Positions 1 through 64,000 of a stretch of DNA of 64,000 nt are shown in pieces; the stretch's first letter is position 1; every line of letters begins with the position of its first letter. The notes beneath the pieces were generated by a model, which was given only the letters and a program-made list of their open reading frames with translations, had not been told where the DNA came from and ran no database searches. A program made the translations under genes and the position numbers. Source of the DNA: Stenocarpella maydis (lineage: Eukaryota; Ascomycota; Sordariomycetes; Diaporthales; Diaporthaceae); NCBI GenBank assembly GCA_002270565.1, contig NQMI01000057.1, forward strand, positions 1-64,000, in the 5' to 3' direction.

Positions 1-2239
1 ACCAGCACAACTAAGCAGTCACCTTTCTTTACACTCTATAGATACAAACCTCAGGCATATTACAAATTACTACCAAATAACACCCCAGCAGAATCAACGG
101 AATAAAAAGCAACACAAATCAAACAAATCCAGAAGGATATTCAAGCAGAACTTTCTTTTATATAGGAGCGAATATTAAAATATATAAATCAGAAGAGAAT
201 TAAGGGACCAATTCTCAAGAAGAAAGATAGAGTCTATCTCCTTTACCAAAATATTAAAACCAAGCAACCCAGCAAAAAGCTTAATTATAAGAAAATCAGC
301 CTCTTCAAAATTTCAAGGAAACTTTTAAATACTAACTATAAACTCTTACTACCCAAGGAAATAAAATAGCATCCAGTCTTTTACATTTTACTCTTAGAAC
401 CAGCACTTAAAAATATAAAACTTAAAATACAGATTAAAACACTTAATAAATATAATAAAGAATATAAAGTAAAAAACATTATAGACTTAAGGCAGCACTA
501 AGGAATAATGGAATACCTTATTAAGTGGAAAGGCTATAACTCTAGCGAGAATATATAGGAACCAGCCCAAAATTTAACCCACTATTATAATAAACTCAAA
601 TGATACTATGTACAAACCACTATAGAATAGTTCCAGAAGCTAGGAATGCAGCCTAGAGACCCTATATATAACAAACCACAACAAACCAACATTATAATAA
701 AACTACATAATAAACCCCAGACTTTACGGCTAAAACAGAGAAAACAACTAATAAGAGACTACTTACAAGAGGGATAGCCTAAAAGCTAGCAATCAGCTAA
801 CCCCTCAAAAGATACACCAATACTAGTTGCCCTATCCAACCAATAACCTGAATACTAGTTACATCCAAAAACCCATCTAAATAAATACCAGTATCCGCAC
901 CCCATACCCTAGCGAATACTAGTTACAGAAAAACAAGACCAGAACAATACAGCACGACTAGTAAACCAAGAACGGCTAGGAACCAGGACCAGTTAGGCAA
1001 CAATCAAACAAGTTCCATTCCCAGTAATAAAATCAGGCACTAAGACAAGCCACCCATAGGCGCATTTCCTTCACCACCCTCACTACTAGTACCCACAAAT
1101 TCAGATCAATTAGTATCATTACCCATTAGGGAACTTTAATTAAAAACTCCTACTTCACCCTCAGAATGCAACTACGCCTCCTATACTACCATCCTACCAG
1201 CCTCCTTAGTAGAACCTTAGCAAACAACCTTAATAGATTATATAGTAATCCGCCTCTACTCTACTTTAGCCTCCTCCTTCTCCACCCGCTCTAACTCCTC
1301 TACATTATTAATACCCTAATAGACCGCATATATTATCTTTTTATAGTACAACTACTTCTACTTATAAAGGTATAAAATTCTTGTATTTAGCCATTAAGCC
1401 TCCTTCTCTATGGCTTCTAGCTCTTTCTCCAGTCAACAGTGTGTCAAGATAACCTTATTTAACTAATTAGGAGTAAGACCTTGGATATTATAGTTGGATA
1501 GATTAAGGTGAATATAGATCTAATAGCAAACAGATTCTGAATCTGCAACCTTATAGTTCTTAGCCAGGTTGTGCTCCTTATAATAAGAATAAGGTATAGG
1601 AATAATGCTACCCTTTAAAGTAATAGCAAAAAGAAGAGCGGCCTTATACTTAGCAATGGAAAAGGACTTTATAGGATAAGACTTAGTAACCCTACCTAAT
1701 ATAATGAATTAGGAAGGAGTAAATAAGAATGTGGATAAGCGAAAATAACTTATGGAATACTTTTAAGGATAAAAGAAGTAAGAAGGGAGATAGTGTTATA
1801 AACCAATATATATTAGCGGCTGACTACTGCAGAAGACAACCCCGCAGGTCGGGAAGTAGCCCCTAGAAGGAGCGCCCTGCCTAATCCAATTAGTAATGCC
1901 ACCTTATCAGGGTTAGGGTCAGGGACCCACTACGATTAATAAGATCATTATTAATTCTATTAAGCAATACTCAATCAACAGAATTACCATTAATACTATT
2001 AATAATAAATAAAGAGTCAGAATATATAAGGATATAGTTATCACCATATTAGGTATTCTTTATAGAATAGACTCTTCAGTCATTAATCTAAGTATTTAAT
2101 CCCAACGTTAAATAGCCTTGCAGCTAGTAATTATTATTAAGTTAATAATATTGCTTAATAATCGCCTAATAATATATTCCGAATATAAACCCTTAATCTT
2201 TCAGGATTAACGTACTCGGAAACCCCTTTGATCATTACA
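1..2239 (+). mobile_element. RIP-decayed Ty3/gypsy LTR retrotransposon, 3' part
   Basis: The plus strand reads, through many stops, as the end of a Ty3/gypsy polyprotein. Around 220-310 it gives the segment after the integrase core (DRVYLLYQNIKTKQPSKKL). Around 505-603 it gives a chromodomain (EYLIKWKGYNSSEN, stop, EPAQNL). The stops replace expected Gln (CAA/CAG) and Trp (TGG) codons, the C-to-T pattern of RIP. About 1.2 kb of further internal DNA separates the chromodomain from a 3' LTR-like segment. The 5' part lies outside the window. A related copy lies inverted at 51638-53943. No intact product can be made. Confidence 0.85.
1795..2239 (+). repeat. LTR-like segment of the left Ty3/gypsy element
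   Basis: It starts at TGTTATAA just after a purine-rich tract (GTAAGAAGGGAGATAG) shared with the right-hand element, and ends about GATCATTACA. The distal half (2017-2239) aligns in inverse orientation with 51638-51870, including AGTCAGAATATATAAGGATA and the stretch around CTCGGAAACCC. The proximal part has diverged, so the two LTRs may belong to different subfamilies. Ends are approximate. Confidence 0.65.
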
Positions 2240-2961
2240 TTAATCTAAGTATTTAGTCCTATTAACTGAATAGCCTTATAGCTTCTGATTATACCCTCTT
2301 CGTGAATAGTGTCTTTATATACTGCAACTTAGTTAAGTATTACCTCTATGCCGCTCTGCTCACATAAACCCTATAGGTTACCTACTGAACCCTATAAAGA
2401 TTTGATGTGATCATTATACCCAGATTAGGGGGGGCCCAAATGTGGGCCACCCACGTTATAAATAATTATAATAGCTTATAAAACAATACTATTAGGTGTA
2501 AAGACTCCTTTAAGGACCCTATATAAGTTAATAGCTAGACTTATAAAGATTATGAAAGGTAATAATATATTAAGTAATTACTAACTTAGTAATAATAATA
2601 ACTCTAATATTTAAGAAATATACTAATGAAATTATTTTAATCTTGATAGGTTTAATTAAATTATATTAAACCCTAATAAGGTCCTTAAAACTTGCCTTAA
2701 CTATTTAATACTAAATGCAGGTTAGACCTCCTATCCCTTAGCTATAGTTGCATCTAATAATACTCTTAAAAATGATAATTCTAACACTAATAGCTATAAT
2801 TATCTAATTAATATATATATATAAAGTTTAGTAAGAAGAAAAAGTCCCTTATTAAGATATTTAAGTTTTCTTCAAGGGTAGGTATAGAAGCGTTTATATG
2901 CATATATAGTTGTGGGGCGGCTGGAAGGGGGGCCCTGCTGGAAGCTGGGCCGACGATGTTA
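2240..2961 (+). mobile_element. AT-rich repeat remnant ending in a GC-rich terminus
   Basis: AT-rich DNA with no open frame. Roughly 2720-2961 aligns, inverted, with 51129-51390, including the stretch TTAAGATATTTAAGTTTTC. Positions 2082-2135 and 2236-2290 are partial direct repeats of each other (CATTAATCTAAGTATTTA...). I cannot assign the element class. It ends at the 47-nt terminus listed separately, after which unique gene-bearing DNA begins. Confidence 0.6.
2915..2961 (+). repeat. 47-nt GC-rich element terminus, copy A
   Basis: A GC-rich island in AT-rich DNA. It begins GGGCGGCTGGAAGGGGGG and ends GACGATGTTA. It matches copies at 51129-51175 (minus) and 55493-55539 (plus) with a few differences, several of them C-to-T. 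Unique DNA follows the final TTA in all three cases. Confidence 0.85.
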
Positions 2962-3445
2962 TATAAATATATAAATATATAAATAATGTATAATTATAAC
3001 TCTGAAGAGGAGGGAAGAGGGAGAAGCCTAGCTCCCCTCCCAGTACTGTGCTGAAGCCTATTCATAGCCAGAAGTCTTCGCTAAGAGTATGGCTGCTGAT
3101 AAGTTGCAACTACCTAGGTACTGTTGTCTGTGTAAGGCAACTCATCGGGATTGGAAGTAGGACTAGGTAAACAAAGTTGACCGATGCCGGTAACCCAGGT
3201 ATTGAGTTACACTGATGACTCCAAAGAATGGGCTGGTGGTCACATCTAAACATTTTAATATATGTGCGATGATGGAGTTGCTATATAGATAGAAGAATAT
3301 ACAAGATTTGGCAACCAGCCAGGTTTTACAAGATACCTAGGTACAAGAAGAAAGTCCCTAATAACTTAATATCCAGGCCTGCGGTGCCGACAACATCGGT
3401 CTGGAGCACACCGGTGAATCTGAGCCACGTCACAACCACTGTGCC
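2962..3445. other. Intergenic, between repeat edge and AA9 gene
   Basis: No coding signal is seen. It begins with short AT-rich TATAAATA iterations (2961-2990), then becomes mixed sequence that includes one CTACCTAGGTA motif near 3110. It should hold the 3' UTR of the AA9 gene. Confidence 0.6.
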
Positions 3446-4231
3446 TTAGGAAACGGTGACGGTGACATCGCCACCAGCACCGGACGGACTGCCACGGACG
3501 GTACCGCCAGGAATGACATCCGGGCCAGGAGTGACGTCGTAGGAGGTCGAGGAGCCCCAGAGGCTAAAGTTGACGGCGGCGTCGGTCGATTTGTAGACGC
3601 CGGGGATGCCGACGGCGGTCCCGGGAATAGTGGTCGCGGAGCTCCCGGTGACCTCGAGCTGGGCTACGGCATAGTAGAACTCGGCCTCGCCGCCGTGGGC
3701 GCCGTGCAGGGCAATGTGCTCGGCGCGGGCGAGGTAGCGGCCGTTGGGCAGGGTGGAGGGGATCTCGAACGAGATGCGGTCCTCGCCGTACGAGCACCAC
3801 GCGGTCGAGCGTAGGGACTCGGCGCTGCCAGCGGTGCACAAGAGGGACTGGTGGATCTTGTACCAGTCGCCGTTGTATTGCTCGTCGGTGACGGTGGCGT
3901 CCTCGACGGGGCTGACGTACACTTGGGTCGGGCCCGGGTGCTTCATCCCGGTTCCTCCGAAGGCCTGCTTCAGGCCTATCTTGTCTCCCGCCTTCACGGT
4001 GAACACCTCGGGCGAGGCTACGGCCTGCTTGTTGGCCGAGAAGTCCTTGTCAAGAGGGGTGATGGATCCCTCGGGGGCGTTCTTAAACTTGGTTGGCATG
4101 TAGCCGTTCTGATGCTTCCGGATGTAAGTGTTGGCTGAGCCCTCGAGCTTATCGTTGACCACGAGCTGATCGAAGGTGTAGTGGGCAGAGGCAAGGCCCA
4201 GGATGGCGCAGAACAAGATAGCGGTCTTCAT
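3446..4231 (-). CDS. AA9 lytic polysaccharide monooxygenase, secreted, no CBM
   Basis: A single-exon 261-aa protein of the copper LPMO family AA9 (formerly GH61), which oxidatively cleaves cellulose and related glucans outside the cell. Signal peptide 1-16 ends ASA, leaving His17 as mature N-terminus (HYTFDQLVVN), the first histidine-brace ligand. His98 (GMKHPGPTQVY) is the second. The C-terminal motif IALHGAHGGEAEFYYAVAQLEV supplies conserved His176 and axial Tyr186. Two usual features differ. The Gln of the usual GAQFY motif is Glu184. The Cys usually just before AQ is Val189, so the common disulphide is absent, while Cys132 and Cys146 may pair instead. The tail after about residue 195 is Gly/Ser/Thr/Pro-rich with no cellulose-binding module. 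It is the first gene after the left repeat block. Substrate cannot be told from sequence. Confidence 0.92.
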   Translation of the reverse strand: MKTAILFCAILGLASAHYTFDQLVVNDKLEGSANTYIRKHQNGYMPTKFKNAPEGSITPLDKDFSANKQAVASPEVFTVKAGDKIGLKQAFGGTGMKHPGPTQVYVSPVEDATVTDEQYNGDWYKIHQSLLCTAGSAESLRSTAWCSYGEDRISFEIPSTLPNGRYLARAEHIALHGAHGGEAEFYYAVAQLEVTGSSATTIPGTAVGIPGVYKSTDAAVNFSLWGSSTSYDVTPGPDVIPGGTVRGSPSGAGGDVTVTVS

Positions 4232-7200
4232 GGTTACAGTTGAAAAGGTAAGTACCTAGGTATGTGGAAAGAGAGGATGAATCGAACCCAGTCGAAAAGG
4301 TATGAGTCAAAAGGCAGCTGTGGGATTACTGTCTGGAAACGAATGAAAGGGGAATAATGACGGCTTCAATATTTTTGATTCTGCGTCCATTCCTCCATTT
4401 AAATGTCCTTCGACCTGATTTCAATAAGGGGGCGATCCAAGTCACCAACTAGTTATCTGTCACACGACGCTGAGCCAACCTGTGGCCAAGCCTGCAGTTC
4501 AGCATACGGCCTGTGTTTGTCGTCGACGCGTGGCATACTAGGCAGTCAACAGAAACATCACGATAAAGGGGAGTTTTGTTTTAATTGTGCCAAGACGGCC
4601 ATATGGTGCTGTCCAGAGCTGGCCGCGACCAATACGAGGGCACCCTTCCAGGCAAAACGTTTTGCCGACCATCAACTGCACCTAGCCGAGCTCCACTTTA
4701 ATAAGAAAGGACTATAGTCTGTCTGAAGTTGCAAGATAGAATCGCTTGTTCCACAAATCGCAAGATCATTTTTCTTGGCCCTAGGTATTCTACATAGTAT
4801 GCATTAGGGCCCTCGGAAATTTGTACAGTCTCCGCAGCTTGCTCCAGGAGATGTTTGAGACACCAGCCAAGATACTACTAGTAGGCATAGAAACGAGGCT
4901 ACATCATAATGACGTTTAGCGAGCTCGGTCAGTCTAAACATCTGAAGCAATGGGCGTCCTTCTCTATGGCGAGATGATGTGCCTGGCAGGGCAGCGTCTC
5001 TGGGCCAGTTGGGCATTGTCTGAATTGGTTGAACCCGATGGGTAATGTACTTACGCAATCCCGAGTCCTTTGCCTCGAGTACAGTACTCACCTAATTCTC
5101 TGCCCAGACCTTATACAACTTTTCAGAGCCACATTTCAGAGACCGAGTCCCCCAAGCGCCTCTCCTGCAGGACTACCCCCACGGGTACCTGGGTAATTTC
5201 ATATGCCAGACAGGCCCCTCGTGTGGTCCCTCTCGCGGTTCTCGAGGCGAAGGTGGCGGCTGGGCAAACTCCACGATGTGGAACAGTCGCTGTGGGACCT
5301 ATGCCAGAAAGAGCAACACGCTCGCGAGCAGTGGTTCAGTGAGCGTTTACGACTGTATGAAGGGACCACCACAGCTCTTTTTTTCTTAAAGAGTAATGCT
5401 ATCGGATTACACTAAAGGCGAAACCAGCTGGCGGTCTAGGGTAGAACATAGTTGCTGCTGCAGACGCACTGGCTGACTGGGACGGGAAGGCTGCTTCCGC
5501 CACCCACCTGGTGAAGGCAGCCTCTTATGGCCCCAATACTATGTAGTCTGCACATTCCAAGCTGTAAATTTCGTACCGCGGCCCGGATTCAGAGATCCAT
5601 CTGTGGGATTCCTGGCCCTGAGGAGAAAATTTCTCGTAAGATCGGAAGATCCAAAGCAAATCAAACAAGCCGAGCTTAAGGGACCGACTCGCAAATACGT
5701 AGTATGTACCCGAAGGAATATTAACAAGTTGTACTATCCAATAAGTATTTCTTTTTAAAAGGACTTAAAAACCCTCCTAGAACTAAGCAATCTGCAAAAA
5801 AGCAGGCTTATAATTTTAACCTCCGGAGGGAATGCTATAATAGGGGAAGTTATAGGTAACTACTAAACGAAGTCTCACATCCCAGGCTTATAACTATCAC
5901 AGAAATAAACAATTATACTATCAAAATAAAGTATGATATATCATGAATACTGCATATACTATAATAGTTTACTATTGATCTTTGAATCCATAGGTGGCGT
6001 GAAGGTTTATGCGGCTGCCTCAGCTGATACCCAACTCTAATATTAAGCAAAATAAAAAAAAAACGTCAGTTGTTCGGCCAGTGGACTGAGAATCAGCTAG
6101 ACCGTGAACGGAATAAACGTCTAGGCACGCTATCTATTTATTTTCAAAAATGCAACGGCAGTCTCATGGGGCCTCAGGATAATATGTGGCCGGCATCAGG
6201 CTCTGAAGACTCAGAGCAGAGTGCCAGTTCGTGGACTCCGAGGCAGCAAGCCTGGGTATTATCTATAATCTACAATATGGAAATCCGTCGTATACCCCGG
6301 AATAACTAAATATAATATAGATTATGAGAATGAAATGCACGTATATTCATGATAATGTGAGTTCTCAGGATAAGGTCTTTGTTGAATCACAAAACCAAGG
6401 TACATTGTCGTGAAACCCACATAGAAATACAACATTAAGGGTACCTGATTAGGGAGAAATAAGAGCAATGCAGGATGCGGAAAATTTCGAATAAGCTGAA
6501 TATTTAATATCATTCTTGCTTATGGCTTTATTAATGGTTGAATAACTATGTGGGAGGACGATAAGAGTTATTTAGAATACTATAAGTCCCTTTATTTATC
6601 ATAATCTTTATGAAATTCTTGCCTGGCATCTCACATGGTGCAAGGGCGCAAGGAAAGGCGCAAGAAAAATCAAAGATTTCTTTAAATCTGCTGAAATGAA
6701 ATGAGTATCGCTTAAGCTGTAGAGATCCGGGGGCAGGGCTGCTTTGGTAGAAGTGGGTAGTAGAATCAAGTTGATGCCCAAGCCATCATCATTACCCAAA
6801 TTTCCTACCCAGGGAATTAATAGCCGTTTTCGTTCTTAATCCGATAATTACCCCCCCCCCCCCGCCTTTTTTAATAGAAGAGAGAAAAGAGCTGCAGCAG
6901 TCCCTTTATATAGTCGTAAGCCCTTAAAGACCCAGCTTTAGCTAACAAATATAATGCTAATAATAAGTTTTAAAATATAACAGTGTATCACAAAAAAGAA
7001 TATTGATAACTGTGACGGTACGGATTTATATACTGCTTGGGAATTCCAGCCCGTTGGTTGGAAATTCTGGTCTTTTGGTCTATTCGACTAATGGGCTAAT
7101 CATAGTACGTTGCCAAGCAGTACGTACTATGTGTCAATAACCTCGTGACTATTTTAAATAGGGTTACTGCTTATTTCATTTCTCAGACTATCGGCTGGAT

Positions 7201-8554
7201 ATAGTTCCTGTGAGTCCCTGGAACAAGTTGCCCCACGAGCTATAAACCCGTTGAGTCGACCATCACAATGTGTCCACGACTGCGGATACTGGAATAATGT
7301 AAACGCGGCAAAGTAGACTAAGGTAACATGCGTTCAAACCACCCATAGCAAGTATGAATATCCTGGCCCGAGGGGCTTGTGAGCTAGTCCCTTGGTTCCC
7401 ATTTCAGCCATATCACGTTGAGAGTCTCGTATTCATTCCGATGCATGCAGATGTATACGAGGTCACGAGAGAGCCCCCAAGGTGACCACATAGAAAAATA
7501 CGACACTCCGGTGCGGATGTGCCTGGGCTTCGGAAAATGACCCAATGATCCGATGGGCTAACGTCCCCATGATGCTTAGAAAATCCTCAAAGTACTGCCG
7601 ACGCACAACTCCGTGGCAGTGAGCTCTGCAATCGCCGAAATTCATTGTGCAGCTTGTGAGATCGATTTGCAAGGTGCCACCTGCCAAATACTTGATAGTT
7701 TACCAGCACAAATTACGGCGGCATCATCACCACATGTGGAAATGCAGAGTTGTGGATTGAGGAACAATTGGTCTGACATGAGCCTCGGCCGTATAATACG
7801 TGTATAGGAAGCCGCTTAGGGCGCCTTATCGACAGTTGGTGCAACGCATACTGAGGTCAACACGATATTTAGAAAGGGAGTCAGCGTGCAACAGTCAGCG
7901 ACTTGGGCCCATTAATTATAATGTTCAGAAATTCACAGTACTCCAAGGTTAACCGGCTGCTGGCAGCATGATCCGAGGGCCAAGACAATTCATTTGATTT
8001 GCTCCTGCAGGATGACCTTGGCTAGAAAATATATACCAATAGAGGTTGCTGAGCTGAACCAAGGACGCACAGTACGGGGTCTCCATGCAGAATCCTTCTA
8101 ACACTGTGAGACTGGTGCTGACGGCGACTTGGCATCTCAGCGGTGAATCTATCATTACTCCGCTTTATTTGTTCAACCACATGTGATACAATAAAATTTA
8201 AATTATATTCCTTCCTGAAAGCGATGTCTGGGTAATTCAGCATTTTCTATAGTGATGAATGAAATGGTTATCTTGAAGTAATGGTTGGCCAAATTTACGG
8301 TCTGAGGACGAGAGTCAGGGATCAGTTGCCGAATAGTTACTGTGCGGCTGAAGATCGTGACCTTGGCCGCTGCTCGCAGATGTCGATCGATTGATCCTTC
8401 CGAGAAATCCCAACCGCCTCAAGACACCCCCCCACGACTTTCTTCAGTCTTCACCCAGCAATGTTCCGTATCCTTCCAGCGGCTTTCATGAGCAATCTCT
8501 GACCAGGTCGCCACCGCGGTCGCAAGGTTGCTTTCCAACCCGTGGCCAAGAGAG
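4232..8554. other. Long gene-poor stretch upstream of AA9
   Basis: 4.3 kb without a gene I can support. 4232-4400 should include the AA9 promoter and 5' leader. 5740-6070 and 6290-6610 are AT-rich. A 15-nt or longer C run starts near 6849. Short open frames occur (for example 5203-5415 plus) but have no recognisable motif, partner exon or family pattern. The region may contain old repeat remnants. Confidence 0.5.
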
Positions 8555-9524
8555 ATGACGACGACAGCATCAGTCACCCTCCGAGGGGATTGGGTACCTG
8601 ACAACCAAGCCAACTGTCTCAGAACAGATGACATATGGCAATGGGATTATGGGATTCCTGAAGATCGGCGGACAGTGTTAGGGGGACCGTCGCAGACAAC
8701 AGAATGCCTCCCCAGAGGATGGAGCAGCAGCATGACATACGAAGGCACACAGTGTCCGCCCCGGTACACCGAAGCTTGCCAGGCAACCGACGGGAGCCTG
8801 GCTGTTGTCTGCTGCCCTACCATTCGCGAATTCTCCTGTCCGGCATCGTCAGATCTGGCGACTGCCCCTCACGCGTCTATCTTTCGGTGTATGTCTCGAT
8901 ACACCAACACAGGCACGTGGGTTGTGACGCGGACTTTCATGACGGCGGAGGCGAGCACTAATATCATGACCCCGAGATACCGCCCCGGCCTTCATCTGTT
9001 TGCCCTCGCAATCGTCTATGCGACCCCGACTCCGGTATGCATTCAACAATGACGGGGAACACCTCGTAGTAAAGCCAAACTTCTAACTCGATTACGCTAC
9101 CAATTTTTAGACAACTGATTCGTCGACGACTGGTAGCGCTGCCTCACCGACCGGCTCGACTTCCTCACCAACCAGCTCGACTTCCTCACCACCCACTCCT
9201 TCAAGTAGCGACGAATCATCCGGCGGAACCTTGACAGCTGGCGCGAGTGCCGGAATCGGTGTTGGTGCAGCCGCTGCCGCAATATTGCTCGCCGGCATCG
9301 GTTGGTTGCTGTACAGACGGAAGAAGAAGAAGAATGCCAGACTGCGAGCTCAGTCACAGAATGAGGAACAAATGCACCGAGAGGCTGCATATGGGTATTA
9401 CCAAGACGGAAGCACAGTCCCAAACAAGAGTCACGCACAATCATTGCGTTCCGAGCTGCCTCCCAGCGGTGGACCGCGGCGTTCAGAGCTGTCCGCGCAG
9501 GCCCCGGTAGAGCTTGGAACTTGA
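8555..9524 (+). CDS. Single-pass membrane protein with Cys-rich ectodomain
   Basis: Two exons, 8555-9034 and 9111-9524, with a 76-bp intron (GTATGC...TTTTTAG, branch TTCTAAC), phase 0, giving 297 aa. The N-terminal 160 residues are Cys-rich (CLRTDDIWQWDY, TECLPRGW, CPPRYTEACQ, VVCCP, FSCP, FRCMSRY). A Ser/Thr/Pro-rich stalk follows, then a Gly/Ala-rich transmembrane helix (about 201-224, AGIGVGAAAAAILLAGIGWLLY). A strongly basic RRKKKKN stop-transfer and a polar cytosolic tail close the protein. This ectodomain-stalk-helix-tail order resembles fungal Mid2/WSC-type surface sensors, but I see no canonical WSC domain. No obvious signal peptide precedes the Cys-rich part. The start is the first in-frame ATG. 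Function unknown. Confidence 0.8.
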
Positions 9525-10424
9525 GCGCAATACTGCGGCAAAAAGGTGTATTTTGTCTGCTCTTTCAGTAGGGCGGCACCTTACTGTCCAGGGCGGCAGT
9601 ACTATCTTTGCCTCTGAAGGAGTGGTGCAAAGCACGCGAAAACAGCCTTGAACTTCGAAGTCGGACGGCCATATCCTGGTCAATACTTTCAACTTGGTTT
9701 CCTCCCAGTTCTAGGCGTGACTGCGCCTAGAACTGTGATGTTGCCCAGCCGCCATTTCAATAGATGGTGCTTGGCCAGATGAAAGACAACTAGAGACGAT
9801 AAATCCGAAGCAAGTCACTGTCAGTAGTTCTGTATCTATTTTAAGTTCTACATCATTTCTCTTCAGCGACCTATTTTAGCAGTTATATAGCACTCCCTTG
9901 ACACTGCTAAACAAACCTGCAACTGCGCATCCAACAGCAAAGCTGTTGAGGTAGTGTTTTGGAGGACTCTCCCTACCTCTGCATTGTCAGCATGATCCCA
10001 GTAAAGGAACCGGTCCTGTACCTCAGTATGCCCCCCCCCCCGACCCAAAAGTTCAATTTCATGTACTGTCCAGCTTTTGTTCGGTCTCGCATGATCTCCG
10101 GGAGCTTTGTGAATCTCTCCCAAAGCGCTACCAACGTTAACTTCAGCAGGCTTTAATGCCACCAATTAAGAAACCGCAGAAACGGAGCGTGCACCGGTAT
10201 ATCCTGAGCATTGGAAGTAAGTTGAAACTCTAAAGTGCTATGCCCTACACCCTATAACAACGACCACCGACCCAGATCATCGATAACTCATACCTGTAAC
10301 CCACACCTATGACACCCACACCTACAGCACCCACGCCTACAGCCTACAGCACGCCTACCCACACCTATAACACCCACTGCCAAAGGCACTAGAACGTCTT
10401 GAAGTAGTCGAAACCTCTGCAGCC
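9525..10424. other. Intergenic with minisatellite
   Basis: Between convergent genes. A poly-C run lies near 10029 and a CACCCACACCTA-type minisatellite at 10291-10379. No coding signal is supported. Confidence 0.5.
10291..10379. repeat. Degenerate CACCCACRCCTAYA minisatellite
   Basis: About six imperfect units of the type CACCCACACCTA(T/C)A occur in a row (ACACCTATGACACCCACACC, CTACAGCACCCACGCCTACA and so on), ending 45 bp past the stop of the nucleotidyltransferase-fold gene on its downstream side. Confidence 0.75.
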
Positions 10425-11136
10425 TTAGACTATGGCATTATAACCAAGCTTTCGGTTAATGGCAGCGACAATTTCGTCAAACCCCCTGCCGCTTGCCGAG
10501 CGCTGAAGTTGGAAACGTTGCATCCAAGCCACAACATCCGCCTTAGTGACCGTCCGCTTCTTCACGACGGAGGCGAGGTAGCGGTGTAGATAGGCAGCAG
10601 CATCGCTGACATCGTACGGTCGTGCTCGGAGGAGACCACTGCCATGGATACGATCGACCTTGCAGCAGAAGGCATAGTGCCACGGAGCAGCGACAACCGT
10701 GAGGCCGGGAGCTTGGAAGACGAGGTCGTTCTGAGCGATGGCCTCGTCGGTGAGGGCGTTGCGAAGGTCGTAGGGCATGAAGACAATGGTGCGGTTGTTA
10801 AGCCATGCCGTTTCCAACCGCTTGTCCTTCTTCTGTGCTGTCATGGCGGCGGCTTGGAGGAGTTCGTATTCCTGCGCGCCAAATCTGGCGTTGAAGAAAT
10901 CGACGTCGTGGGTGGTATTGCGGGAACGCAAGGCCATGCAGTTAACGGCGCCTCCGACGGCAACGATTGTCAGGTTCCCTCTCTTTTTGTGGATATAATC
11001 CGCCTGGTACACGTTAATCAGCTGAAGGTCGGAGGGCTGTAGCTAGCAGGGTAAGAATGGTACTCACTGCGGCTTTCAGTGCGTTATTTAGTGTCGCAGC
11101 ATCCAATTCGACCTCAGCAGACTTTGATGAATAGTG
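10425..11136 (-). CDS. Nucleotidyltransferase-fold family protein, 5' end unresolved
   Basis: The 3' exon encodes ADYIHKKRGNLTIVAVGGAVNCMALRSR, then NTTHDVDFF, PGLTVVAAPWHYAFCCKVDRI and RPYDVSDAAAYLHRYL. This matches a fungal family of minimal nucleotidyltransferase-like proteins. GGAVN is the start of the fold and DVDFF supplies acidic residues. An upstream exon gives SAEVELDAATLNNALKAA, the usual helix before the fold. A 64-bp intron (GTGAGT at 11067 down to TACCAG, branch CTGATTAAC) joins the two in frame. A 46-bp intron ending CTTCAG is also in phase. In-frame TAA at 11137-11139 stops the exon upstream, so a further exon or a loss of the start is needed. Substrate is unknown. It may be a pseudo-enzyme. 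Confidence 0.72.
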
Positions 11137-11701
11137 TTAGGGTTCCTCGTTATGAGCTAGATATTTGGTGCCTTTGACTTGCCTGATCGCCCGGCACTCT
11201 CCTAGGTGCCAGCTCTCTCAGAGCACTGGCGGTTCGGCGAGCCTTCCAGCTTGACCATGCTTGACCCATCTTCAATGAATTGGTTTTTTATGTGAAGGAG
11301 TATAGTTGGGGCAATAATAAAAGATGATGAACAGGCGGGACTCGGTGAGGCCGGAGGTGAATATTCAATGGGATTCGTGGTTATACTGAGAGGTGAAATG
11401 TGATGGATATGAGATGTCAATAAAAGCTCATGGTTCCCACGCAGAGACGCCTTCTTATATTCGTCGAGGCTCTCCATTCGAAGTCGTCTAGAGCTTTGGG
11501 TCTCAATACTCGAACGCGTCAGCAGACCGGAACACTGGGCGGGCTAGGGAGGCGAGGCCGAGTGGAGAGGAGGAGAAGGCACGCGACCGCACATTGGGCC
11601 TTAGGATGAAGGAAGAGGCTGGATTTCACATTGAAGACGAAACCCACTCCTACTCCCAAGACGCCTCGTAACTAGTCAAGTCCATGGACGAACTCTCCAG
11701 A

Positions 11702-11758
<57 letters not shown>

Positions 11759-12382
11759 CTTCTTCTTCTTTTTTTTCTCTTCTCCTTTTTTCCCAATTCG
11801 TTAGGGATCTGAGCCCGTCCTATGCCACCGTCGCTCAGTACATACATATCACGCGTATTCCTGACAATTGGTCCTGGAGATGCGCGGGGGTGCGCGATAA
11901 CTAGGCTTTCTGGTACCCTCTGGCTTGCGGCCTAGGAATGGCGTACCGGGGTATGCTGTATTCTTGTGGGTGCAAACATCGGTTTACAGAAACGGCCTGA
12001 TCTATTTTTAAGAAACCATTCCTGACCAAGGACGAAGTCACAAGCTGGCTTGTTCCACCTGCGTGAACGAGGTCGCGTATGCTGATGTGCCATTACGCGA
12101 GGGCATCCTCCATAGCTGTTCTGGGTACTCAAGTAGACAAGCGCCCCCCCCCCCCACTCACTCACAGGGGACTGCTCAGCAATACCGGGCGCTAGTCACG
12201 GCGGCCCGGCCACGCCAGATCCAACGACGCCAGCCGTTCTAAATTTGGGGCTTTCAGTGGGCAGTGCCAGTGCCAAAGGGCCAAACACAAAACAAAAGCC
12301 GACGCCAGACGCCAGCTCCTCTCCCGGGAGACTCGCCACTCAGTCGTCTTGTCCCTGACCCTTCGAACTCGGAGATGCCACG
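11137..12382. other. Intergenic with long poly-T
   Basis: 1.2 kb with no supported gene apart from a possible missing 5' exon of the minus-strand gene. It contains a 52-nt T run and a C run near 12144-12156. Confidence 0.5.
11707..11758. repeat. Poly-T tract, 52 nt
   Basis: Uninterrupted T from 11707 to 11758, followed by TTC/CTT-rich sequence to about 11795. On the minus strand it would read as poly-lysine, which is an artefact of the homopolymer. The exact length is prone to sequencing error. Confidence 0.9.
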
Positions 12383-12979
12383 ATGAAGGCGATACGGTCA
12401 TTCTTCAACAAGAACCCAGCACCGACGTCCCGGTCTGAGGACACCCACCCACCGCTCAGACGCCCGCCGACTGTATCCTGGATCCTGGAGCATCGCGCAG
12501 AGCTGCAAAACCAAAACTCGTCGACGCCAGGCAGGACGCCCTTGGCATCGCTCTACCGCATCTACGAGTACTTCGTGGTGGGCAACACCGCCGGGATCCG
12601 GACCGAGGTTGAGTTCTTCTTCAACCAGCCGTCGTGGGCACTCGACGGGGTTCCTGACCCGGAGGACCCCGACCCCGAACGGTATGCCGTGCTGGCCGTG
12701 CTCCCGTCCTACATGGCCGACGCATTCAACAGGCTCATCCAACGAGGGCTCCCCAGGGGCAGCCCAGCAATGATCATGGGTGACGCTGCGGAGGCCGACC
12801 TGAGAAGCAAGGCGGTGGTTCTTGAGAAGGAGCCGGGATGGGTCGCACGTGTGCCGAAGCTGGAGAAGACCCTGGTGATCCCTGACAGCGACGGCAGCGA
12901 GCCCGCAGAGGATGCGAGGAGCGATAGGTTCATGCACATGAACATAATCGCAGAGGCGCCCTATGTCCTGTTCGTCTGA
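12383..12979 (+). CDS. Orphan cytosolic protein, 198 aa
   Basis: A single-exon protein with consistent coding character and no signal peptide or membrane helix. The basic, Pro-rich N-terminus (MKAIRSFFNKNPAPTSR) is followed by a folded-looking region (SLYRIYEYFVVGNTAGIRTE, PERYAVLAVLPSYMADAFNR). The C-terminus is TLVIPDSDGSEPAEDARSDR then FMHMNIIAEAPYVLFV. I do not recognise a named domain. Its acidic loop DPEDPDPER and hydrophobic C-terminal end look structural rather than catalytic. Downstream is the metallophosphoesterase on the same strand, 640 bp away, so each probably has its own promoter. Confidence 0.7.
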   Translation: MKAIRSFFNKNPAPTSRSEDTHPPLRRPPTVSWILEHRAELQNQNSSTPGRTPLASLYRIYEYFVVGNTAGIRTEVEFFFNQPSWALDGVPDPEDPDPERYAVLAVLPSYMADAFNRLIQRGLPRGSPAMIMGDAAEADLRSKAVVLEKEPGWVARVPKLEKTLVIPDSDGSEPAEDARSDRFMHMNIIAEAPYVLFV

Positions 12980-13622
12980 GGCTCGGCGCCTGGTTGGGGC
13001 TGATGATTTTGAAATAGCCATCACACGGGGATCTGGAAGAGCAATGGGATCTGACCGGGAGGCACATTCACGAGGGCCGAATAGCTCAATACACATTTTG
13101 TGAGGCAATAGTAAGGCGTGGCAGCGCACATTATTCGGTCCGGCCTTCCAGGACGGTACTTTAGCAGTCAGATCACAATATCTTATTTTTCTCCAAAAGA
13201 AGGGGGAGGCCCTGTGATCCAGGTGCAGGCGGACCCCTTCATGCAGTCGTGAACGCTCAGGTACGCAGCGTTAGGCTGTAAACACGCCCAGAACAAAATA
13301 GCCTGTGCGGTAATTGACTGTGGCTGCCTAGCATGATGACAGGATTCACAGGATGTTCCTAATAATGCTCAATTATAGTACTGATGCAGGCGGGCGCCCA
13401 GTCTCAATGACGAATTTGTCTTAGCGCCGACAGGTCAGATTTGTGGTCCCTTGGTGAGATGGGCGATTCCTATTAAATGGACAATGCTGGGCTTCCACAT
13501 TGTCCCCCACGCTGCCTTCTCATGAAGCGAGCCCGAGTGTCAAGCCCAAGCCCTACTCCGCTCAGAAACAGCACAAGGAACCTCGCAGACCTGGAGCAGA
13601 GGTGGCCTCGCCGGTTGCGCAG
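12980..13622. other. Intergenic, metallophosphoesterase promoter side
   Basis: No gene is seen. From 13458 the frame of the next gene is open but has no ATG until 13623, so 13500-13622 is either 5' leader or the edge of an undetected first exon. Confidence 0.5.
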
Positions 13623-14570
13623 ATGGCCTCCATGTTTGGCCAACAGCCTGGCGGGCTGGAAGCGATCCTGCGACGGCCGCGCCCGAGCATTCTGGAGCAG
13701 TTCCGACGCAGCCCCTACATATTCCTGTCGAGGCTCGCCTACGAGAGGTGGCTGGGCCGTGTGGCGCCGGCTCAACCGCTCTCGGACGCCGTGTCAGTCG
13801 TCTGCGTCTCGGACACCCACAACAGCCAGCCCGCGCTGCCTGACGGAGACATACTCATCCACGCGGGAGACCTGACACAATCCGGCACTCTCGAGGAGAC
13901 GCAGGCCGCGCTTGACTGGCTCAAGGGCCAACCACACCGGCACAAGGTCGTGATAGCGGGCAACCACGACCTCTTGCTCGACCCGTCCTTGGACGGGGGG
14001 CCCAGGGGATCGAGGGCGGAGGACGCGGCCAAGGAGCGTGCGGCACTCGACTGGGGAGGCCTGACCTACCTTCAGGATTCCACTGCGGAGCTGCAGTGTG
14101 GCAACGGCCGGCGGCTTCGCGTCTACGGAAGCCCCAGGTCCTGCCAGCATGGCAACTGGGCCTTCCAGTACCCGAGACCAGAGGGCGAGGCGCAATGGTC
14201 GAATGTGGTGCCTGACGACATCGACATCCTCGTCACCCACGGGCCACCCCGGGCACACCTCGACATCCTCAAGCTCGGCTGTGTCGGCCTGCTCAGGGAA
14301 CTATGGAGGGTTCAGCCGGCGCTGCACGTGTTTGGTCACGTGCACGAGGGTTATGGAAAGGAGTGGGTGGGTTTCGATGCCGTGCAGGCGGCATACGAGC
14401 GGGTCGTGGTTGCTGGTGGAGGCATGTGGAATCTCGTGTGCCTATTTGGGGTGTTGCTACGCAGTCAGCTCCAGGCGCCACGGGAGCCCAGGTGCCTGCT
14501 CGTGAATGCTTGTGCTGTTGGAGGATTGCGGGACGAAAAGAGGAGAGCGCCGATTAGAGTCTTGATATAG
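13623..14570 (+). CDS. Calcineurin-like metallophosphoesterase (MPPED-type)
   Basis: A 315-aa protein with every block of the binuclear metallophosphoesterase fold: SDTH (63-66), GDLT (82-85), GNHD (113-116), THGPP (205-209) and GHVHEGYG (238-245). These ligate two metal ions used to hydrolyse phosphomonoesters or diesters. The order and spacing fit the small MPPED1/2-like group rather than PP2A/PP2B phosphatases. The C-terminus VNACAVGGLRDEKRRAPIRV is typical of the fungal members. The N-terminal segment (LEQFRRSPYIFLSRLAYERWL) is amphipathic with no clear signal peptide. I take 13623 as start because it is the first in-frame ATG. The open frame runs further upstream without one. Natural substrate unknown. 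Confidence 0.88.
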   Translation: MASMFGQQPGGLEAILRRPRPSILEQFRRSPYIFLSRLAYERWLGRVAPAQPLSDAVSVVCVSDTHNSQPALPDGDILIHAGDLTQSGTLEETQAALDWLKGQPHRHKVVIAGNHDLLLDPSLDGGPRGSRAEDAAKERAALDWGGLTYLQDSTAELQCGNGRRLRVYGSPRSCQHGNWAFQYPRPEGEAQWSNVVPDDIDILVTHGPPRAHLDILKLGCVGLLRELWRVQPALHVFGHVHEGYGKEWVGFDAVQAAYERVVVAGGGMWNLVCLFGVLLRSQLQAPREPRCLLVNACAVGGLRDEKRRAPIRVLI

Positions 14571-16271
14571 GAACGGTGGAGATATCTATTTCCTCGTACC
14601 CATAGTCGCCGAAGTGGTCCTGCTGGTGGTTTCCATGTCTGCGTAGTAAGGCGAGAACCGTTTTATGCACGGGCATGACAAAGAACCAGAAATGGGCAAT
14701 ATCTTATTGGCTTGACTGTGCCCTTTTGCGACATGATTAGACGTGGACTCCGTGGTCCTCAAGGGATCCGCCCCAGCAGTATTTTTGCCTAGGGTCCTTG
14801 GCTCCTGGACGGCAATCGTGGCCAAGTCGGGCTTTGCAAGAAACACGGCTCTAATAACATCTGCGGCCGCACTGGGTTGTATCAAGTCAGGGGGGTAGCA
14901 TGTAGGAGGCTTTAATAAATCCTGAATTCCCAGGCGGGATTGTGAAGCTACACCTGCACAAGAGCATTCTGCCTTTGGCCACATATTCTGGAATCGGGCT
15001 ACCCAAGAGGAGACTCGTGGGCGGGGATGCCATTATCTTGCGCAAAGGAGAGTGAACTGTCCCATTGGCTGGGCTTTTGATTACGCCTGGTAATAAATAA
15101 TACTGCTATGATATGTCGCACTGAGGTCCGGATGTATCGCCCGGGGTTCTATGCCAGTGTAGATCCGGAGGACCGTACTGACCCAGCAGCCTGGGACGAT
15201 CCACCGCGGAGGGACGTGTTAATAAGCAGGAGGGAGGGCCCTACTTCTAGTGTACATACATCCACAGTAGCCCCTCTGCTCGGCATCTTTGGGTGTTGAT
15301 ACATAGGTCACGCATCACGGGCAGAGACCAACCACATGGGGGAAACAAGGCCATTTCCTCGGAAGCACGTCTACCCACCGAGCAAGCAAAACACCACGGC
15401 CTACAGGGCAAGCTGAGGAAGCGGGTATGTACAATACACAGTAGCGGGCGAGAAAGGCGGGCCGGTGGAGACTCGCGTACCAGGAACGCTACAGCCGCCC
15501 TGCCGCCGTCTCCCATTGTCGTCCAGCCGTTTTCATTTGAGATATGCCCAAGGCGCGGGCGTCGGCTCAAATGTTATTTGCCGGCCCCCCTGGACTGGAC
15601 GGAGACTAGGGAAATTCATTAATGAATCAAGCATACGCTAGGGCTCCAGCCTGCAGGGACAGGGAACTGACTCTCGTCCCCCCCCCCCGTCCCCTTCACC
15701 AAACGCACATCTCTTGTCGTTCGGCTGCTTCGTCTCCGGACGATCTGTGGTCCGACTTGCCCAAGTAAGGCTGCCGTGGTAGTACCGTATCGCAGGTGAT
15801 ATGTGGGCACCCCTACCTCGTGCAGCAGCTGAAGACGACGAGCTGGCCGTGATGGTGTTTCTGAGGGAGGGAGGGAGGGAGGGAAGGGGGGGGGGTGACA
15901 TTGGGGGGCTGAAAAGCCGGTCGGACTCTCCCCCATGCCGAGGGCCGCAGCAATTTATGCAGACAGGCGAGGAGGACTCGGTGTGATGCAGCAGATTGGG
16001 TGAATCTGGTGGGCTAATAGGATAGACAAGCTTCTACCCCCCCCTCTCTTCCTTCGGTGCTGAGTCGTATTGTTCTTCCAAGGCTCTCACACTCGATTCC
16101 CTTTAAGCATCTGCTGTCCCCAGGCTCCACGCTAGCATCATCTCGCACGCTCACAACCGTTCCCTGCTCCACGAGATCCTGAAGTCGTCGCGGGTGGAGA
16201 CCAGCAAAATGCCCCCAGCACAGGCAGGCCGTGCAGACTGAATCCAGAACACGCCTGACTGCACCCACGAA
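14571..16271. other. Intergenic, 1.7 kb
   Basis: No supported gene. Contains C and G homopolymers (about 15679 and 15886) and a GGGA repeat at 15864-15893. Positions after about 16040 are probably the 5' leader of the following membrane-protein gene. Confidence 0.5.
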
Positions 16272-17564
16272 ATGTCCCCAGACGGCGACCAGGACCCGTA
16301 TCAGCCGGGCCTGGACGAGCAGAAGGTCCGGGTCCTATCCGGGTCCGCGGGCGCCAAGATGGCCGTCGAAGGAGCTGCTCACCGTGGCCAAGGACGGCCC
16401 GCCGGCGATGGCGCCAACGACGATGCCACATCACCATCCACCGTCACCAACACCAGCACCAACACCGACCACAGCAGGCAGCAGACCAGCCACGAGGATT
16501 ACTCGGGGCTCCAAGCCGTGGAGCCAGGCCTGGAGGTCCCCCATGGCAGACTCCCGGAGGCCGTCCCCCCCTCGGACCCGCAGACACTGTACGCCGAGTA
16601 CAAGGGATGGGGCCATCTGGGGCCAGCAGCAGGCAGCCATGTCCAACCCCTCCCCGAGGCCGTCTCGCCCGGGGGCAGCGGCAGCGACTACCTGTATGGC
16701 CCCGTGAGCCAGCCCTACAGCATCCACAGCCCCGCCGGGTACAACGGCGGCCACAACCCGTTCGAGGCGGAGAAGCAACAACGGCCTCCCCGGGGGATAC
16801 TGGGCCTGCGGAGGATGGTCTTCTGGTGCGTGCTGGCGGTGGTGGTTTTTGTCGTCGTGGTTGGCGTGGCTGTCGGTGTTGGCGTGGGCCTGGGCACGGG
16901 GGATAACAGTCCAAGGTGAGCCACATGTTATATTGCCGCGTGTTTCCTCTTTGTTTCCCTGCACACCCGCCACAGGTGAAACCCTGGCACGGGCCGGCCG
17001 GCTCGCGGAGCAGCGGCAACGCGGACGAACGAGCGGGTGTGGGGGCGTTATTCATGCACATGGTTATTATGCCCTGGCACACGGTCCAGCAGGGACACTG
17101 CCGATCGATCACCTCAGGCGTACCGTAGGAGAGGGCATGGAGAAGCAAAACCCACTGACTCGCCCCGTGGCACAAACAGCACGAGCACGGGCACAACTTC
17201 GACAACGACAGCCACCCCCAGCGTGCCGTCGGCGACGGCAACGGCGGTGGCGACACCCTCAGCGTCCATCCTGTGCCCCTACGCCAACAGGACCGTCTAC
17301 AGCCTCGAGCCCGCCAGGGACAAGGGCTTCCTGGTGCTGTGCGGGCGCGACTACAACAGCTGCTGCGGGGCCATCGACATGGATGTCATCAACAGCACCA
17401 CCTTTGAGGGCTGCCTGGAGCAGTGCGGCGCCCGTGAGGGGTGCACCGCCGTCGGCTGGGGCAACTACTACGGCGTGGACACGTGCTGGCTCAAGAGCGC
17501 GTGGGGTGAGCCCAACTGGAGCGGGAACTGGTATGCTGCGGTCCTTGTTGGCCCCGCGGGCTGA
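16272..17564 (+). CDS. Type II membrane protein with PAN-like Cys-rich ectodomain
   Basis: Exon 1 is 16272-16915 and exon 2 is 17180-17564, joined by a 264-bp intron (AG|GTGAGC...AAACAG|C, phase 2, branch ACTGAC), giving 342 aa. The long N-terminus is disordered and Pro/Ser/Gly-rich. A transmembrane helix of Val repeats (about 186-210, MVFWCVLAVVVFVVVVGVAV) follows. Then come a Ser/Thr linker and a Cys-rich domain (CPYANRTVYSLEPARDKGF, VLCGRDYNSCCGAIDMD, CLEQCGAREGCTAVGWGNY, CWLKSAW). The Cys spacing and the F...C..Y...D...C...C...C..V pattern resemble PAN/apple-like lectin domains of fungal surface proteins. With the domain C-terminal to the helix, it should face outside. Ligand unknown. Confidence 0.78.
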
Positions 17565-17932
17565 GGTGGCTGGCTACAATACTGGAGACGGGACTTGGCC
17601 TCTTGGGCCAAGACAAGAAGGGAGGAATAACGACGAGGCTCGGCCACGGGCATTGACATCGGCATTGCGGAGACACGGGCAATGTGCGCCAAGGAGATCG
17701 ATATCAGTCTTACAACTGCAGACACGGAGTTCAGGATACCAGTGCGGGTTATCCAGGGGGCAACCACAAGACACTGGCCGGATATGTCTTTTTTCTCTGG
17801 CGGCTGGACAAGGTGGGCAAATTGTCCAAGTATTGATCACAGCAAGTTCAGTATTGTGTAGACCTATTATTACCAACAACCCTATGCCGCCACCAGGAGA
17901 AGAAGAAGACTCCACCGCCCGGAACCCCGTCC
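17565..17932. other. Intergenic between convergent genes
   Basis: 368 bp between the stop of the membrane protein (+) and the stop of the ABC transporter (-). It must hold both 3' UTRs. No other feature is seen. Confidence 0.6.
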
Positions 17933-20134
17933 TCACCTCTTCCACATCAACACAAGCCACGCCACGAGCCGATACCCAGCTATGATGGCGATCATGATGC
18001 CGACATTCTTCCCGAGGTACCCATCCCGATACCCGAACTGGTCCAGCACCCCCTGCCCGTCGATGCGGCACTCGGCCGCCAGCCTCGTCTCGTACATGCA
18101 CCGGCACCCATCGCCACACCCGTAGCTCCGCCCGGAGAACTCATTGACCATCATGCCCTCGAAGACGTACTTCTGGTAGTCCCAGTAGCTAAAGACATAC
18201 TTGTAGAAGACGTTGAGCACCGTCGGCTGTACCATGAACCCGTTGACGCACATCCACAGCCCGTTCGCAAACGCCACCAGCGCCAGCGCGACGACAAAGT
18301 TGGGCGCCAGCGACCCGACGACCACGACGAGGCTCTCGGCCGCGAGCAGGTCCAGGAAGACCCACATGACCCAGGTGAAGAAGGCCGAGGCGGGAGGGTT
18401 GAAGTTGGAGAGGTAGTACGAGATGGCGCTGAAGCCCAGGGCGATGAGGAACAGCGGCGGCACGCCGATGAGCAAGTTGGACAGGACCAGGTGCGACGAC
18501 GAGTACAGGCCCGTGCTCGACTCCTTGACATACTGCAGGCGGTCTTCCAGGAAGGCCGGCACGTAGGCCACTGCCATGAAGGACATGAAGGCTGAGCCGA
18601 AGAACTGGGTTGGCCAGGCGTGTCAGTGGGTGCGCCCATGGCAGATAGATACCTAGGTATCTGGGGCAGGCGGAGGTGAAGAAAGGACGGGATAGGGAAC
18701 TGGGCCGCGCTGACTCACGATGGCGTTGATATACGGCTGGATGTATTCCTGGTCTGTCTTCAGACGCACCCACACCGTGCCCATCATGACCGCCAGGCCA
18801 AAGTACATGGCCATCCGGACGCCATAGGCGATCACGTCGCGGTAGCTCTTGATAAAGGACCGGTGCAGCAGCGTCAGCACCAGGCTCGCGAACCCGGGCC
18901 TGTGCTGCTCCTCGGCCGCATCCACGAGGCCCAAGCCGCCACCACCACCACCGCCCTGCTGCTGCTGGTGCTGCTGCTGGTGGTGCTGGTGCTGGGTCTC
19001 GCAGTACTCGACGATGCTGCTGAGCTGCTCCGCCAGCGGGCTCGCCAGCCAGGCGCGCCGCATCGTCTCGAGCTGCTGCCCCGCGGCCGTGGCAGCCTCC
19101 CCCCTGCCTCGCCCCCCCGCGCCGGCAAAGTCAACACTGACCTGGTCCAGCAGGAACTCGGCCGGGTTGACGTGCAGAGGCAGCGCCCTCCCCACAGACT
19201 CATAGTACGCCCCGACGGCGTCCAGCGGCCCAAAGAAGTGGGTGCGCCCGCCGCCCAGGAGCAACAGCTTGTCAAACATGTTGAAGGCCGCTGTCGAGGG
19301 CTGGTGTATGCTCGCCACCACGATGAGGTTGTCCCGCCGCGCCACCGCCCGCAGGTACCGCACCACCTCCAGGCTGGCAGCCGAGTCCAGCCCGGATGTG
19401 GGCTCGTCGAGGAACAGCACCCTCGGGGCCGTCATGAGCTGCGCGCCCACGCCCGCGCGCCGCCTCTGCCCCCCCGACACGCCGCGCCGCACGGCCGTGC
19501 CGATCAGCGTGCCCGCCTGGCCCCTGAGGCCCAGTGACGAGAGGACGTCGTCGATGCGGGCGGCGCGCTCGCGGGCCGGCAGGCGGGTTGACAGCCGCGA
19601 GGCGAAGCAGAGCGTCTCCCGGACCGTCAGGGAGCCGATGAGGGCGTCCTCCTGCTCTACGAAGCGGCTCAGGCGGCTGAGGGTGGCGGGCGCGGGGATG
19701 GCGCCGTTGACGCGCACTGTGCCGGTTGCCCTGGGGCCCTTTGTCTTGATGGCCCTGGCGGCCGTGGGAGATGTGGACGTGGTGATGGGCTGGCGGCCCG
19801 CGAGCACGTTGAGGAGGGTCGTCTTGCCGCAGCCCGAGGGCCCCATGAGCGCGAGGAGCTCGCCCGCCTCGACATAGCCCTGGACGCTGTCCAGCAGGGT
19901 CTTGGGCTGCTTCGTCTCGCGGTCCGTGACGGTGACGGTGATGCCCGACCACGAGATGTTGTGCACTGTCGTGTTCCTGAGGAGGTGTGAGCCCACCCCG
20001 GCCCCGCTCTGCTTCTCTATGTCTGTGTCTCGGTAGGTGGGCGGCATGTCGGTGGCTGAGTTGCTCTCTGAGCTGCGGGCTTCCCGGCCTGTGGTCGATG
20101 TGGTATTGGTAGCAGTGGTGTTGGTGTGGGCCAT
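17933..20134 (-). CDS. ABCG-type half ABC transporter
   Basis: Exon 1 is 20134-18719 and exon 2 is 18604-17933, with a 114-bp phase-0 intron (GTGAGT...AACCCAG), giving 695 aa. The ATPase comes first and the membrane domain second, the ABCG order. It has Walker A GPSGCGKTT (98-106), Q-loop Gln161, signature VSGGQRRR (219-226), Walker B VLFLDEP (239-245), D-loop SGLD and H-loop His277 (SIHQP). The linker holds a His/Gln/Gly tract. About six helices follow (for example SFIKSYRDVIAYGVRMAMYF, LLIGVPPLFLIALGFSAISY). An extracellular Cys-rich loop (YGCGDGCRCMYETRLAAEC) precedes the last helix, which ends WLVLMWKR. Half transporters work as dimers and export lipids, sterols or toxic compounds. The Cys-rich last loop is typical of White/ABCG2-like pumps. 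Substrate unknown. Confidence 0.93.
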
Positions 20135-22295
20135 CTTGGAGGACCTGGTATGGGACTTGATGACACCGAGGAAGCAATGGAGGCGACGGTCAGGGTGTGA
20201 GAGGAGGCGAGGCTGGCAACTATGCCTTGGCAATGGGGTTTATAGACAGGCACACAAGTCTTGGAAACCCTTGTCGTAAACACCGAAAGGATCATACAGA
20301 GCATGATGGCCCGGACAGTGGAACCATAGGAAAATGGCTGAGAGGGTGCAATCTTTTTAACTTGGAAGACGGTAAGGCACGAGAGATCCCTGGTACCGTC
20401 AGCACACCCTTCGAACACGACGAGACGCCGAGGATGTGTCAGAGATTGAGGACAATGTACTCCCAAGGAACCCACAAGCCATCTCGTCACATGACGGTAT
20501 TCCGATTCCGGTGAGACGACAACCAACCAAGGGAACAACACCCAAAAGATTCGGACGACAGACCCGGGTGCCCTCCCATAAGGCACGGCACACCAGCACG
20601 ATGTGCCCCGGGCTGAGTGAACAAGCGCCTTGTAAGATCATCAAGAGCACAAGGGGGAAGAAAGTGACTGACGATACCCTCTTCGATTACGCAAGGGAAC
20701 CATAAGCGGCGATCTTATAGAGGCGGGATACTGATTGCGGCGGGCCCATGATGAGGACGAGAATGAGCAGCAAAGGACGACTTCGTCCGCCCCTGCGGGC
20801 CTGCATTCCCCACGGATGGGGCGAGATGCTTTCTCACCCAGCAGTCCAAGTTTTTTCTTCTTCTCTATTCATCCATCCCGAGCGGAGCAGGTATTACCAG
20901 CCAGGAACAAGGTTATGGTTGGGTCTCCCGTGGTTGCAACAACGCCTCAGTGTGACCATCACACATTGGCAGAACAACATCGGTCCCGGCCGTGTGTGAC
21001 GGGGCAAGAGGATACGAGTCACCGTTCAACCATTCCTCCCAGCCGCGGCCGTTGTTCCCTCGTCGTCGTCGTTGTCGTCGTCGTCGTCCTCGTTGCAAGT
21101 ATCAGGTTGTCTTGGCCCCAGCCCTCGAGGTCATTTAACCCAACCCCCGGTCCTTAGCCTTTGGGTCGTTGGAATACCACATGTCCCCGGCGTGGGCCGG
21201 CTGCCGGGACGCATCCCTGGCCTGGATGGATACCTGCATTGGCAGCTTAGGGGCCCCGCTAGGCCACGCTCTTGCCCGATAGATCAGCCGAGGTGACATT
21301 GGGGCGGGAGGCCGTGAGCTACACGTCCGAGATGCATGCAGAGATGTGTATCCTTGAGTGCCTGCGTGCGAGTGCGTGACCGAAAATGGTGCAGCGGAAG
21401 ACCAAGCTGGGTAGATGGTGTGTAGTCTGGCGCGGCATCAGATAAAGTTCGTGGGGCACCAGTTCCAGAAATAGATTACTATGCACTCATGGGCTGCAAG
21501 ATGGTGGGTGGCAGTGCGTGCCGTCCACCAGGCCAGACCTTTTCCGGACGAACCAAAGAGCTTGAGGTCGGCGACCATTTGATGTGGGGTCATGCTGGGG
21601 GCCGCATTGTATCCACATTATCGCCCACTATAGATTAGGACGTTATTCAGCATTGAGTCCGGGGTTGGTGGTCATCGGGGGATCCTGACCAGTCGGCTCA
21701 AGAGTGACGAGCGAGTTCCAGGTGCCCGGGCGTGGACGGCGACCATGATGAGGATTTGGCTCCCGGAAGGAAGAGCAACCCTGCCCAGCCCAGCTCATCA
21801 GCACCGCGTGAGCTGGGCGCGGGAGGCGAGGTTACATCCAAGGGAGCCTTATTCTTCACACTGCCCATGCTGCATATTCCATGACGCTGTTTCGCGCATG
21901 CTTTTCCCTCCCTCTTTGCCGTTGCAGAAGCTGCACCTCTCGGCCACCGCGCAACACCACCATCCGAGGAAATTGTCACCGACAATGAACCATGATACCG
22001 CTCATTTGACCCTGCAACCTAGGCCCATAAGTGGGCTGTCCAATTATCTTCGATTTCCAGAAGCCTATTTCACATCTTAAGGAGATACTAGCCAGGTCCC
22101 AAACCCCGCTCCCAGTTTCCTCCTGCCCGGAGACCATTTTCGTCCCTTCTACATTTTCTCGCTAAGAAATATTAGCTCAATTATTTGTCGTCCATGTCTC
22201 CTTGATGTCTTTCGTCTTCCTCGTCCAAGAGGCTCGGGGGACTCGTCCTCCCCTCCCCGTCAGGAGAAAAACGGGCAGGCAGACAGTAGCCCCCT
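20135..22295. other. Intergenic, ABC transporter promoter side
   Basis: 2.2 kb with no supported gene. It includes the ABC transporter promoter and leader (20135 upward), a GTC/CGT trinucleotide repeat at 21058-21094, and the 3' flank of the Zn2Cys6 gene. Confidence 0.5.
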
Positions 22296-24833
22296 TTAGT
22301 GCTCCAGCGCACCGGGCGCGCCGGCAACAGACACGGGGGCGCCCGAGACCTGTGAGAGCATTGAGTCGATCTCGCTGATGATGGCCTCGTCGGCGTTGAG
22401 GCTCTGGATCATCGCCTCCTGGGTGAAGGCGACCCAGAATGCTGGGTTGATCTGTTGGGCCTTCTTGGCGCGGTAGATCTCGCGCGCCACGCCGCGGACC
22501 TGCCCCGCGGCGTTGTCGGCCGCCTTCCACACGCCCGACAGCTTCGTCAGCGCGCCGATGCTGAGCCGGATCTGCTGCCGCAGGTCGTCCTCGTCCTGCA
22601 GGAAGTACAGCGCCCACTTGGAAAGCTGCACGATCGCGCTCATGGTGATGACGCACGTGAAGAAGTGAGTGTGGCTCGTCAGCGCCACTGGCGCCGTGAT
22701 CATCTTGGAGATGTCTGCCGCAGCCGTCACCGTGTGCCGCGTGTGTATGTTGTACGCCTCGCCCGACGGCACCGCTCGGTACGGCGCGCACGAGTTTACG
22801 CTGCGCGCTGGGGACGAGTCCAGCTGCGAGTGTGGCTGGTGGAGCATGATGGTGCATCTGTGGGGGAACATCGTGAGCCTGAGTGCCCTGAGATTTGACC
22901 CTCGTCTCGCCAAGTCAAGAGAGAAAGCAACACTGCTATAGCTGCGGGATATGGACCTACGCCGTCGTGATGAAGTGACCCTGGAACATCATCTCATCGT
23001 GAAGACAATTCTTGTCTACGGGGTCTCTCTTCCCCGGCGGTAGATGTAGCCTCCAGTTGGTAAGGTGAGCTTCCATCTTGGCGAGATTCTCATCCTCGGG
23101 GAATAGGATGGGCCCGCAGCGCATGAAGCGCCCGAGGTTCCGGATCGCGGCGACGCGGTAAGCGAACGAGGAGAATGGGCGGTCCTCGCCAGAGAATAGC
23201 TGGTCGTCAAAGTCCTCCATGTACATGGGCTGCGGAATAGTCTGCTCAAATTGTCAGCCCGGCGCCTCTCTCGACGCGTGGCCTGACGTGGATGCAAATT
23301 GTGGCTCTGGGTGTCGTTGAGCAAGTACGCGTCTACGTTTGTGCAGTGACTTACCCCCAGGAGGAACTCGGACTCCTCGCACGGAAGTCCCACGTCGGCG
23401 GTCAGGTCGTACAGAAGGAAGTTTGTGACCCTGTGCACGCCGGCGATCATGCCGTCAACAACATAGAGATCCCACCAGGTCCTGCGCCAGCTCTCCTCGA
23501 GAATGGGGTTGCCGCGGCCGTGGATGGTGGCGAACTGGCGCGTGTTCATGCCAATCTCGACGGCGATCCTCTCACAGTCGGTCAAGAGATCCCGCGCCTT
23601 ATCCTGCTGACAGCTGCCGTCTAGGGCGACGATTAGCAGCAGCAGGGCCTGGACGAGGAAGCCATCCTTTGGTGTGGCCGGGGAGTAGCTCAGCCGCAGG
23701 GCCTCATCCAGGTACGAGGCACGGGCGGGCCCGACATCCATGAACAAGGAGCCGACGTATCTCATGGCCGCCTGCAGGTGCTCCAGCTTCTGGCCGGTCT
23801 CTCGGATGTGCCGGAGGAAGTACTCCCTGGGCAGCACAAAGGGGTGCGAGGCATGGTAGTGGTAGTAGAAGGAGTCGAAGCACTTGTCGGCGATTGTGGT
23901 CACGGGCACGATTGGGGCGTGTTGCTGGACGGCACTGATCGGGGTGCCAAAGGGCGTGGTCCTGTATAGCTGTAGGTGGTTCATAGACGCCGCGGCCGAG
24001 AGAAAGGGCGAGGTCGGGTCGGAGCCGAGGCCAGCAGACGGCGTGAAGGCGACGGTGGTCATGGCAGGGGCCCCGAGAAGCATGGGACAGCTTTCGGGAC
24101 CACCTGCCGAAGTCACATCGGCGGCATCAGGGGATGAGGAGGCGTGGCGCTTGTTTGGGTTATGAGCGGTACCTCTCCGGGGGCCCTTGTAGCCCCGTCG
24201 GGAGGCGACATAGACACACTCGGACTGTGATGCCACACAGCGGGTGCAGGGGGTCTGGCCATCGCACTTGAGGTGTTTGCTACGCTGTCATCGCGGATAC
24301 CGCGTGGCTATGTGTCAGCCCGGTGAACACGACCCGACTCGAAGGTACCAAGCAGCCTCGACCCCGTGGGACAGGCTGGAGACCCGGCGGGGACAAGGAA
24401 TAGCTTGACAGTTGTAGACGAAAGGAGAAGAACAACAGGAGGGCTCAGGGGATCAGGAAAAATGGGGGGGGGGAGGACTGCTCACACATGCCAGGCAGGC
24501 AGCGGGCACAGCAGGGGCAGCAGGCTGTGAGGCCTCGTGAGCGGATGGGGTCACAGTGCCATTGGTACTGCCACTGGCATTTACACCCGCACCAGCACCA
24601 GCACCAGTGTCATTGCCCGTGCCCATGCCAGTGCCAGGGCCTATTCCTCCCGCGTGGCCGGGCGCATGGCCGTTGGTGGTCCGGTTCCCAGGCGTGTTGG
24701 TGGTGGGCGGCGAGCCGAAGAGGCTGGCCGAGTTGAGGTCGCCGACGGTGGGGGCTAGGGACAACGGAGAGTCGCCGCTCAGGCTGGACTCGGACGGTGG
24801 AGCCCCAGGCGGCGGCATGTTGTAGAGGCTCAT
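22296..24833 (-). CDS. Zn2Cys6 fungal transcription factor
   Basis: Four exons (24833-24486, 24284-23355, 23241-22961, 22857-22296) sum to 706 aa with matching phases. The first intron splits the zinc cluster after its second Cys. Joining gives ACLACRSKHLKCDGQTPCTR then CVASQSEC, a C-x2-C-x6-C-x5-C-x2-C-x6-C binuclear cluster (Cys113, 116, 123, 129, 132, 139), followed by a basic stretch RRGYKGPRRG. The acidic, Gly/Thr/Asn-rich N-terminus lies before the cluster. The middle carries the fungal-specific regulatory domain signs: CFDSFYYHYHASHPFVLPRE, SYLDEALRLSYS, RTWWDLYVVDGMIAG. The C-terminal region includes TIMLHQPHSQLDSSP. It is a nuclear DNA-binding regulator. The target genes are unknown, and neighbouring ABCG and methyltransferase genes are only positional candidates. 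Confidence 0.92.
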
Positions 24834-25128
24834 GGTTTGTTCTCTGTCCCGTGGGTCCAATCGAGAGCGACCAACGGGCTCGAGCAGGCAAGGCGGGCCC
24901 CTGATGGATCCGGGCTGCGCGGAGCTTGGGGCTGAGAGCTGCTTTGGGAGGCGACGAGCTGACCACGGGCTGGAGCGGCGCGAGCCCTGGTTTGTCGGGC
25001 AACGGTTTTCGTGGGTGGCCGGGTCCAGGGAATCGTCGGCGGCTGGCTCGGCAAGATCCCCCCCCCGGTGGCAGTGACAGCTCACGCACAGTGGCCGAGT
25101 CGTGTTGGTTGTCGTGTCTGCTTGGCTG

Positions 25129-25149
25129 TACGGAGTAGTGTACGGAGTA
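25129..25149. repeat. Paired TACGGAGTA motifs
   Basis: Two copies of TACGGAGTA three bases apart (25129-25137 and 25141-25149), in the leader region of the Zn2Cys6 gene. Similar pairs occur at 41627-41642 and 41946-41974. I do not know their role. Confidence 0.8.
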
Positions 25150-25302
25150 GGCCCCGCAGATACGTCCTCCAGGCCGTCTGCCTGCCTGCCTGTGTGTCTG
25201 TCTGATGGCGGACTCCCCCAGCAAATGACACAGGATCTCCCCTCCTCAGGCTCGAGTTATGTGGATCGACCACGGCAGCCTCGATCTTGTCGGGCACCGC
25301 AG

Positions 25303-25525
25303 ACTGGCTGGCTGACTGACTGACTGAATGACTGAATGACTGGCCGTCCAGTACAGACAGACGCAAGCTCCACGGCAAGAGTCGGACGAGGGGGAGGAGC
25401 CAACGGATGAATGAATGGATGGATGGCCTTGGATGGGTGAATGGATATCTGCGCCGTCGAGGCACGCACTGGGCACGAATCTGCGTGTGCATGCGCGCGT
25501 GCGTGTGCGTGCGTTCTGCGTTCTG
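25303..25525. repeat. Cluster of short tandem repeats
   Basis: Successive microsatellites: TGACTGACTGAATGACTGAA (25303-25343), ATGGATGAATGAATGGATGG (25403-25447) and GCGTGTGCATGCGCGCGTGC (25481-25525). They give apparent open frames on the minus strand that are composition artefacts. Confidence 0.8.
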
Positions 25526-25811
25526 GTGTGCGGTGCGGATGCGCGTCTGAGGCACTTCTCGACTGATGCTGCTTCCTGATTGACGGCGCAGAGGGTGGAA
25601 GAAGCATCATGGCCCCCGCGCGATGAGGGGCGCAGGGGCCTTGCTGAGGGGTGGACGGGTAGACAAGCTGACAGGCTGACAGGGTCGCCAGGGTGTGCAG
25701 GGTGCTTCTTTGCTTGGCAGGGTGTGTCGGGGCGAGGCTCGACTTTTCGTCTCGTGCAACAACAACAACAGAGGCGGCCCTACAGTTGGTTCACCTTGCT
25801 TGCTTGTGCTG

Positions 25812-25837
25812 CTTGCTGCTGCTGCTGCTGCTGCTGC
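25812..25837. repeat. CTG trinucleotide run
   Basis: About eight CTG units in a row between TTG and CTTCTTCTC, outside any supported coding exon. Confidence 0.85.
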
Positions 25838-27126
25838 TTCTTCTCCCTGTGCGACGCCGTTGCTGCTGCTCACACTCGACGCGTCGGATTTATAGTGGCC
25901 TGCCCCTTGACCCTTGTCGCTGTTCCGGGCACTGTGCATTAACCAGGCAGCCCAGAGTGACCAGACCAGGGCGAGCCGTGCCTCATAGAGATTCATATTC
26001 CCCGGATATCGTGACACCTCGACTCTTCATCGCCGTCTCTTGGGCAATGTACGCCACTTATGAGACTACCTCCTGATCGTCGTCTCATATATCTCCCGCC
26101 TCCTCTCACCACAAACTCCCGGTCTAGGCACCCTCAAAATAACCCTTTCGTCTTAGGAATCAACCATATATACCATGTGTCTTGCTCAGGACCCCAGACA
26201 GCCGACCGACCTCCATTGGAAAAAGGACGAGGCGACCACTCCCAGCAAATGACCTCCCACATAGTCCCCCGGTCTGCCAGTCCACCCCACAACTGCCCAG
26301 GCGCCGGGGGGGTGGGGTGATGCGGATGAGAGACACAAACTCCTTTCCCCCGGTAGGGAAAAAAGCAAAAAGAAAAGACACGAACTCGTCTCTCACTCAC
26401 CCGTAATACAAGCCTGTCACAACATGGTAACCTGCCTCCGACGACGCATAGCATCCCGCCGCCGTAGACGAGGCGGTGAATGTCCCTCCCCCCCCCTCTC
26501 CTCCACTTCCCTCTCTGTTCCCCTACGCTCCCAACTCGCTTGTCCTCCTGCCGTCCGTGGCGTCTTCCCCCGGCCTACCATATATGCCAGTGTGTCTGAG
26601 ACGGGACATAGCACAGCCGCAGCCGTATGCCGCCGGCTAAAAGACTCGCTGGCCTTGCATACGTGAGCGTCATGGTGGTTGAGACAGAGGCCTGGGGATT
26701 GCAGAATTATACAGGGGCAGAAACGCAGACAAGTCACATCCAAGACAATATCATGCTCAGACATTATGGCCTGGTCGAGCGCTGAAGGTGGTCTGCCTGC
26801 GGGCAGCGTACCCGGACCAAGGACGCAATTCTCAAGCCTCATCACATGGCGCAGCCAGAGAGCGGGTTTTTCGTCTGTATTGTCTCACAAAATGTCAAAT
26901 ATCCTACAATATCATACATACAGCCCCGTTGTGTGTGACACGTGTGTGCCTGGTCTAGTCGCATTCCAGTCAAACCACGAGCCTATCAATTCCCGACACA
27001 CCGCCGGTCCCTCCCAATCCTTCCCAGCTGCTTGGCTTTTCTTATTCTCTCTTCCATACAAAGTCCGAATTAGTCGACGGCGATCATCACCAGAGAGGCA
27101 GACGAGAAAGGCTGGAACTCACCAAC

Positions 27127-30100
27127 TCAAGCGCTGTAAATATCCTCCATCTCGACATCACCGTCCAGAACGACCGGTGGGTCTAGGAGGTAGGCCGACT
27201 CTCCGTTGTCGTCGCCGATCGGCTTATCAGCCGCCTCCTTGGTCTCCGGAGCCCCTGTCGCCCGGTCGACCTCTTTAGCCTTGTCGAATAGCGACGCATC
27301 GATCGTCCGGAGGGCCCTCAGGGATGCGAGGCTGAGGTAGTCATCGCCCATGAGACCCTGGACCTCATCGCGTGGCAGGATAGAGAATACTCGGCTCTCC
27401 CCCGGGGCCAGCTCCGGCGCTTTGGCCTTCTCGTATCGCTCAAGGAAGTCCTTGGTCGAGCAGTTGTTGAAGCGCCCCACGGCCTGGCCATCCGCCACAG
27501 CGATATCCCGCTTCAATCGCCACTCGAGTATGTCGACCTCGATGGTCTCCTCCATGACCATGTGGTAGACGTACACCGTCTTGGTCTGGCGTAAACGCAC
27601 GCAGCGGCCCAGTGCCTGCTTCATTTGGTCGTCCCATTCTCCCTGTTTCCTGCTCTCGAGCGGGGACACAAAGATGACATGGTTGGCGTTGTGCAGGTTG
27701 CTCCCTGCCGCCTGTTCCGAGCTGACCGTCTGGACAAGCACTTGGTATCTTCCCTCCTTGAATTTCTCGAGGCTGCCCGCCTCGTTCTGGTATAGCATTT
27801 CGTGCCTGACATGGCTGATATCTGCTGCAGCCAGTTCCGTATATACGTCGCTTTCAATGGCTTCATTCTGGACGAAGACCACAACTGAGTCGGAGGATTT
27901 GATGCGCCTGATAAGATTGATTAAGGCGCGGGCCTTTGGCCCATTGGTTGACCCTCCGTAAGCCACACGCGGCTCCAAGTACGAGTCGGGATCTTGCGTG
28001 ATGGCCCCGGAGAGGCTGCTTGCAGTCATGGCACGCTCGACGCTTCTGATCTTTGACAGCGGAACGCAGACGTTCTCCACCAGTCGTCGGCAATAACCAA
28101 CACCACAGACCTGGCGCTCGTCTGGACGGCCACAGATTACGTGGCCACAAATAAGCGAGACGTAGTGTGCGTCGTAGCCCTTGGCGCAGGCAGGATCGTG
28201 GCAAACCCATGTGTTCTCAAGAATATCGACCACAACTTCTTGGAGGTTACGCCTCGAATGGGCAACAATGCTGCGCTCGTGGATGGTCGTGAAGTTGTCG
28301 ATGGTTTGCATTAGGCCATCAAAGATGACTTCCATATTTCCGCCCCGGATCCTCTTCTTGCCCTTTTGAGGAAAGCTTGTGAGGCTTATGCCGCATGACT
28401 CCGGAGAGACATAGTCTTTGTCCGTTGCCGTCTTCGCCCTGTCCGCAGCCACACGGGAGATCAGGACTTCCTTCCTGTCGGTGCTCTTCGCCACCAGGCC
28501 GCGCCTGTTGCACTCCTCCTCCCAGAACATCCTCGTGTCCTTGTAGTCGACGAGCTCCTTGATGATGGCGGCAAGCTCTGCTGGGCTCGGTATCTCCATA
28601 CTCTGGAGCTCTGCCCGACGCCCTTTGTCAAGTTCCCGCAAGCGATCGAAGTTGAAACCAACAGTATCCGGTGCGGGCGATGGCGGCTCAAGCAGCCTGG
28701 AAATGGGGACAACCGTGTGCGGCTGGACTCCCGCGGAAGCATTGTAGTCGTTCTCCCAGGGAACCTTGTACGACCACTCCAGCCTCAAAAGCTCCTCTTC
28801 GGCTGCATCAAGAGCGTTGACCTCATCATAGAGGAACCACCGCCTTGAGTGAAGCGGAGTCTTGGTGAGCCAATTTCTGAAACGTTCGTAGAACTCCTTC
28901 TTGAGCTCGAAGTTTCTGCGCACCTTGTCGTTCTTGATGTCTTCCTTTTCGGGCATATGGGAGGGGATTTGCACGGGTTCTTCGCCGATCCTCATGGAAT
29001 AGAATGTATCCTTCAAGACACCTGGAAGAACTTCCAGCGGGAGACTTCGGTAACTGCCGAGCTTCTCAAGCATAGGTTCGTTCCAAATCAGCATGCGCAG
29101 GGCGGACTCAAAAGCATCCCAGCTCTGATAGTTGGAGACCTTTGCTTGGAGAACGCTCTCAACTGTGTCAGTCAAAGTCTGATAATAGCTGAGTTGGCGA
29201 TCTTCTTGCCCGTCGACCGCATCTTTCATGTTCGAGAGAGTGATGAAAACAAGCCGGTATGCGAGGAAGATCGATTTTCCGAGCAGCTCACTGCCACGAT
29301 TTTCTATGCCACGAATTTCATCTTTTGTCATTTCGAGCAACGCCTTTGCAGCTTCAAGTTCGGAATATCCGGTCAGGCCAGACTGCCTGAGGACGTCTTC
29401 CGGGGAGACTGAAGCACGAATAACGAGTGCCTCAACTGAGCGGTCATGGCCGCTATCCTTGCCTTTCCAGTCAACTCGACTCATTAAACGCCGACGAGGT
29501 TCGGCACCGACATTGTTCGCGTTGTACTGTCGGCTGCGAAGCTCAAGCTGAAGCTCGGCGTAGAACATGGACATCATCGTCGGCATGGTCAACACAATCG
29601 GCCTCTCAATTTTGGTGACACTTGTCTGCCGGTCGTTCCTTCGCATGAATTGATTCAAAAAGTCCTCACCCTTCTTGTGGCGTGTCTCTAATACCTTTGG
29701 GGAGAGGCGGCTCTGGAACAGGCTGGCAGACTCAAGATCGGAATGCGGTGCGAGCGGCTCGTGCTCGCATATTGAAGGCTGTCTTCCTTTAACCAACGGC
29801 ACCGGCCTCGCCACATGCACATTGAAAAGGCGCGCTACTCCGCAAATATCACCCAGTGTGTCAATTGGGGGTGTGCCGGAAAGCATCCACTTCGACGTCG
29901 TCGCACAGTGGGTCACAAACTCGGAAACGGGGATGTTCTCGTATGGGAATTCATCCCAGATGATGCGTGCATAGCTGAACATCTCAAAGAGTAGCAGGGG
30001 CTCCCAATCGTTGACCGCCTTCTTCGCAGACTTCGTTCCCGTTGTATGGAGCCCGGGGGGAGCGAAACTCAATAAGTCGTCGCTGTCATCAAGCTCTTCC

Positions 30101-33100
30101 TTGTTCTCCTTGATCCGATCGATCTCTTTCTGAGTTTGTCTGATCTGATTCAGGTTCTGCCGGAGGGAGTCCAGTTGCTGCCGTCTCGTAGCCTTGTCGT
30201 CTTGCTCGACAATCTGTAGAACGTCACTCAGGACCTGCCAAAAAATACTGCGAAGTTGCTTGTACCAAGCGCTGTACACTTTAGGCTGAGTTCGGACCCT
30301 GTCCAGACCATTGGTGCTGCAATACTGCGACAGCTCCGAATGGTATTTGCTGTCTAAGAATACCTTGTTACTGCAAATAACGATATCGGCCTTCCTCAGG
30401 TCAGAAACCTTAAGCTTCTGGAACGCGTTGAAGTTTTGGATCACGACGATTTTGTACTGGACTGGGTCCAGGAATCGTCTTGCCTCGTTGGCCCATTGTT
30501 GGGTCAACTGGTTGGGCACAATTACCAAAGTCGCATGGAGGTGAACGAGGCCCTTGAGATGGTCGTTCTCTTCCCGCATCTTCAGGAACTCCGTTCGGTC
30601 GGTTCCATGCTGAATATCGATCAGGCCGAGGCAAACAGCCGTCTTTCCGAAGCCCACACTATCGGCCACGATTCTACCGCGGCGAAAGATGCTTCTGTGG
30701 GCTTCGGCGTGAACGTGTATGTGCAGTCTCTCGTCGTAGATCTCGGCCACCTCGGTTTCGGTGAAAGGATCTAATCCGCTGACGGCCTCTCTGCACAGCA
30801 TCCAGTCAAGTGAATCCAGCTGCTCCGGGAACAGTGCCAATCCCTTTCGAAAGCCTGAAGGCTGCTTCGCGACATTCGGGGTACGTCGAGTGGGGGCCAA
30901 GATCTGGGGAGGGGGAAGGACAACTCGGGAGTTTTCAATCACCCCGACCTCCATATATAAGGACCCACGAGTCTCCAAACCATCCTCGTACTGCGCCGGG
31001 TGCTGGGGCAGGTAGGCGCGGGCTTGCTGAGCGAACGCGTGTCCGTTGGCGACCAGACGGATATCAACATAAGGGACGCCATCCTTCTTCAATCCAAAAG
31101 GATCAAATTTTGTTGTGACGTTGTGGTCGATGCGCAGCAGAGCCGGCTTCGCCCGCAGTTCCTGTTGATAGTTATCCTGGTCTACCGTCCTGTGTCGAGC
31201 GACCACAGGACCCGTGGCGCGCGAGCCCATGCCTTTTTCTGCCGGTGATTTGACATAAACCACTTCTGGGACCTTGGGTGCGCATTGTGCGCAGTCCGAC
31301 GAAAGCACCACCTCTTCTTGGATCACGGTAACTCTGTGGCCGGTGCCGACAAGTCCCATTTCGACCGCGGACAACGGGGCCCTGATCAATCTCGTGAGCT
31401 CCGCTAGGTCCAGCTGGTTGGTCAGGTCAAGAGTCTTGAGCGTCTCGATCACCTTGGTGGTCTCGTGCACTTTCCCGAGTACCGGGAGACACGTCGTTAG
31501 CAGGCTTTGGTACTTGTCGCACAAAAGATAGTCGGCCCCTAGGCTCTGATCACCACGCCGTCGAATGCTTGTTGGAGCTCCCTTTGGAATGTCTTTCACA
31601 CCGTCGTATTCAATGTTGGGAAAAGCTTCGATGGGTATGCCGTGCTCCTCAAAGCTCTCCCACCAGCCGTCAATAACGCATGGAGCCGATAGTTTATCTC
31701 CTTCAGCAACGAGGACGGGCCACGTTTCCACAAGTGCCTCCTTGAACTTCCGGTGGACTTGGTAGTCTTTACGCATCCGCAGCAGCCTCGGACGTATTTC
31801 CGGGTACGGGATGCGCCCCATTTCCCGGTTGATGGATGATATCACGAATGCATCCTCTATAGCCAGGCCAATCGGATTGACGTCCTTGAACAAGAAGAGC
31901 TTCTGATGGGGGCCGTAGTAAGTCCACAGCGCATTCTCCGGGTGTCCACATTCAGGATGAAATGCCCAAAAACTACCTTGAAGCTGCTTGATCGGGCGTT
32001 GGGCCTGATCAGGAAGGATCCCGAGGTCACCCACCTCCTCGAGATAGAGCCCCTGGCTCTCTTGTACACGTAGCTCCAGGGAGAAGGATACCTCGTGTTG
32101 GATCCAAAACTCCCATGATCCCGCACCAGGAAACTGGTTCAGATCTTTGGGTCCGAGAACCGCCCGGGCGATTGGCTGACAGGTGGTGAGAGTGTTGGTG
32201 AGCTTCTTCCCGGCACTTGAAAACTGGTTGAGGTGGAGGTACCAGACAATCTCTTCTCTCTCAATCATTACTCTGAGAATGAAAGTCGAGCCCGCAGTGT
32301 ATTCCAGTCGAACAGCATCGGTGATCTCGACAAACTGAAGCTGGTATGTGCTGTCGCAAAGCCCCTCGATTATGGCCTCGGCCAGTCCTCCCCGCTGGGA
32401 GTCGTCGTATGTGGATCTTAGAAGGGCATGGCTCAAACTTTGCACATATGGTTTAGTTTCGGACCGCATCCACAGGACTGGAGGGAAGTGTTTCCGGAAT
32501 TCGTATTCAGCCTGGGCATATGGCAAAGATCTCAATGTCTCCAATGTCTCTTGAGACTTCACGAGAGCATGCTCTGGGTTGCCTTTGCAGCTCTTGCAGA
32601 AGCTTTCACCACACACCGCGCAGACGTGGAGCTCGATGCTGCTGTATGGGAGGATGTGTTGGCAAACGCATCGCCGGCGAGCTCGTTCTCCCAGTGCGAG
32701 GATGTCTCGGATAACATCCTGTTGAGAGACAATGTGAGCGTACAGCTTGATATGAAGCAGCTCCTGAGGCTCATGGCTGACGTTGGGCATGCTGGTATGG
32801 AATGAATTGGGGATCTTGCCCTCTGCTTCGAAATCACCCATGTCGAACATCATGCCGAGCCAGTTGTACCCCTTGTCCTTGTCCACAAGAGCCATGGCCG
32901 AGAGTGCCGCAAGAATCACGGCGCCGACCACTGTGGTCGTCATGGCATTTCCAGCAAGGTCTTGCAGTTGGGCCTGTGTCTCAACGCTCATGTCCAAGTC
33001 CTCCACGGGGAGGCCCTGAAGCCTCAGTGATTCGTGGCCAGTGAGCGGGCGTGCGTCCAGGGTGAGCAAAGGGATAGCGTTGGGGGTAAGACAGCCAGTC

Positions 33101-35229
33101 CGACCGAATCGGACACGGGTGGGGATTCTCTCGATGTTTTGACTACAGTCAAGGACTTGTGCCTTGAATCTCAAGTCATAGAAGCCGTGGGTATCTATTC
33201 TTCCGCATAGAGTGACGAGAAATATGCCGTCCAACACGTCACTGACGCGGCAAGGCTGCCGGTTCTCCCACGCCTTCCACATTTTGGCCGGTGCATTTGA
33301 AATGGCATTTTCCTGCCAACGAATCCAAAGACGAAGGTCTGGGACGTTGTGGTCCCTTCGGAAAGCAATGTGTCTGGCCTTTGAGAAGCTCCAGTTTACC
33401 TCCCGCTCACGCACTGACTGTGCAGCAAGCTCCATCTCGTTCCGGGCTCTGTGCAATTCGAGGCTGTGTGGCGGCAGTACAAAATCGAGCACCGAGTTCG
33501 TATGAAGATGCTGGAGACGAGGCAACGTCTCGTTGAAGGCCTCGCACAGTACCTGGGCACCCTTCAAAGTAAAGGCTCGGTGGCTGAAAGCGATCATATA
33601 TTTTCGGATCCGTGTTTGCGGCAAGTGGAATAGTTTGGTATCAAGTCTGTGGACGGCGGCTGCATAGCCCATCAGTTGCATGAAGCCGCTTTCGAGAAGG
33701 CTTTCCCAAGGAGCGCTGTCCACGTTCTCGAATATCAAGATCTTCGGCTGGCGCCATTTGGCGTAATTCATGCCCGCTGCGAACGTCTTTGTCGACGTGT
33801 TCTTCATCTCGGTCTTCTCGGTCATGGCTTTGATTGCCTCATTCCAAGAAGCATCTGAGAGATGTTCATAAGAGAGCGCGTCGCCGTACTTTTCTTTCAG
33901 TGCCTCCCACTCCTTCAGTGAATTCTGAAGTCCCGAGTAGGCCTTGATCTTGGTGGTACTCAGGGAGGAGAAGTCGACGCAGGAGGTGCCTGCGATGAAA
34001 AAATCGACATCTGGGATGTGTTCTTCCGCCCCCGTGATGAGGCGTCTGCACAGTCATTAGCGGCCAACATACACAGGATGAGGGAATCGATGACTTACGC
34101 GCTCTCTGCCTGACCCCTGGCGAAGTCGTGGGCGTCTTTGAACAGCAGCTCCGGCTTGCTGTTGCGAATCAAAAAGCCCTGTTTGAAGGGTTCGATTTCG
34201 CAACCGAAGCAGTTGATGAAATTCAAAACCTTCTCCCCATCTTCGTTCTTGAGCATTTTGAAGAGAAGATTCATGATGTGGATGGGCGCGTCGGTTCCCG
34301 AGCACAGTGTGCCAACACGAAAGCAGAATCGACGAAGAAACTCCCCGAAGAGGCCCAATCCACATTCTCTGGCAACAAGCATCATCTTCTCAGTGATAGT
34401 CCATAAATCTCGAAAGGGTTCCTCGTCGCGTTTGGAAGACTCCACATCGGGGTCGATGTTCAAAGAGGGGTCATCGTCGCCGCCCCCATCTGGAGAGCCA
34501 GGGTCGTTGCCCTTGGGAGGTTTGCCCTTAGACTTCTTGTCCTTGGAGGGTTGAGCCTTCTTGGAACCACCCTTGGGGGCTTTGCCCTTGGCAGGCTCGC
34601 TCTCCGAGGGCTTGCTGGCCGGAGCATCACTCTGGCTGTTCCTGAACATATCCGTAATCGTGGTCTGTCTGAGAAACTCCGCCCCAGCGACCCGACGGTT
34701 GCCAATCCTGCGCGCCTTGGTAGGTTTTGGTACCGATGCGGAGGCTTCATTCTTGCGCTTGTTGGTAGACTCACTCTGGCCTTCCTGGTCTGTGGGTGGC
34801 CCAGTCTGGTTGCCTTGATTACCTGTCGGTTGATTGCTGTAAGCCTGATAGGTTCAGTGTTAGTGATATTGTGCTACGTGGAGCGGTATGGTGGTGGAGA
34901 TATGTGTAGTACCTGGTCATTCTCAAACCTATCGTCAGGGAAAGTAGCACAATCGAGCTGAGGCAAAGGTTGAAAGCGATTCGAGGATGGCTGGTATGCA
35001 GAGCTGATGTCTCCTGGTACGGAACCAAGCGGTATCTGTTGGCGTTGGGCGGTGTGTCAGTTATAAGACGAGTCCACGATACCGCTGTACTGAAGTCAGT
35101 AATGAGGGATTTACTTACCGCGCGATGGCTATGCTCGTCGTCAACAGCTGGGGAAGCAGAGCCAGAAGTCTGAGGCTTGTCGCCTCCTTGCCATATTGCA
35201 AGCTTTGGGTTTGACGGGTGCGGCGCCAT
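27127..35229 (-). CDS. DNMT5-type cytosine methyltransferase-SNF2 ATPase
   Basis: Four exons (35229-35119, 35035-34913, 34844-34099, 34045-27127; introns 83, 68 and 53 bp; all phases agree) give 2,632 aa. A Lys/Pro-rich disordered N-terminus precedes the C5-methyltransferase core: motif I FRVGTLCSGTDAP (253-), motif IV GTSCVDFS with catalytic Cys349, motif VI ENVDSAPW (433-), motif VIII LPQTRIRKYMIAF (468-), a target-recognition region, motif IX RPLTGHESLRLQGLP (659-) and motif X LAGNAM (690-). A Cys-rich zinc region follows (786-820). Then comes a SNF2 ATPase: GFGKT (about 1455), DEFP box (about 1690), SGTPP, a RING-like Cys/His cluster (about 2270-2310) and a helicase C-lobe with AAGSNLHNANHVIF and QALGRCVRLRQ (about 2470). 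The embedded RING is the Rad5/Rad16 arrangement. Known DNMT5 enzymes are ATP-dependent maintenance CpG methylases acting in the nucleus. No N-terminal chromodomain is visible. All catalytic motifs are intact. Confidence 0.93.
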
Positions 35230-38200
35230 CGTGACTTGGAGAGCAATGAGGCGCGGTTGGATGGCAAGGGCAAGAGTAAATAGCAGAAGCCTGGAAAGAA
35301 TAGAAGAACGTAACAAGGACGATCGACGGCCTCGAGCAGAGAACGGAGTACCGAGGCTGTTCCGGCTGCTGAAGTGAGAAAAGAATGCGACCCTCGGAAG
35401 AAGCATGCAAAGAAGGGATGTTGGTGGATTGGGGGGCAAACTTGTCGAAAAACAACAATAGGGCTGAGGTGAAGGCAGATCCGAGCTAGTGGGTACTTGC
35501 AAATGGACCGAAGACAACAACGAGGTAGATCCTCGTCAGTCAAGGATGAGGCAACCAACCTGAGGTCACGATCATGGAGGCTTGCAGATGGGGTGCGCGG
35601 GTTCGATTCCGCGGGTTCGATTCCGCTGGGAGCCCCGGGTAAGGGAGCTGCTGTGCCGACTTAGGACGATGCAACAAGGCAGACCTGGTTAGAGAGCAGG
35701 AGGAATGTAAGGAGGCTAGGAAGGGTGAGAGATTCGTGCAGGTGAAGCTTGGTAGGGGATATGAGATGTCCCGGAGGAAGGGGGTTGAGCTGCGGCAGCG
35801 GCAGGTCCAGAGGCCACGGATCAAATACCAATGTACGACTAAGCGACAGGACGACAGCGATAGAGCTTGTGGCCCGCAGCTCACAGCTCAGAGACAACTG
35901 CATCCAGCTTGACGAGGGTGAGAGTGGTGTGCGCTGTGCGAGGGGATATGCCGAGTTCAATGATGTCGGCACGACATCGACACGACATCGACACGGCATC
36001 GACGGGCCTGCAGCATCAGGATGTGAACAGGCAGAACCTAGTTGCCCGGAGTTCGGTGCCAACAGCGTCCATTACAGGTTGCTTGTAATGGGCTGTCAAG
36101 TGGCTTGTCCCTGAGACAGGCCTTTATGATGCCCGATATATCCCATGCAGCAGCACACCAGAGAAGAGTCCCAAACCCACAGCCTTTCGTCCCGGAAGAC
36201 CGGATGGTCCTCAACCTAACTCAAGGTGAGCTCCGGCCTGGAAAAGACTGATATTTGAAACACTTTTCCAGTGCTGATGTCTCAAAGGGCTTCCTTCAGT
36301 ATTGTAAGCATTCTCAAGGCAGGGTCAATGGGACTTCACCTTTGTCTTGCACCTCAACAGCCAGTGCCGTGAAATAGCGGGCAGCCTCTGCTCGTCAAAA
36401 GCCAGCGGCCTAGACGGTGTATTACGATGTGAACCGTTATGGCCCTCATAACAACTCGCCCTAGCGTTGCGTCATCCACCCCGTCCAGCCAATTCGATGT
36501 CAGGTGAGCCTCCGAGATGGCAATGGCCATAGTCACCTATGGGCCGCAAAATCCGAGTCTATGTGTTGAAACGTCCTTCAGGGGCTGCTTGGTACATCAT
36601 GGCCACACTTGTGCACAACCAGCCGTGCCAAGGTTGGACCCGAAGGCAGATTCTTGGACCAGACACCAGAGATTGTCGTCAGTTCGCAATCAGTGTGTGA
36701 CCCACCGGCTGATGTACTGTCCGGCTTGCTCATAACGGGCTTCCGGTTCACTACCTTGTTCTTCCATAAGTTTCGTCACATTGGCCCATCAGAGAGCCGA
36801 GAGAATATGAGATGGATCTGCAAATGTGTGAGTTAAGATGTCCATGTCAAAATTCAGCATTTAAGTAATTTGGACTAGGACGATACCTTCAGATCGAAAT
36901 CTGGCCTCCTTAGATGGGCTGTGTTTCCAGTCGAACACTCCAGGTCGGAGATGAAGAGACACGGGGGAATGGAGCCCCGTACACGAACGAGGTGTGAGTG
37001 AGCCTTGCTGTCGTCACGGCTCAAGTTGTGACATTCCTTCCTGCCTCAATGGTTGAGGTGGACTTGGTGCGGGTAGGATCACTACCACGCCAAAAGGCAG
37101 GCGAGAGCTGAATGCTACGGAGGACGAGTTGTCTGGCAGACACGCAGAGAGACTGGCGAGGCCCGAGCCGTGAGCGTCATGACATGCCGCACAAGATAAC
37201 CGGCCTTGAAGTCCTGTGTGGAGGCACAGAAAGCGCAGCTTGACCAAGACCTGAGCAGAGTGTTGTGGTTGGGCAGGCAGGGTGGATGATAACAGCACCT
37301 TGGTACTTGCACGAATTCGCATATCCGAGAGGAGTTGAAGGCTGTACTCTGAGGGCGAGTGTTGAGGAGAGAAGAGTTGTGGTCAAAATGGACCAGAGCA
37401 TGAGCTGAGAGGCCTGTTGAATAACAACATGTGCGAGAAGATGGTGCGCAGGGTTGAGTAGCTCCGGGGTTGCTTGGTCGGCAGCAAGCAAGGAAGGAAG
37501 GAAGGATGTTGGAGACCCGGTCTGCTGGGAACGGAGACGTCGTCCATCAAGACCCAACCAAGCATTGGGCGAGAAACCTTGCACCTCCGGTAACGCCATC
37601 CGCGGCACAGACAGTTTTGACGTTGCAGAAGGAGGATGTGGTGATGGTGGTGTGGTAAGTATGTGCTTGTCATGGAGGCAGCCGGGACCGGAAGCCAGCC
37701 TCACCACTAGATACCTTAGCCACGAACCAGGAGGCAAAAAGGCAAGACTGAATGATCACCTTCACTGCTATTTTGTGCCGGATCACAAGGTTCACGGGCC
37801 ATGATCCTGCCTACGCACCTCATTCGGCATCATGTAGGCAACTAACTGACTTGATGAGTAGCTAGACAGAGCAGGTAAAATGCACGTCTGGAGTCAAGGT
37901 CAGTTCAGGGGGGAAGTAGTACAAGACCCGTTTCGTATATCCAACTTCGATAGAAAACAGAGGGGCTTGTTCCGGCGAGCAGACGAAGAGGTCGACGGAA
38001 GCAGCCTCCGGCCTGAGGGAAACTGTCCGTTGCAGATGCTCATGATATTCATACGAGACTCCATGCCAAAACACTGCAATTTGTGTATGCATGGGCATGA
38101 TACTCGGTACAGCAGGTACAGCCCAGGTCTGCCAGTCATGCGAATGTAAGCTGCAGTGGCTGCTTGGCTGTACCTGATCCTCACTAACATGGCCACACAG

Positions 38201-38355
38201 AAACCTCCGTGTAAATGTGTTAGCGACAGTCCGCTACTCTGTGTTTGTCTCATCAGGGAGTCAGTCGCCTTAGGCACCCACGACGCGAGCCCACAAGTCA
38301 CGTCCCGCGTCCTACCACGCCTCCAACATTCTCCGTCTGACCTGACGATGTAAGC
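35230..38355. other. Divergent intergenic region, 3.1 kb
   Basis: It lies between the starts of the methyltransferase gene (-) and the orphan at 38356 (+), so it should hold both promoters. It contains a 14-bp tandem duplication (35597-35624), a CGACACGACAT-type repeat (35971-36003) and a GGAA run (37490-37506). Short open frames on both strands show no family motif. I find no gene. Confidence 0.5.
35597..35624 (+). repeat. Exact 14-bp tandem duplication resembling a Pol III B box
   Basis: GCGGGTTCGATTCC occurs twice back to back. GGTTCGATTCC matches the internal B-box consensus of tRNA genes. No matching A box, anticodon arm or acceptor stem is found around it, so I do not call a tRNA gene. 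Confidence 0.7.
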
Positions 38356-40230
38356 ATGGCCACAACCACCTCTACCCTCTCCGAACTGACGCGCACGCCG
38401 ACACCACCGTCTAATGAGTCCAACTATCTTACGGCGAGCGAGGGCACGCCCGGCAGCGCCAGTGTGACCGAGCCTAGTAGCCCGGCCGGCGACTCCAGGG
38501 ATGATGACCTGGGCCGCCGCAAGGCTGTCTATCGCGATGCAAACGACCTGCCGCCCGAGCTCAAGGCGCGCTGCCACATCCACCTCGAGGAGCAGTACTG
38601 TGAGCATCGGCCCGTTATACCCTTGTCGTGTCCTGCTGTGACGGCGTGTTACTAACAAGGACTTGTCAAGACATTGCCGCCCTGAACCTGCTGAGCAGCC
38701 TGCTCTGTGACAGCATCCCGCCCGTCCATGCGCCCGTCAAACCAGGCTGCGTTGCGCCCCCGGCCCAGATGGCGGTGCTGGCCACCCTCGCCATCCACCC
38801 CAAATACACCTCCAAGCTGGCAGACTCGGACGCCCACGACGTGTCGTCCCTGGCCATGTCGTACCTTCGCACCGTCCTGGCCACCGTCGGCCCCGTCAAC
38901 GCCAACCTCCGCGACGCCTTCCTCTTCCGCGGCGAGGCCGGCCGCCGGCGCCGGCGGAGCTCCGACAACTCCGGCCTCTGCGGGATGGAGAGCGATGAGG
39001 ACCACGTGCGCGGCAAGTCGGCCAACAAGGGCAGCGTTTGGGCGCGGGGCCAGGACTTTTGGAAGGTGCTGGGCTGGGCCTTCAACTGCAGCGCACAGCA
39101 CCCTCGTCGGTGGCGGTGGTGGCAGCCGTGGCTTGAGTACATGGTGGATGTGCTGGAGGCAGACTATGATGAGAGGAGACGTCTTGACGTGGAACGTGAG
39201 GGATCCCGAGAGTCGTACGAATATCAACTCTTGCAGGAGTCGCTCCTGGTCTTGTACGTGATGCCAAGGAACGGCCGGTTCAGCCCTCTCAAGCCGATTA
39301 TCAGTGCCCTGTTTGCGGACGGCAACACATCGTCACTAGCCATCTTCAAGGAGGTGTTCACACGAGAGGACAAGGTCGCGTCAAAGAGCAGCAAGAAGAG
39401 GAAGCGCGACCGCGTCGACCTCGACAACGACAAGTTCGGCGACTACGATGACGATTCGTCTACAGGAGGCTCGGAACCACCAACTCCAGAGCATCTCCGC
39501 ATGCTGACAATGGACGTCAAGAACGACACAGCACTGTGGACAGGCTCCTCATTATTGGAGACTATCCCGCTCCGTCAGCGTCTCTTTTCACTGGTATGCA
39601 GCAAGCAATAAATGAACCCTCTCCCCCGGTCCCCTCCCTTCCCGCCTCTCCCGCTGACAATCAACGCAGTTGTCCGAGGCAGCACACGACCTGCCGGGGA
39701 CGTGCATGATTCGCCTGCCGGACCTCTACGAGAAGTCCACAGAGCGCATCGCGCAACTTCCCGTGGCGGCGTTCGCCAAGTTCCTGGCGCAGCACGACAC
39801 ACCACTAACGCAGGGCAGCCTCGTGGCCGTCATCCGCTGCCTGATGCCGTACCTCCTCCCGGGCACGGCGCCGCGGCCCGCCGATGTCGACGCCGAGGTG
39901 GACGCACGCGAGGACATCTCGGCGCTCATCCTGGAGCGGTGCTACCTGCCATTCGCGTACCGCACGGCCGAGAACAACGCCAAGATCTCGCTGGCCCTCG
40001 AGTGCCTGCTGCGGCTCGACTTCTGCTCGTGGTCGCCGGGCTTGCAGCGGGCGGTGGAGAAGGGTGTCGCCGCGCGCAACAACAAGGCTGCGCCGAGGAA
40101 GGGCGGCCGCCTGAAGAGCGACGGCGATTTGGCCGCGCGGGATATGCTGCGGGCATCAGGCAAGAGGCTCCTGGCGTGGGCTGAGATATTGAAGATGGAG
40201 TATGAACACGAGCAAGGACAGGAGACGTAG
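38356..40230 (+). CDS. Fungus-specific orphan protein, 575 aa
   Basis: Three exons (38356-38599, 38671-39593, 39670-40230) joined by 71- and 76-bp introns with CTAAC and CTGAC branch sites. The first acceptor is TCAAG. Phases agree and total 575 aa. The N-terminus is Ser/Thr/Pro-rich. The body contains YIAALNLLSSLLCDSIPPVH, FWKVLGWAFNCSAQHPRRWR, WWQPWLEYMVDVLEADYDER and a nuclear-type basic patch SSKKRKRDR followed by acidic Asp/Ser. The third exon is helical (IRLPDLYEKSTERIAQLPVA, AFAKFLAQHD, LECLLRLDF). There is no signal peptide or membrane helix. The basic patch suggests a nuclear protein. I do not recognise a named family. A minimal ATG-TAA lies six bases before the start codon. Confidence 0.82.
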
Positions 40231-40586
40231 AGCTGGACAGCACATCTTGCTACAAGCCATCGCTAGAGCTTACTTGGTGTGTGTTGATGTCAAGCTTTGG
40301 GACCGGGCGTCTGATTTTACAAGGGCACCTGGGAGTAACGGGTTTTTGTCACGGTGTCGTCGCGTTTGGGAAACTGCAACGACAGCAGCCTGGCGTTTAG
40401 AGGGACCGTTGGTAGAGGCAAAATACCTATCACAGTCGGGACGGAGTTGTGGTGTTCAAAAGGAAGCTCCAAAAGTGATGAAGTGATGAGGGAAAAAGGC
40501 AATAGAGCCCATTTTTGCTGAGATTAACGAGATGATTTTGATTTATTTTTATTATTGTCATTCATGTTACACAGCACGCCATTGCT
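40231..40586. other. Intergenic between convergent genes
   Basis: 356 bp holding the 3' UTRs of the orphan (+) and the assembly factor (-). Positions 40520-40560 are AT-rich and may include polyadenylation signals. Confidence 0.6.
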
Positions 40587-41385
40587 CTATCTTTTGGAAG
40601 CTGGTGGTGACCAAGACTGTGGCTGCCAATCCTCACTCGGCCCACCACGTCTACTTTGCGCCCACGGGTCCTTCGTCTCAGCATCCTTCCCTGTCGCCGC
40701 GGCCTGCTGCTCCGGCCCCGAGGCAACCGCATCCCTCCTCGTCTCCCTACCGGGCACATCACCACCACCGCCTCCCCCTGGCCCCTCTGCCGGTCCTCCC
40801 CTCGCCGCCCGGGACCCCAGCGCAGGCACAGGCTGCCCCGTCACGGCCCCGCAGGGCCCCTCACCACCGAGGAGGCTCGGCTTGGCGGCCCAGCGGGCGT
40901 CGGCCTGGGCGGCCAGCAGCCTCATCTGCTGCTGGCGGACGACCTCACGCTGCTGCTCGGGGATGGAGGGCGGCGACTGGCGCGTGTGCCGTAGCCACTG
41001 GTGCCACTGGGGGGGGACCTTAACCTCGCCGTAGTGGGTGCCGCGCGGGTACTGCACGATGCGGCGCCAGCGCGTGCGCGGGTCCGACGGGTCGCCGCGG
41101 ACGTCGCGGAACTCCCAGTATGTGTTGCCCTGGAGGTCGAGGCCTGTTGTGTTTGGGTGTGGGAGGTTAGTCAAGTGGTCAGGATAAGACGGAGAAGAGG
41201 GCTGGGCAGTCATGGAAAAAGAGCTGCAGGGTGGTTGGGCTTGGCTTGACATGAGACGATCAGTCAGTCAGCCAGCCAGTGAGTAAGTCTCACTTACCAA
41301 CAAGGAAGCGCTTCCGCCATGGGAGGCGCAAGGCCTTCCACTTATACCATGTTTGCAACAGAGGAGAGATTTGTTTCGAGGACAT
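40587..41385 (-). CDS. Mitochondrial complex I assembly factor, NDUFAF2-like
   Basis: Two exons (41385-41298, 41143-40587) with a 154-bp intron (GTAAGT...CACAACAG, phase 1) give 214 aa. The start MSSKQISPLLQTWYKWKALR leads into LPWRKRFLVGLDLQGNTYWE, the split point of many NDUFA12-family genes. Then FRDVRG, RWRRIVQYPRGTHYGEVKVP, PQWHQWLRHTR and the PPS/EQ tail complete the NDUFA12 (B17.2-like) domain. In animals NDUFAF2 (the B17.2-like paralogue) helps assemble respiratory complex I. The long, low-complexity C-terminal extension after about residue 110 (Gly/Pro/Gln-rich) distinguishes it from the short structural subunit NDUFA12 and favours the assembly factor. The subunit itself remains a possible alternative. 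Confidence 0.88.
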
Positions 41386-42530
41386 GGCAAGACCTGCGAA
41401 TTGGTAGTGGAGTACGGACTGCAGTCTGACTGGAGGGTGGCAGGGTGTGCAGGGTGGTATTGGCCTAGCGGGGTTGCAAGATACGTGAAATACTAGGAGA
41501 AAAGAAAAAGTTGCTCTGCTATATTTGCTGTTGTATTTTTCGTCAATTCTGATGACGATGCGTCATGGGCCGTCTCCCGGCCGGCTGTCAGAGCGACATG
41601 GGCTGCACGCGCCTGGTCGCGTTAAGTACTCCGTACTCCGTACCAATGGTGCCACTCCCGAGAACTCTACATAGAGAAGAACCCCTGTTGCGCCCATGTG
41701 GAAAACGTGTGGTGGGTCCTTTTACTTCCCTGCACCGTCGCCCCTGTCGGGCATCGACCAGCCATCCGCCCACAGACACGCATCCTTGGACCCCTGGACC
41801 CAAACCGGCTGTTTGCGATCTATTGTTGGCAGTGGCAGAGAGTGGCAGGGAAGAAGAAGTGGGGGAGGGGATTTCGCTGGAGAACACTGAGAGGGGCTGC
41901 CCCTCCCAACTCCGTGATTATGCAGTGCAGTGCTCTGCTGTGCTGTACGGAGTACGCATGGTATATACTCCGTATAGCACACACAGACAGGTCGGCTCCT
42001 ATGCCATGCTATAGCACCGAGTTGCGCATTGCATACAATACCCCCAGCCTGCACTGCATTGTGCCTGCTCGGCACTACGACATCTGGATTAATGCTATAT
42101 CATCTCCCATGGCTTGATTGCTCGCAATTTCCATATCCACCCGGCAATCTCGCTCTCTCCCGTGTCGCGTTGCTACATTCGCCGTCTCCCTAGACTTTTG
42201 CCCCCAGCTCCCTCTTCAAAAAGCAGACAATCAACCCTGGCTGTAGACAGACAGACAGACCAGTCTGACAGTTCGAGCCACCCAACCTCCAGGCGACCAA
42301 TAAAACGCAGAACTGCGCCGTGCCGACTGGCACACGTCAAGCTGCCCTCACTGACGTAAGCCCCCGCCGCCGTCGCCAACCGCCACTCATAGTGTACTTC
42401 GTCTCTCGTTTCTTGTGTGCAGACAGAGAAACACGACCAGCAAGCAAGAAAATCCAACCCCGAGCCCCCCGACTGCCCACAGTGCCATCCGGAATCGGAC
42501 CTCACGGCACATCTTCCCCTCGCCATCAAC
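41386..42530. other. Divergent promoter region with TACGGAGTA motifs
   Basis: 1.1 kb between the starts of the assembly factor (-) and the calponin-homology gene (+). It holds TACTCCGTA at 41627-41635 and 41634-41642 (overlapping), TACGGAGTA at 41946-41954 and TACTCCGTA at 41966-41974. A short ACAG repeat lies at 42246-42261. No gene is seen. Confidence 0.55.
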
Positions 42531-45226
42531 ATGTCCCTGGATCGAGACCTGAAGCGACTCCGGTTGGAGAAATACACCCCAGCCGCTGCCAATGAGGCGC
42601 GGGAGTGGATCGAGGCCATACTCGGCCAGCGCCTGTCCGGCGACTTTCTCGAGTCGCTGAAAGATGGCGTCGCTCTGTGCAGGTAGGTGACCAAAGACAC
42701 CGGAATCGGCTCGTGGCCTCGGTAACTAACAAACTGCTGCTCGTACAGACTTGTCAACCTCGTCCTGCCTCCCCCTGGTGTCAAGTTCAAGGCCTCCGCC
42801 ATGCCCTTCGTGCAGATGGAAAACATCTCCCACTTCCTCCGCGCCTGCAAAGGCCCACCACTGAATCTGCAAGAACACGACATGTTCCTCACCGTCGATC
42901 TCTACGAGGCAAAGGATCCCGCACAAGTGCTACAGTGCATCGGCGCCTTCAGCCGGGCGGCGAACAAGGCAAACCCGGCTTCCTTCCCAACAGCCATCGG
43001 GCCCCGTGCCGCAGGGCTGAGCCCACAGAGAACTGGCGCCGGAGGCACGCTATCACCAACGCTCACGCCAGGCCCGCGCCCACGTGGTCTGTCAAGCTCC
43101 AGCAATGCATCCTCTGCCTACGGCGGCCGTCCGCCCCTGGTAGCCTCAAAGACCGGGGATTCTACAACTGGCCGCCGGTCTCCTGCAAAGAGCCCGACAT
43201 CGAGCGGGCCTAAGTCGCCCTCCGTTTCCAGCTGGAGCAGCAAGTCCAACGAGGGGGCAACCTCGCCCGCGTGGAATATCGCCCAGTACGGATACATGGG
43301 CGGGGCGAGCCAGGCCAACCTCGGAATCTCCTTTGGTGGCCGGCGGCAGATCACTAGCGCCGGTCCGTCCGTGCCCAGCTTAGCCGAGAAAGAGAAGCGA
43401 CGAAAGGAGAAGGAGGCCGAGGAGCAGAGGCTGCGAGAAGAGGAGGAGGCGCGGCGCAAGGCACAGCTCGAGGCCGAGGAGGAGCGCGTGAGACTCGAGG
43501 AGGCGAAGCGGTGGGAGGACGAGACCAGGCGCCAGCGCGACGAGGAGCATCGCCGGGCGGCAGAGGAGAAGCGTCGTTGGGAAGAGGAAGAGCGCCAGTG
43601 GAAGATCACCGAGGAGAAGCGTCGCAAGGATGAGGAAGAAGCCGAGAAGCGTCTGGCCCAGGAGCGAGCCAAGGCCCGGAGGAAGTCGGGCGACTCGCGC
43701 CTGCACGGCCAATTCCTCAGCCAGTACCAGGCCGAGCAGTCCAGCGGCGGCAGTGACGTCTACAGCAACCGGATCAAGGAGCTTGAGAAGGAGCTGGAGC
43801 TCGCGCGCGAGCGGGAGGCCCAGTACGAGCGCGAACGCCAGGATAGGCTGCGGCTCAAGAGCGGCGATGCTAAGTCTAGGGCACGCTCTCGTAGCCGGCC
43901 TCGCCCGGCCTCCGGGGAGCCAAGCCGCCAGGATTCGTGGGCCCACGGCGACGAGCGCTCGGCCATGTCCCCGGCACGGAACGAGTACACCCTGCCAGGC
44001 TCACCACTGGCACAGAGACCTCAGCCCCCGCCACGACAACAATCGCGACCTCTCCCAGACCCCGCGCTGGCGGCGACACCACCACCGGCAGCAATCGTCA
44101 AGACGCACCGCACTGGCGAGTCAGCCCTGTCAGGCGGCACCAGGTCCCGGGCCAACACGGCCGGCTCGCGCCCGCTGCCAGACCCCAAGGCCTACTCGTC
44201 CCCATCGACGACACCCTCGCCGCAGATGAACCGCACAGACCGCTGCCTCGCCTCGAACCCACCCCCGCCCGCCGCGCCGGCCCAGCAGCTGACGTACTCG
44301 CGCGAGCTCGGGGCCACGGAGGAGCGCGACGCCGAGGACCGCCGCCGCGCGCAGGCGCAGCAGCGCACCAAGGCGGGCGGCCTGACGTCCAAGTCGCTAC
44401 TCGAGCGCGAGAATATCTGAAATTAGCANNNNNNNNNNNGTCTAGGGCACGCTCTCGTAGCCGGCCTCGCCCGGCCTCCGGGGAGCCAAGCCGCCAGGAT
44501 TCGTGGGCCCACGGCGACGAGCGCTCGGCCATGTCCCCGGCACGGAACGAGTACACCCTGCCAGGCTCACCACTGGCACAGAGACCTCAGCCCCCGCCAC
44601 GACAACAATCGCGACCTCTCCCAGACCCCGCGCTGGCGGCGACACCACCACCGGCAGCAATCGTCAAGACGCACCGCACTGGCGAGTCAGCCCTGTCAGG
44701 CGGCACCAGGTCCCGGGCCAACACGGCCGGCTCGCGCCCGCTGCCAGACCCCAAGGCCTACTCGTCCCCATCGACGACACCCTCGCCGCAGATGAACCGC
44801 ACAGACCGCTGCCTCGCCTCGAACCCACCCCCGCCCGCCGCGCCGGCCCAGCAGCTGACGTACTCGCGCGAGCTCGGGGCCACGGAGGAGCGCGACGCCG
44901 AGGACCGCCGCCGCGCGCAGGCGCAGCAGCGCACCAAGGCGGGCGGCCTGACGTCCAAGTCGCTACTCGAGCGCGAGATGGAGATGGAGCGCCAGCGCCA
45001 GCGCGAGTGGGAGGAGTCGCAGAAGCAGACGGCCAAGGCGCCGCGGAACCCCGGCGACGGTGTTGACGGCATCGGGGGCGGTGTTGGCGGCCGGTGGGAC
45101 GTCAGCCAGTTCGCGGGCTACACGGGAGGTGACAACATGAACCGCGGGACCCAGGGCATCGGGGCTGGGCGCAGGCAGATCGGGGGGCCTAGGCCGCTGC
45201 CCGGGACGCCTGGGTCTACTCGTTAA
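42531..45226 (+). CDS. Calponin-homology (transgelin/Scp1-like) protein, assembly-broken
   Basis: Exon 1 is 42531-42682. Exon 2 starts at 42749 after a 66-bp phase-2 intron (branch CTAAC). The N-terminus is a single CH domain (about 14-125): AREWIEAILGQRLSGDFLES, LKDGVALCRLVNLVLPP, FVQMENISHFLRAC, MFLTVDLYEAKDPAQVLQCI. This is the type-3 CH of calponin/transgelin and yeast Scp1, an actin bundler. After it come a Ser/Pro-rich stretch, a long charged coiled coil (about 260-390, EEARRKAQLEAEEERVRLEE) and a disordered Pro-rich tail. The frame ends falsely at 44420, just before an N run, then resumes in a duplicate copy and reaches its true stop at 45224-45226. Dropping 43874-44439 keeps the frame and gives 687 aa. 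It probably acts in actin patches or cables. Confidence 0.85.
43874..44978 (+). repeat. 539-bp duplication across a scaffold gap (assembly artefact)
   Basis: 43874-44412 and 44440-44978 read the same from GTCTAGGGCACGCTCTCG to CTACTCGAGCGCGAGA. Between them lie 16 bases unlike the second copy (ATATCTGAAATTAGCA) and the N run. This is how two overlapping contig ends look when scaffolded without merging. The first contig ends in low-quality sequence. Confidence 0.93.
44429..44439. other. Assembly gap, 11 N
   Basis: Eleven unknown bases inside the coding exon of the calponin-homology gene. Its placement between two copies of the same sequence shows the gap length is not real. Confidence 1.
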
Positions 45227-46122
45227 GAAATAGGGGTAATGCGTGCACACACATGTGTCTTGTTTTAGTCATTATGGTATGGTCCCGTGTTCTGTTTCCC
45301 CCCTGACGGGGTGGTACAGCGATACACTGGTTGAAGAAGGGGTGGCTAATACCCTGTGCCCCATTGCTGGGCAGTCCCTCCTGTTGTACGGCGCTGATAT
45401 ACCCCATCCTGCTATCTACTAGTTTTTGGAGGAAAACCATCTGCTTTGTGTTGTTTTGCCTTATTTCTGAACTTGCTTGCGTGGCTGCTTGCTTTAATTC
45501 CCCCGTTCTGTTGTTGCGCGGTGTTGTGTGGTGTTGTGTGGTGTTGGGTCTGGCACGGCCGGGCTGTGGGTCAGTGGTATGAGCCCGAAGAACGGATACC
45601 CTATATAGCACGCCAACTGAATGGATTGGTTTATGAAACTGCTGCCTTCTGATTGATAGTCTGGTGCTGAAGCAAGTGCGTGACGGACATACCAGGCTGA
45701 TCGCCATATACCTCATTCCGGAACCAGTCCTGTGTGACGATATCGGGCTCTGACGATGCGGCTCATTCGCAAGATTTCCCCAGCCTCACATCGCTGCATC
45801 GGTCCCGGCTGCTGACTCCATACCTCCTGTAGAATGGTAGCCTGTGACGTGGTTCTTCGAGGGCGCACTTCCTGGGGTCATGACCCTCCCCATCAACACC
45901 GTCGCCGCCTCGCTTTCCAGCCGCGCCTTTCAGCCCATGGTGTTCCTCCATCGGCCCACAGTCTGTAGGTCCTCGCACAGATATGCCTTCCCCTGGGCCA
46001 TCCCTGAATGGAATGTTTCGATCTTCCTGATCTAAAACATTTGTGAATATCGTAGGCAATCAACTCGAGAATTGTTGAAATCTGGCGGCCAGCATTTCGA
46101 AAAGGGCTCTACTAAAGCGCTA
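45227..46122. other. Intergenic, 0.9 kb
   Basis: 3' flank of the calponin-homology gene. Contains a GTGTTGTGTG repeat (45520-45548). No supported coding sequence. Confidence 0.55.
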
Positions 46123-46842
46123 ATGGATTCGAAAGTCACCAATGAAGACACTAATCCAGTGTTGCCAGAAAAACACGTACGTTCAGGTTTCGCGCACCTC
46201 ATCATCGCCTTACGGCTGGACAGAAATGCGAGACCACAGAAACAGCTTTAACTCGCAGGCTTTTTAATAACCGGAACAGGACATTAAGTATCTTTTGACT
46301 GTCGGCAATGATCCGGAATACTTCAACAGATATTTGAAAGTGTTCATAGACTACCCATTCATTCATCCCACCGACTTCGTGTCATGTGTCTGGAATTGTC
46401 TATTTGGTCAAGGTTTTCTATCATTTGAAAACCTCAGAGACGGTGCGGTCTGGGTTCCAACTTTGAAATCTCTCATCGTACAGGCAGTTGATACCCATCA
46501 ACCACTCACTGACATCAAGCGCGGTGACTGTGACTCGGTAGACCATTATTTACTTGGCGAAGCATCACTATTTCTGAGGCTGACGAGAATGTTGTACCCT
46601 AGCTACACGTTCTCAAGAATTGCGGAGCTCACATCAATAACAACTTCGAGCGTGAGATGAAGCTCATCAACAGGGTCGGAAAGCGCCCATGTCAATACAG
46701 CAGGTACAGAGGAGTCATGACTACTGATTTCAAAGATATTTGCATACCTACCCGGCGAAGAAAATTGCCGATGGAAAGTAAAGCCATTGAAGTGTTCCAG
46801 ACTTTCGAACTTTCGGCTGCGATAGTATTGAGCGTTCAATAA
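46123..46842 (+). CDS. Putative small gene, possible frameshift
   Basis: Exon 1 (46123-46176, MDSKVTNEDTNPVLPEKH) joins exon 2 at 46280 through a 103-bp phase-0 intron (GTACGT...GGAACAG). Exon 2 reads DIKYLLTVGNDPEYFNRYLK, then VFIDYPFIHPTDFVSCVWNC, LFGQGFLSFENLRDGAVWVP and LLGEASLFLRLTRMLYPSY. Near 46610 the frame appears to change: the original frame ends at 46660, while the next frame continues as KNCGAHINNNFEREMKLINR and VGKRPCQY up to a stop at 46840-46842. Either a base is lost or gained (pseudogene or sequencing error) or an unusual intron exists. No named domain, signal peptide or membrane helix is recognised. Coding character is moderate. Confidence 0.5.
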
Positions 46843-47589
46843 GGTGCCTCTCTCCACAAGCCCTCGTGCTTACAAGCACTGGGCTTCCGACCATGTGCTG
46901 AGTCCTGGCAACGAGATTGCTACCCTTTCCTACTGTCACCAATTGATTGTGTTTCACTGGCGTCCAAGACAGGTTGTTCAATGGGCATTGTTGCCGCGGG
47001 AGTTGGCTTGTCGCCGTCAGAATCCGAAAAATCGAACCATGCGCCGTCAAGCGAGGAAATGGAGAAAAGCATGCCCAGGTCAGAACCACCTTCAGCAGAA
47101 GTTCCCGATGCTTGGGGTGACTGAACTGCTTTTTCTTTTCTTTGCATTTTCCCCCTTTCCGTCCCCTCTCATTGGAATTGCAACATAATCTCGCATTCCA
47201 CCTCACGCTATTGACGTGATCATTCAATCGAATGTGTGCGTGGCTGGACGTTTGGGAGCATCCACTGTTCCTGCCAAGAGATGTCGCTGTTCTGCGATTC
47301 TGTCACGCAATCTTCAAATTCTCAGTCCTCATATGCAAGATTCTTTGCCAACCGAGACATAATTGGGGGTCCAATCCAGTTTGGTCTGCATTTGTGGGGT
47401 GCCAAGATCAACTAGGGATTTCAACGACGAAAAAGATGCCGGCGTATTGAGCTGACAACAGGAATTTGTATCTGCGACGAGGGTCTGTCGTATATAACGG
47501 GATTATAGTTGCACAGGGCCCGACTCGGGCTGATCTTGGCTCTCTACTACGTACCTCTTTCTCCTCACTCGACTTGCACAGCAGCCATC
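46843..47589. other. Intergenic, MFS promoter
   Basis: No gene is seen. The last part should contain the promoter and leader of the MFS carrier. Confidence 0.5.
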
Positions 47590-49198
47590 ATGGGTGTCCA
47601 AAATACACGAGTTGACGTCTCTGAGACGCGCGGAGAACCGAATGGCCCCATTCCTCCATTGTCCGACTTGGAGCACGAACTCCCGGATGAGGGTGCGTTC
47701 AAGTACATTGCCAAAGTAATCCCGTATTTCAGGAACCGCAGGAATGTGCTGGTTTTCAAACTGGACATCCTCCTGCTGCTCTGGATGTTCGTGGCCGGCC
47801 TTATGAAGGAGATGGACCAATCGGCAACGACGCAAGCCTACGTCTCCGGCCTGCGGGAGTCTCTGGGCCTCTACGGGAACGAGCTTGTCATGTTCAACAC
47901 CTTTTTCTCGACTGGGTATGCGCTCGGCCTTGTTCCTGGGCAGTTGATCCAGACGAGGGTAAGTGCCTGCCTGCCATCCTGCCGGTATTTAGTTACGGTG
48001 TCTCCTGGATAACGACTGACTGGTAGTGCACAAGTTCCGGCCGTCTATATTCCTCCCGCTGTGTGAGATTACTTGGGGCCTCCTTGTGCTCTTTACGTAC
48101 AAGGCCCCCAACGCACAAACAATATACGGTCTTCGCTTCTTCCTCGGCCTCTTCTCTTCCGCATTTTGGCCGAGCGTGGTGTCCCTCATCTTCAACTGGT
48201 ACACTCCTAACGAGCTGGCCCTCCGCCTCGCATTCTTCAATATCTCCGACGTTGCTGGAGCCATGTTCCTTGGCGCACTGCAGGCCACTCTGTATACTAA
48301 CATGAATGGCGTGCACGCGCTCAGGGGATGGCAATGGCTCTTTATCGTCGCCGGCTCCATCACTGTTGGCCAAGGCCTGCTCGGCTTCTTGACAATACCT
48401 GACAGCCCAGCCAACACCCGAGCCCTGTGGCTCACCCCACCCGAGAAGCGGCTGGCCCAACTGCGCATGGGCGAGTGCGGAATCAACACTACAGTGCGGA
48501 TTCCTGCCTCAGTCCTCAAGAAGAAGTTACGGCACATAATCATCCACCCGATCACCTACTTCTTCGTCTTCGCCTTTGCCCTCACGGCTTGGTCGCATCG
48601 CGCCAACTCATACTTCGTGCTATATCTCGAGAGCCTCGGCTACGATACCTACCACGTCAACATTATCCCCCTCGGTGGGTACGCCCTGCAGATCGTCACA
48701 AACCTCATATTCAACTCCCTTTCAGACTGGAAGCACTGGCGCTGGCAGATCAGCATCGGATCCGCATGCGGCCTGGGCGTGTGCCTCATTGTGCTTTGTG
48801 CCTGGCCACCAAACAGCACTGCCATCCTGACGTTCTACTTCCTCACGTACGCCACCAACGCCGGCGCTCCAAGCCTGATGGCGTGGATGGGGGAAATACT
48901 GCGTAAGGAACCCGAGGCGCGGTCCATCATCGTGGCTATCACAGTCACGATTGTATATGTCGGTCACGCGACCATCCCCTTGCGGACCTGGCGCGTGGCC
49001 GACTCACCGAGGTATCCGGTGGGATTCCCGCTTGTCACAGCATTTACGGCGGCGTCCATATGCGTGCAGCTGGGGATGCTGTGGTGGGACCGGCGAAACC
49101 CGGATGTTGCTGATCGTGGCTTTGAGAAGTATGCCACCGGGCAAGTTGAGGGTTCAGAAGACAGAGACAAGCCCTCTGTTAAACAGGAATCGGTTTAA
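47590..49198 (+). CDS. MFS carrier of the anion:cation symporter (Dal5-like) family
   Basis: Exon 1 is 47590-47958 and exon 2 is 48035-49198, a 76-bp phase-0 intron with branch GACTGAC and acceptor AAG, giving 510 aa. The other nearby acceptor (TAG at 48026) breaks the frame. It has twelve predicted helices. Family signs are NVLVFKLDILLLLWMFVAGL, FNTFFSTGYALGLVPGQLI, FRPSIFLPLCEITWGLLVLF, GLRFFLGLFSSAFWPSVVSL, VYVGHATIPLRTWRVADSPR and YPVGFPLVTAF. These place it in the ACS family of plasma-membrane proton symporters for organic anions, which in fungi includes allantoate, nicotinate, pantothenate and biotin carriers. The exact substrate is unknown. The gene looks intact. Confidence 0.9.
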
Positions 49199-49311
49199 GG
49201 CTTTTGGGATATCACCAAGCCTGAAATGACATGTACATATATATGTCTACACTTTGTTCTTGAAATCCAGCAAGCATTCGTGACCCGTACATGAGAAGCC
49301 CATATTGGAAG

Positions 49312-50892
49312 TTACCCTCGCACCAGCGCTTGATGGCCAAGATCGACATGGCATGTCTCCCGTATCCATTCTGCGTATTTGTAAAATACCACAGGTTCTG
49401 GAGCGAGGGCCACGGCCATGAATGCAAACGCCAATATCCCCCGTCCGTAGCCAAGAGCGTCTAACAGAGATGGCGCCAGCAATGGCGTAACACCTCCAAC
49501 TACAGACCTAAGCACTGCTCCGGCAGCAATTGCTGGCGCGGCATACTTCTCGAAGGGGTCGATGTAATAATTCTGAATGCAGTTGACAATCAAGACCCGA
49601 ACAATCCCTCAAAACAGCATGCTGACGATAGCCGCGAGCCATGGCGCCTCGAACTCAACCGTCCATGCAAACCAAAACAGAGAGGCTGGCACGAGAAACG
49701 CGCCGATATTTGCTAAAGTGAGGCGGAATTCAGGCTTGTATATGTTGTTGTTGCGGCGCGTAAGTGTGTCGTACACATTGTCGATGCGTGGTATTATGAG
49801 CCGGCCCGGGACTGCGATGAGGAAGCCAACGCCGGGGAACAGGTAGAGCAGGCCCACCTGCTTAGTATTGAAGCCGCAAATTACGCTGTAAATCGCCTCG
49901 AAGTTCATGTAAAGACTTTAAGTCGTCCTGAAAATGAGAGCCTGATATAGGCTCAGTGTCAGAACGATAGGCTGTATGAATATTCGGACAGGCCTGGAAA
50001 AGGCTGTCGCAAGTCTGGAGGACATAGGACGTGTATCTTGGCCGACGAAGCAGTATCTTCCCGGCGGCTTCCGTCGCTCTCGAGGTCCCGCATGCGTGCG
50101 CTAAGGATGACGGGAGTGTAGGTTTCCCGCAGGAAGAAGAATTCCGCAAGTGTATTAATACCACAGACAATGGTCAGGACCCAGAATATCCATCCCCATG
50201 AAAGCCGCTGGACAATGAAGCCACCAAAAAAGAGGCCTGATGGTCGGCCTGGGAGTTCTTCAGTTAGAATGTGTCCTCGGGCGCTGGGGAAATATAACTC
50301 CCCCCAGCAAAGGGCCAAGCAGGTATCAGCCGTATACTGCGGATCTCTCGCGAGGCTCAAACATGTCACTGATGGTACCACCACCGTTCAATATGCCAAC
50401 ACTCCCCACAGCGCCAGAGAGCATCCTCATTGCGATGAGAGTCTCCACATTTGGAATCAGTGCCGTAGGGATCTGGAGCAGCGTGAATACTGAAAAGCAG
50501 GATAAATACAGCCTCAGTCGGCCGAACGTCTCAGATAAAGGTGCAAGGATCAGAGGTCCGAACCCAAGCATCACGGTAAATCTAGTAGTAGCGCCGATAA
50601 CGGCGTTCATTGTAGTCCCCAGGTCTTCAGCTATGGAGCTGATCCCTGGTGTGAACATGGAGCTGGCAAGTGGACTGAGGACTATTAAGCATCATCAATT
50701 CATACAATCTGATATTTGCGACGCGTGCTCACTCGCCATCGTCGCCACAACGGCGATGTTTGTAAGCTTCTTGGAGCGCGACCATGCTCTGGGGTTGTCG
50801 TCATCCTCTTTGGTGAACTCGATGGTCTGTGGTTCCTCATCCTGCTCTCTGCCGTGCTGTAAAAGCGGCGATTGCTCGTCATGATTCGACAT
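49312..50892 (-). pseudogene. Decayed DHA1-type MFS transporter
   Basis: Homology starts with a plausible first exon (50892-50733, NPRAWSRSKKLTNIAVVATM) spliced by a 51-bp phase-1 intron to exon 2 (from 50681, AILSPLASSMFTPGISSIAE, MRMLSGAVGSVGILNGGGTI, DMFEPRERSAVYG). There the usual VYGWYLLGP reads VYG, TGA, YLLGP. Later coding is scattered over frames: FFGGFIVQRLSWGWIFWVLT, FEAIYSVICGFNTKQVGLLY. A second in-frame TGA replaces an expected Trp after AAIVSMLF before GIVRVLIVNCIQNYYIDPF. The N-terminal NPRAW and the GG(T)ISDMFEPRERSAVYG block are typical of DHA1 drug:proton antiporters. It is the last gene before the right repeat block. Unknown introns could explain some frame changes but not the two Trp-to-stop sites. 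Confidence 0.78.
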
Positions 50893-51128
50893 CACTTCTT
50901 TCCGAATTACGATACACGGGAATCATGCGCGAGAAGGTTCCAAGTTCGCTAGGAGTTCGGGGCACCTGAGAAAGTCTTGAAGGCACTGCAGTACATGTTG
51001 TCGTGTTCCCGCTGTCTGTGGGAAACAAGAGTGAAACCCCACCCCCTTTTTTAGTCAGCATGTTGTGTTAATGATGTATGCTTAAAAAAAACATACTTTT
51101 ATAAGTATGCTTATCCCCCTCTTAGGTA
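50893..51128. other. Gene-to-repeat transition
   Basis: Former promoter of the dead MFS gene. It ends with an AT-rich inverted repeat (GCATACTTATAAAAGTATG read on the minus strand, 51076-51112) just outside the GC-rich terminus. Confidence 0.5.
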
Positions 51129-51175
51129 TAACATCGTCGCCCCGGCTTCCGGCCGGGCCCCCCTTCCGGCCGCCC
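51129..51175 (-). repeat. 47-nt GC-rich element terminus, copy B
   Basis: Identical over all 47 nt to copy C at 55493-55539 and closely similar to copy A at 2915-2961. It ends GACGATGTTA against the dead MFS gene's flank. Confidence 0.9.
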
Positions 51176-51395
51176 TACAACCGCATACGCGTATGAACGC
51201 GTCTGTACCCACCCTCTAGGAAAACTTAAATATCTTAATAAGCGATTTTTTTCTTCCTATTAAACTTTATATGCATATCAATTAGATAATTATAGAGCAA
51301 TACTTAGAAGTAGAAGTTTATATCGCTATTATTATAATTAAGAATAATATATCTATTAGGCGGGCCTTTAAGACCTGGTATATCCCTTACGTTTT
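51129..51395 (-). mobile_element. AT-rich repeat remnant with GC-rich terminus
   Basis: Read on the minus strand it mirrors 2720-2961: an AT-rich body with TAATTATCTAATT and TTAAGATATTTAAGTTTTC, then the GC-rich terminus. No open frame. The same family therefore caps the 48-kb gene island at both ends, pointing inward. Confidence 0.65.
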
Positions 51396-51637
51396 ACTAT
51401 TTAATCAGCTCAATGATAAATTAAGCTAGCAAGAGACTGCTCTGCCTTAAAGGCTTCTTTCTAACTATTAAGAGGATTCATTAGCTCTATTTATAATAAA
51501 TGAGAGTCATCTAGGGTTTGCCCTTACCTAATATAATCTATAGGGTCTAGTAGCCCGCCTAGCCTTCCTAAATAAAGATACCCTCCCCTTGGAAGGACTT
51601 AGCTTAGGGGCTTCCTTTCTCATTACCTAGAGCTCTA
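51396..51637 (+). repeat. 242-bp repeat, left copy
   Basis: From ACTATTTAATCAGCTCAATG to AGAGCTCTA it matches 53957-54199 in direct orientation, with scattered C/T and G/A differences as expected after RIP. It abuts the LTR end of the right Ty3/gypsy element. Confidence 0.85.
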
Positions 51638-52113
51638 TATAATGATCAGAGGGTTTCCGAGTACATTAAACCTGAAAGATCAAGTGTTTATGTTCGAAAT
51701 ACGTTATTAGGCGGTTATTAAGCAATATCATTAACTAATAATGATCACTAGCTATAAGGCTATCCAATACTAGAATTAAATACTTAGATTAACGACTAAA
51801 GAGTCTATCCTATAAAAGCTATCTACTATAGTAATAACCATATCCTTATATATTCCGACTCTTCAGTAGCTCATCAAGGCTCATTATTACTCATTCAATC
51901 CCGGATAAGCACTTACAGCCATTGCTCGCCATAGCTCACAGTTGCTCACGTAAGCACTATTAAGCTTGTAGGTCCTTATCTCTAACCCTGGGCCAGTAGA
52001 AGGCAGTACTGACTTAGCAGTTGGGGTCCTGTAGGGTTGTATCGTAACATTCACTCTAGGTGCCTAGGTCCTCAAAATGAGTCCCTAGGGTACCATCATG
52101 TTAGCTTATAATA
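51638..52113 (-). repeat. LTR of the right Ty3/gypsy element
   Basis: It starts after a purine tract shared with the left element (AGTAAGAAGGGAGATAG) and ends about TGATCATTATA. Its distal half matches 2017-2239. Ends are approximate. Confidence 0.7.
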
Positions 52114-52505
52114 CTATCTCCCTTCTTACTTCTTTTATCCTCAAAAGTACTCTAAGTTATTTCCATTCGTTCATACTATATTCATGCCTTCCTAATTCAT
52201 TATATTATCCAAAATTAAAGATTCTCGGGTTGTAAAAAGTTCCATCATAAGGGTATCCAAGAAGCGCCAAGCCTATCTTAATTATTATGCCTTTATTAAA
52301 CGGTATAGTTATAAAGTTGCTCCATATTTCCATTATTTGTCCAAGAATCTGGTTTACAAGATAGTTAATTCTATAGAAAGCTATTTGCAGTATATTAAGC
52401 ATGATTATTCTTATAATGCATTATGTATATTAGTATCTTCTTATAAGTATTCTATCCTTATAGGTTGTCCACATGCTAACTTTTGCAGTATTATGCATTA
52501 CTAAT

Positions 52506-52769
52506 GAGTTAGCTAAGCTGGATAGCTATAAGATTAAGGAGGAGGAGCATCTGAAAGAGGTATAGGCATAGTTCCGGAGGGCTCAGGATTCCTTAAATAA
52601 ATCTCTAGCTCATTTAGCTTATCTAAAGAAGCAAAAATGTTTTCTTTAGGAGAAAGGGGTGAAGCTAGTAAATAAGGGGTTGGTTAAGGAGGAGCGGGCT
52701 TATACTACTAAAATAGTGCAGGAGGTTATAGCTACTAAGGGGTCTCTCCCTAATCCTTATTTTAATTAG
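52506..52769 (+). pseudogene. Antisense coiled-coil ORF relic inside the Ty3/gypsy 3' region
   Basis: On the strand opposite to pol, one frame stays coding-like for about 87 codons: ELAKLDSYKIKEEEHLKEV, FRRAQDSLNKSLAHLAYLKK, QKCF, EKGVKLVNKGLVKEERAYTT. It is interrupted by three in-frame TAGs where Gln (CAG) would fit, the expected RIP change. The heptad-like Leu/charged pattern predicts a coiled coil. I recall similar short coiled-coil proteins near gypsy elements in fungal genomes, but I cannot verify this here. It is not functional in this copy. Confidence 0.6.
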
Positions 52770-53943
52770 AATTGCATAAGTACTAGAAATGTAGTAGTAG
52801 ATTAGTCTGGATTTTTAATTAGGGGTAAAGGGAATATACCTATAGATAGCTTATCTAGTTCCTAATCTTCATTTTCTAATATCCTTAAACTAATGGTATT
52901 TTTTTTAAATAGTAGGTGATTTAACTATTTAGCTAGATAATATTTATCTTTACTTATATTCTTAGTTTTAAAACTTTTTAGGAGTTTCTTATTATTACTA
53001 AGGTTTTATTTTAGTTTCTATATATTTTCACTTAAGTTATATCCTTTCTATTTAATGAGGTATTCCATCATTCCTTAGTATTATTTATAGTTTATAATTC
53101 TTTCCACTTTATATTCCTTATTATACTTATTAAGTATTTTAATCTATATTTTAAGTCTTATATTTTCAGGTGCTAGTTTTAAGAGTAAGATATAAAAAAC
53201 TAGGTATTATTTTATTCCTTCAGGTAATAAAAGTTTATAATTAGTATTTAAAAGTTTTCTTAAAATTTTAAAGGGGCTAATTTTCTTATAGTTAAGCTTG
53301 TTGCTAGGTTGCTTAGTTCTAATATTTAATAAAGAAGATAGACCTTATCTCCCTCTTTAAGAATTAGTCTTATAATTCTTTTCTGATTTATATATTTTAT
53401 TACTTATTCCTATATAAAAGAAAGTTCTACTTGGGTATCCTTTTAGATTTATCTGATTTATATTGCTTTCTATTCCGCTAATTCCACTAGGGTGTTATCT
53501 AACAGTAATTCATAATATGCCTGAGGTTTATATCTGTAGAGTGTAAAGAAAGATAACTGTTTAGTTATACTAGTAGTTATGCTATTATAAGCAAACTATG
53601 CTAATAGTAGTAGTTTAATCCAATTATCCTATAATTAGTTGATATAGTATTAAAGGTATTATTCTATAATCTGGTTGATTTATTCTATTTATCCATCTAT
53701 TTATAGGTATGCTATTATTAAGAGCTTATATTTTGCTCTAAGTTGCTTTATTAGTAACTTCCAGAAGTTTAATATAAAGAGCTTATCTCTATTTAAGATG
53801 ATTTTATATAGTATTTTGTAGTTGCTTATAATAATTTATAAGAATATATATATAAGTTCTTCTATAGTACTAGCTTCCTTATATGGTATAAAGTATGCAT
53901 ACTTGCTCAGTCTGCAAACTATTACTAGAATACTGTCATATAG

Positions 53944-53944
53944 N
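53944..53944. other. Single unknown base
   Basis: One N exactly where the truncated retroelement meets the sequence leading into the second 242-bp repeat, suggesting an uncertain assembly join. Confidence 1.
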
Positions 53945-53956
53945 CTCTTATACTAT

Positions 53957-54199
53957 ACTATTTAATTAGCTTAATAGTAAATTAAGCTAGTAAGAGGCTG
54001 CCCTACCTTAGAGGCTTCTTTCTAACTATTAAGAGGATTTATTAGCTCTATTTATAATAAATTAGAGTTATCTGGGGCTTACCCTCACCTAATATAATCT
54101 ATAGGGTCTAATAGCCCACTTAGCCTTCTTAAATAAAGACTACCCTCCTCTTAAAAGAACTTAGCTTAGGGGCTTTCTTTCTTATTATTTAGAGCTTTA
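53957..54199 (+). repeat. 243-bp repeat, right copy
   Basis: Direct repeat of 51396-51637. Together the two copies bracket the truncated Ty3/gypsy element. Confidence 0.85.
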
Positions 54200-55539
54200 A
54201 TTAAGAAAGAATTAGTATATTAAAGTCTTAAGGATTTAAGTAGCTAATAGAAAGAATATTAAGTCTTAGTTTAACCTCCTCTAGCTACCTACTATGAAGT
54301 CTATTAAACTGGCTAATTATTAGAATACTAATAAGGATAGAATTATAAAGGCTTACTTAGAGTAAGCCCTTACCTTTAGCTATATAAAGGGAAGCCTAAT
54401 TACTTAATTAGATTATGATCTCTAAGTATAAACCTCTTTCTTAAAGTATATTAATGCTTGAGGGAGAGTACTAGTTTTATTAATTACTTTTAAATGGAAA
54501 AGTATATAATAATGATAGTTTTCTATAGCTCTTAAAGATCTTAAGGGCTAGTAATTTATAGTTATAAAGAAGGGGTAAATACAGAAAGAAATAGCTATTA
54601 TATAGCTAAGGAAGGTATTTATCTCTTAAATAGCTTTAATTAACCTAAATAAGTAATATTTATTAGTAATAAATAGCTACTATACTTATACTATTATAGA
54701 TTTTATATAGGAATACATCTTATATAAATGTATATAGTCTTCTTATTAGTATATATAATATATATTTTATAGCTTCTAAATATAGTTATATTTAGTTTAC
54801 TTAAGTAGGCATTTTAGAAATATTTATACCTTCTTGAAGCTTATAATATATTAATAATTATAGCTAAATAGAGATTCTTGTATTATTATTACAAGGCTTA
54901 AGGAAAAGTATTTATAGTAGTAAATATTTATTTTAGGTAGAGAAAAATAAGGTTATAGCTAATTAATTAAGTAAGAATGTTATTAGGTAACTATATTTTT
55001 AAAATTATTAAATAGAGATTAATATTAAAAAGTTTATTATTAGAAATACCTTTATTAATAAAAATAAAGTATATAAATCTAAATCTTAGCTTTTAAATAT
55101 TATTTTTAAGATACTTAAGTAATCATAAAAGTTAAGGTTGATAATAGCTAATTATACCTATTAGAAATACTTAAGCCCTATATAATAAGTATTCTTTAGA
55201 AAAATTCTTAAGGAATATAATAAGAAAGAGTTTAACCTAATAATATCCTTAAAAAAATAAGGAGCTATAGGGTAAAATTAAGGCCTATATAAAGATCTAG
55301 AGGAAGAAGGTCTAAATTAACCTAAATAAGACTTTTGCTGATATTAAGGCTATTTAGAGGATTTAAATTAAGGCCGGGGCTGTATTGCCTGATAGCGATG
55401 ATTCTAATGATTCCTTAATACCAATAGAAGAGGGCTCGGTAATAGTTGTGGCGGGAAATTAACGTTGGGAATAGTGGCATGGTGGGTGGGTAGGGCGGCC
55501 GGAAGGGGGGCCCGGCCGGAAGCCGGGGCGACGATGTTA
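54200..55539 (+). mobile_element. Decayed transposon, possibly DNA type, with GC-rich 3' terminus
   Basis: AT-rich and full of stops, but the plus strand has coding-like patches. Near 54297 it reads MKSIKLANY, stop, NTNKDRIIKAYLE. Near 55330-55460 it reads FADIKAI then VLPDSDDSNDSLIPIEEGSV IVVAGN before a stop. An acidic Ser/Asp tail ending IVVA is reminiscent of fungal pogo/Fot transposases, but no DDE core is readable, so the class is a guess. The final stop lies about 30 bp before the 47-nt GC-rich terminus, suggesting this terminus is the 3' end of the element. Confidence 0.4.
55493..55539 (+). repeat. 47-nt GC-rich element terminus, copy C
   Basis: Identical to copy B. After ...GATGTTA the sequence changes at once to normal-composition unique DNA. 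Confidence 0.9.
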
Positions 55540-57824
55540 GCTGGCAATCTTGACTTTACTCCCTGGCTGCTACTTGGTCACTCTCTTCTTCTCGTCTCTT
55601 CCGCTGCCATCAGCTCAACTACCTCTCTTCCTACCAGCTGCTTACTAATACCTGGCCGGTAGGCTCATCAACTTTACCTGCTACCGTTTGCTGACGACCC
55701 TTTCGCTTCTCACCTGTTGGTGCCTGACCAGTCTTGTCTTGTTCACTCACAAGCTATCACTCGGCCGACTGTTTCTCACCCTCCCCCCAGCTTCTCCCTG
55801 CTTCATCACAGATCCCATTACGCAACCCCCTTTCGGAACGGCTACCACTGCCTTCTCAGCGGAACAAGCCGGAACAGCTAGCATTTTCCTTCCCACTGGC
55901 TATCACCGGAACAGCTACCTTTCCTTCTTCACTAGCTGTCACTGATTCGAAAACATCTTCCCTTCGCATCAGCCTCAGTACTCGTCTTACTCGTTGCACA
56001 TGCTGCCACTCAACGGTTGACTTTCCCTCTCACCCTTTCAACGTGTTCCTGGGCCACAAGTTTATTGCTCAGGGCTCCTATCTTCCTTGGAGCAAACAGC
56101 TTCAGCCCAATCCATCGCACGTCGTTGTTGAGCCACACCACCCATCTGACAGACCACAAGCCGGATCTTTCCTCCTGTTAGACCCGGGCTGCTCACCATC
56201 AGCTACTGCGTCTTTCCAAAGGAGGTGACAGCATCCACCTGTCTGATCTCTTTCACTTGTCAGCCCCTTACGAGTATCCATCACCTCTCCCACCGACAGG
56301 TTTCCCCCTGAGCGATAAAGGCAGCCGTCGCAGGGTCAGCAAAGTCTGCTACACTGACGATCTCCAATCAAAGGAACATACGGAAGGCTTCTGGGATTCT
56401 CATCCCTCGGGATCAAGCGAGTTCAGTCTCCTGTTCGCCAATAGTTAGCTGGCCCAGCATTGCTGTCTGTCGACCTACCACGCCTGACATCTGGTGAGTT
56501 CGATGCCAGCCATTAGCTTTTCCTCTACTGACACCACTAAGGCCACTCTTTCAAGCTAGCCACAAGAGCACACGAGCAATCGTCAGTCTCAATCCTACCT
56601 TTTTTCTCCCCTCAAACATCTCTGAGGCCAAAGTTTTATCTCAATACCGGATACAACATTAGCTCCCTTCGTGGGACAAGTCCAAGGTCGACCATCAACC
56701 TTTGTCACCCTTGAATCCTTACTCAAGTCACCTTTATTTCTTTCCTTTCTTCTTGATCCAGGCGCACCTTGACGGACCTAGCTTTCTCAGCTGATTTCAG
56801 TTCGTCAACTGTCGCGACATGCCAGAGTATAGTGGTATACAATACTGACATGCCTAATTCTCTAGACTTATCATCTCTTAAACCCAGCCTCAAGTCACTC
56901 CCTGGCCTGGCCTTGCTCCGCACAAACTTATGTCTCATATTTGTTGCGCGTCACAACTTGGCAGCTACCTAGGTACCCAACCACATATCAGACTAGTGTG
57001 CCACGCACATGGTCAACAGCAGACATTACACTTATGGTAGTAGTGGATCTCAGCACAGGCAGCCCGGCACCTGCAATCCTCCTTGGCTTGACGACGAAGA
57101 CTGCTCTCTATACCAAACTTGAACACGTAACAAACCAACGAGCAGTCATTGGCCAGACAGCCTTCTGGGGCACACGGGATTTTGCAGATTCTATTCAGCT
57201 ACACCAGCTCTCCAGAGGGAATAGAGCGGTATCGTCCTCAGCAAGAGTGTCCGCGAATCCCGTACGGACTCAGAGGATCAGCTCATAGTGAGGCCTCAGA
57301 TAGGGGGTTTGACACAGCATAAACACCAGACGAAACGAGGCGGCACGAGGCGGCACTGCTGCACGCAGGAGACCGATGAAGAAAACAGTTGGTCCATCGT
57401 TTCCAGAGGGGAACTTAGCGACCACTATCTGAGGTCCAGAGAGCTTTCATCTGAAAGTTTTCTTGACATCAGGAGTGCTAGTAGCTTGTGGGTCACTCAG
57501 TGCTGCCTTCCGCAGACGCCTTCCCCCCTCCTGCTCCAGCCTTGTCCAACCCAAGGCCGTCAGGTGTTTTGCAAGTCTTTGTGGAAGAGCTCTCAGCGCA
57601 TCGCTTTCGTCAAGTCTCTCTGAGCTGTTCACCAAGGCTCTCTGACAGCCCTCTCGAGTCAACACGAAGCACCAGCGCTAAACTACCTCTACACAATATT
57701 GACAACCTCACCTGCTCCCCCCAATCACTGATCCCTCTCTCTGACTTGCACTCCGGACGCGCTCCAAGCGGACAAGAAAGAAAAACGGTCGCCCACAACC
57801 GCCCTCAAAATAAGACCAATCATC
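55540..57824. other. Intergenic or long leader, 2.3 kb
   Basis: C/T-rich unique DNA with short open frames but no motif or consistent splice model. It probably contains the promoter and leader of the gene at 57825. A gene with several small exons cannot be excluded. Confidence 0.45.
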
Positions 57825-59594
57825 ATGTCTTCGACAATCTTCCTTACCCTTGGCGGGCGGACCGTCATGCTCGCTCGCCCGGCGACCTACAGAGACCTGC
57901 TGGGCGTAATCCGCCGGCAGTTTCCGCGTTTCTCGTCCGTCTACAACATCGCCGTCGTATTCCAGCCGGCCAGAGTCACCGGAGACCGACTCCAAAACTG
58001 GGTGCAGGTCGACGAGAGCGCCTACTGCGCAGTTCATGGTGGCGCCGAACTACACATAAATGTAGCTCACCCCCTCACCAAGGAATACATCCTGCCGTTG
58101 CCTGGAAAACAAGGTTCTAATCATCATCTTCATCATCACAAACAGGTTCCACGGACAGACGGCGCCGGCAATCGCGCCGGCACCGAGGATGGCGACCTTA
58201 ACGCCACGGCTGGTGGCAAGCAAGTGAGCACAAACAGACCCAGAGGGGCTTCATGCAAATTCGAAAACCACTCATTGAGCCTCGAGCTTGGTTTTCCCGG
58301 CGGCGATGCCTTCAGCCGCGGCTGGGGTGGCGCGTCCGAGCGCTTCCGGCGGTCGGCAAAGCTTGTGCCCAACCTCAAGGACTGCAAAGAGGCGATTGGA
58401 CAGGCTGTCGTGGAGACGAATTTTTATCCAGAAGACGAGTACGAACGGACTGCTAACTTTAGGCTGGGAACCCAGCAGCAGCAGAACCAGCCATCGTTGG
58501 CCGGTTGGTACGCCGGGTCCGAGCCCGGCCAGGGCAACGCCAACCTGGTTGGCGAGACTGAGGCCCAGCACCTTGCTGGCGGCCTGGAGGGGGACGAGGA
58601 CGAGGCTAAGAAACACATCTTTTATCCCAACTACTCGAACCGCAGTTGCTTTGCGGCATCCCCCATTCCTCAGAGCTTCCGAGGAACGCCGCCACCAGGC
58701 GACAGAGGACGCCCGTTAGCCACGACTCCACAATGGGACGCTACTGGTAGAGATGGGCAACAATGGGGTGGTTACAGGACCCCTTCTCCCACTGGATGGA
58801 CTCTATACCAAGGCCAAGAAGGCGGTGTTCCTCATTATGTGCGAAGCCGTGATTCTTCCCCAATCGATGCTGGAGCTGAACACTGGGGACGGCCTCAAGG
58901 AGGATGGGACTGGCAGCAAAATGAGATGGACGCTGCTGGCCAGGGGTACTCTCGCATAGCTGCCGGCCAAAGCGGCCAAGCTGAGGCTGGCCCCTTCACC
59001 AACGGCGACCTGGCCAACGGCTCCCCGGCCGCTCACTCAGAGGTTAGTGGCAACTCTCATCACCAGGTCCAACACCACGGCGCCAGCGATTGGAGCCCTC
59101 CGCGCTCTCAGTCCGATGCTGGCCGCCGGGCCCAGGGCCCCTGGGACCAAGGCTATCCTCCTGGACCTCCCATATCACAGTCTTTCGCTGGCCCTCGTCC
59201 GCGTCGTGGCCCTGGAGAGGTCACCTATGGTTCCCCGAGGCCGAGGATCCAAGGGAGCGCCACCGGATGGACCCCCATAGGCGGCAAGAGAAACTCCCGT
59301 GCTAGCAATCTCGCACAGGAGCAGAGCGATGGGGAGCCGTGCTCCGACGCCAACAACCAGGCCTGGTATGGACAGTCACCACCCCAAAACCTCGACAGGA
59401 CCGCCGGTCAGGGGGGAGCTCCCAGACACAGAGGATTCGCGAGGCATGTTTCTAACACTTACCGACAGAAGGAGGGGCGCGGCCCAGCCATGAGCTGGGG
59501 GTCGGACTTCTGGGGTGGTCCGCCGCCCAACAGAGCCCAGAGGGGCTCCCCGGGCGCGCAGGACGCCACGCCAGCATCGAGGCACTGGCAGTAA
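57825..59594 (+). CDS. Disordered protein with N-terminal PB1/ubiquitin-like head
   Basis: A single exon, 589 aa. Residues 1-85 look like a small beta-grasp (PB1/ubiquitin-like) domain: MSSTIFLTLGGRTVMLARPA, TYRDLLGVIRRQF, VVFQPARVTG, WVQVDESAYCAVHGGAELHI. The remainder is low complexity and probably disordered, rich in Gly, Gln, Ser, Pro, Trp and Arg. It carries repeated S/T-P and W motifs (SPTGWTLYQGQEGG, GRPQGGWDWQQNEMD, SDFWGGPPPNRAQRGSPG). A His-rich patch (HHLHHHK) lies at about 104. No signal peptide or membrane helix is seen. The start ATG follows a CATC context with no upstream in-frame ATG. Such Ub-like heads on disordered tails occur in fungal orphan proteins. Function unknown. Confidence 0.78.
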   Translation: MSSTIFLTLGGRTVMLARPATYRDLLGVIRRQFPRFSSVYNIAVVFQPARVTGDRLQNWVQVDESAYCAVHGGAELHINVAHPLTKEYILPLPGKQGSNHHLHHHKQVPRTDGAGNRAGTEDGDLNATAGGKQVSTNRPRGASCKFENHSLSLELGFPGGDAFSRGWGGASERFRRSAKLVPNLKDCKEAIGQAVVETNFYPEDEYERTANFRLGTQQQQNQPSLAGWYAGSEPGQGNANLVGETEAQHLAGGLEGDEDEAKKHIFYPNYSNRSCFAASPIPQSFRGTPPPGDRGRPLATTPQWDATGRDGQQWGGYRTPSPTGWTLYQGQEGGVPHYVRSRDSSPIDAGAEHWGRPQGGWDWQQNEMDAAGQGYSRIAAGQSGQAEAGPFTNGDLANGSPAAHSEVSGNSHHQVQHHGASDWSPPRSQSDAGRRAQGPWDQGYPPGPPISQSFAGPRPRRGPGEVTYGSPRPRIQGSATGWTPIGGKRNSRASNLAQEQSDGEPCSDANNQAWYGQSPPQNLDRTAGQGGAPRHRGFARHVSNTYRQKEGRGPAMSWGSDFWGGPPPNRAQRGSPGAQDATPASRHWQ

Positions 59595-60001
59595 CCTCTC
59601 CGGACCACGCCGGTGAGTGGGCCTGTGCTCCCCTCTTGCGAGGGAGGGTCTTGGTGGAATAGCAGGGCCAACGATATACCAAGCTCTCTTTCGGCCTGCG
59701 GGCACCCGATAACTATTCTTATGGATCCGGTCGCCCCCTGCTTCCTTTGCCAACACCACTAGTTCAACCCGAGTGCCGAAATTTGAAGAAAGTCCCCGGG
59801 ACGGGGCAGACAAAGCACTTGAGTGTGCTATACGCAGATAGAAGTCAACTGCGATGAGATCTGACTATTCCTGCCCTCTTGCTCGTGTGTCTCAGCCACA
59901 GTTTGTTGTGCCGTCGAGTGTCCCAAGACATGCAGATGCCTCCCTCTGTCTTGCCGGCGTTGCGTGTGTGTTGCAGGTAAGAGGCCCAGTAGGAGCCAAA
60001 A
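59595..60001. other. Intergenic between convergent genes
   Basis: 407 bp holding the 3' ends of the disordered-protein gene (+) and the Zn2Cys6 gene (-). Nothing else is seen. Confidence 0.6.
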
Positions 60002-63000
60002 TCATAGTTTGCCCCAGGCGCCCATCTGTTCCCACTCCATCGAATTAAGCCACCTCGCTTCCTTTTCCAGCAACCTCATAAAGTCCGAGTCCTGGCCCAG
60101 GCTCATCGGGGTCTCCACACCAAAGCCAACATTCATACCCATTGAATAGCCCATGTCGGGCAAGCCCATGACCATCCCATTCATGGATCCCAGCGTGTTC
60201 ATCAGCCCACCGTCCATGTCCATCATGGGCAGCATCCCCTGCACCTGTTGCTGAGGCGGGGGCTGTAGCTGCTCCTGCGCGTGGCTGCAGAGATCCCCGC
60301 TGTCCGTCCTCTGGAGCGCCACAGGCGGGCCGGGGCTGAGGATCCTGTCGAGGATCTTGGTGATAACCCTCTTGCCCTGCTCGCACACGCTGTAGCACCC
60401 GTCGGTGGGCTGGACCGCCCCGAGCCGCGACGCGAAGATGGCCAGGTCCTGGATGGTCTGGCTGCGCGGGAGCAGGGGGCGCTCGGGGTACTGAGGCAAC
60501 ATCTCCTGCTTGAGCAGCTCGATGGCGACGATCGCCGCGCTCCGGAGGCCGTGGGAGCTGATGATGAAGCTGTAGCTGGTCCTGAACATGGAGACGATGT
60601 CGTGGCGCTGGGTGAACTGCAGGATATCCTTGAAGATGTCCAGCGCGGTCGCGATCAGCTTCTCGGGCGTGGCTCCCGTCTTGCGGATCAGGACTGAGAG
60701 GGCCGGGTGTCAGCTTGATCCTGTCGCGCGAGCGGCGTTCACCACAGGCCATGTGCTTACCTCTCTGCAGCAGGAGCTCGTTGGAGCGCCGCCCGTTGCG
60801 CAATACCATGATCTGCAGGGCGTGGAGCGGCTTGGCCATGATGGGGTCGGTGAAGTCGAACGGCTCATTGGATCGCTTGGATAGGAAGGGCGGAAGCGAG
60901 GCCCAGTGTGCCTCGTGCTTCTCCTGTATGATCTTGGCCCTGGCGAGGACTTCGTCGCGTGTGTAGTGGCCCAGGGCGAGGTCAATGACATCCTCGCGTC
61001 GCATGGCGCAGTTGGCGTCTAGATGACGTTAGCTTGATGGATGCCAACCGAGGTCCCAGACGGAGGTTGACGTACAAGAGCGAGCCCACCCGGCGATCTG
61101 CAAGACACCTGCTGTGTTGTACCCGTCTTTGTCGAGGGATGCCAGTGTGGCTTCGAGCTCAGCGCCGGTTTGTATGCTGTCGTTGGTCCCTGGTCAGCAC
61201 TTGATTCGGTCGCATCCCCGCCACGGTATCCCGTGAGTGGACGAGGCAACAGCATCTCAGGCACTGCTTGACTGGTACTCACAGTTGTCTGTCTGTCAGG
61301 TCCAGGGGTGGATCAAGTGTACAATACCGATAAGACAGCCGCGGCGGGCGGCCGAGGAATGAGGCGAGACTGATCTCCTGGAAGTAGGCGGAGATGAAGG
61401 CACGCTTGCGCAGCTCGGCCAGAAAGAAAGGCACTTTTTCGTCAGCCCTGATACCTTGGTGTAGACCCATGGCGATGACTGCGCTATGAGCTTCACCTGA
61501 TGCTCTGTAGGCCGAGTAATCTCGGTCTCCCTTGACGGCACCCACCAGGGTCGAGTCCTCACACAGGAGCCAGATGAACAAGTCATCAAGCACTTCGCAA
61601 TACCGGCAGAACCCCAGGCAATCTTCCGATATCTGCTTCATGAGGTTTATCAGGCACAGGCGGGTCACCTCTCCTTCGACGAACAGCTGGTCTGAATCGG
61701 AACACTCGATAGCACAGAGCCCGATGTTGGCGGCGATCAACCCCAAGGTTTCCCAGCGGAGCCCAGGGCCGGAAGCCAGACGCGCCCACTCCAAGGCGGT
61801 TGTCTTTCCATTGAACACCAAGGGCGTCAAGGTGTTACGCCAGATCAGCTCGCTCAGCCTCCGTACCCTGGCTGGCTCCTGGCTTTTAAGCGTTTCCCCG
61901 TGGTCCAGCCAGAGCTTCAGCAGCCACTCCTTCATGATGGGCTCAATGACAATGCCCTGAGTGCCTTCACAGACTTCGTACCACCGTGAGATGAACCGGT
62001 GGATCAGGGACGCTCGCCTAAAGAAGGCAAGCACCTTACACCCTTGTGTTATCCTCTCATGACTAATGTGAATTCTTTGCTGCTGGGTACTAATAGCGGC
62101 ATCCAAATCTGTAGAAACGGGCTCCAGGATGCACAAGCCTTCGGACAGGATATTCGAATAAGAATTTGGGCCGAGAAAGCCTGCGTTCTTTCGCACCTCT
62201 GGGGTACGCCCACTATCAAGTAGGGGTGCAGAAGCCGCCCTATGGAAGGGCTGGCACACAGCATGGCCGGGAGCTGGGGCGTTGGAGGTATCGGGGTTGA
62301 AGGGGGCCGGAGTCCTTGAAGCCCATGGTTCCGAGATGTCAGGAGACGTAGAGTCCGACTCAATGGACTGAGAGACCACGTTGGGGCTTGCCAGAGAGGC
62401 TGAGGAGGAAGGGGTCAGGGTCGTCCTCGGAGGTGTCCGAGTCTTTTGCTGCTGGCAAGGTCAGTACGAGCTCCACGCCGGGGAGATGAGTCTGGGAAGA
62501 ACCGGAGGCACAAACGCTTCTGCGCTGCGAATTGGCTGCCCTATGGGCTCTCGGATGATGTATACGAAGACATGCATGAAGTTGCAAGAGATAGTCTGGA
62601 GAAGTATGGGCATCTAACCTGTGTGAGTGGATTGGGGTGGTAGAAACATTGGTCTGTTCGCTGGCGCTTGACACACCGCCCACAAGCCGGAACCACATCT
62701 TGGAAGAATTGTCAGCACCGATTTCACTTGGGAACACACAAAGGCAATTTTTTCCTTCTTCTTGTCTCAATAAGCCGTCTTGTCTTGGACATTTGGTCTG
62801 TTAAGACGGGGTCGGACATTGTACTCAAGCACTGTGCAGACCTTGTTCCGGGGGAGGGTCGGGGCTCACGATCACACCTGAGCTTGCTCTTTCGGCATGG
62901 CTCGCAGGACTGCAGCTTTCCGTTCCGTCTGTACTTCTCGGTCAAGCTTGAGCCGGCGCTTCGGGCAGGGTAGGCGTTCTGGACGCCGGCGTTGGTAACT

Positions 63001-63008
63001 CGGGACAT
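60002..63008 (-). CDS. Zn2Cys6 fungal transcription factor
   Basis: Six exons (63008-62870, 62698-62619, 62448-61283, 61176-61076, 61018-60761, 60693-60002) with agreeing phases give 811 aa. As in many family members, the first intron splits the zinc cluster. Joined, it reads SCEPCRKSKLRCDHVVPACG then RCVKRQRTDQC, with Cys35, 38, 45, 52, 55 and 64. The typical YHP-PLT linker follows. The central fungal-specific regulatory domain includes FISRWYEVCEGTQGIVIEPI, AFISAYFQEISLASFLGRPP and RLSYRYCTLDPPLDL. The C-terminal part (LIRKTGATPEKLIATALDIF, SYSFIISSHGLRSAAIVAIE) ends in a Gln/Pro- and Met/Gly-rich segment that could activate transcription. First ATG in frame is 63008. Target genes unknown. 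It is transcribed divergently from the gene at 63889. Confidence 0.93.
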
Positions 63009-63888
63009 GTTAAATTGGCCCAGGGGCCGATGCACGTGAAAATACCGTCAGGAGTTGAGGCCACACAAGACACGGTCAAAGTTTCAGGAACCCAACGGTT
63101 TGTAGATCACGGCGCATGCGGATAGCAGCAGAATAGCAGCAGAAAGCCCGGAGAGGCAGCCAGAAGGAGGATGGATACGCGACAATGGTCAACTGCACAG
63201 GCCTGTGGGAATATCGATGGAGTGATGAGAAGGACGTTGGATGACTCGGAGCTCGGAGTTCGCCAGGAAATACTCGCTAAGTCGCAGAGCGGCGCCTGCT
63301 CTAGCCGCTTCAGGTTGGACCGGATCCTCCATATCCAGGTTGAGCATCGGAGATAAAAACCACCAGAGTTTAGCAGCTGAGCTCCGAAGTAAATTTAGTC
63401 ATGCACATTTCACGCCGGATGACTGAGACGCGCGTGTGGTTGCGCTGAGTTCCGATATCGTCATCTCGGAGCTGGGGCGGTTGAGTAAGACGGACAAACA
63501 TAGCACCAGAACTAAAAGATGCAGATCCAATGAGCAGACCACAGCCTGACCTGGCTTGCTTGCGGCGTCGGAATGTGACCCATACTACGCCCTTTATGCG
63601 GCCCACAGGCTGTCAGGCAGAAATAACACGGAAGTCTGCCAGGCACGCCGTGACGAGGCCGTGCAGGGAGACAATATGCAAGCGAGAAAAGCTCGTATGT
63701 ATAAGAGTTTGCAAGGCCCAGGCATCCATCGACAAAGCTATCATACTTGGCATTATATTTGCCATACCGCATGAATATACTGCTCTAGCCGTCTCGAAAA
63801 CCAAGATTGTACAGTTGTACACCACTTAAGACCACGTACCTCCTCGCCTTCAAGCACCCTCCCCCGTACACCAAACAAACATACGACA
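63009..63888. other. Divergent promoter region
   Basis: 880 bp between the starts of the Zn2Cys6 gene (-) and the partial gene (+). No coding sequence is supported. It should contain both promoters. Confidence 0.6.
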
Positions 63889-64000
63889 ATGCCTTCCAAG
63901 CTCAATATCTTCTCCAAGGGCTCCCGCTCAAAGTCCGGCAACCCTACCGACCCCCGCGGCTCGACCGAGTCCTCGAGGCCCCTGAACGAGTCTCTCGACC
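63889..64000 (+). CDS. Start of a protein cut by the window end
   Basis: The ATG at 63889 lies in a good fungal context (ACGACAATGCC) after a C/A-rich leader. The frame is open to the window end: MPSKLNIFSKGSRSKSGNPT, then DPRGSTESSRPLNESLD. The N-terminus is basic, Ser-rich and probably disordered. The family cannot be told from 37 residues. Confidence 0.6.
   Translation, partial: MPSKLNIFSKGSRSKSGNPTDPRGSTESSRPLNESLD

Follow-up and report, generated by a model that had tools for sequence, protein, structure and literature searches.

The window, a 64,000-nucleotide stretch of Stenocarpella maydis DNA, contains a single intact gene whose predicted product is a DNMT5-class enzyme, as judged by the order of its modules, its catalytic and ATPase residues and its phylogenetic grouping. 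The gene occupies positions 35229-27127 on the minus strand. Its product quite probably acts as a secondary maintenance enzyme that copies CpG marks laid mainly by DIM-2. As a DNMT5, the gene is ordinary for an ascomycete, and many of these fungi have long been seen to carry one.

The sole relative of solved structure at E <= 0.001 is Cryptococcus neoformans Dnmt5 (7r76, 7r77, 7r78 and 7t02; E 2.9e-102). The match spans the methyltransferase, SNF2 and Helicase_C parts, which occur in the same order in both proteins, and the catalytic and ATPase motifs align. Quick trees without bootstrap, in which the tool flagged long branches, were calculated for both domains. In the methyltransferase tree, 32 of 32 DNMT5 rows are separated by a branch (SH-aLRT 100) from the S. 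maydis DIM-2, RIDs and HhaI-like gene. In the SNF2 tree, 19 of 19 DNMT5 rows are split (SH-aLRT 100) from eight S. maydis SNF2 stretches, which are not individually named Rad5 or Rad16. Both domains thus group with DNMT5, the identity proposed in the initial annotation, and the homology searches agree. The ascomycete host assumed there is also confirmed, in that the nearest named relatives are Diaporthe, of the order Diaporthales. Six named Diaporthe homologues, each 2,546-2,661 aa long, align to 100% of a 2,308-aa query. Those of D. citri and D. eres (P0001 and P0002, hypothetical proteins) are 67% identical over the whole query, and share a similar start, the same Pfam domains and the PIP-like motif described below.

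Pfam matches to DNA_methylase (5e-11), SNF2-rel_dom (1.4e-10) and Helicase_C (2.2e-08) all exceed their cut-offs. The protein includes C5-cytosine methyltransferase motifs I, IV (SCVDFS), VI (ENV), VIII, IX and X, followed by a zinc region and a SNF2 ATPase. The ATPase has Walker A, the DE box and motifs III, V and VI, and its two lobes flank a RING. All of the modules first noted in this gene were therefore recovered, and in the same order. Pfam gave no RING match, and the RING is called from conserved Cys/His spacing. Fifteen stretches, covering methyltransferase motifs I-X, the zinc region, the SNF2 motifs and the RING, were compared with homologues (80-85 aligned records for motif I, 112-115 for motif IV, 118 for the zinc region and 119-120 for most others), and the S. 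maydis protein agrees at every homologue-invariant position. The catalytic Cys349 is present in 112 of the 112 homologues aligned at that site. ENV Glu433, and likewise the ENV Glu-Asn pair, Walker Lys1461, Asp1691-Glu1692, Arg2474, Arg2477, Gln2480 and the RING residues C2275, C2293, H2295, C2298, C2307 and C2312 are each found in 120/120. Zinc-region cysteines 786, 788, 802, 805, 810 and 813 are shared with all 118 aligned homologues.

By analogy with the C. neoformans enzyme, binding of hemimethylated CpG would switch on the SNF2 ATPase, base flipping would be completed on ATP binding, and methylation would follow at the new-strand cytosine. An N-terminal chromodomain that binds H3K9me is a trait of C. 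neoformans-type DNMT5. In contrast, the S. maydis protein has no recognisable chromodomain, and its weakly conserved N-terminus carries a PIP-like motif. The exon 1 and exon 3 frames gave no Pfam chromodomain match at a threshold of 1e-3, in a scan run without a positive control and with the 41-aa exon 2 not covered in its own frame. Likewise, none appears in the precomputed Pfam lists of the 120 homologues listed, 43 of which are missing the N-terminus wholly or for the most part. Verticillium dahliae Dnmt5 is also reported to lack the N-terminal chromo region (PMC8091789), so the chromodomain does not define the wider DNMT5 family. Because no chromodomain is recognisable, the S. maydis enzyme would reach DNA in another way, perhaps by binding PCNA through the PIP-like motif.

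The same genome, unlike that of C. neoformans, also has DIM-2 and RID-like genes. Its DIM-2 gene (L011; 9bap, E 1.1e-297; 9baq, E 1.6e-296) is intact, and two RID-like genes have the catalytic PCQ. An SRA-domain gene (C243), whose product probably assists DNMT5, and a chromo-shadow gene (C279) are present as well. Dim2 and Dnmt5 are both reported in most ascomycetes, the bulk of methylation being due to Dim2, and DIM-2, RID and DNMT5 together are given as the commonest combination (PMC8091789), although Dnmt5 is described as lost in most Sordariomycetes (PMC12543289). The contrast implied initially, with an ATPase-type methylase as unusual in an ascomycete, therefore does not hold. DIM-2 reportedly does most methylation in Verticillium (PMC8091789) and in Zymoseptoria (PMC8016269). 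Given this division of labour, DNMT5 in S. maydis most likely plays a secondary part in CpG maintenance, and with DIM-2 and two PCQ-containing RID-like genes present, methylation need not rest on it.

V. dahliae offers a parallel in gene content, being a Sordariomycete with DNMT5 beside Dim2 and Rid. However, Verticillium is distant in sequence: the V. albo-atrum protein (P0073) is 26% identical over 36% of the query. Loss of Dnmt5 in V. dahliae changed very few of the windows analysed, and its authors suggest a role in other DNA processes (PMC8091789). DNMT5 activity in ascomycetes is thus poorly shown, which counts against the maintenance role proposed here. Perhaps the S. maydis protein is no longer important for methylation and is kept as an ATPase acting on DNA or chromatin, or as a ubiquitin-ligase-like factor. 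The V. dahliae single mutant, which retains nearly all methylation, favours this idea, as does fast sequence change in Diaporthales, visible as a long stem branch in the methyltransferase tree. We consider it unlikely, because conservation of the catalytic Cys and of ENV Glu-Asn in every homologue aligned would be unexpected if the ATPase alone were needed. Moreover, the authors of the Zymoseptoria study presume that Dnmt5 maintains the CG methylation left when Dim2 is absent (PMC8016269).

The RIP-like repeats noted initially are borne out. Positions 1-3000 and 52001-55000 are multi-copy; they include one RIP-damaged repeat at 1-2240 and two adjoining ones at 52001-53943 and 53947-54996 (together 52001-54996). 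TpA/ApT is 1.28-1.59 in all eight 1-kb intervals of 1-3 kb and 51-56 kb. C/T differences among the copies are concentrated at CpA and CpG, with about equal frequency (CpG 0.54-0.82; CpA 0.69-0.77). Such damage removes sites that DNMT5 would maintain. The CpGs left per aligned piece number 1-17 (0.6-1.9 kb), 1-11 (0.9-1.1 kb) and 10-36 (1.0-3.0 kb) in the three repeats, and with so few sites DNMT5 would be less busy in heavily RIP-mutated copies. Strand-coupling agreement, intended to tell RIP apart from the decay of methylated CpG, does not distinguish them (CpG 0.47, 0.55 and 0.58; CpA 0.60, 0.67 and 0.70; CpT 0.46, 0.49 and 0.46; CpC 0.56 in each).

The initial annotation cast DNMT5 as a possible maintainer of methylation beside RIP, with which it might interact or compete. 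Its DNMT5 identity and the RIP damage stand, but the DIM-2 and RID-like genes weaken the proposed role. A stronger form, in which DNMT5 is the main maintainer and competes with RIP at repeats, is improbable. Both DNMT5 and RIP are present, and the similar C/T frequencies at CpG and CpA could mean that repeat CpGs were once methylated. However, RIP acting at CpG could equally explain their loss, the strand-coupling values do not distinguish the two processes, few CpGs remain in the repeat copies, and DIM-2 is intact.

The gene itself is free of RIP damage (CRI -0.48 to -1.16 in 1-kb intervals of 27-36 kb). Splicing from the ATG at 35229, with GT-AG introns at 35118-35036, 34912-34845 and 34098-34046, exactly reproduces the proposed 2,632-aa frame over four exons, a model based on sequence and homologues. 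All exons are on the minus strand. Exon 1 (35119-35229) encodes a MAPHPxxPxLPIW-like start common to several other Diaporthe DNMT5s. A variant second intron, 34928-34837, would give 2,624 aa, eight residues fewer, and makes the 3' end of exon 2 (34913-35035) and the start of exon 3 (34099-34844) unsure. Exon 3 encodes the weakly conserved N-terminus and methyltransferase motif I (CSGTDAP). Exon 4 (27127-34045, including the stop codon) encodes motifs IV-X, the Cys-rich zinc region and the SNF2 lobes with the RING between them. A splice search restricted to strict donors gave no gene model, and Rfam and tRNA scans gave no matches. Adjacent methyltransferase and SNF2 ATPase genes misread as one can be dismissed, because motifs IV-X, the zinc region, ATPase and RING share an uninterrupted 2,308-aa open frame (34053-27127, minus strand), and the named Diaporthe homologues match in length and module order.

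The PIP-box-like motif, RQTTITDMF, comprises residues 137-145 (34644-34670, minus strand) within exon 3. It is identical at 7/9 positions to the human DNMT1 PIP box, RQTTITSHF, which is reported to bind PCNA with a Kd of 1 uM (PDB 6K3A; table in PMC7225939); RQTTITSMF of D. citri matches that box at 8/9. A canonical PIP box is Q-x-x-aliphatic-x-x-aromatic-aromatic, or an experimentally shown variant, and RQTTITDMF is without the first aromatic residue, as is the measured DNMT1 box. Human DNMT1 belongs to a different methyltransferase class and has no SNF2 domain; the DNMT5 motif is a candidate PCNA binder by sequence likeness. PIP patterns occur in few homologue N-termini: relaxed in 4 of 77 (0.57 expected by shuffling), strict in 2 of 77 (0.30) and permissive in 4 of 77 (0.94). 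These counts leave out 36 of 120 records without a recognisable boundary and 7 with N-termini too short. With a narrower N-terminal boundary, the counts are 3/23 (relaxed) and 1/23 (strict). One record was encountered twice, as sister species. A PIP box as a family-wide feature of DNMT5 was rejected, given these counts. The motif is missing from a further close homologue and from five DNMT5s of other named Diaporthe, so it cannot be a general mode of recruitment.

A PDB search with the 23-aa segment that includes the motif returned nothing at E <= 10. Among the papers listed, titles and abstract openings do not report a DNMT5 with a PCNA-binding or PIP box, and the putative motif looks new. 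Tentatively, DNMT5 in the lineage of S. maydis, D. citri and D. eres may have gained a DNMT1-type PIP box, or kept one that relatives lost, tethering ATP-driven CpG maintenance to PCNA at the replication fork. If true, this would run against the view, expressed in a 2026 review, that DNMT5 functions without the replication machinery (PMC13297926). The same review describes UHRF1-like adaptors for DNMT5 outside Cryptococcus as an open question, and SRA-only UHRF1 homologues in fungi have been tabulated (PMC10538959). With its SRA gene and PIP-like motif, this fungus allows both questions to be tested.

DNMT5 evolves faster than DIM-2: over the compared columns it is 69% identical to its D. citri counterpart, and DIM-2 86%. 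This speed is a point against the maintenance role. Relative-rate tests counted changes unique to S. maydis and to D. citri against an outgroup, for three genes, namely DNMT5, DIM-2 and a third RID paralogue. The S. maydis lineage changed about twice as fast as D. citri and D. eres, in DIM-2 as in DNMT5. Relative to D. citri, the counts are 256 v 132 for DNMT5 (p 3.1e-10, outgroup D. ilicicola), 56 v 22 for DIM-2 (p 1.2e-4) and 54 v 28 for the RID paralogue (p 0.004). The speed-up thus looks lineage-wide, and the idea that DNMT5 is decaying or specially relaxed in S. maydis was rejected. Several comparisons point against a lineage-wide effect. With Cytospora as outgroup, DNMT5 gave 184 v 111 (p 2.1e-5) and DIM-2 33 v 24 (p 0.23); DIM-2 against D. 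eres gave 36 v 23 (p 0.091), and the RID paralogue with outgroup D. australafricana 51 v 34 (p 0.065). Compared with D. batatas, DNMT5 shows no faster change in S. maydis (223 v 288).

The S. maydis genome is a useful test case, as it combines DIM-2, DNMT5, an SRA gene, two PCQ-containing RIDs and a loop-less RID paralogue with repeats in which both CpG and CpA suffer C-to-T damage. Two contig scans revealed no relatives of the HhaI-like gene at the sensitivity of the peptide patterns used. In the third RID paralogue, the catalytic loop is missing from 34 of 34 sequences (its own and 33 homologues). Among the papers listed, titles and abstract openings of literature on rid pseudoenzymes and catalytic motifs, and on Diaporthe RID and RIP, do not report such a paralogue, and those on DNMT5 with SRA mention neither it nor the PIP-like motif. 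The loop-less paralogue looks new. Its predicted structure is a DNMT1-like fold, and this conserved, presumably catalytically dead protein may be a regulatory partner of active RID in Diaporthe, much as DNMT3L is for DNMT3A.

The DNMT5-type methyltransferase-ATPase gene of Stenocarpella maydis is found at positions 35229-27127 of the reverse strand. An uninterrupted frame of 2,308 codons (34053-27127, minus strand) makes up most of it, and a splice model starting from an ATG at 35229 joins four minus-strand exons (35229-35119, 35035-34913, 34844-34099 and 34045-27127). The model yields the same length, 2,632 amino acids in four exons, as the initial annotation had put forward; an alternative intron 2 gives a protein 8 residues shorter. 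Pfam matches over the cut-off are DNA_methylase, SNF2-rel_dom and Helicase_C, and the protein agrees with its homologues at every invariant position in the 15 motif stretches compared.

Both the methyltransferase and the SNF2 domain are placed by phylogeny within DNMT5, as had been proposed from the sequence. In quick maximum-likelihood trees, both flagged for long branches and used for the DNMT5 grouping alone rather than for relations between families, the 32 DNMT5 methyltransferase rows (31 picked from 120 homologues, plus the window) fall together, separate from the DIM-2 of S. maydis, from ten rows of RID-like sequences and from exon 1 of a HhaI-like gene. Likewise, all 19 DNMT5 rows of the SNF2 tree (18 picked from 120, plus the window) stand apart from 8 SNF2 stretches that were picked from 32 matches in the S. 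maydis genome. A homologue search at E <= 0.001 returned 131 proteins. Among the best 120, the best named homologues are from Diaporthe (57-67% identity), followed by Cytospora, Coniella, Gnomoniopsis and Discula, and then by Xylariales, Colletotrichum, Verticillium and other fungi. In PDB searches, C. neoformans Dnmt5 is the sole protein of solved structure that matches at E <= 0.001; Rad5 does not appear before E 0.13 with the first SNF2 lobe as query, and other SNF2 proteins start at E 0.0012 with the C-terminal part.

Most ascomycetes are described as encoding both Dim2 and Dnmt5, and the bulk of methylation in V. dahliae is attributed to Dim2 (PMC8091789). Zymoseptoria without functional dim2 is reported to retain low methylation, presumed to be maintained by Dnmt5 (PMC8016269). 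Because one account has Dnmt5 lost from most Sordariomycetes (PMC12543289), its presence here is less usual for the class; all the same, many Sordariomycete homologues occur among the best 120 of our 131 matches. The window gene is a sound case of an already known kind of gene. The findings deserving specialist attention are its PIP-like motif and, elsewhere in the genome, a RID paralogue without a catalytic loop.

The PIP-like motif comprises residues 137-145 of the S. maydis DNMT5 (RQTTITDMF), with RQTTITSMF as its counterpart in D. citri and RQRTITDMY in D. eres. Its likeness to human DNMT1, whose PIP box (a PCNA-binding motif) is given as residues 161-180 with a Kd of 1 uM (PDB 6K3A; PMC7225939), was spotted post hoc. 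Within the loosely conserved N-terminus, few segments are better conserved across the three species than the 22 residues around the motif: three-way identity is 0.64 there versus 0.38 overall, and 4 of 171 N-terminal windows score as high or higher, the best (0.68) beginning one residue before the motif. Five more named Diaporthe DNMT5s do not have the segment, nor does one further close homologue. PIP-like motifs also occur in scattered single DNMT5s, including RQMRLEHYF in Cytospora mali and KQTSIASFFKPK in another protein. A relaxed pattern matches 4 of 77 N-termini, two of the four being sister Diaporthe records, versus 0.57 expected by shuffling or, by our arithmetic, about 1.4 if the expectation is taken from the motif density elsewhere in these proteins. 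This count is suggestive, not proof, of a putative PIP motif rather than chance.

The S. maydis genome (53.5 Mb, 312 contigs) has six genes with PF00145 matches, one of which is the window DNMT5. The others are DIM-2 (locus L011, contig C100), two RID-like genes with the SPPCQ motif (L010 on C295 and L012 on C260), a RID-like gene without it (C246, L013:3449-5887, plus strand), and a C5-methyltransferase nearest M.HhaI in PDB (C134, L009:2201-4178, minus strand), whose match is split over two frames. The HhaI-like gene is possibly of bacterial origin; two scans of prokaryote contigs, at peptide-pattern sensitivity, found no relatives. Two adjoining SRA pieces (C243:33380-33878, L014, minus strand), presumably separated by an intron, form a candidate UHRF1-like reader for DNMT5, and fungal SRA-only UHRF1 homologues have been tabulated previously (PMC10538959). 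A chromo-shadow domain is present on C279, and a zf-4CXXC_R1 domain lies within a 1,364-amino-acid frame (C266:75444-75650, L057, plus strand) that may be DMM-1-like, not CDCA7. A Pfam scan of ten other large window frames revealed no DNA-methylation families; five have matches to other families (metallophosphatase, ABC transporter, fungal transcription factor in two, and MFS transporter). With Diaporthe outgroups, the ratio of residues unique to S. maydis to those unique to its relative lies between 1.5 and 2.7 for DNMT5 and DIM-2 (relative to D. citri or D. eres) and for the C246 RID paralogue (relative to D. citri).

The C246 RID paralogue has SSS followed by a seven-column gap in place of the RID sequence SPPCQxWSPAHT. 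In a search that scored the 7,993 candidates with most words in common, the gap recurs in each of the 33 nearest homologues among 40 matches (P0121-P0153), hence in 34 of 34 with the S. maydis protein; the seven with an organism name are all Diaporthe. PCQ is kept in the other nine RID-like sequences aligned (those on C295 and C260, and P0154-P0160). The gapped group mostly retains motifs I, VIII, IX and X, and its motif VI is looser. Anisogramma belongs to the Diaporthales. Two rid genes are reported for it (PMC10998396), and a 2025 genome paper reports no rid homologue by BLASTn in D. amygdali (PMC12526002), whose RID-family protein P0127 is in the gapped group. The D. citri paralogue models as a DNMT1-like fold: the confident part is the methyltransferase domain, with pLDDT at 90 or above for 321 of the 806 residues and below 50 for 290 (mean 68.2, pTM 0.64). 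The model's structural matches include DNMT1, MET1, ZMET2 and DIM-2, the best at E 3.4e-24, and TM-scores among the 50 matches listed are mostly low (0.20-0.63). The catalytic cysteine is described as invariant across all eukaryotic C5 methyltransferases, and Podospora RID C403S as non-functional (PMC6709928). By analogy, the loop-less paralogue may be a DNMT3L-like regulator.

The AT-rich window ends are multi-copy (48 and 69 matches, including the query's own, with 40 candidates scored in each search). Values for the eight 1-kb windows covering 1-3 and 51-56 kb are 1.28-1.59 for TpA/ApT, 0.19-0.67 for observed/expected CpA and 0.00-0.79 for observed/expected CpG (below 0.6 in six); the remaining 56 windows have CpG of 0.58-1.10. 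Three RIP-damaged repeats (1-2240, 52001-53943 and 53947-54996) were compared pairwise for C/T differences between copies, expressed as a fraction of the aligned C sites, using 13, 8 and 22 aligned pieces from 20 loci per search; the window's own copy enters the third set only. This fraction is 0.74, 0.77 and 0.69 at CpA and 0.66, 0.82 and 0.54 at CpG, in pairs that have copies in common and so are non-independent, and with small CpG counts in the first two sets (595 and 155 pairs). CpG damage is thus roughly equal to CpA damage, being somewhat lower in two sets and slightly higher in one, and differences are far rarer at CpT (0.27, 0.17, 0.16) and CpC (0.25, 0.12, 0.12). CpG ranks low among RIP targets in Neurospora. 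RIP there is reported to favour CpA (PMC8016269). Two causes would explain the CpG damage, RIP that also hits CpG and the decay of methylated CpG, and a strand-coupling test does not tell them apart. Whichever the cause, few CpG sites are left in old repeats, so DNMT5 would find less substrate there. The suggestion that DNMT5 and RIP may compete finds support solely in the sense that CpG-depleted old repeats would give DNMT5 less to act on, and not as a special conflict.
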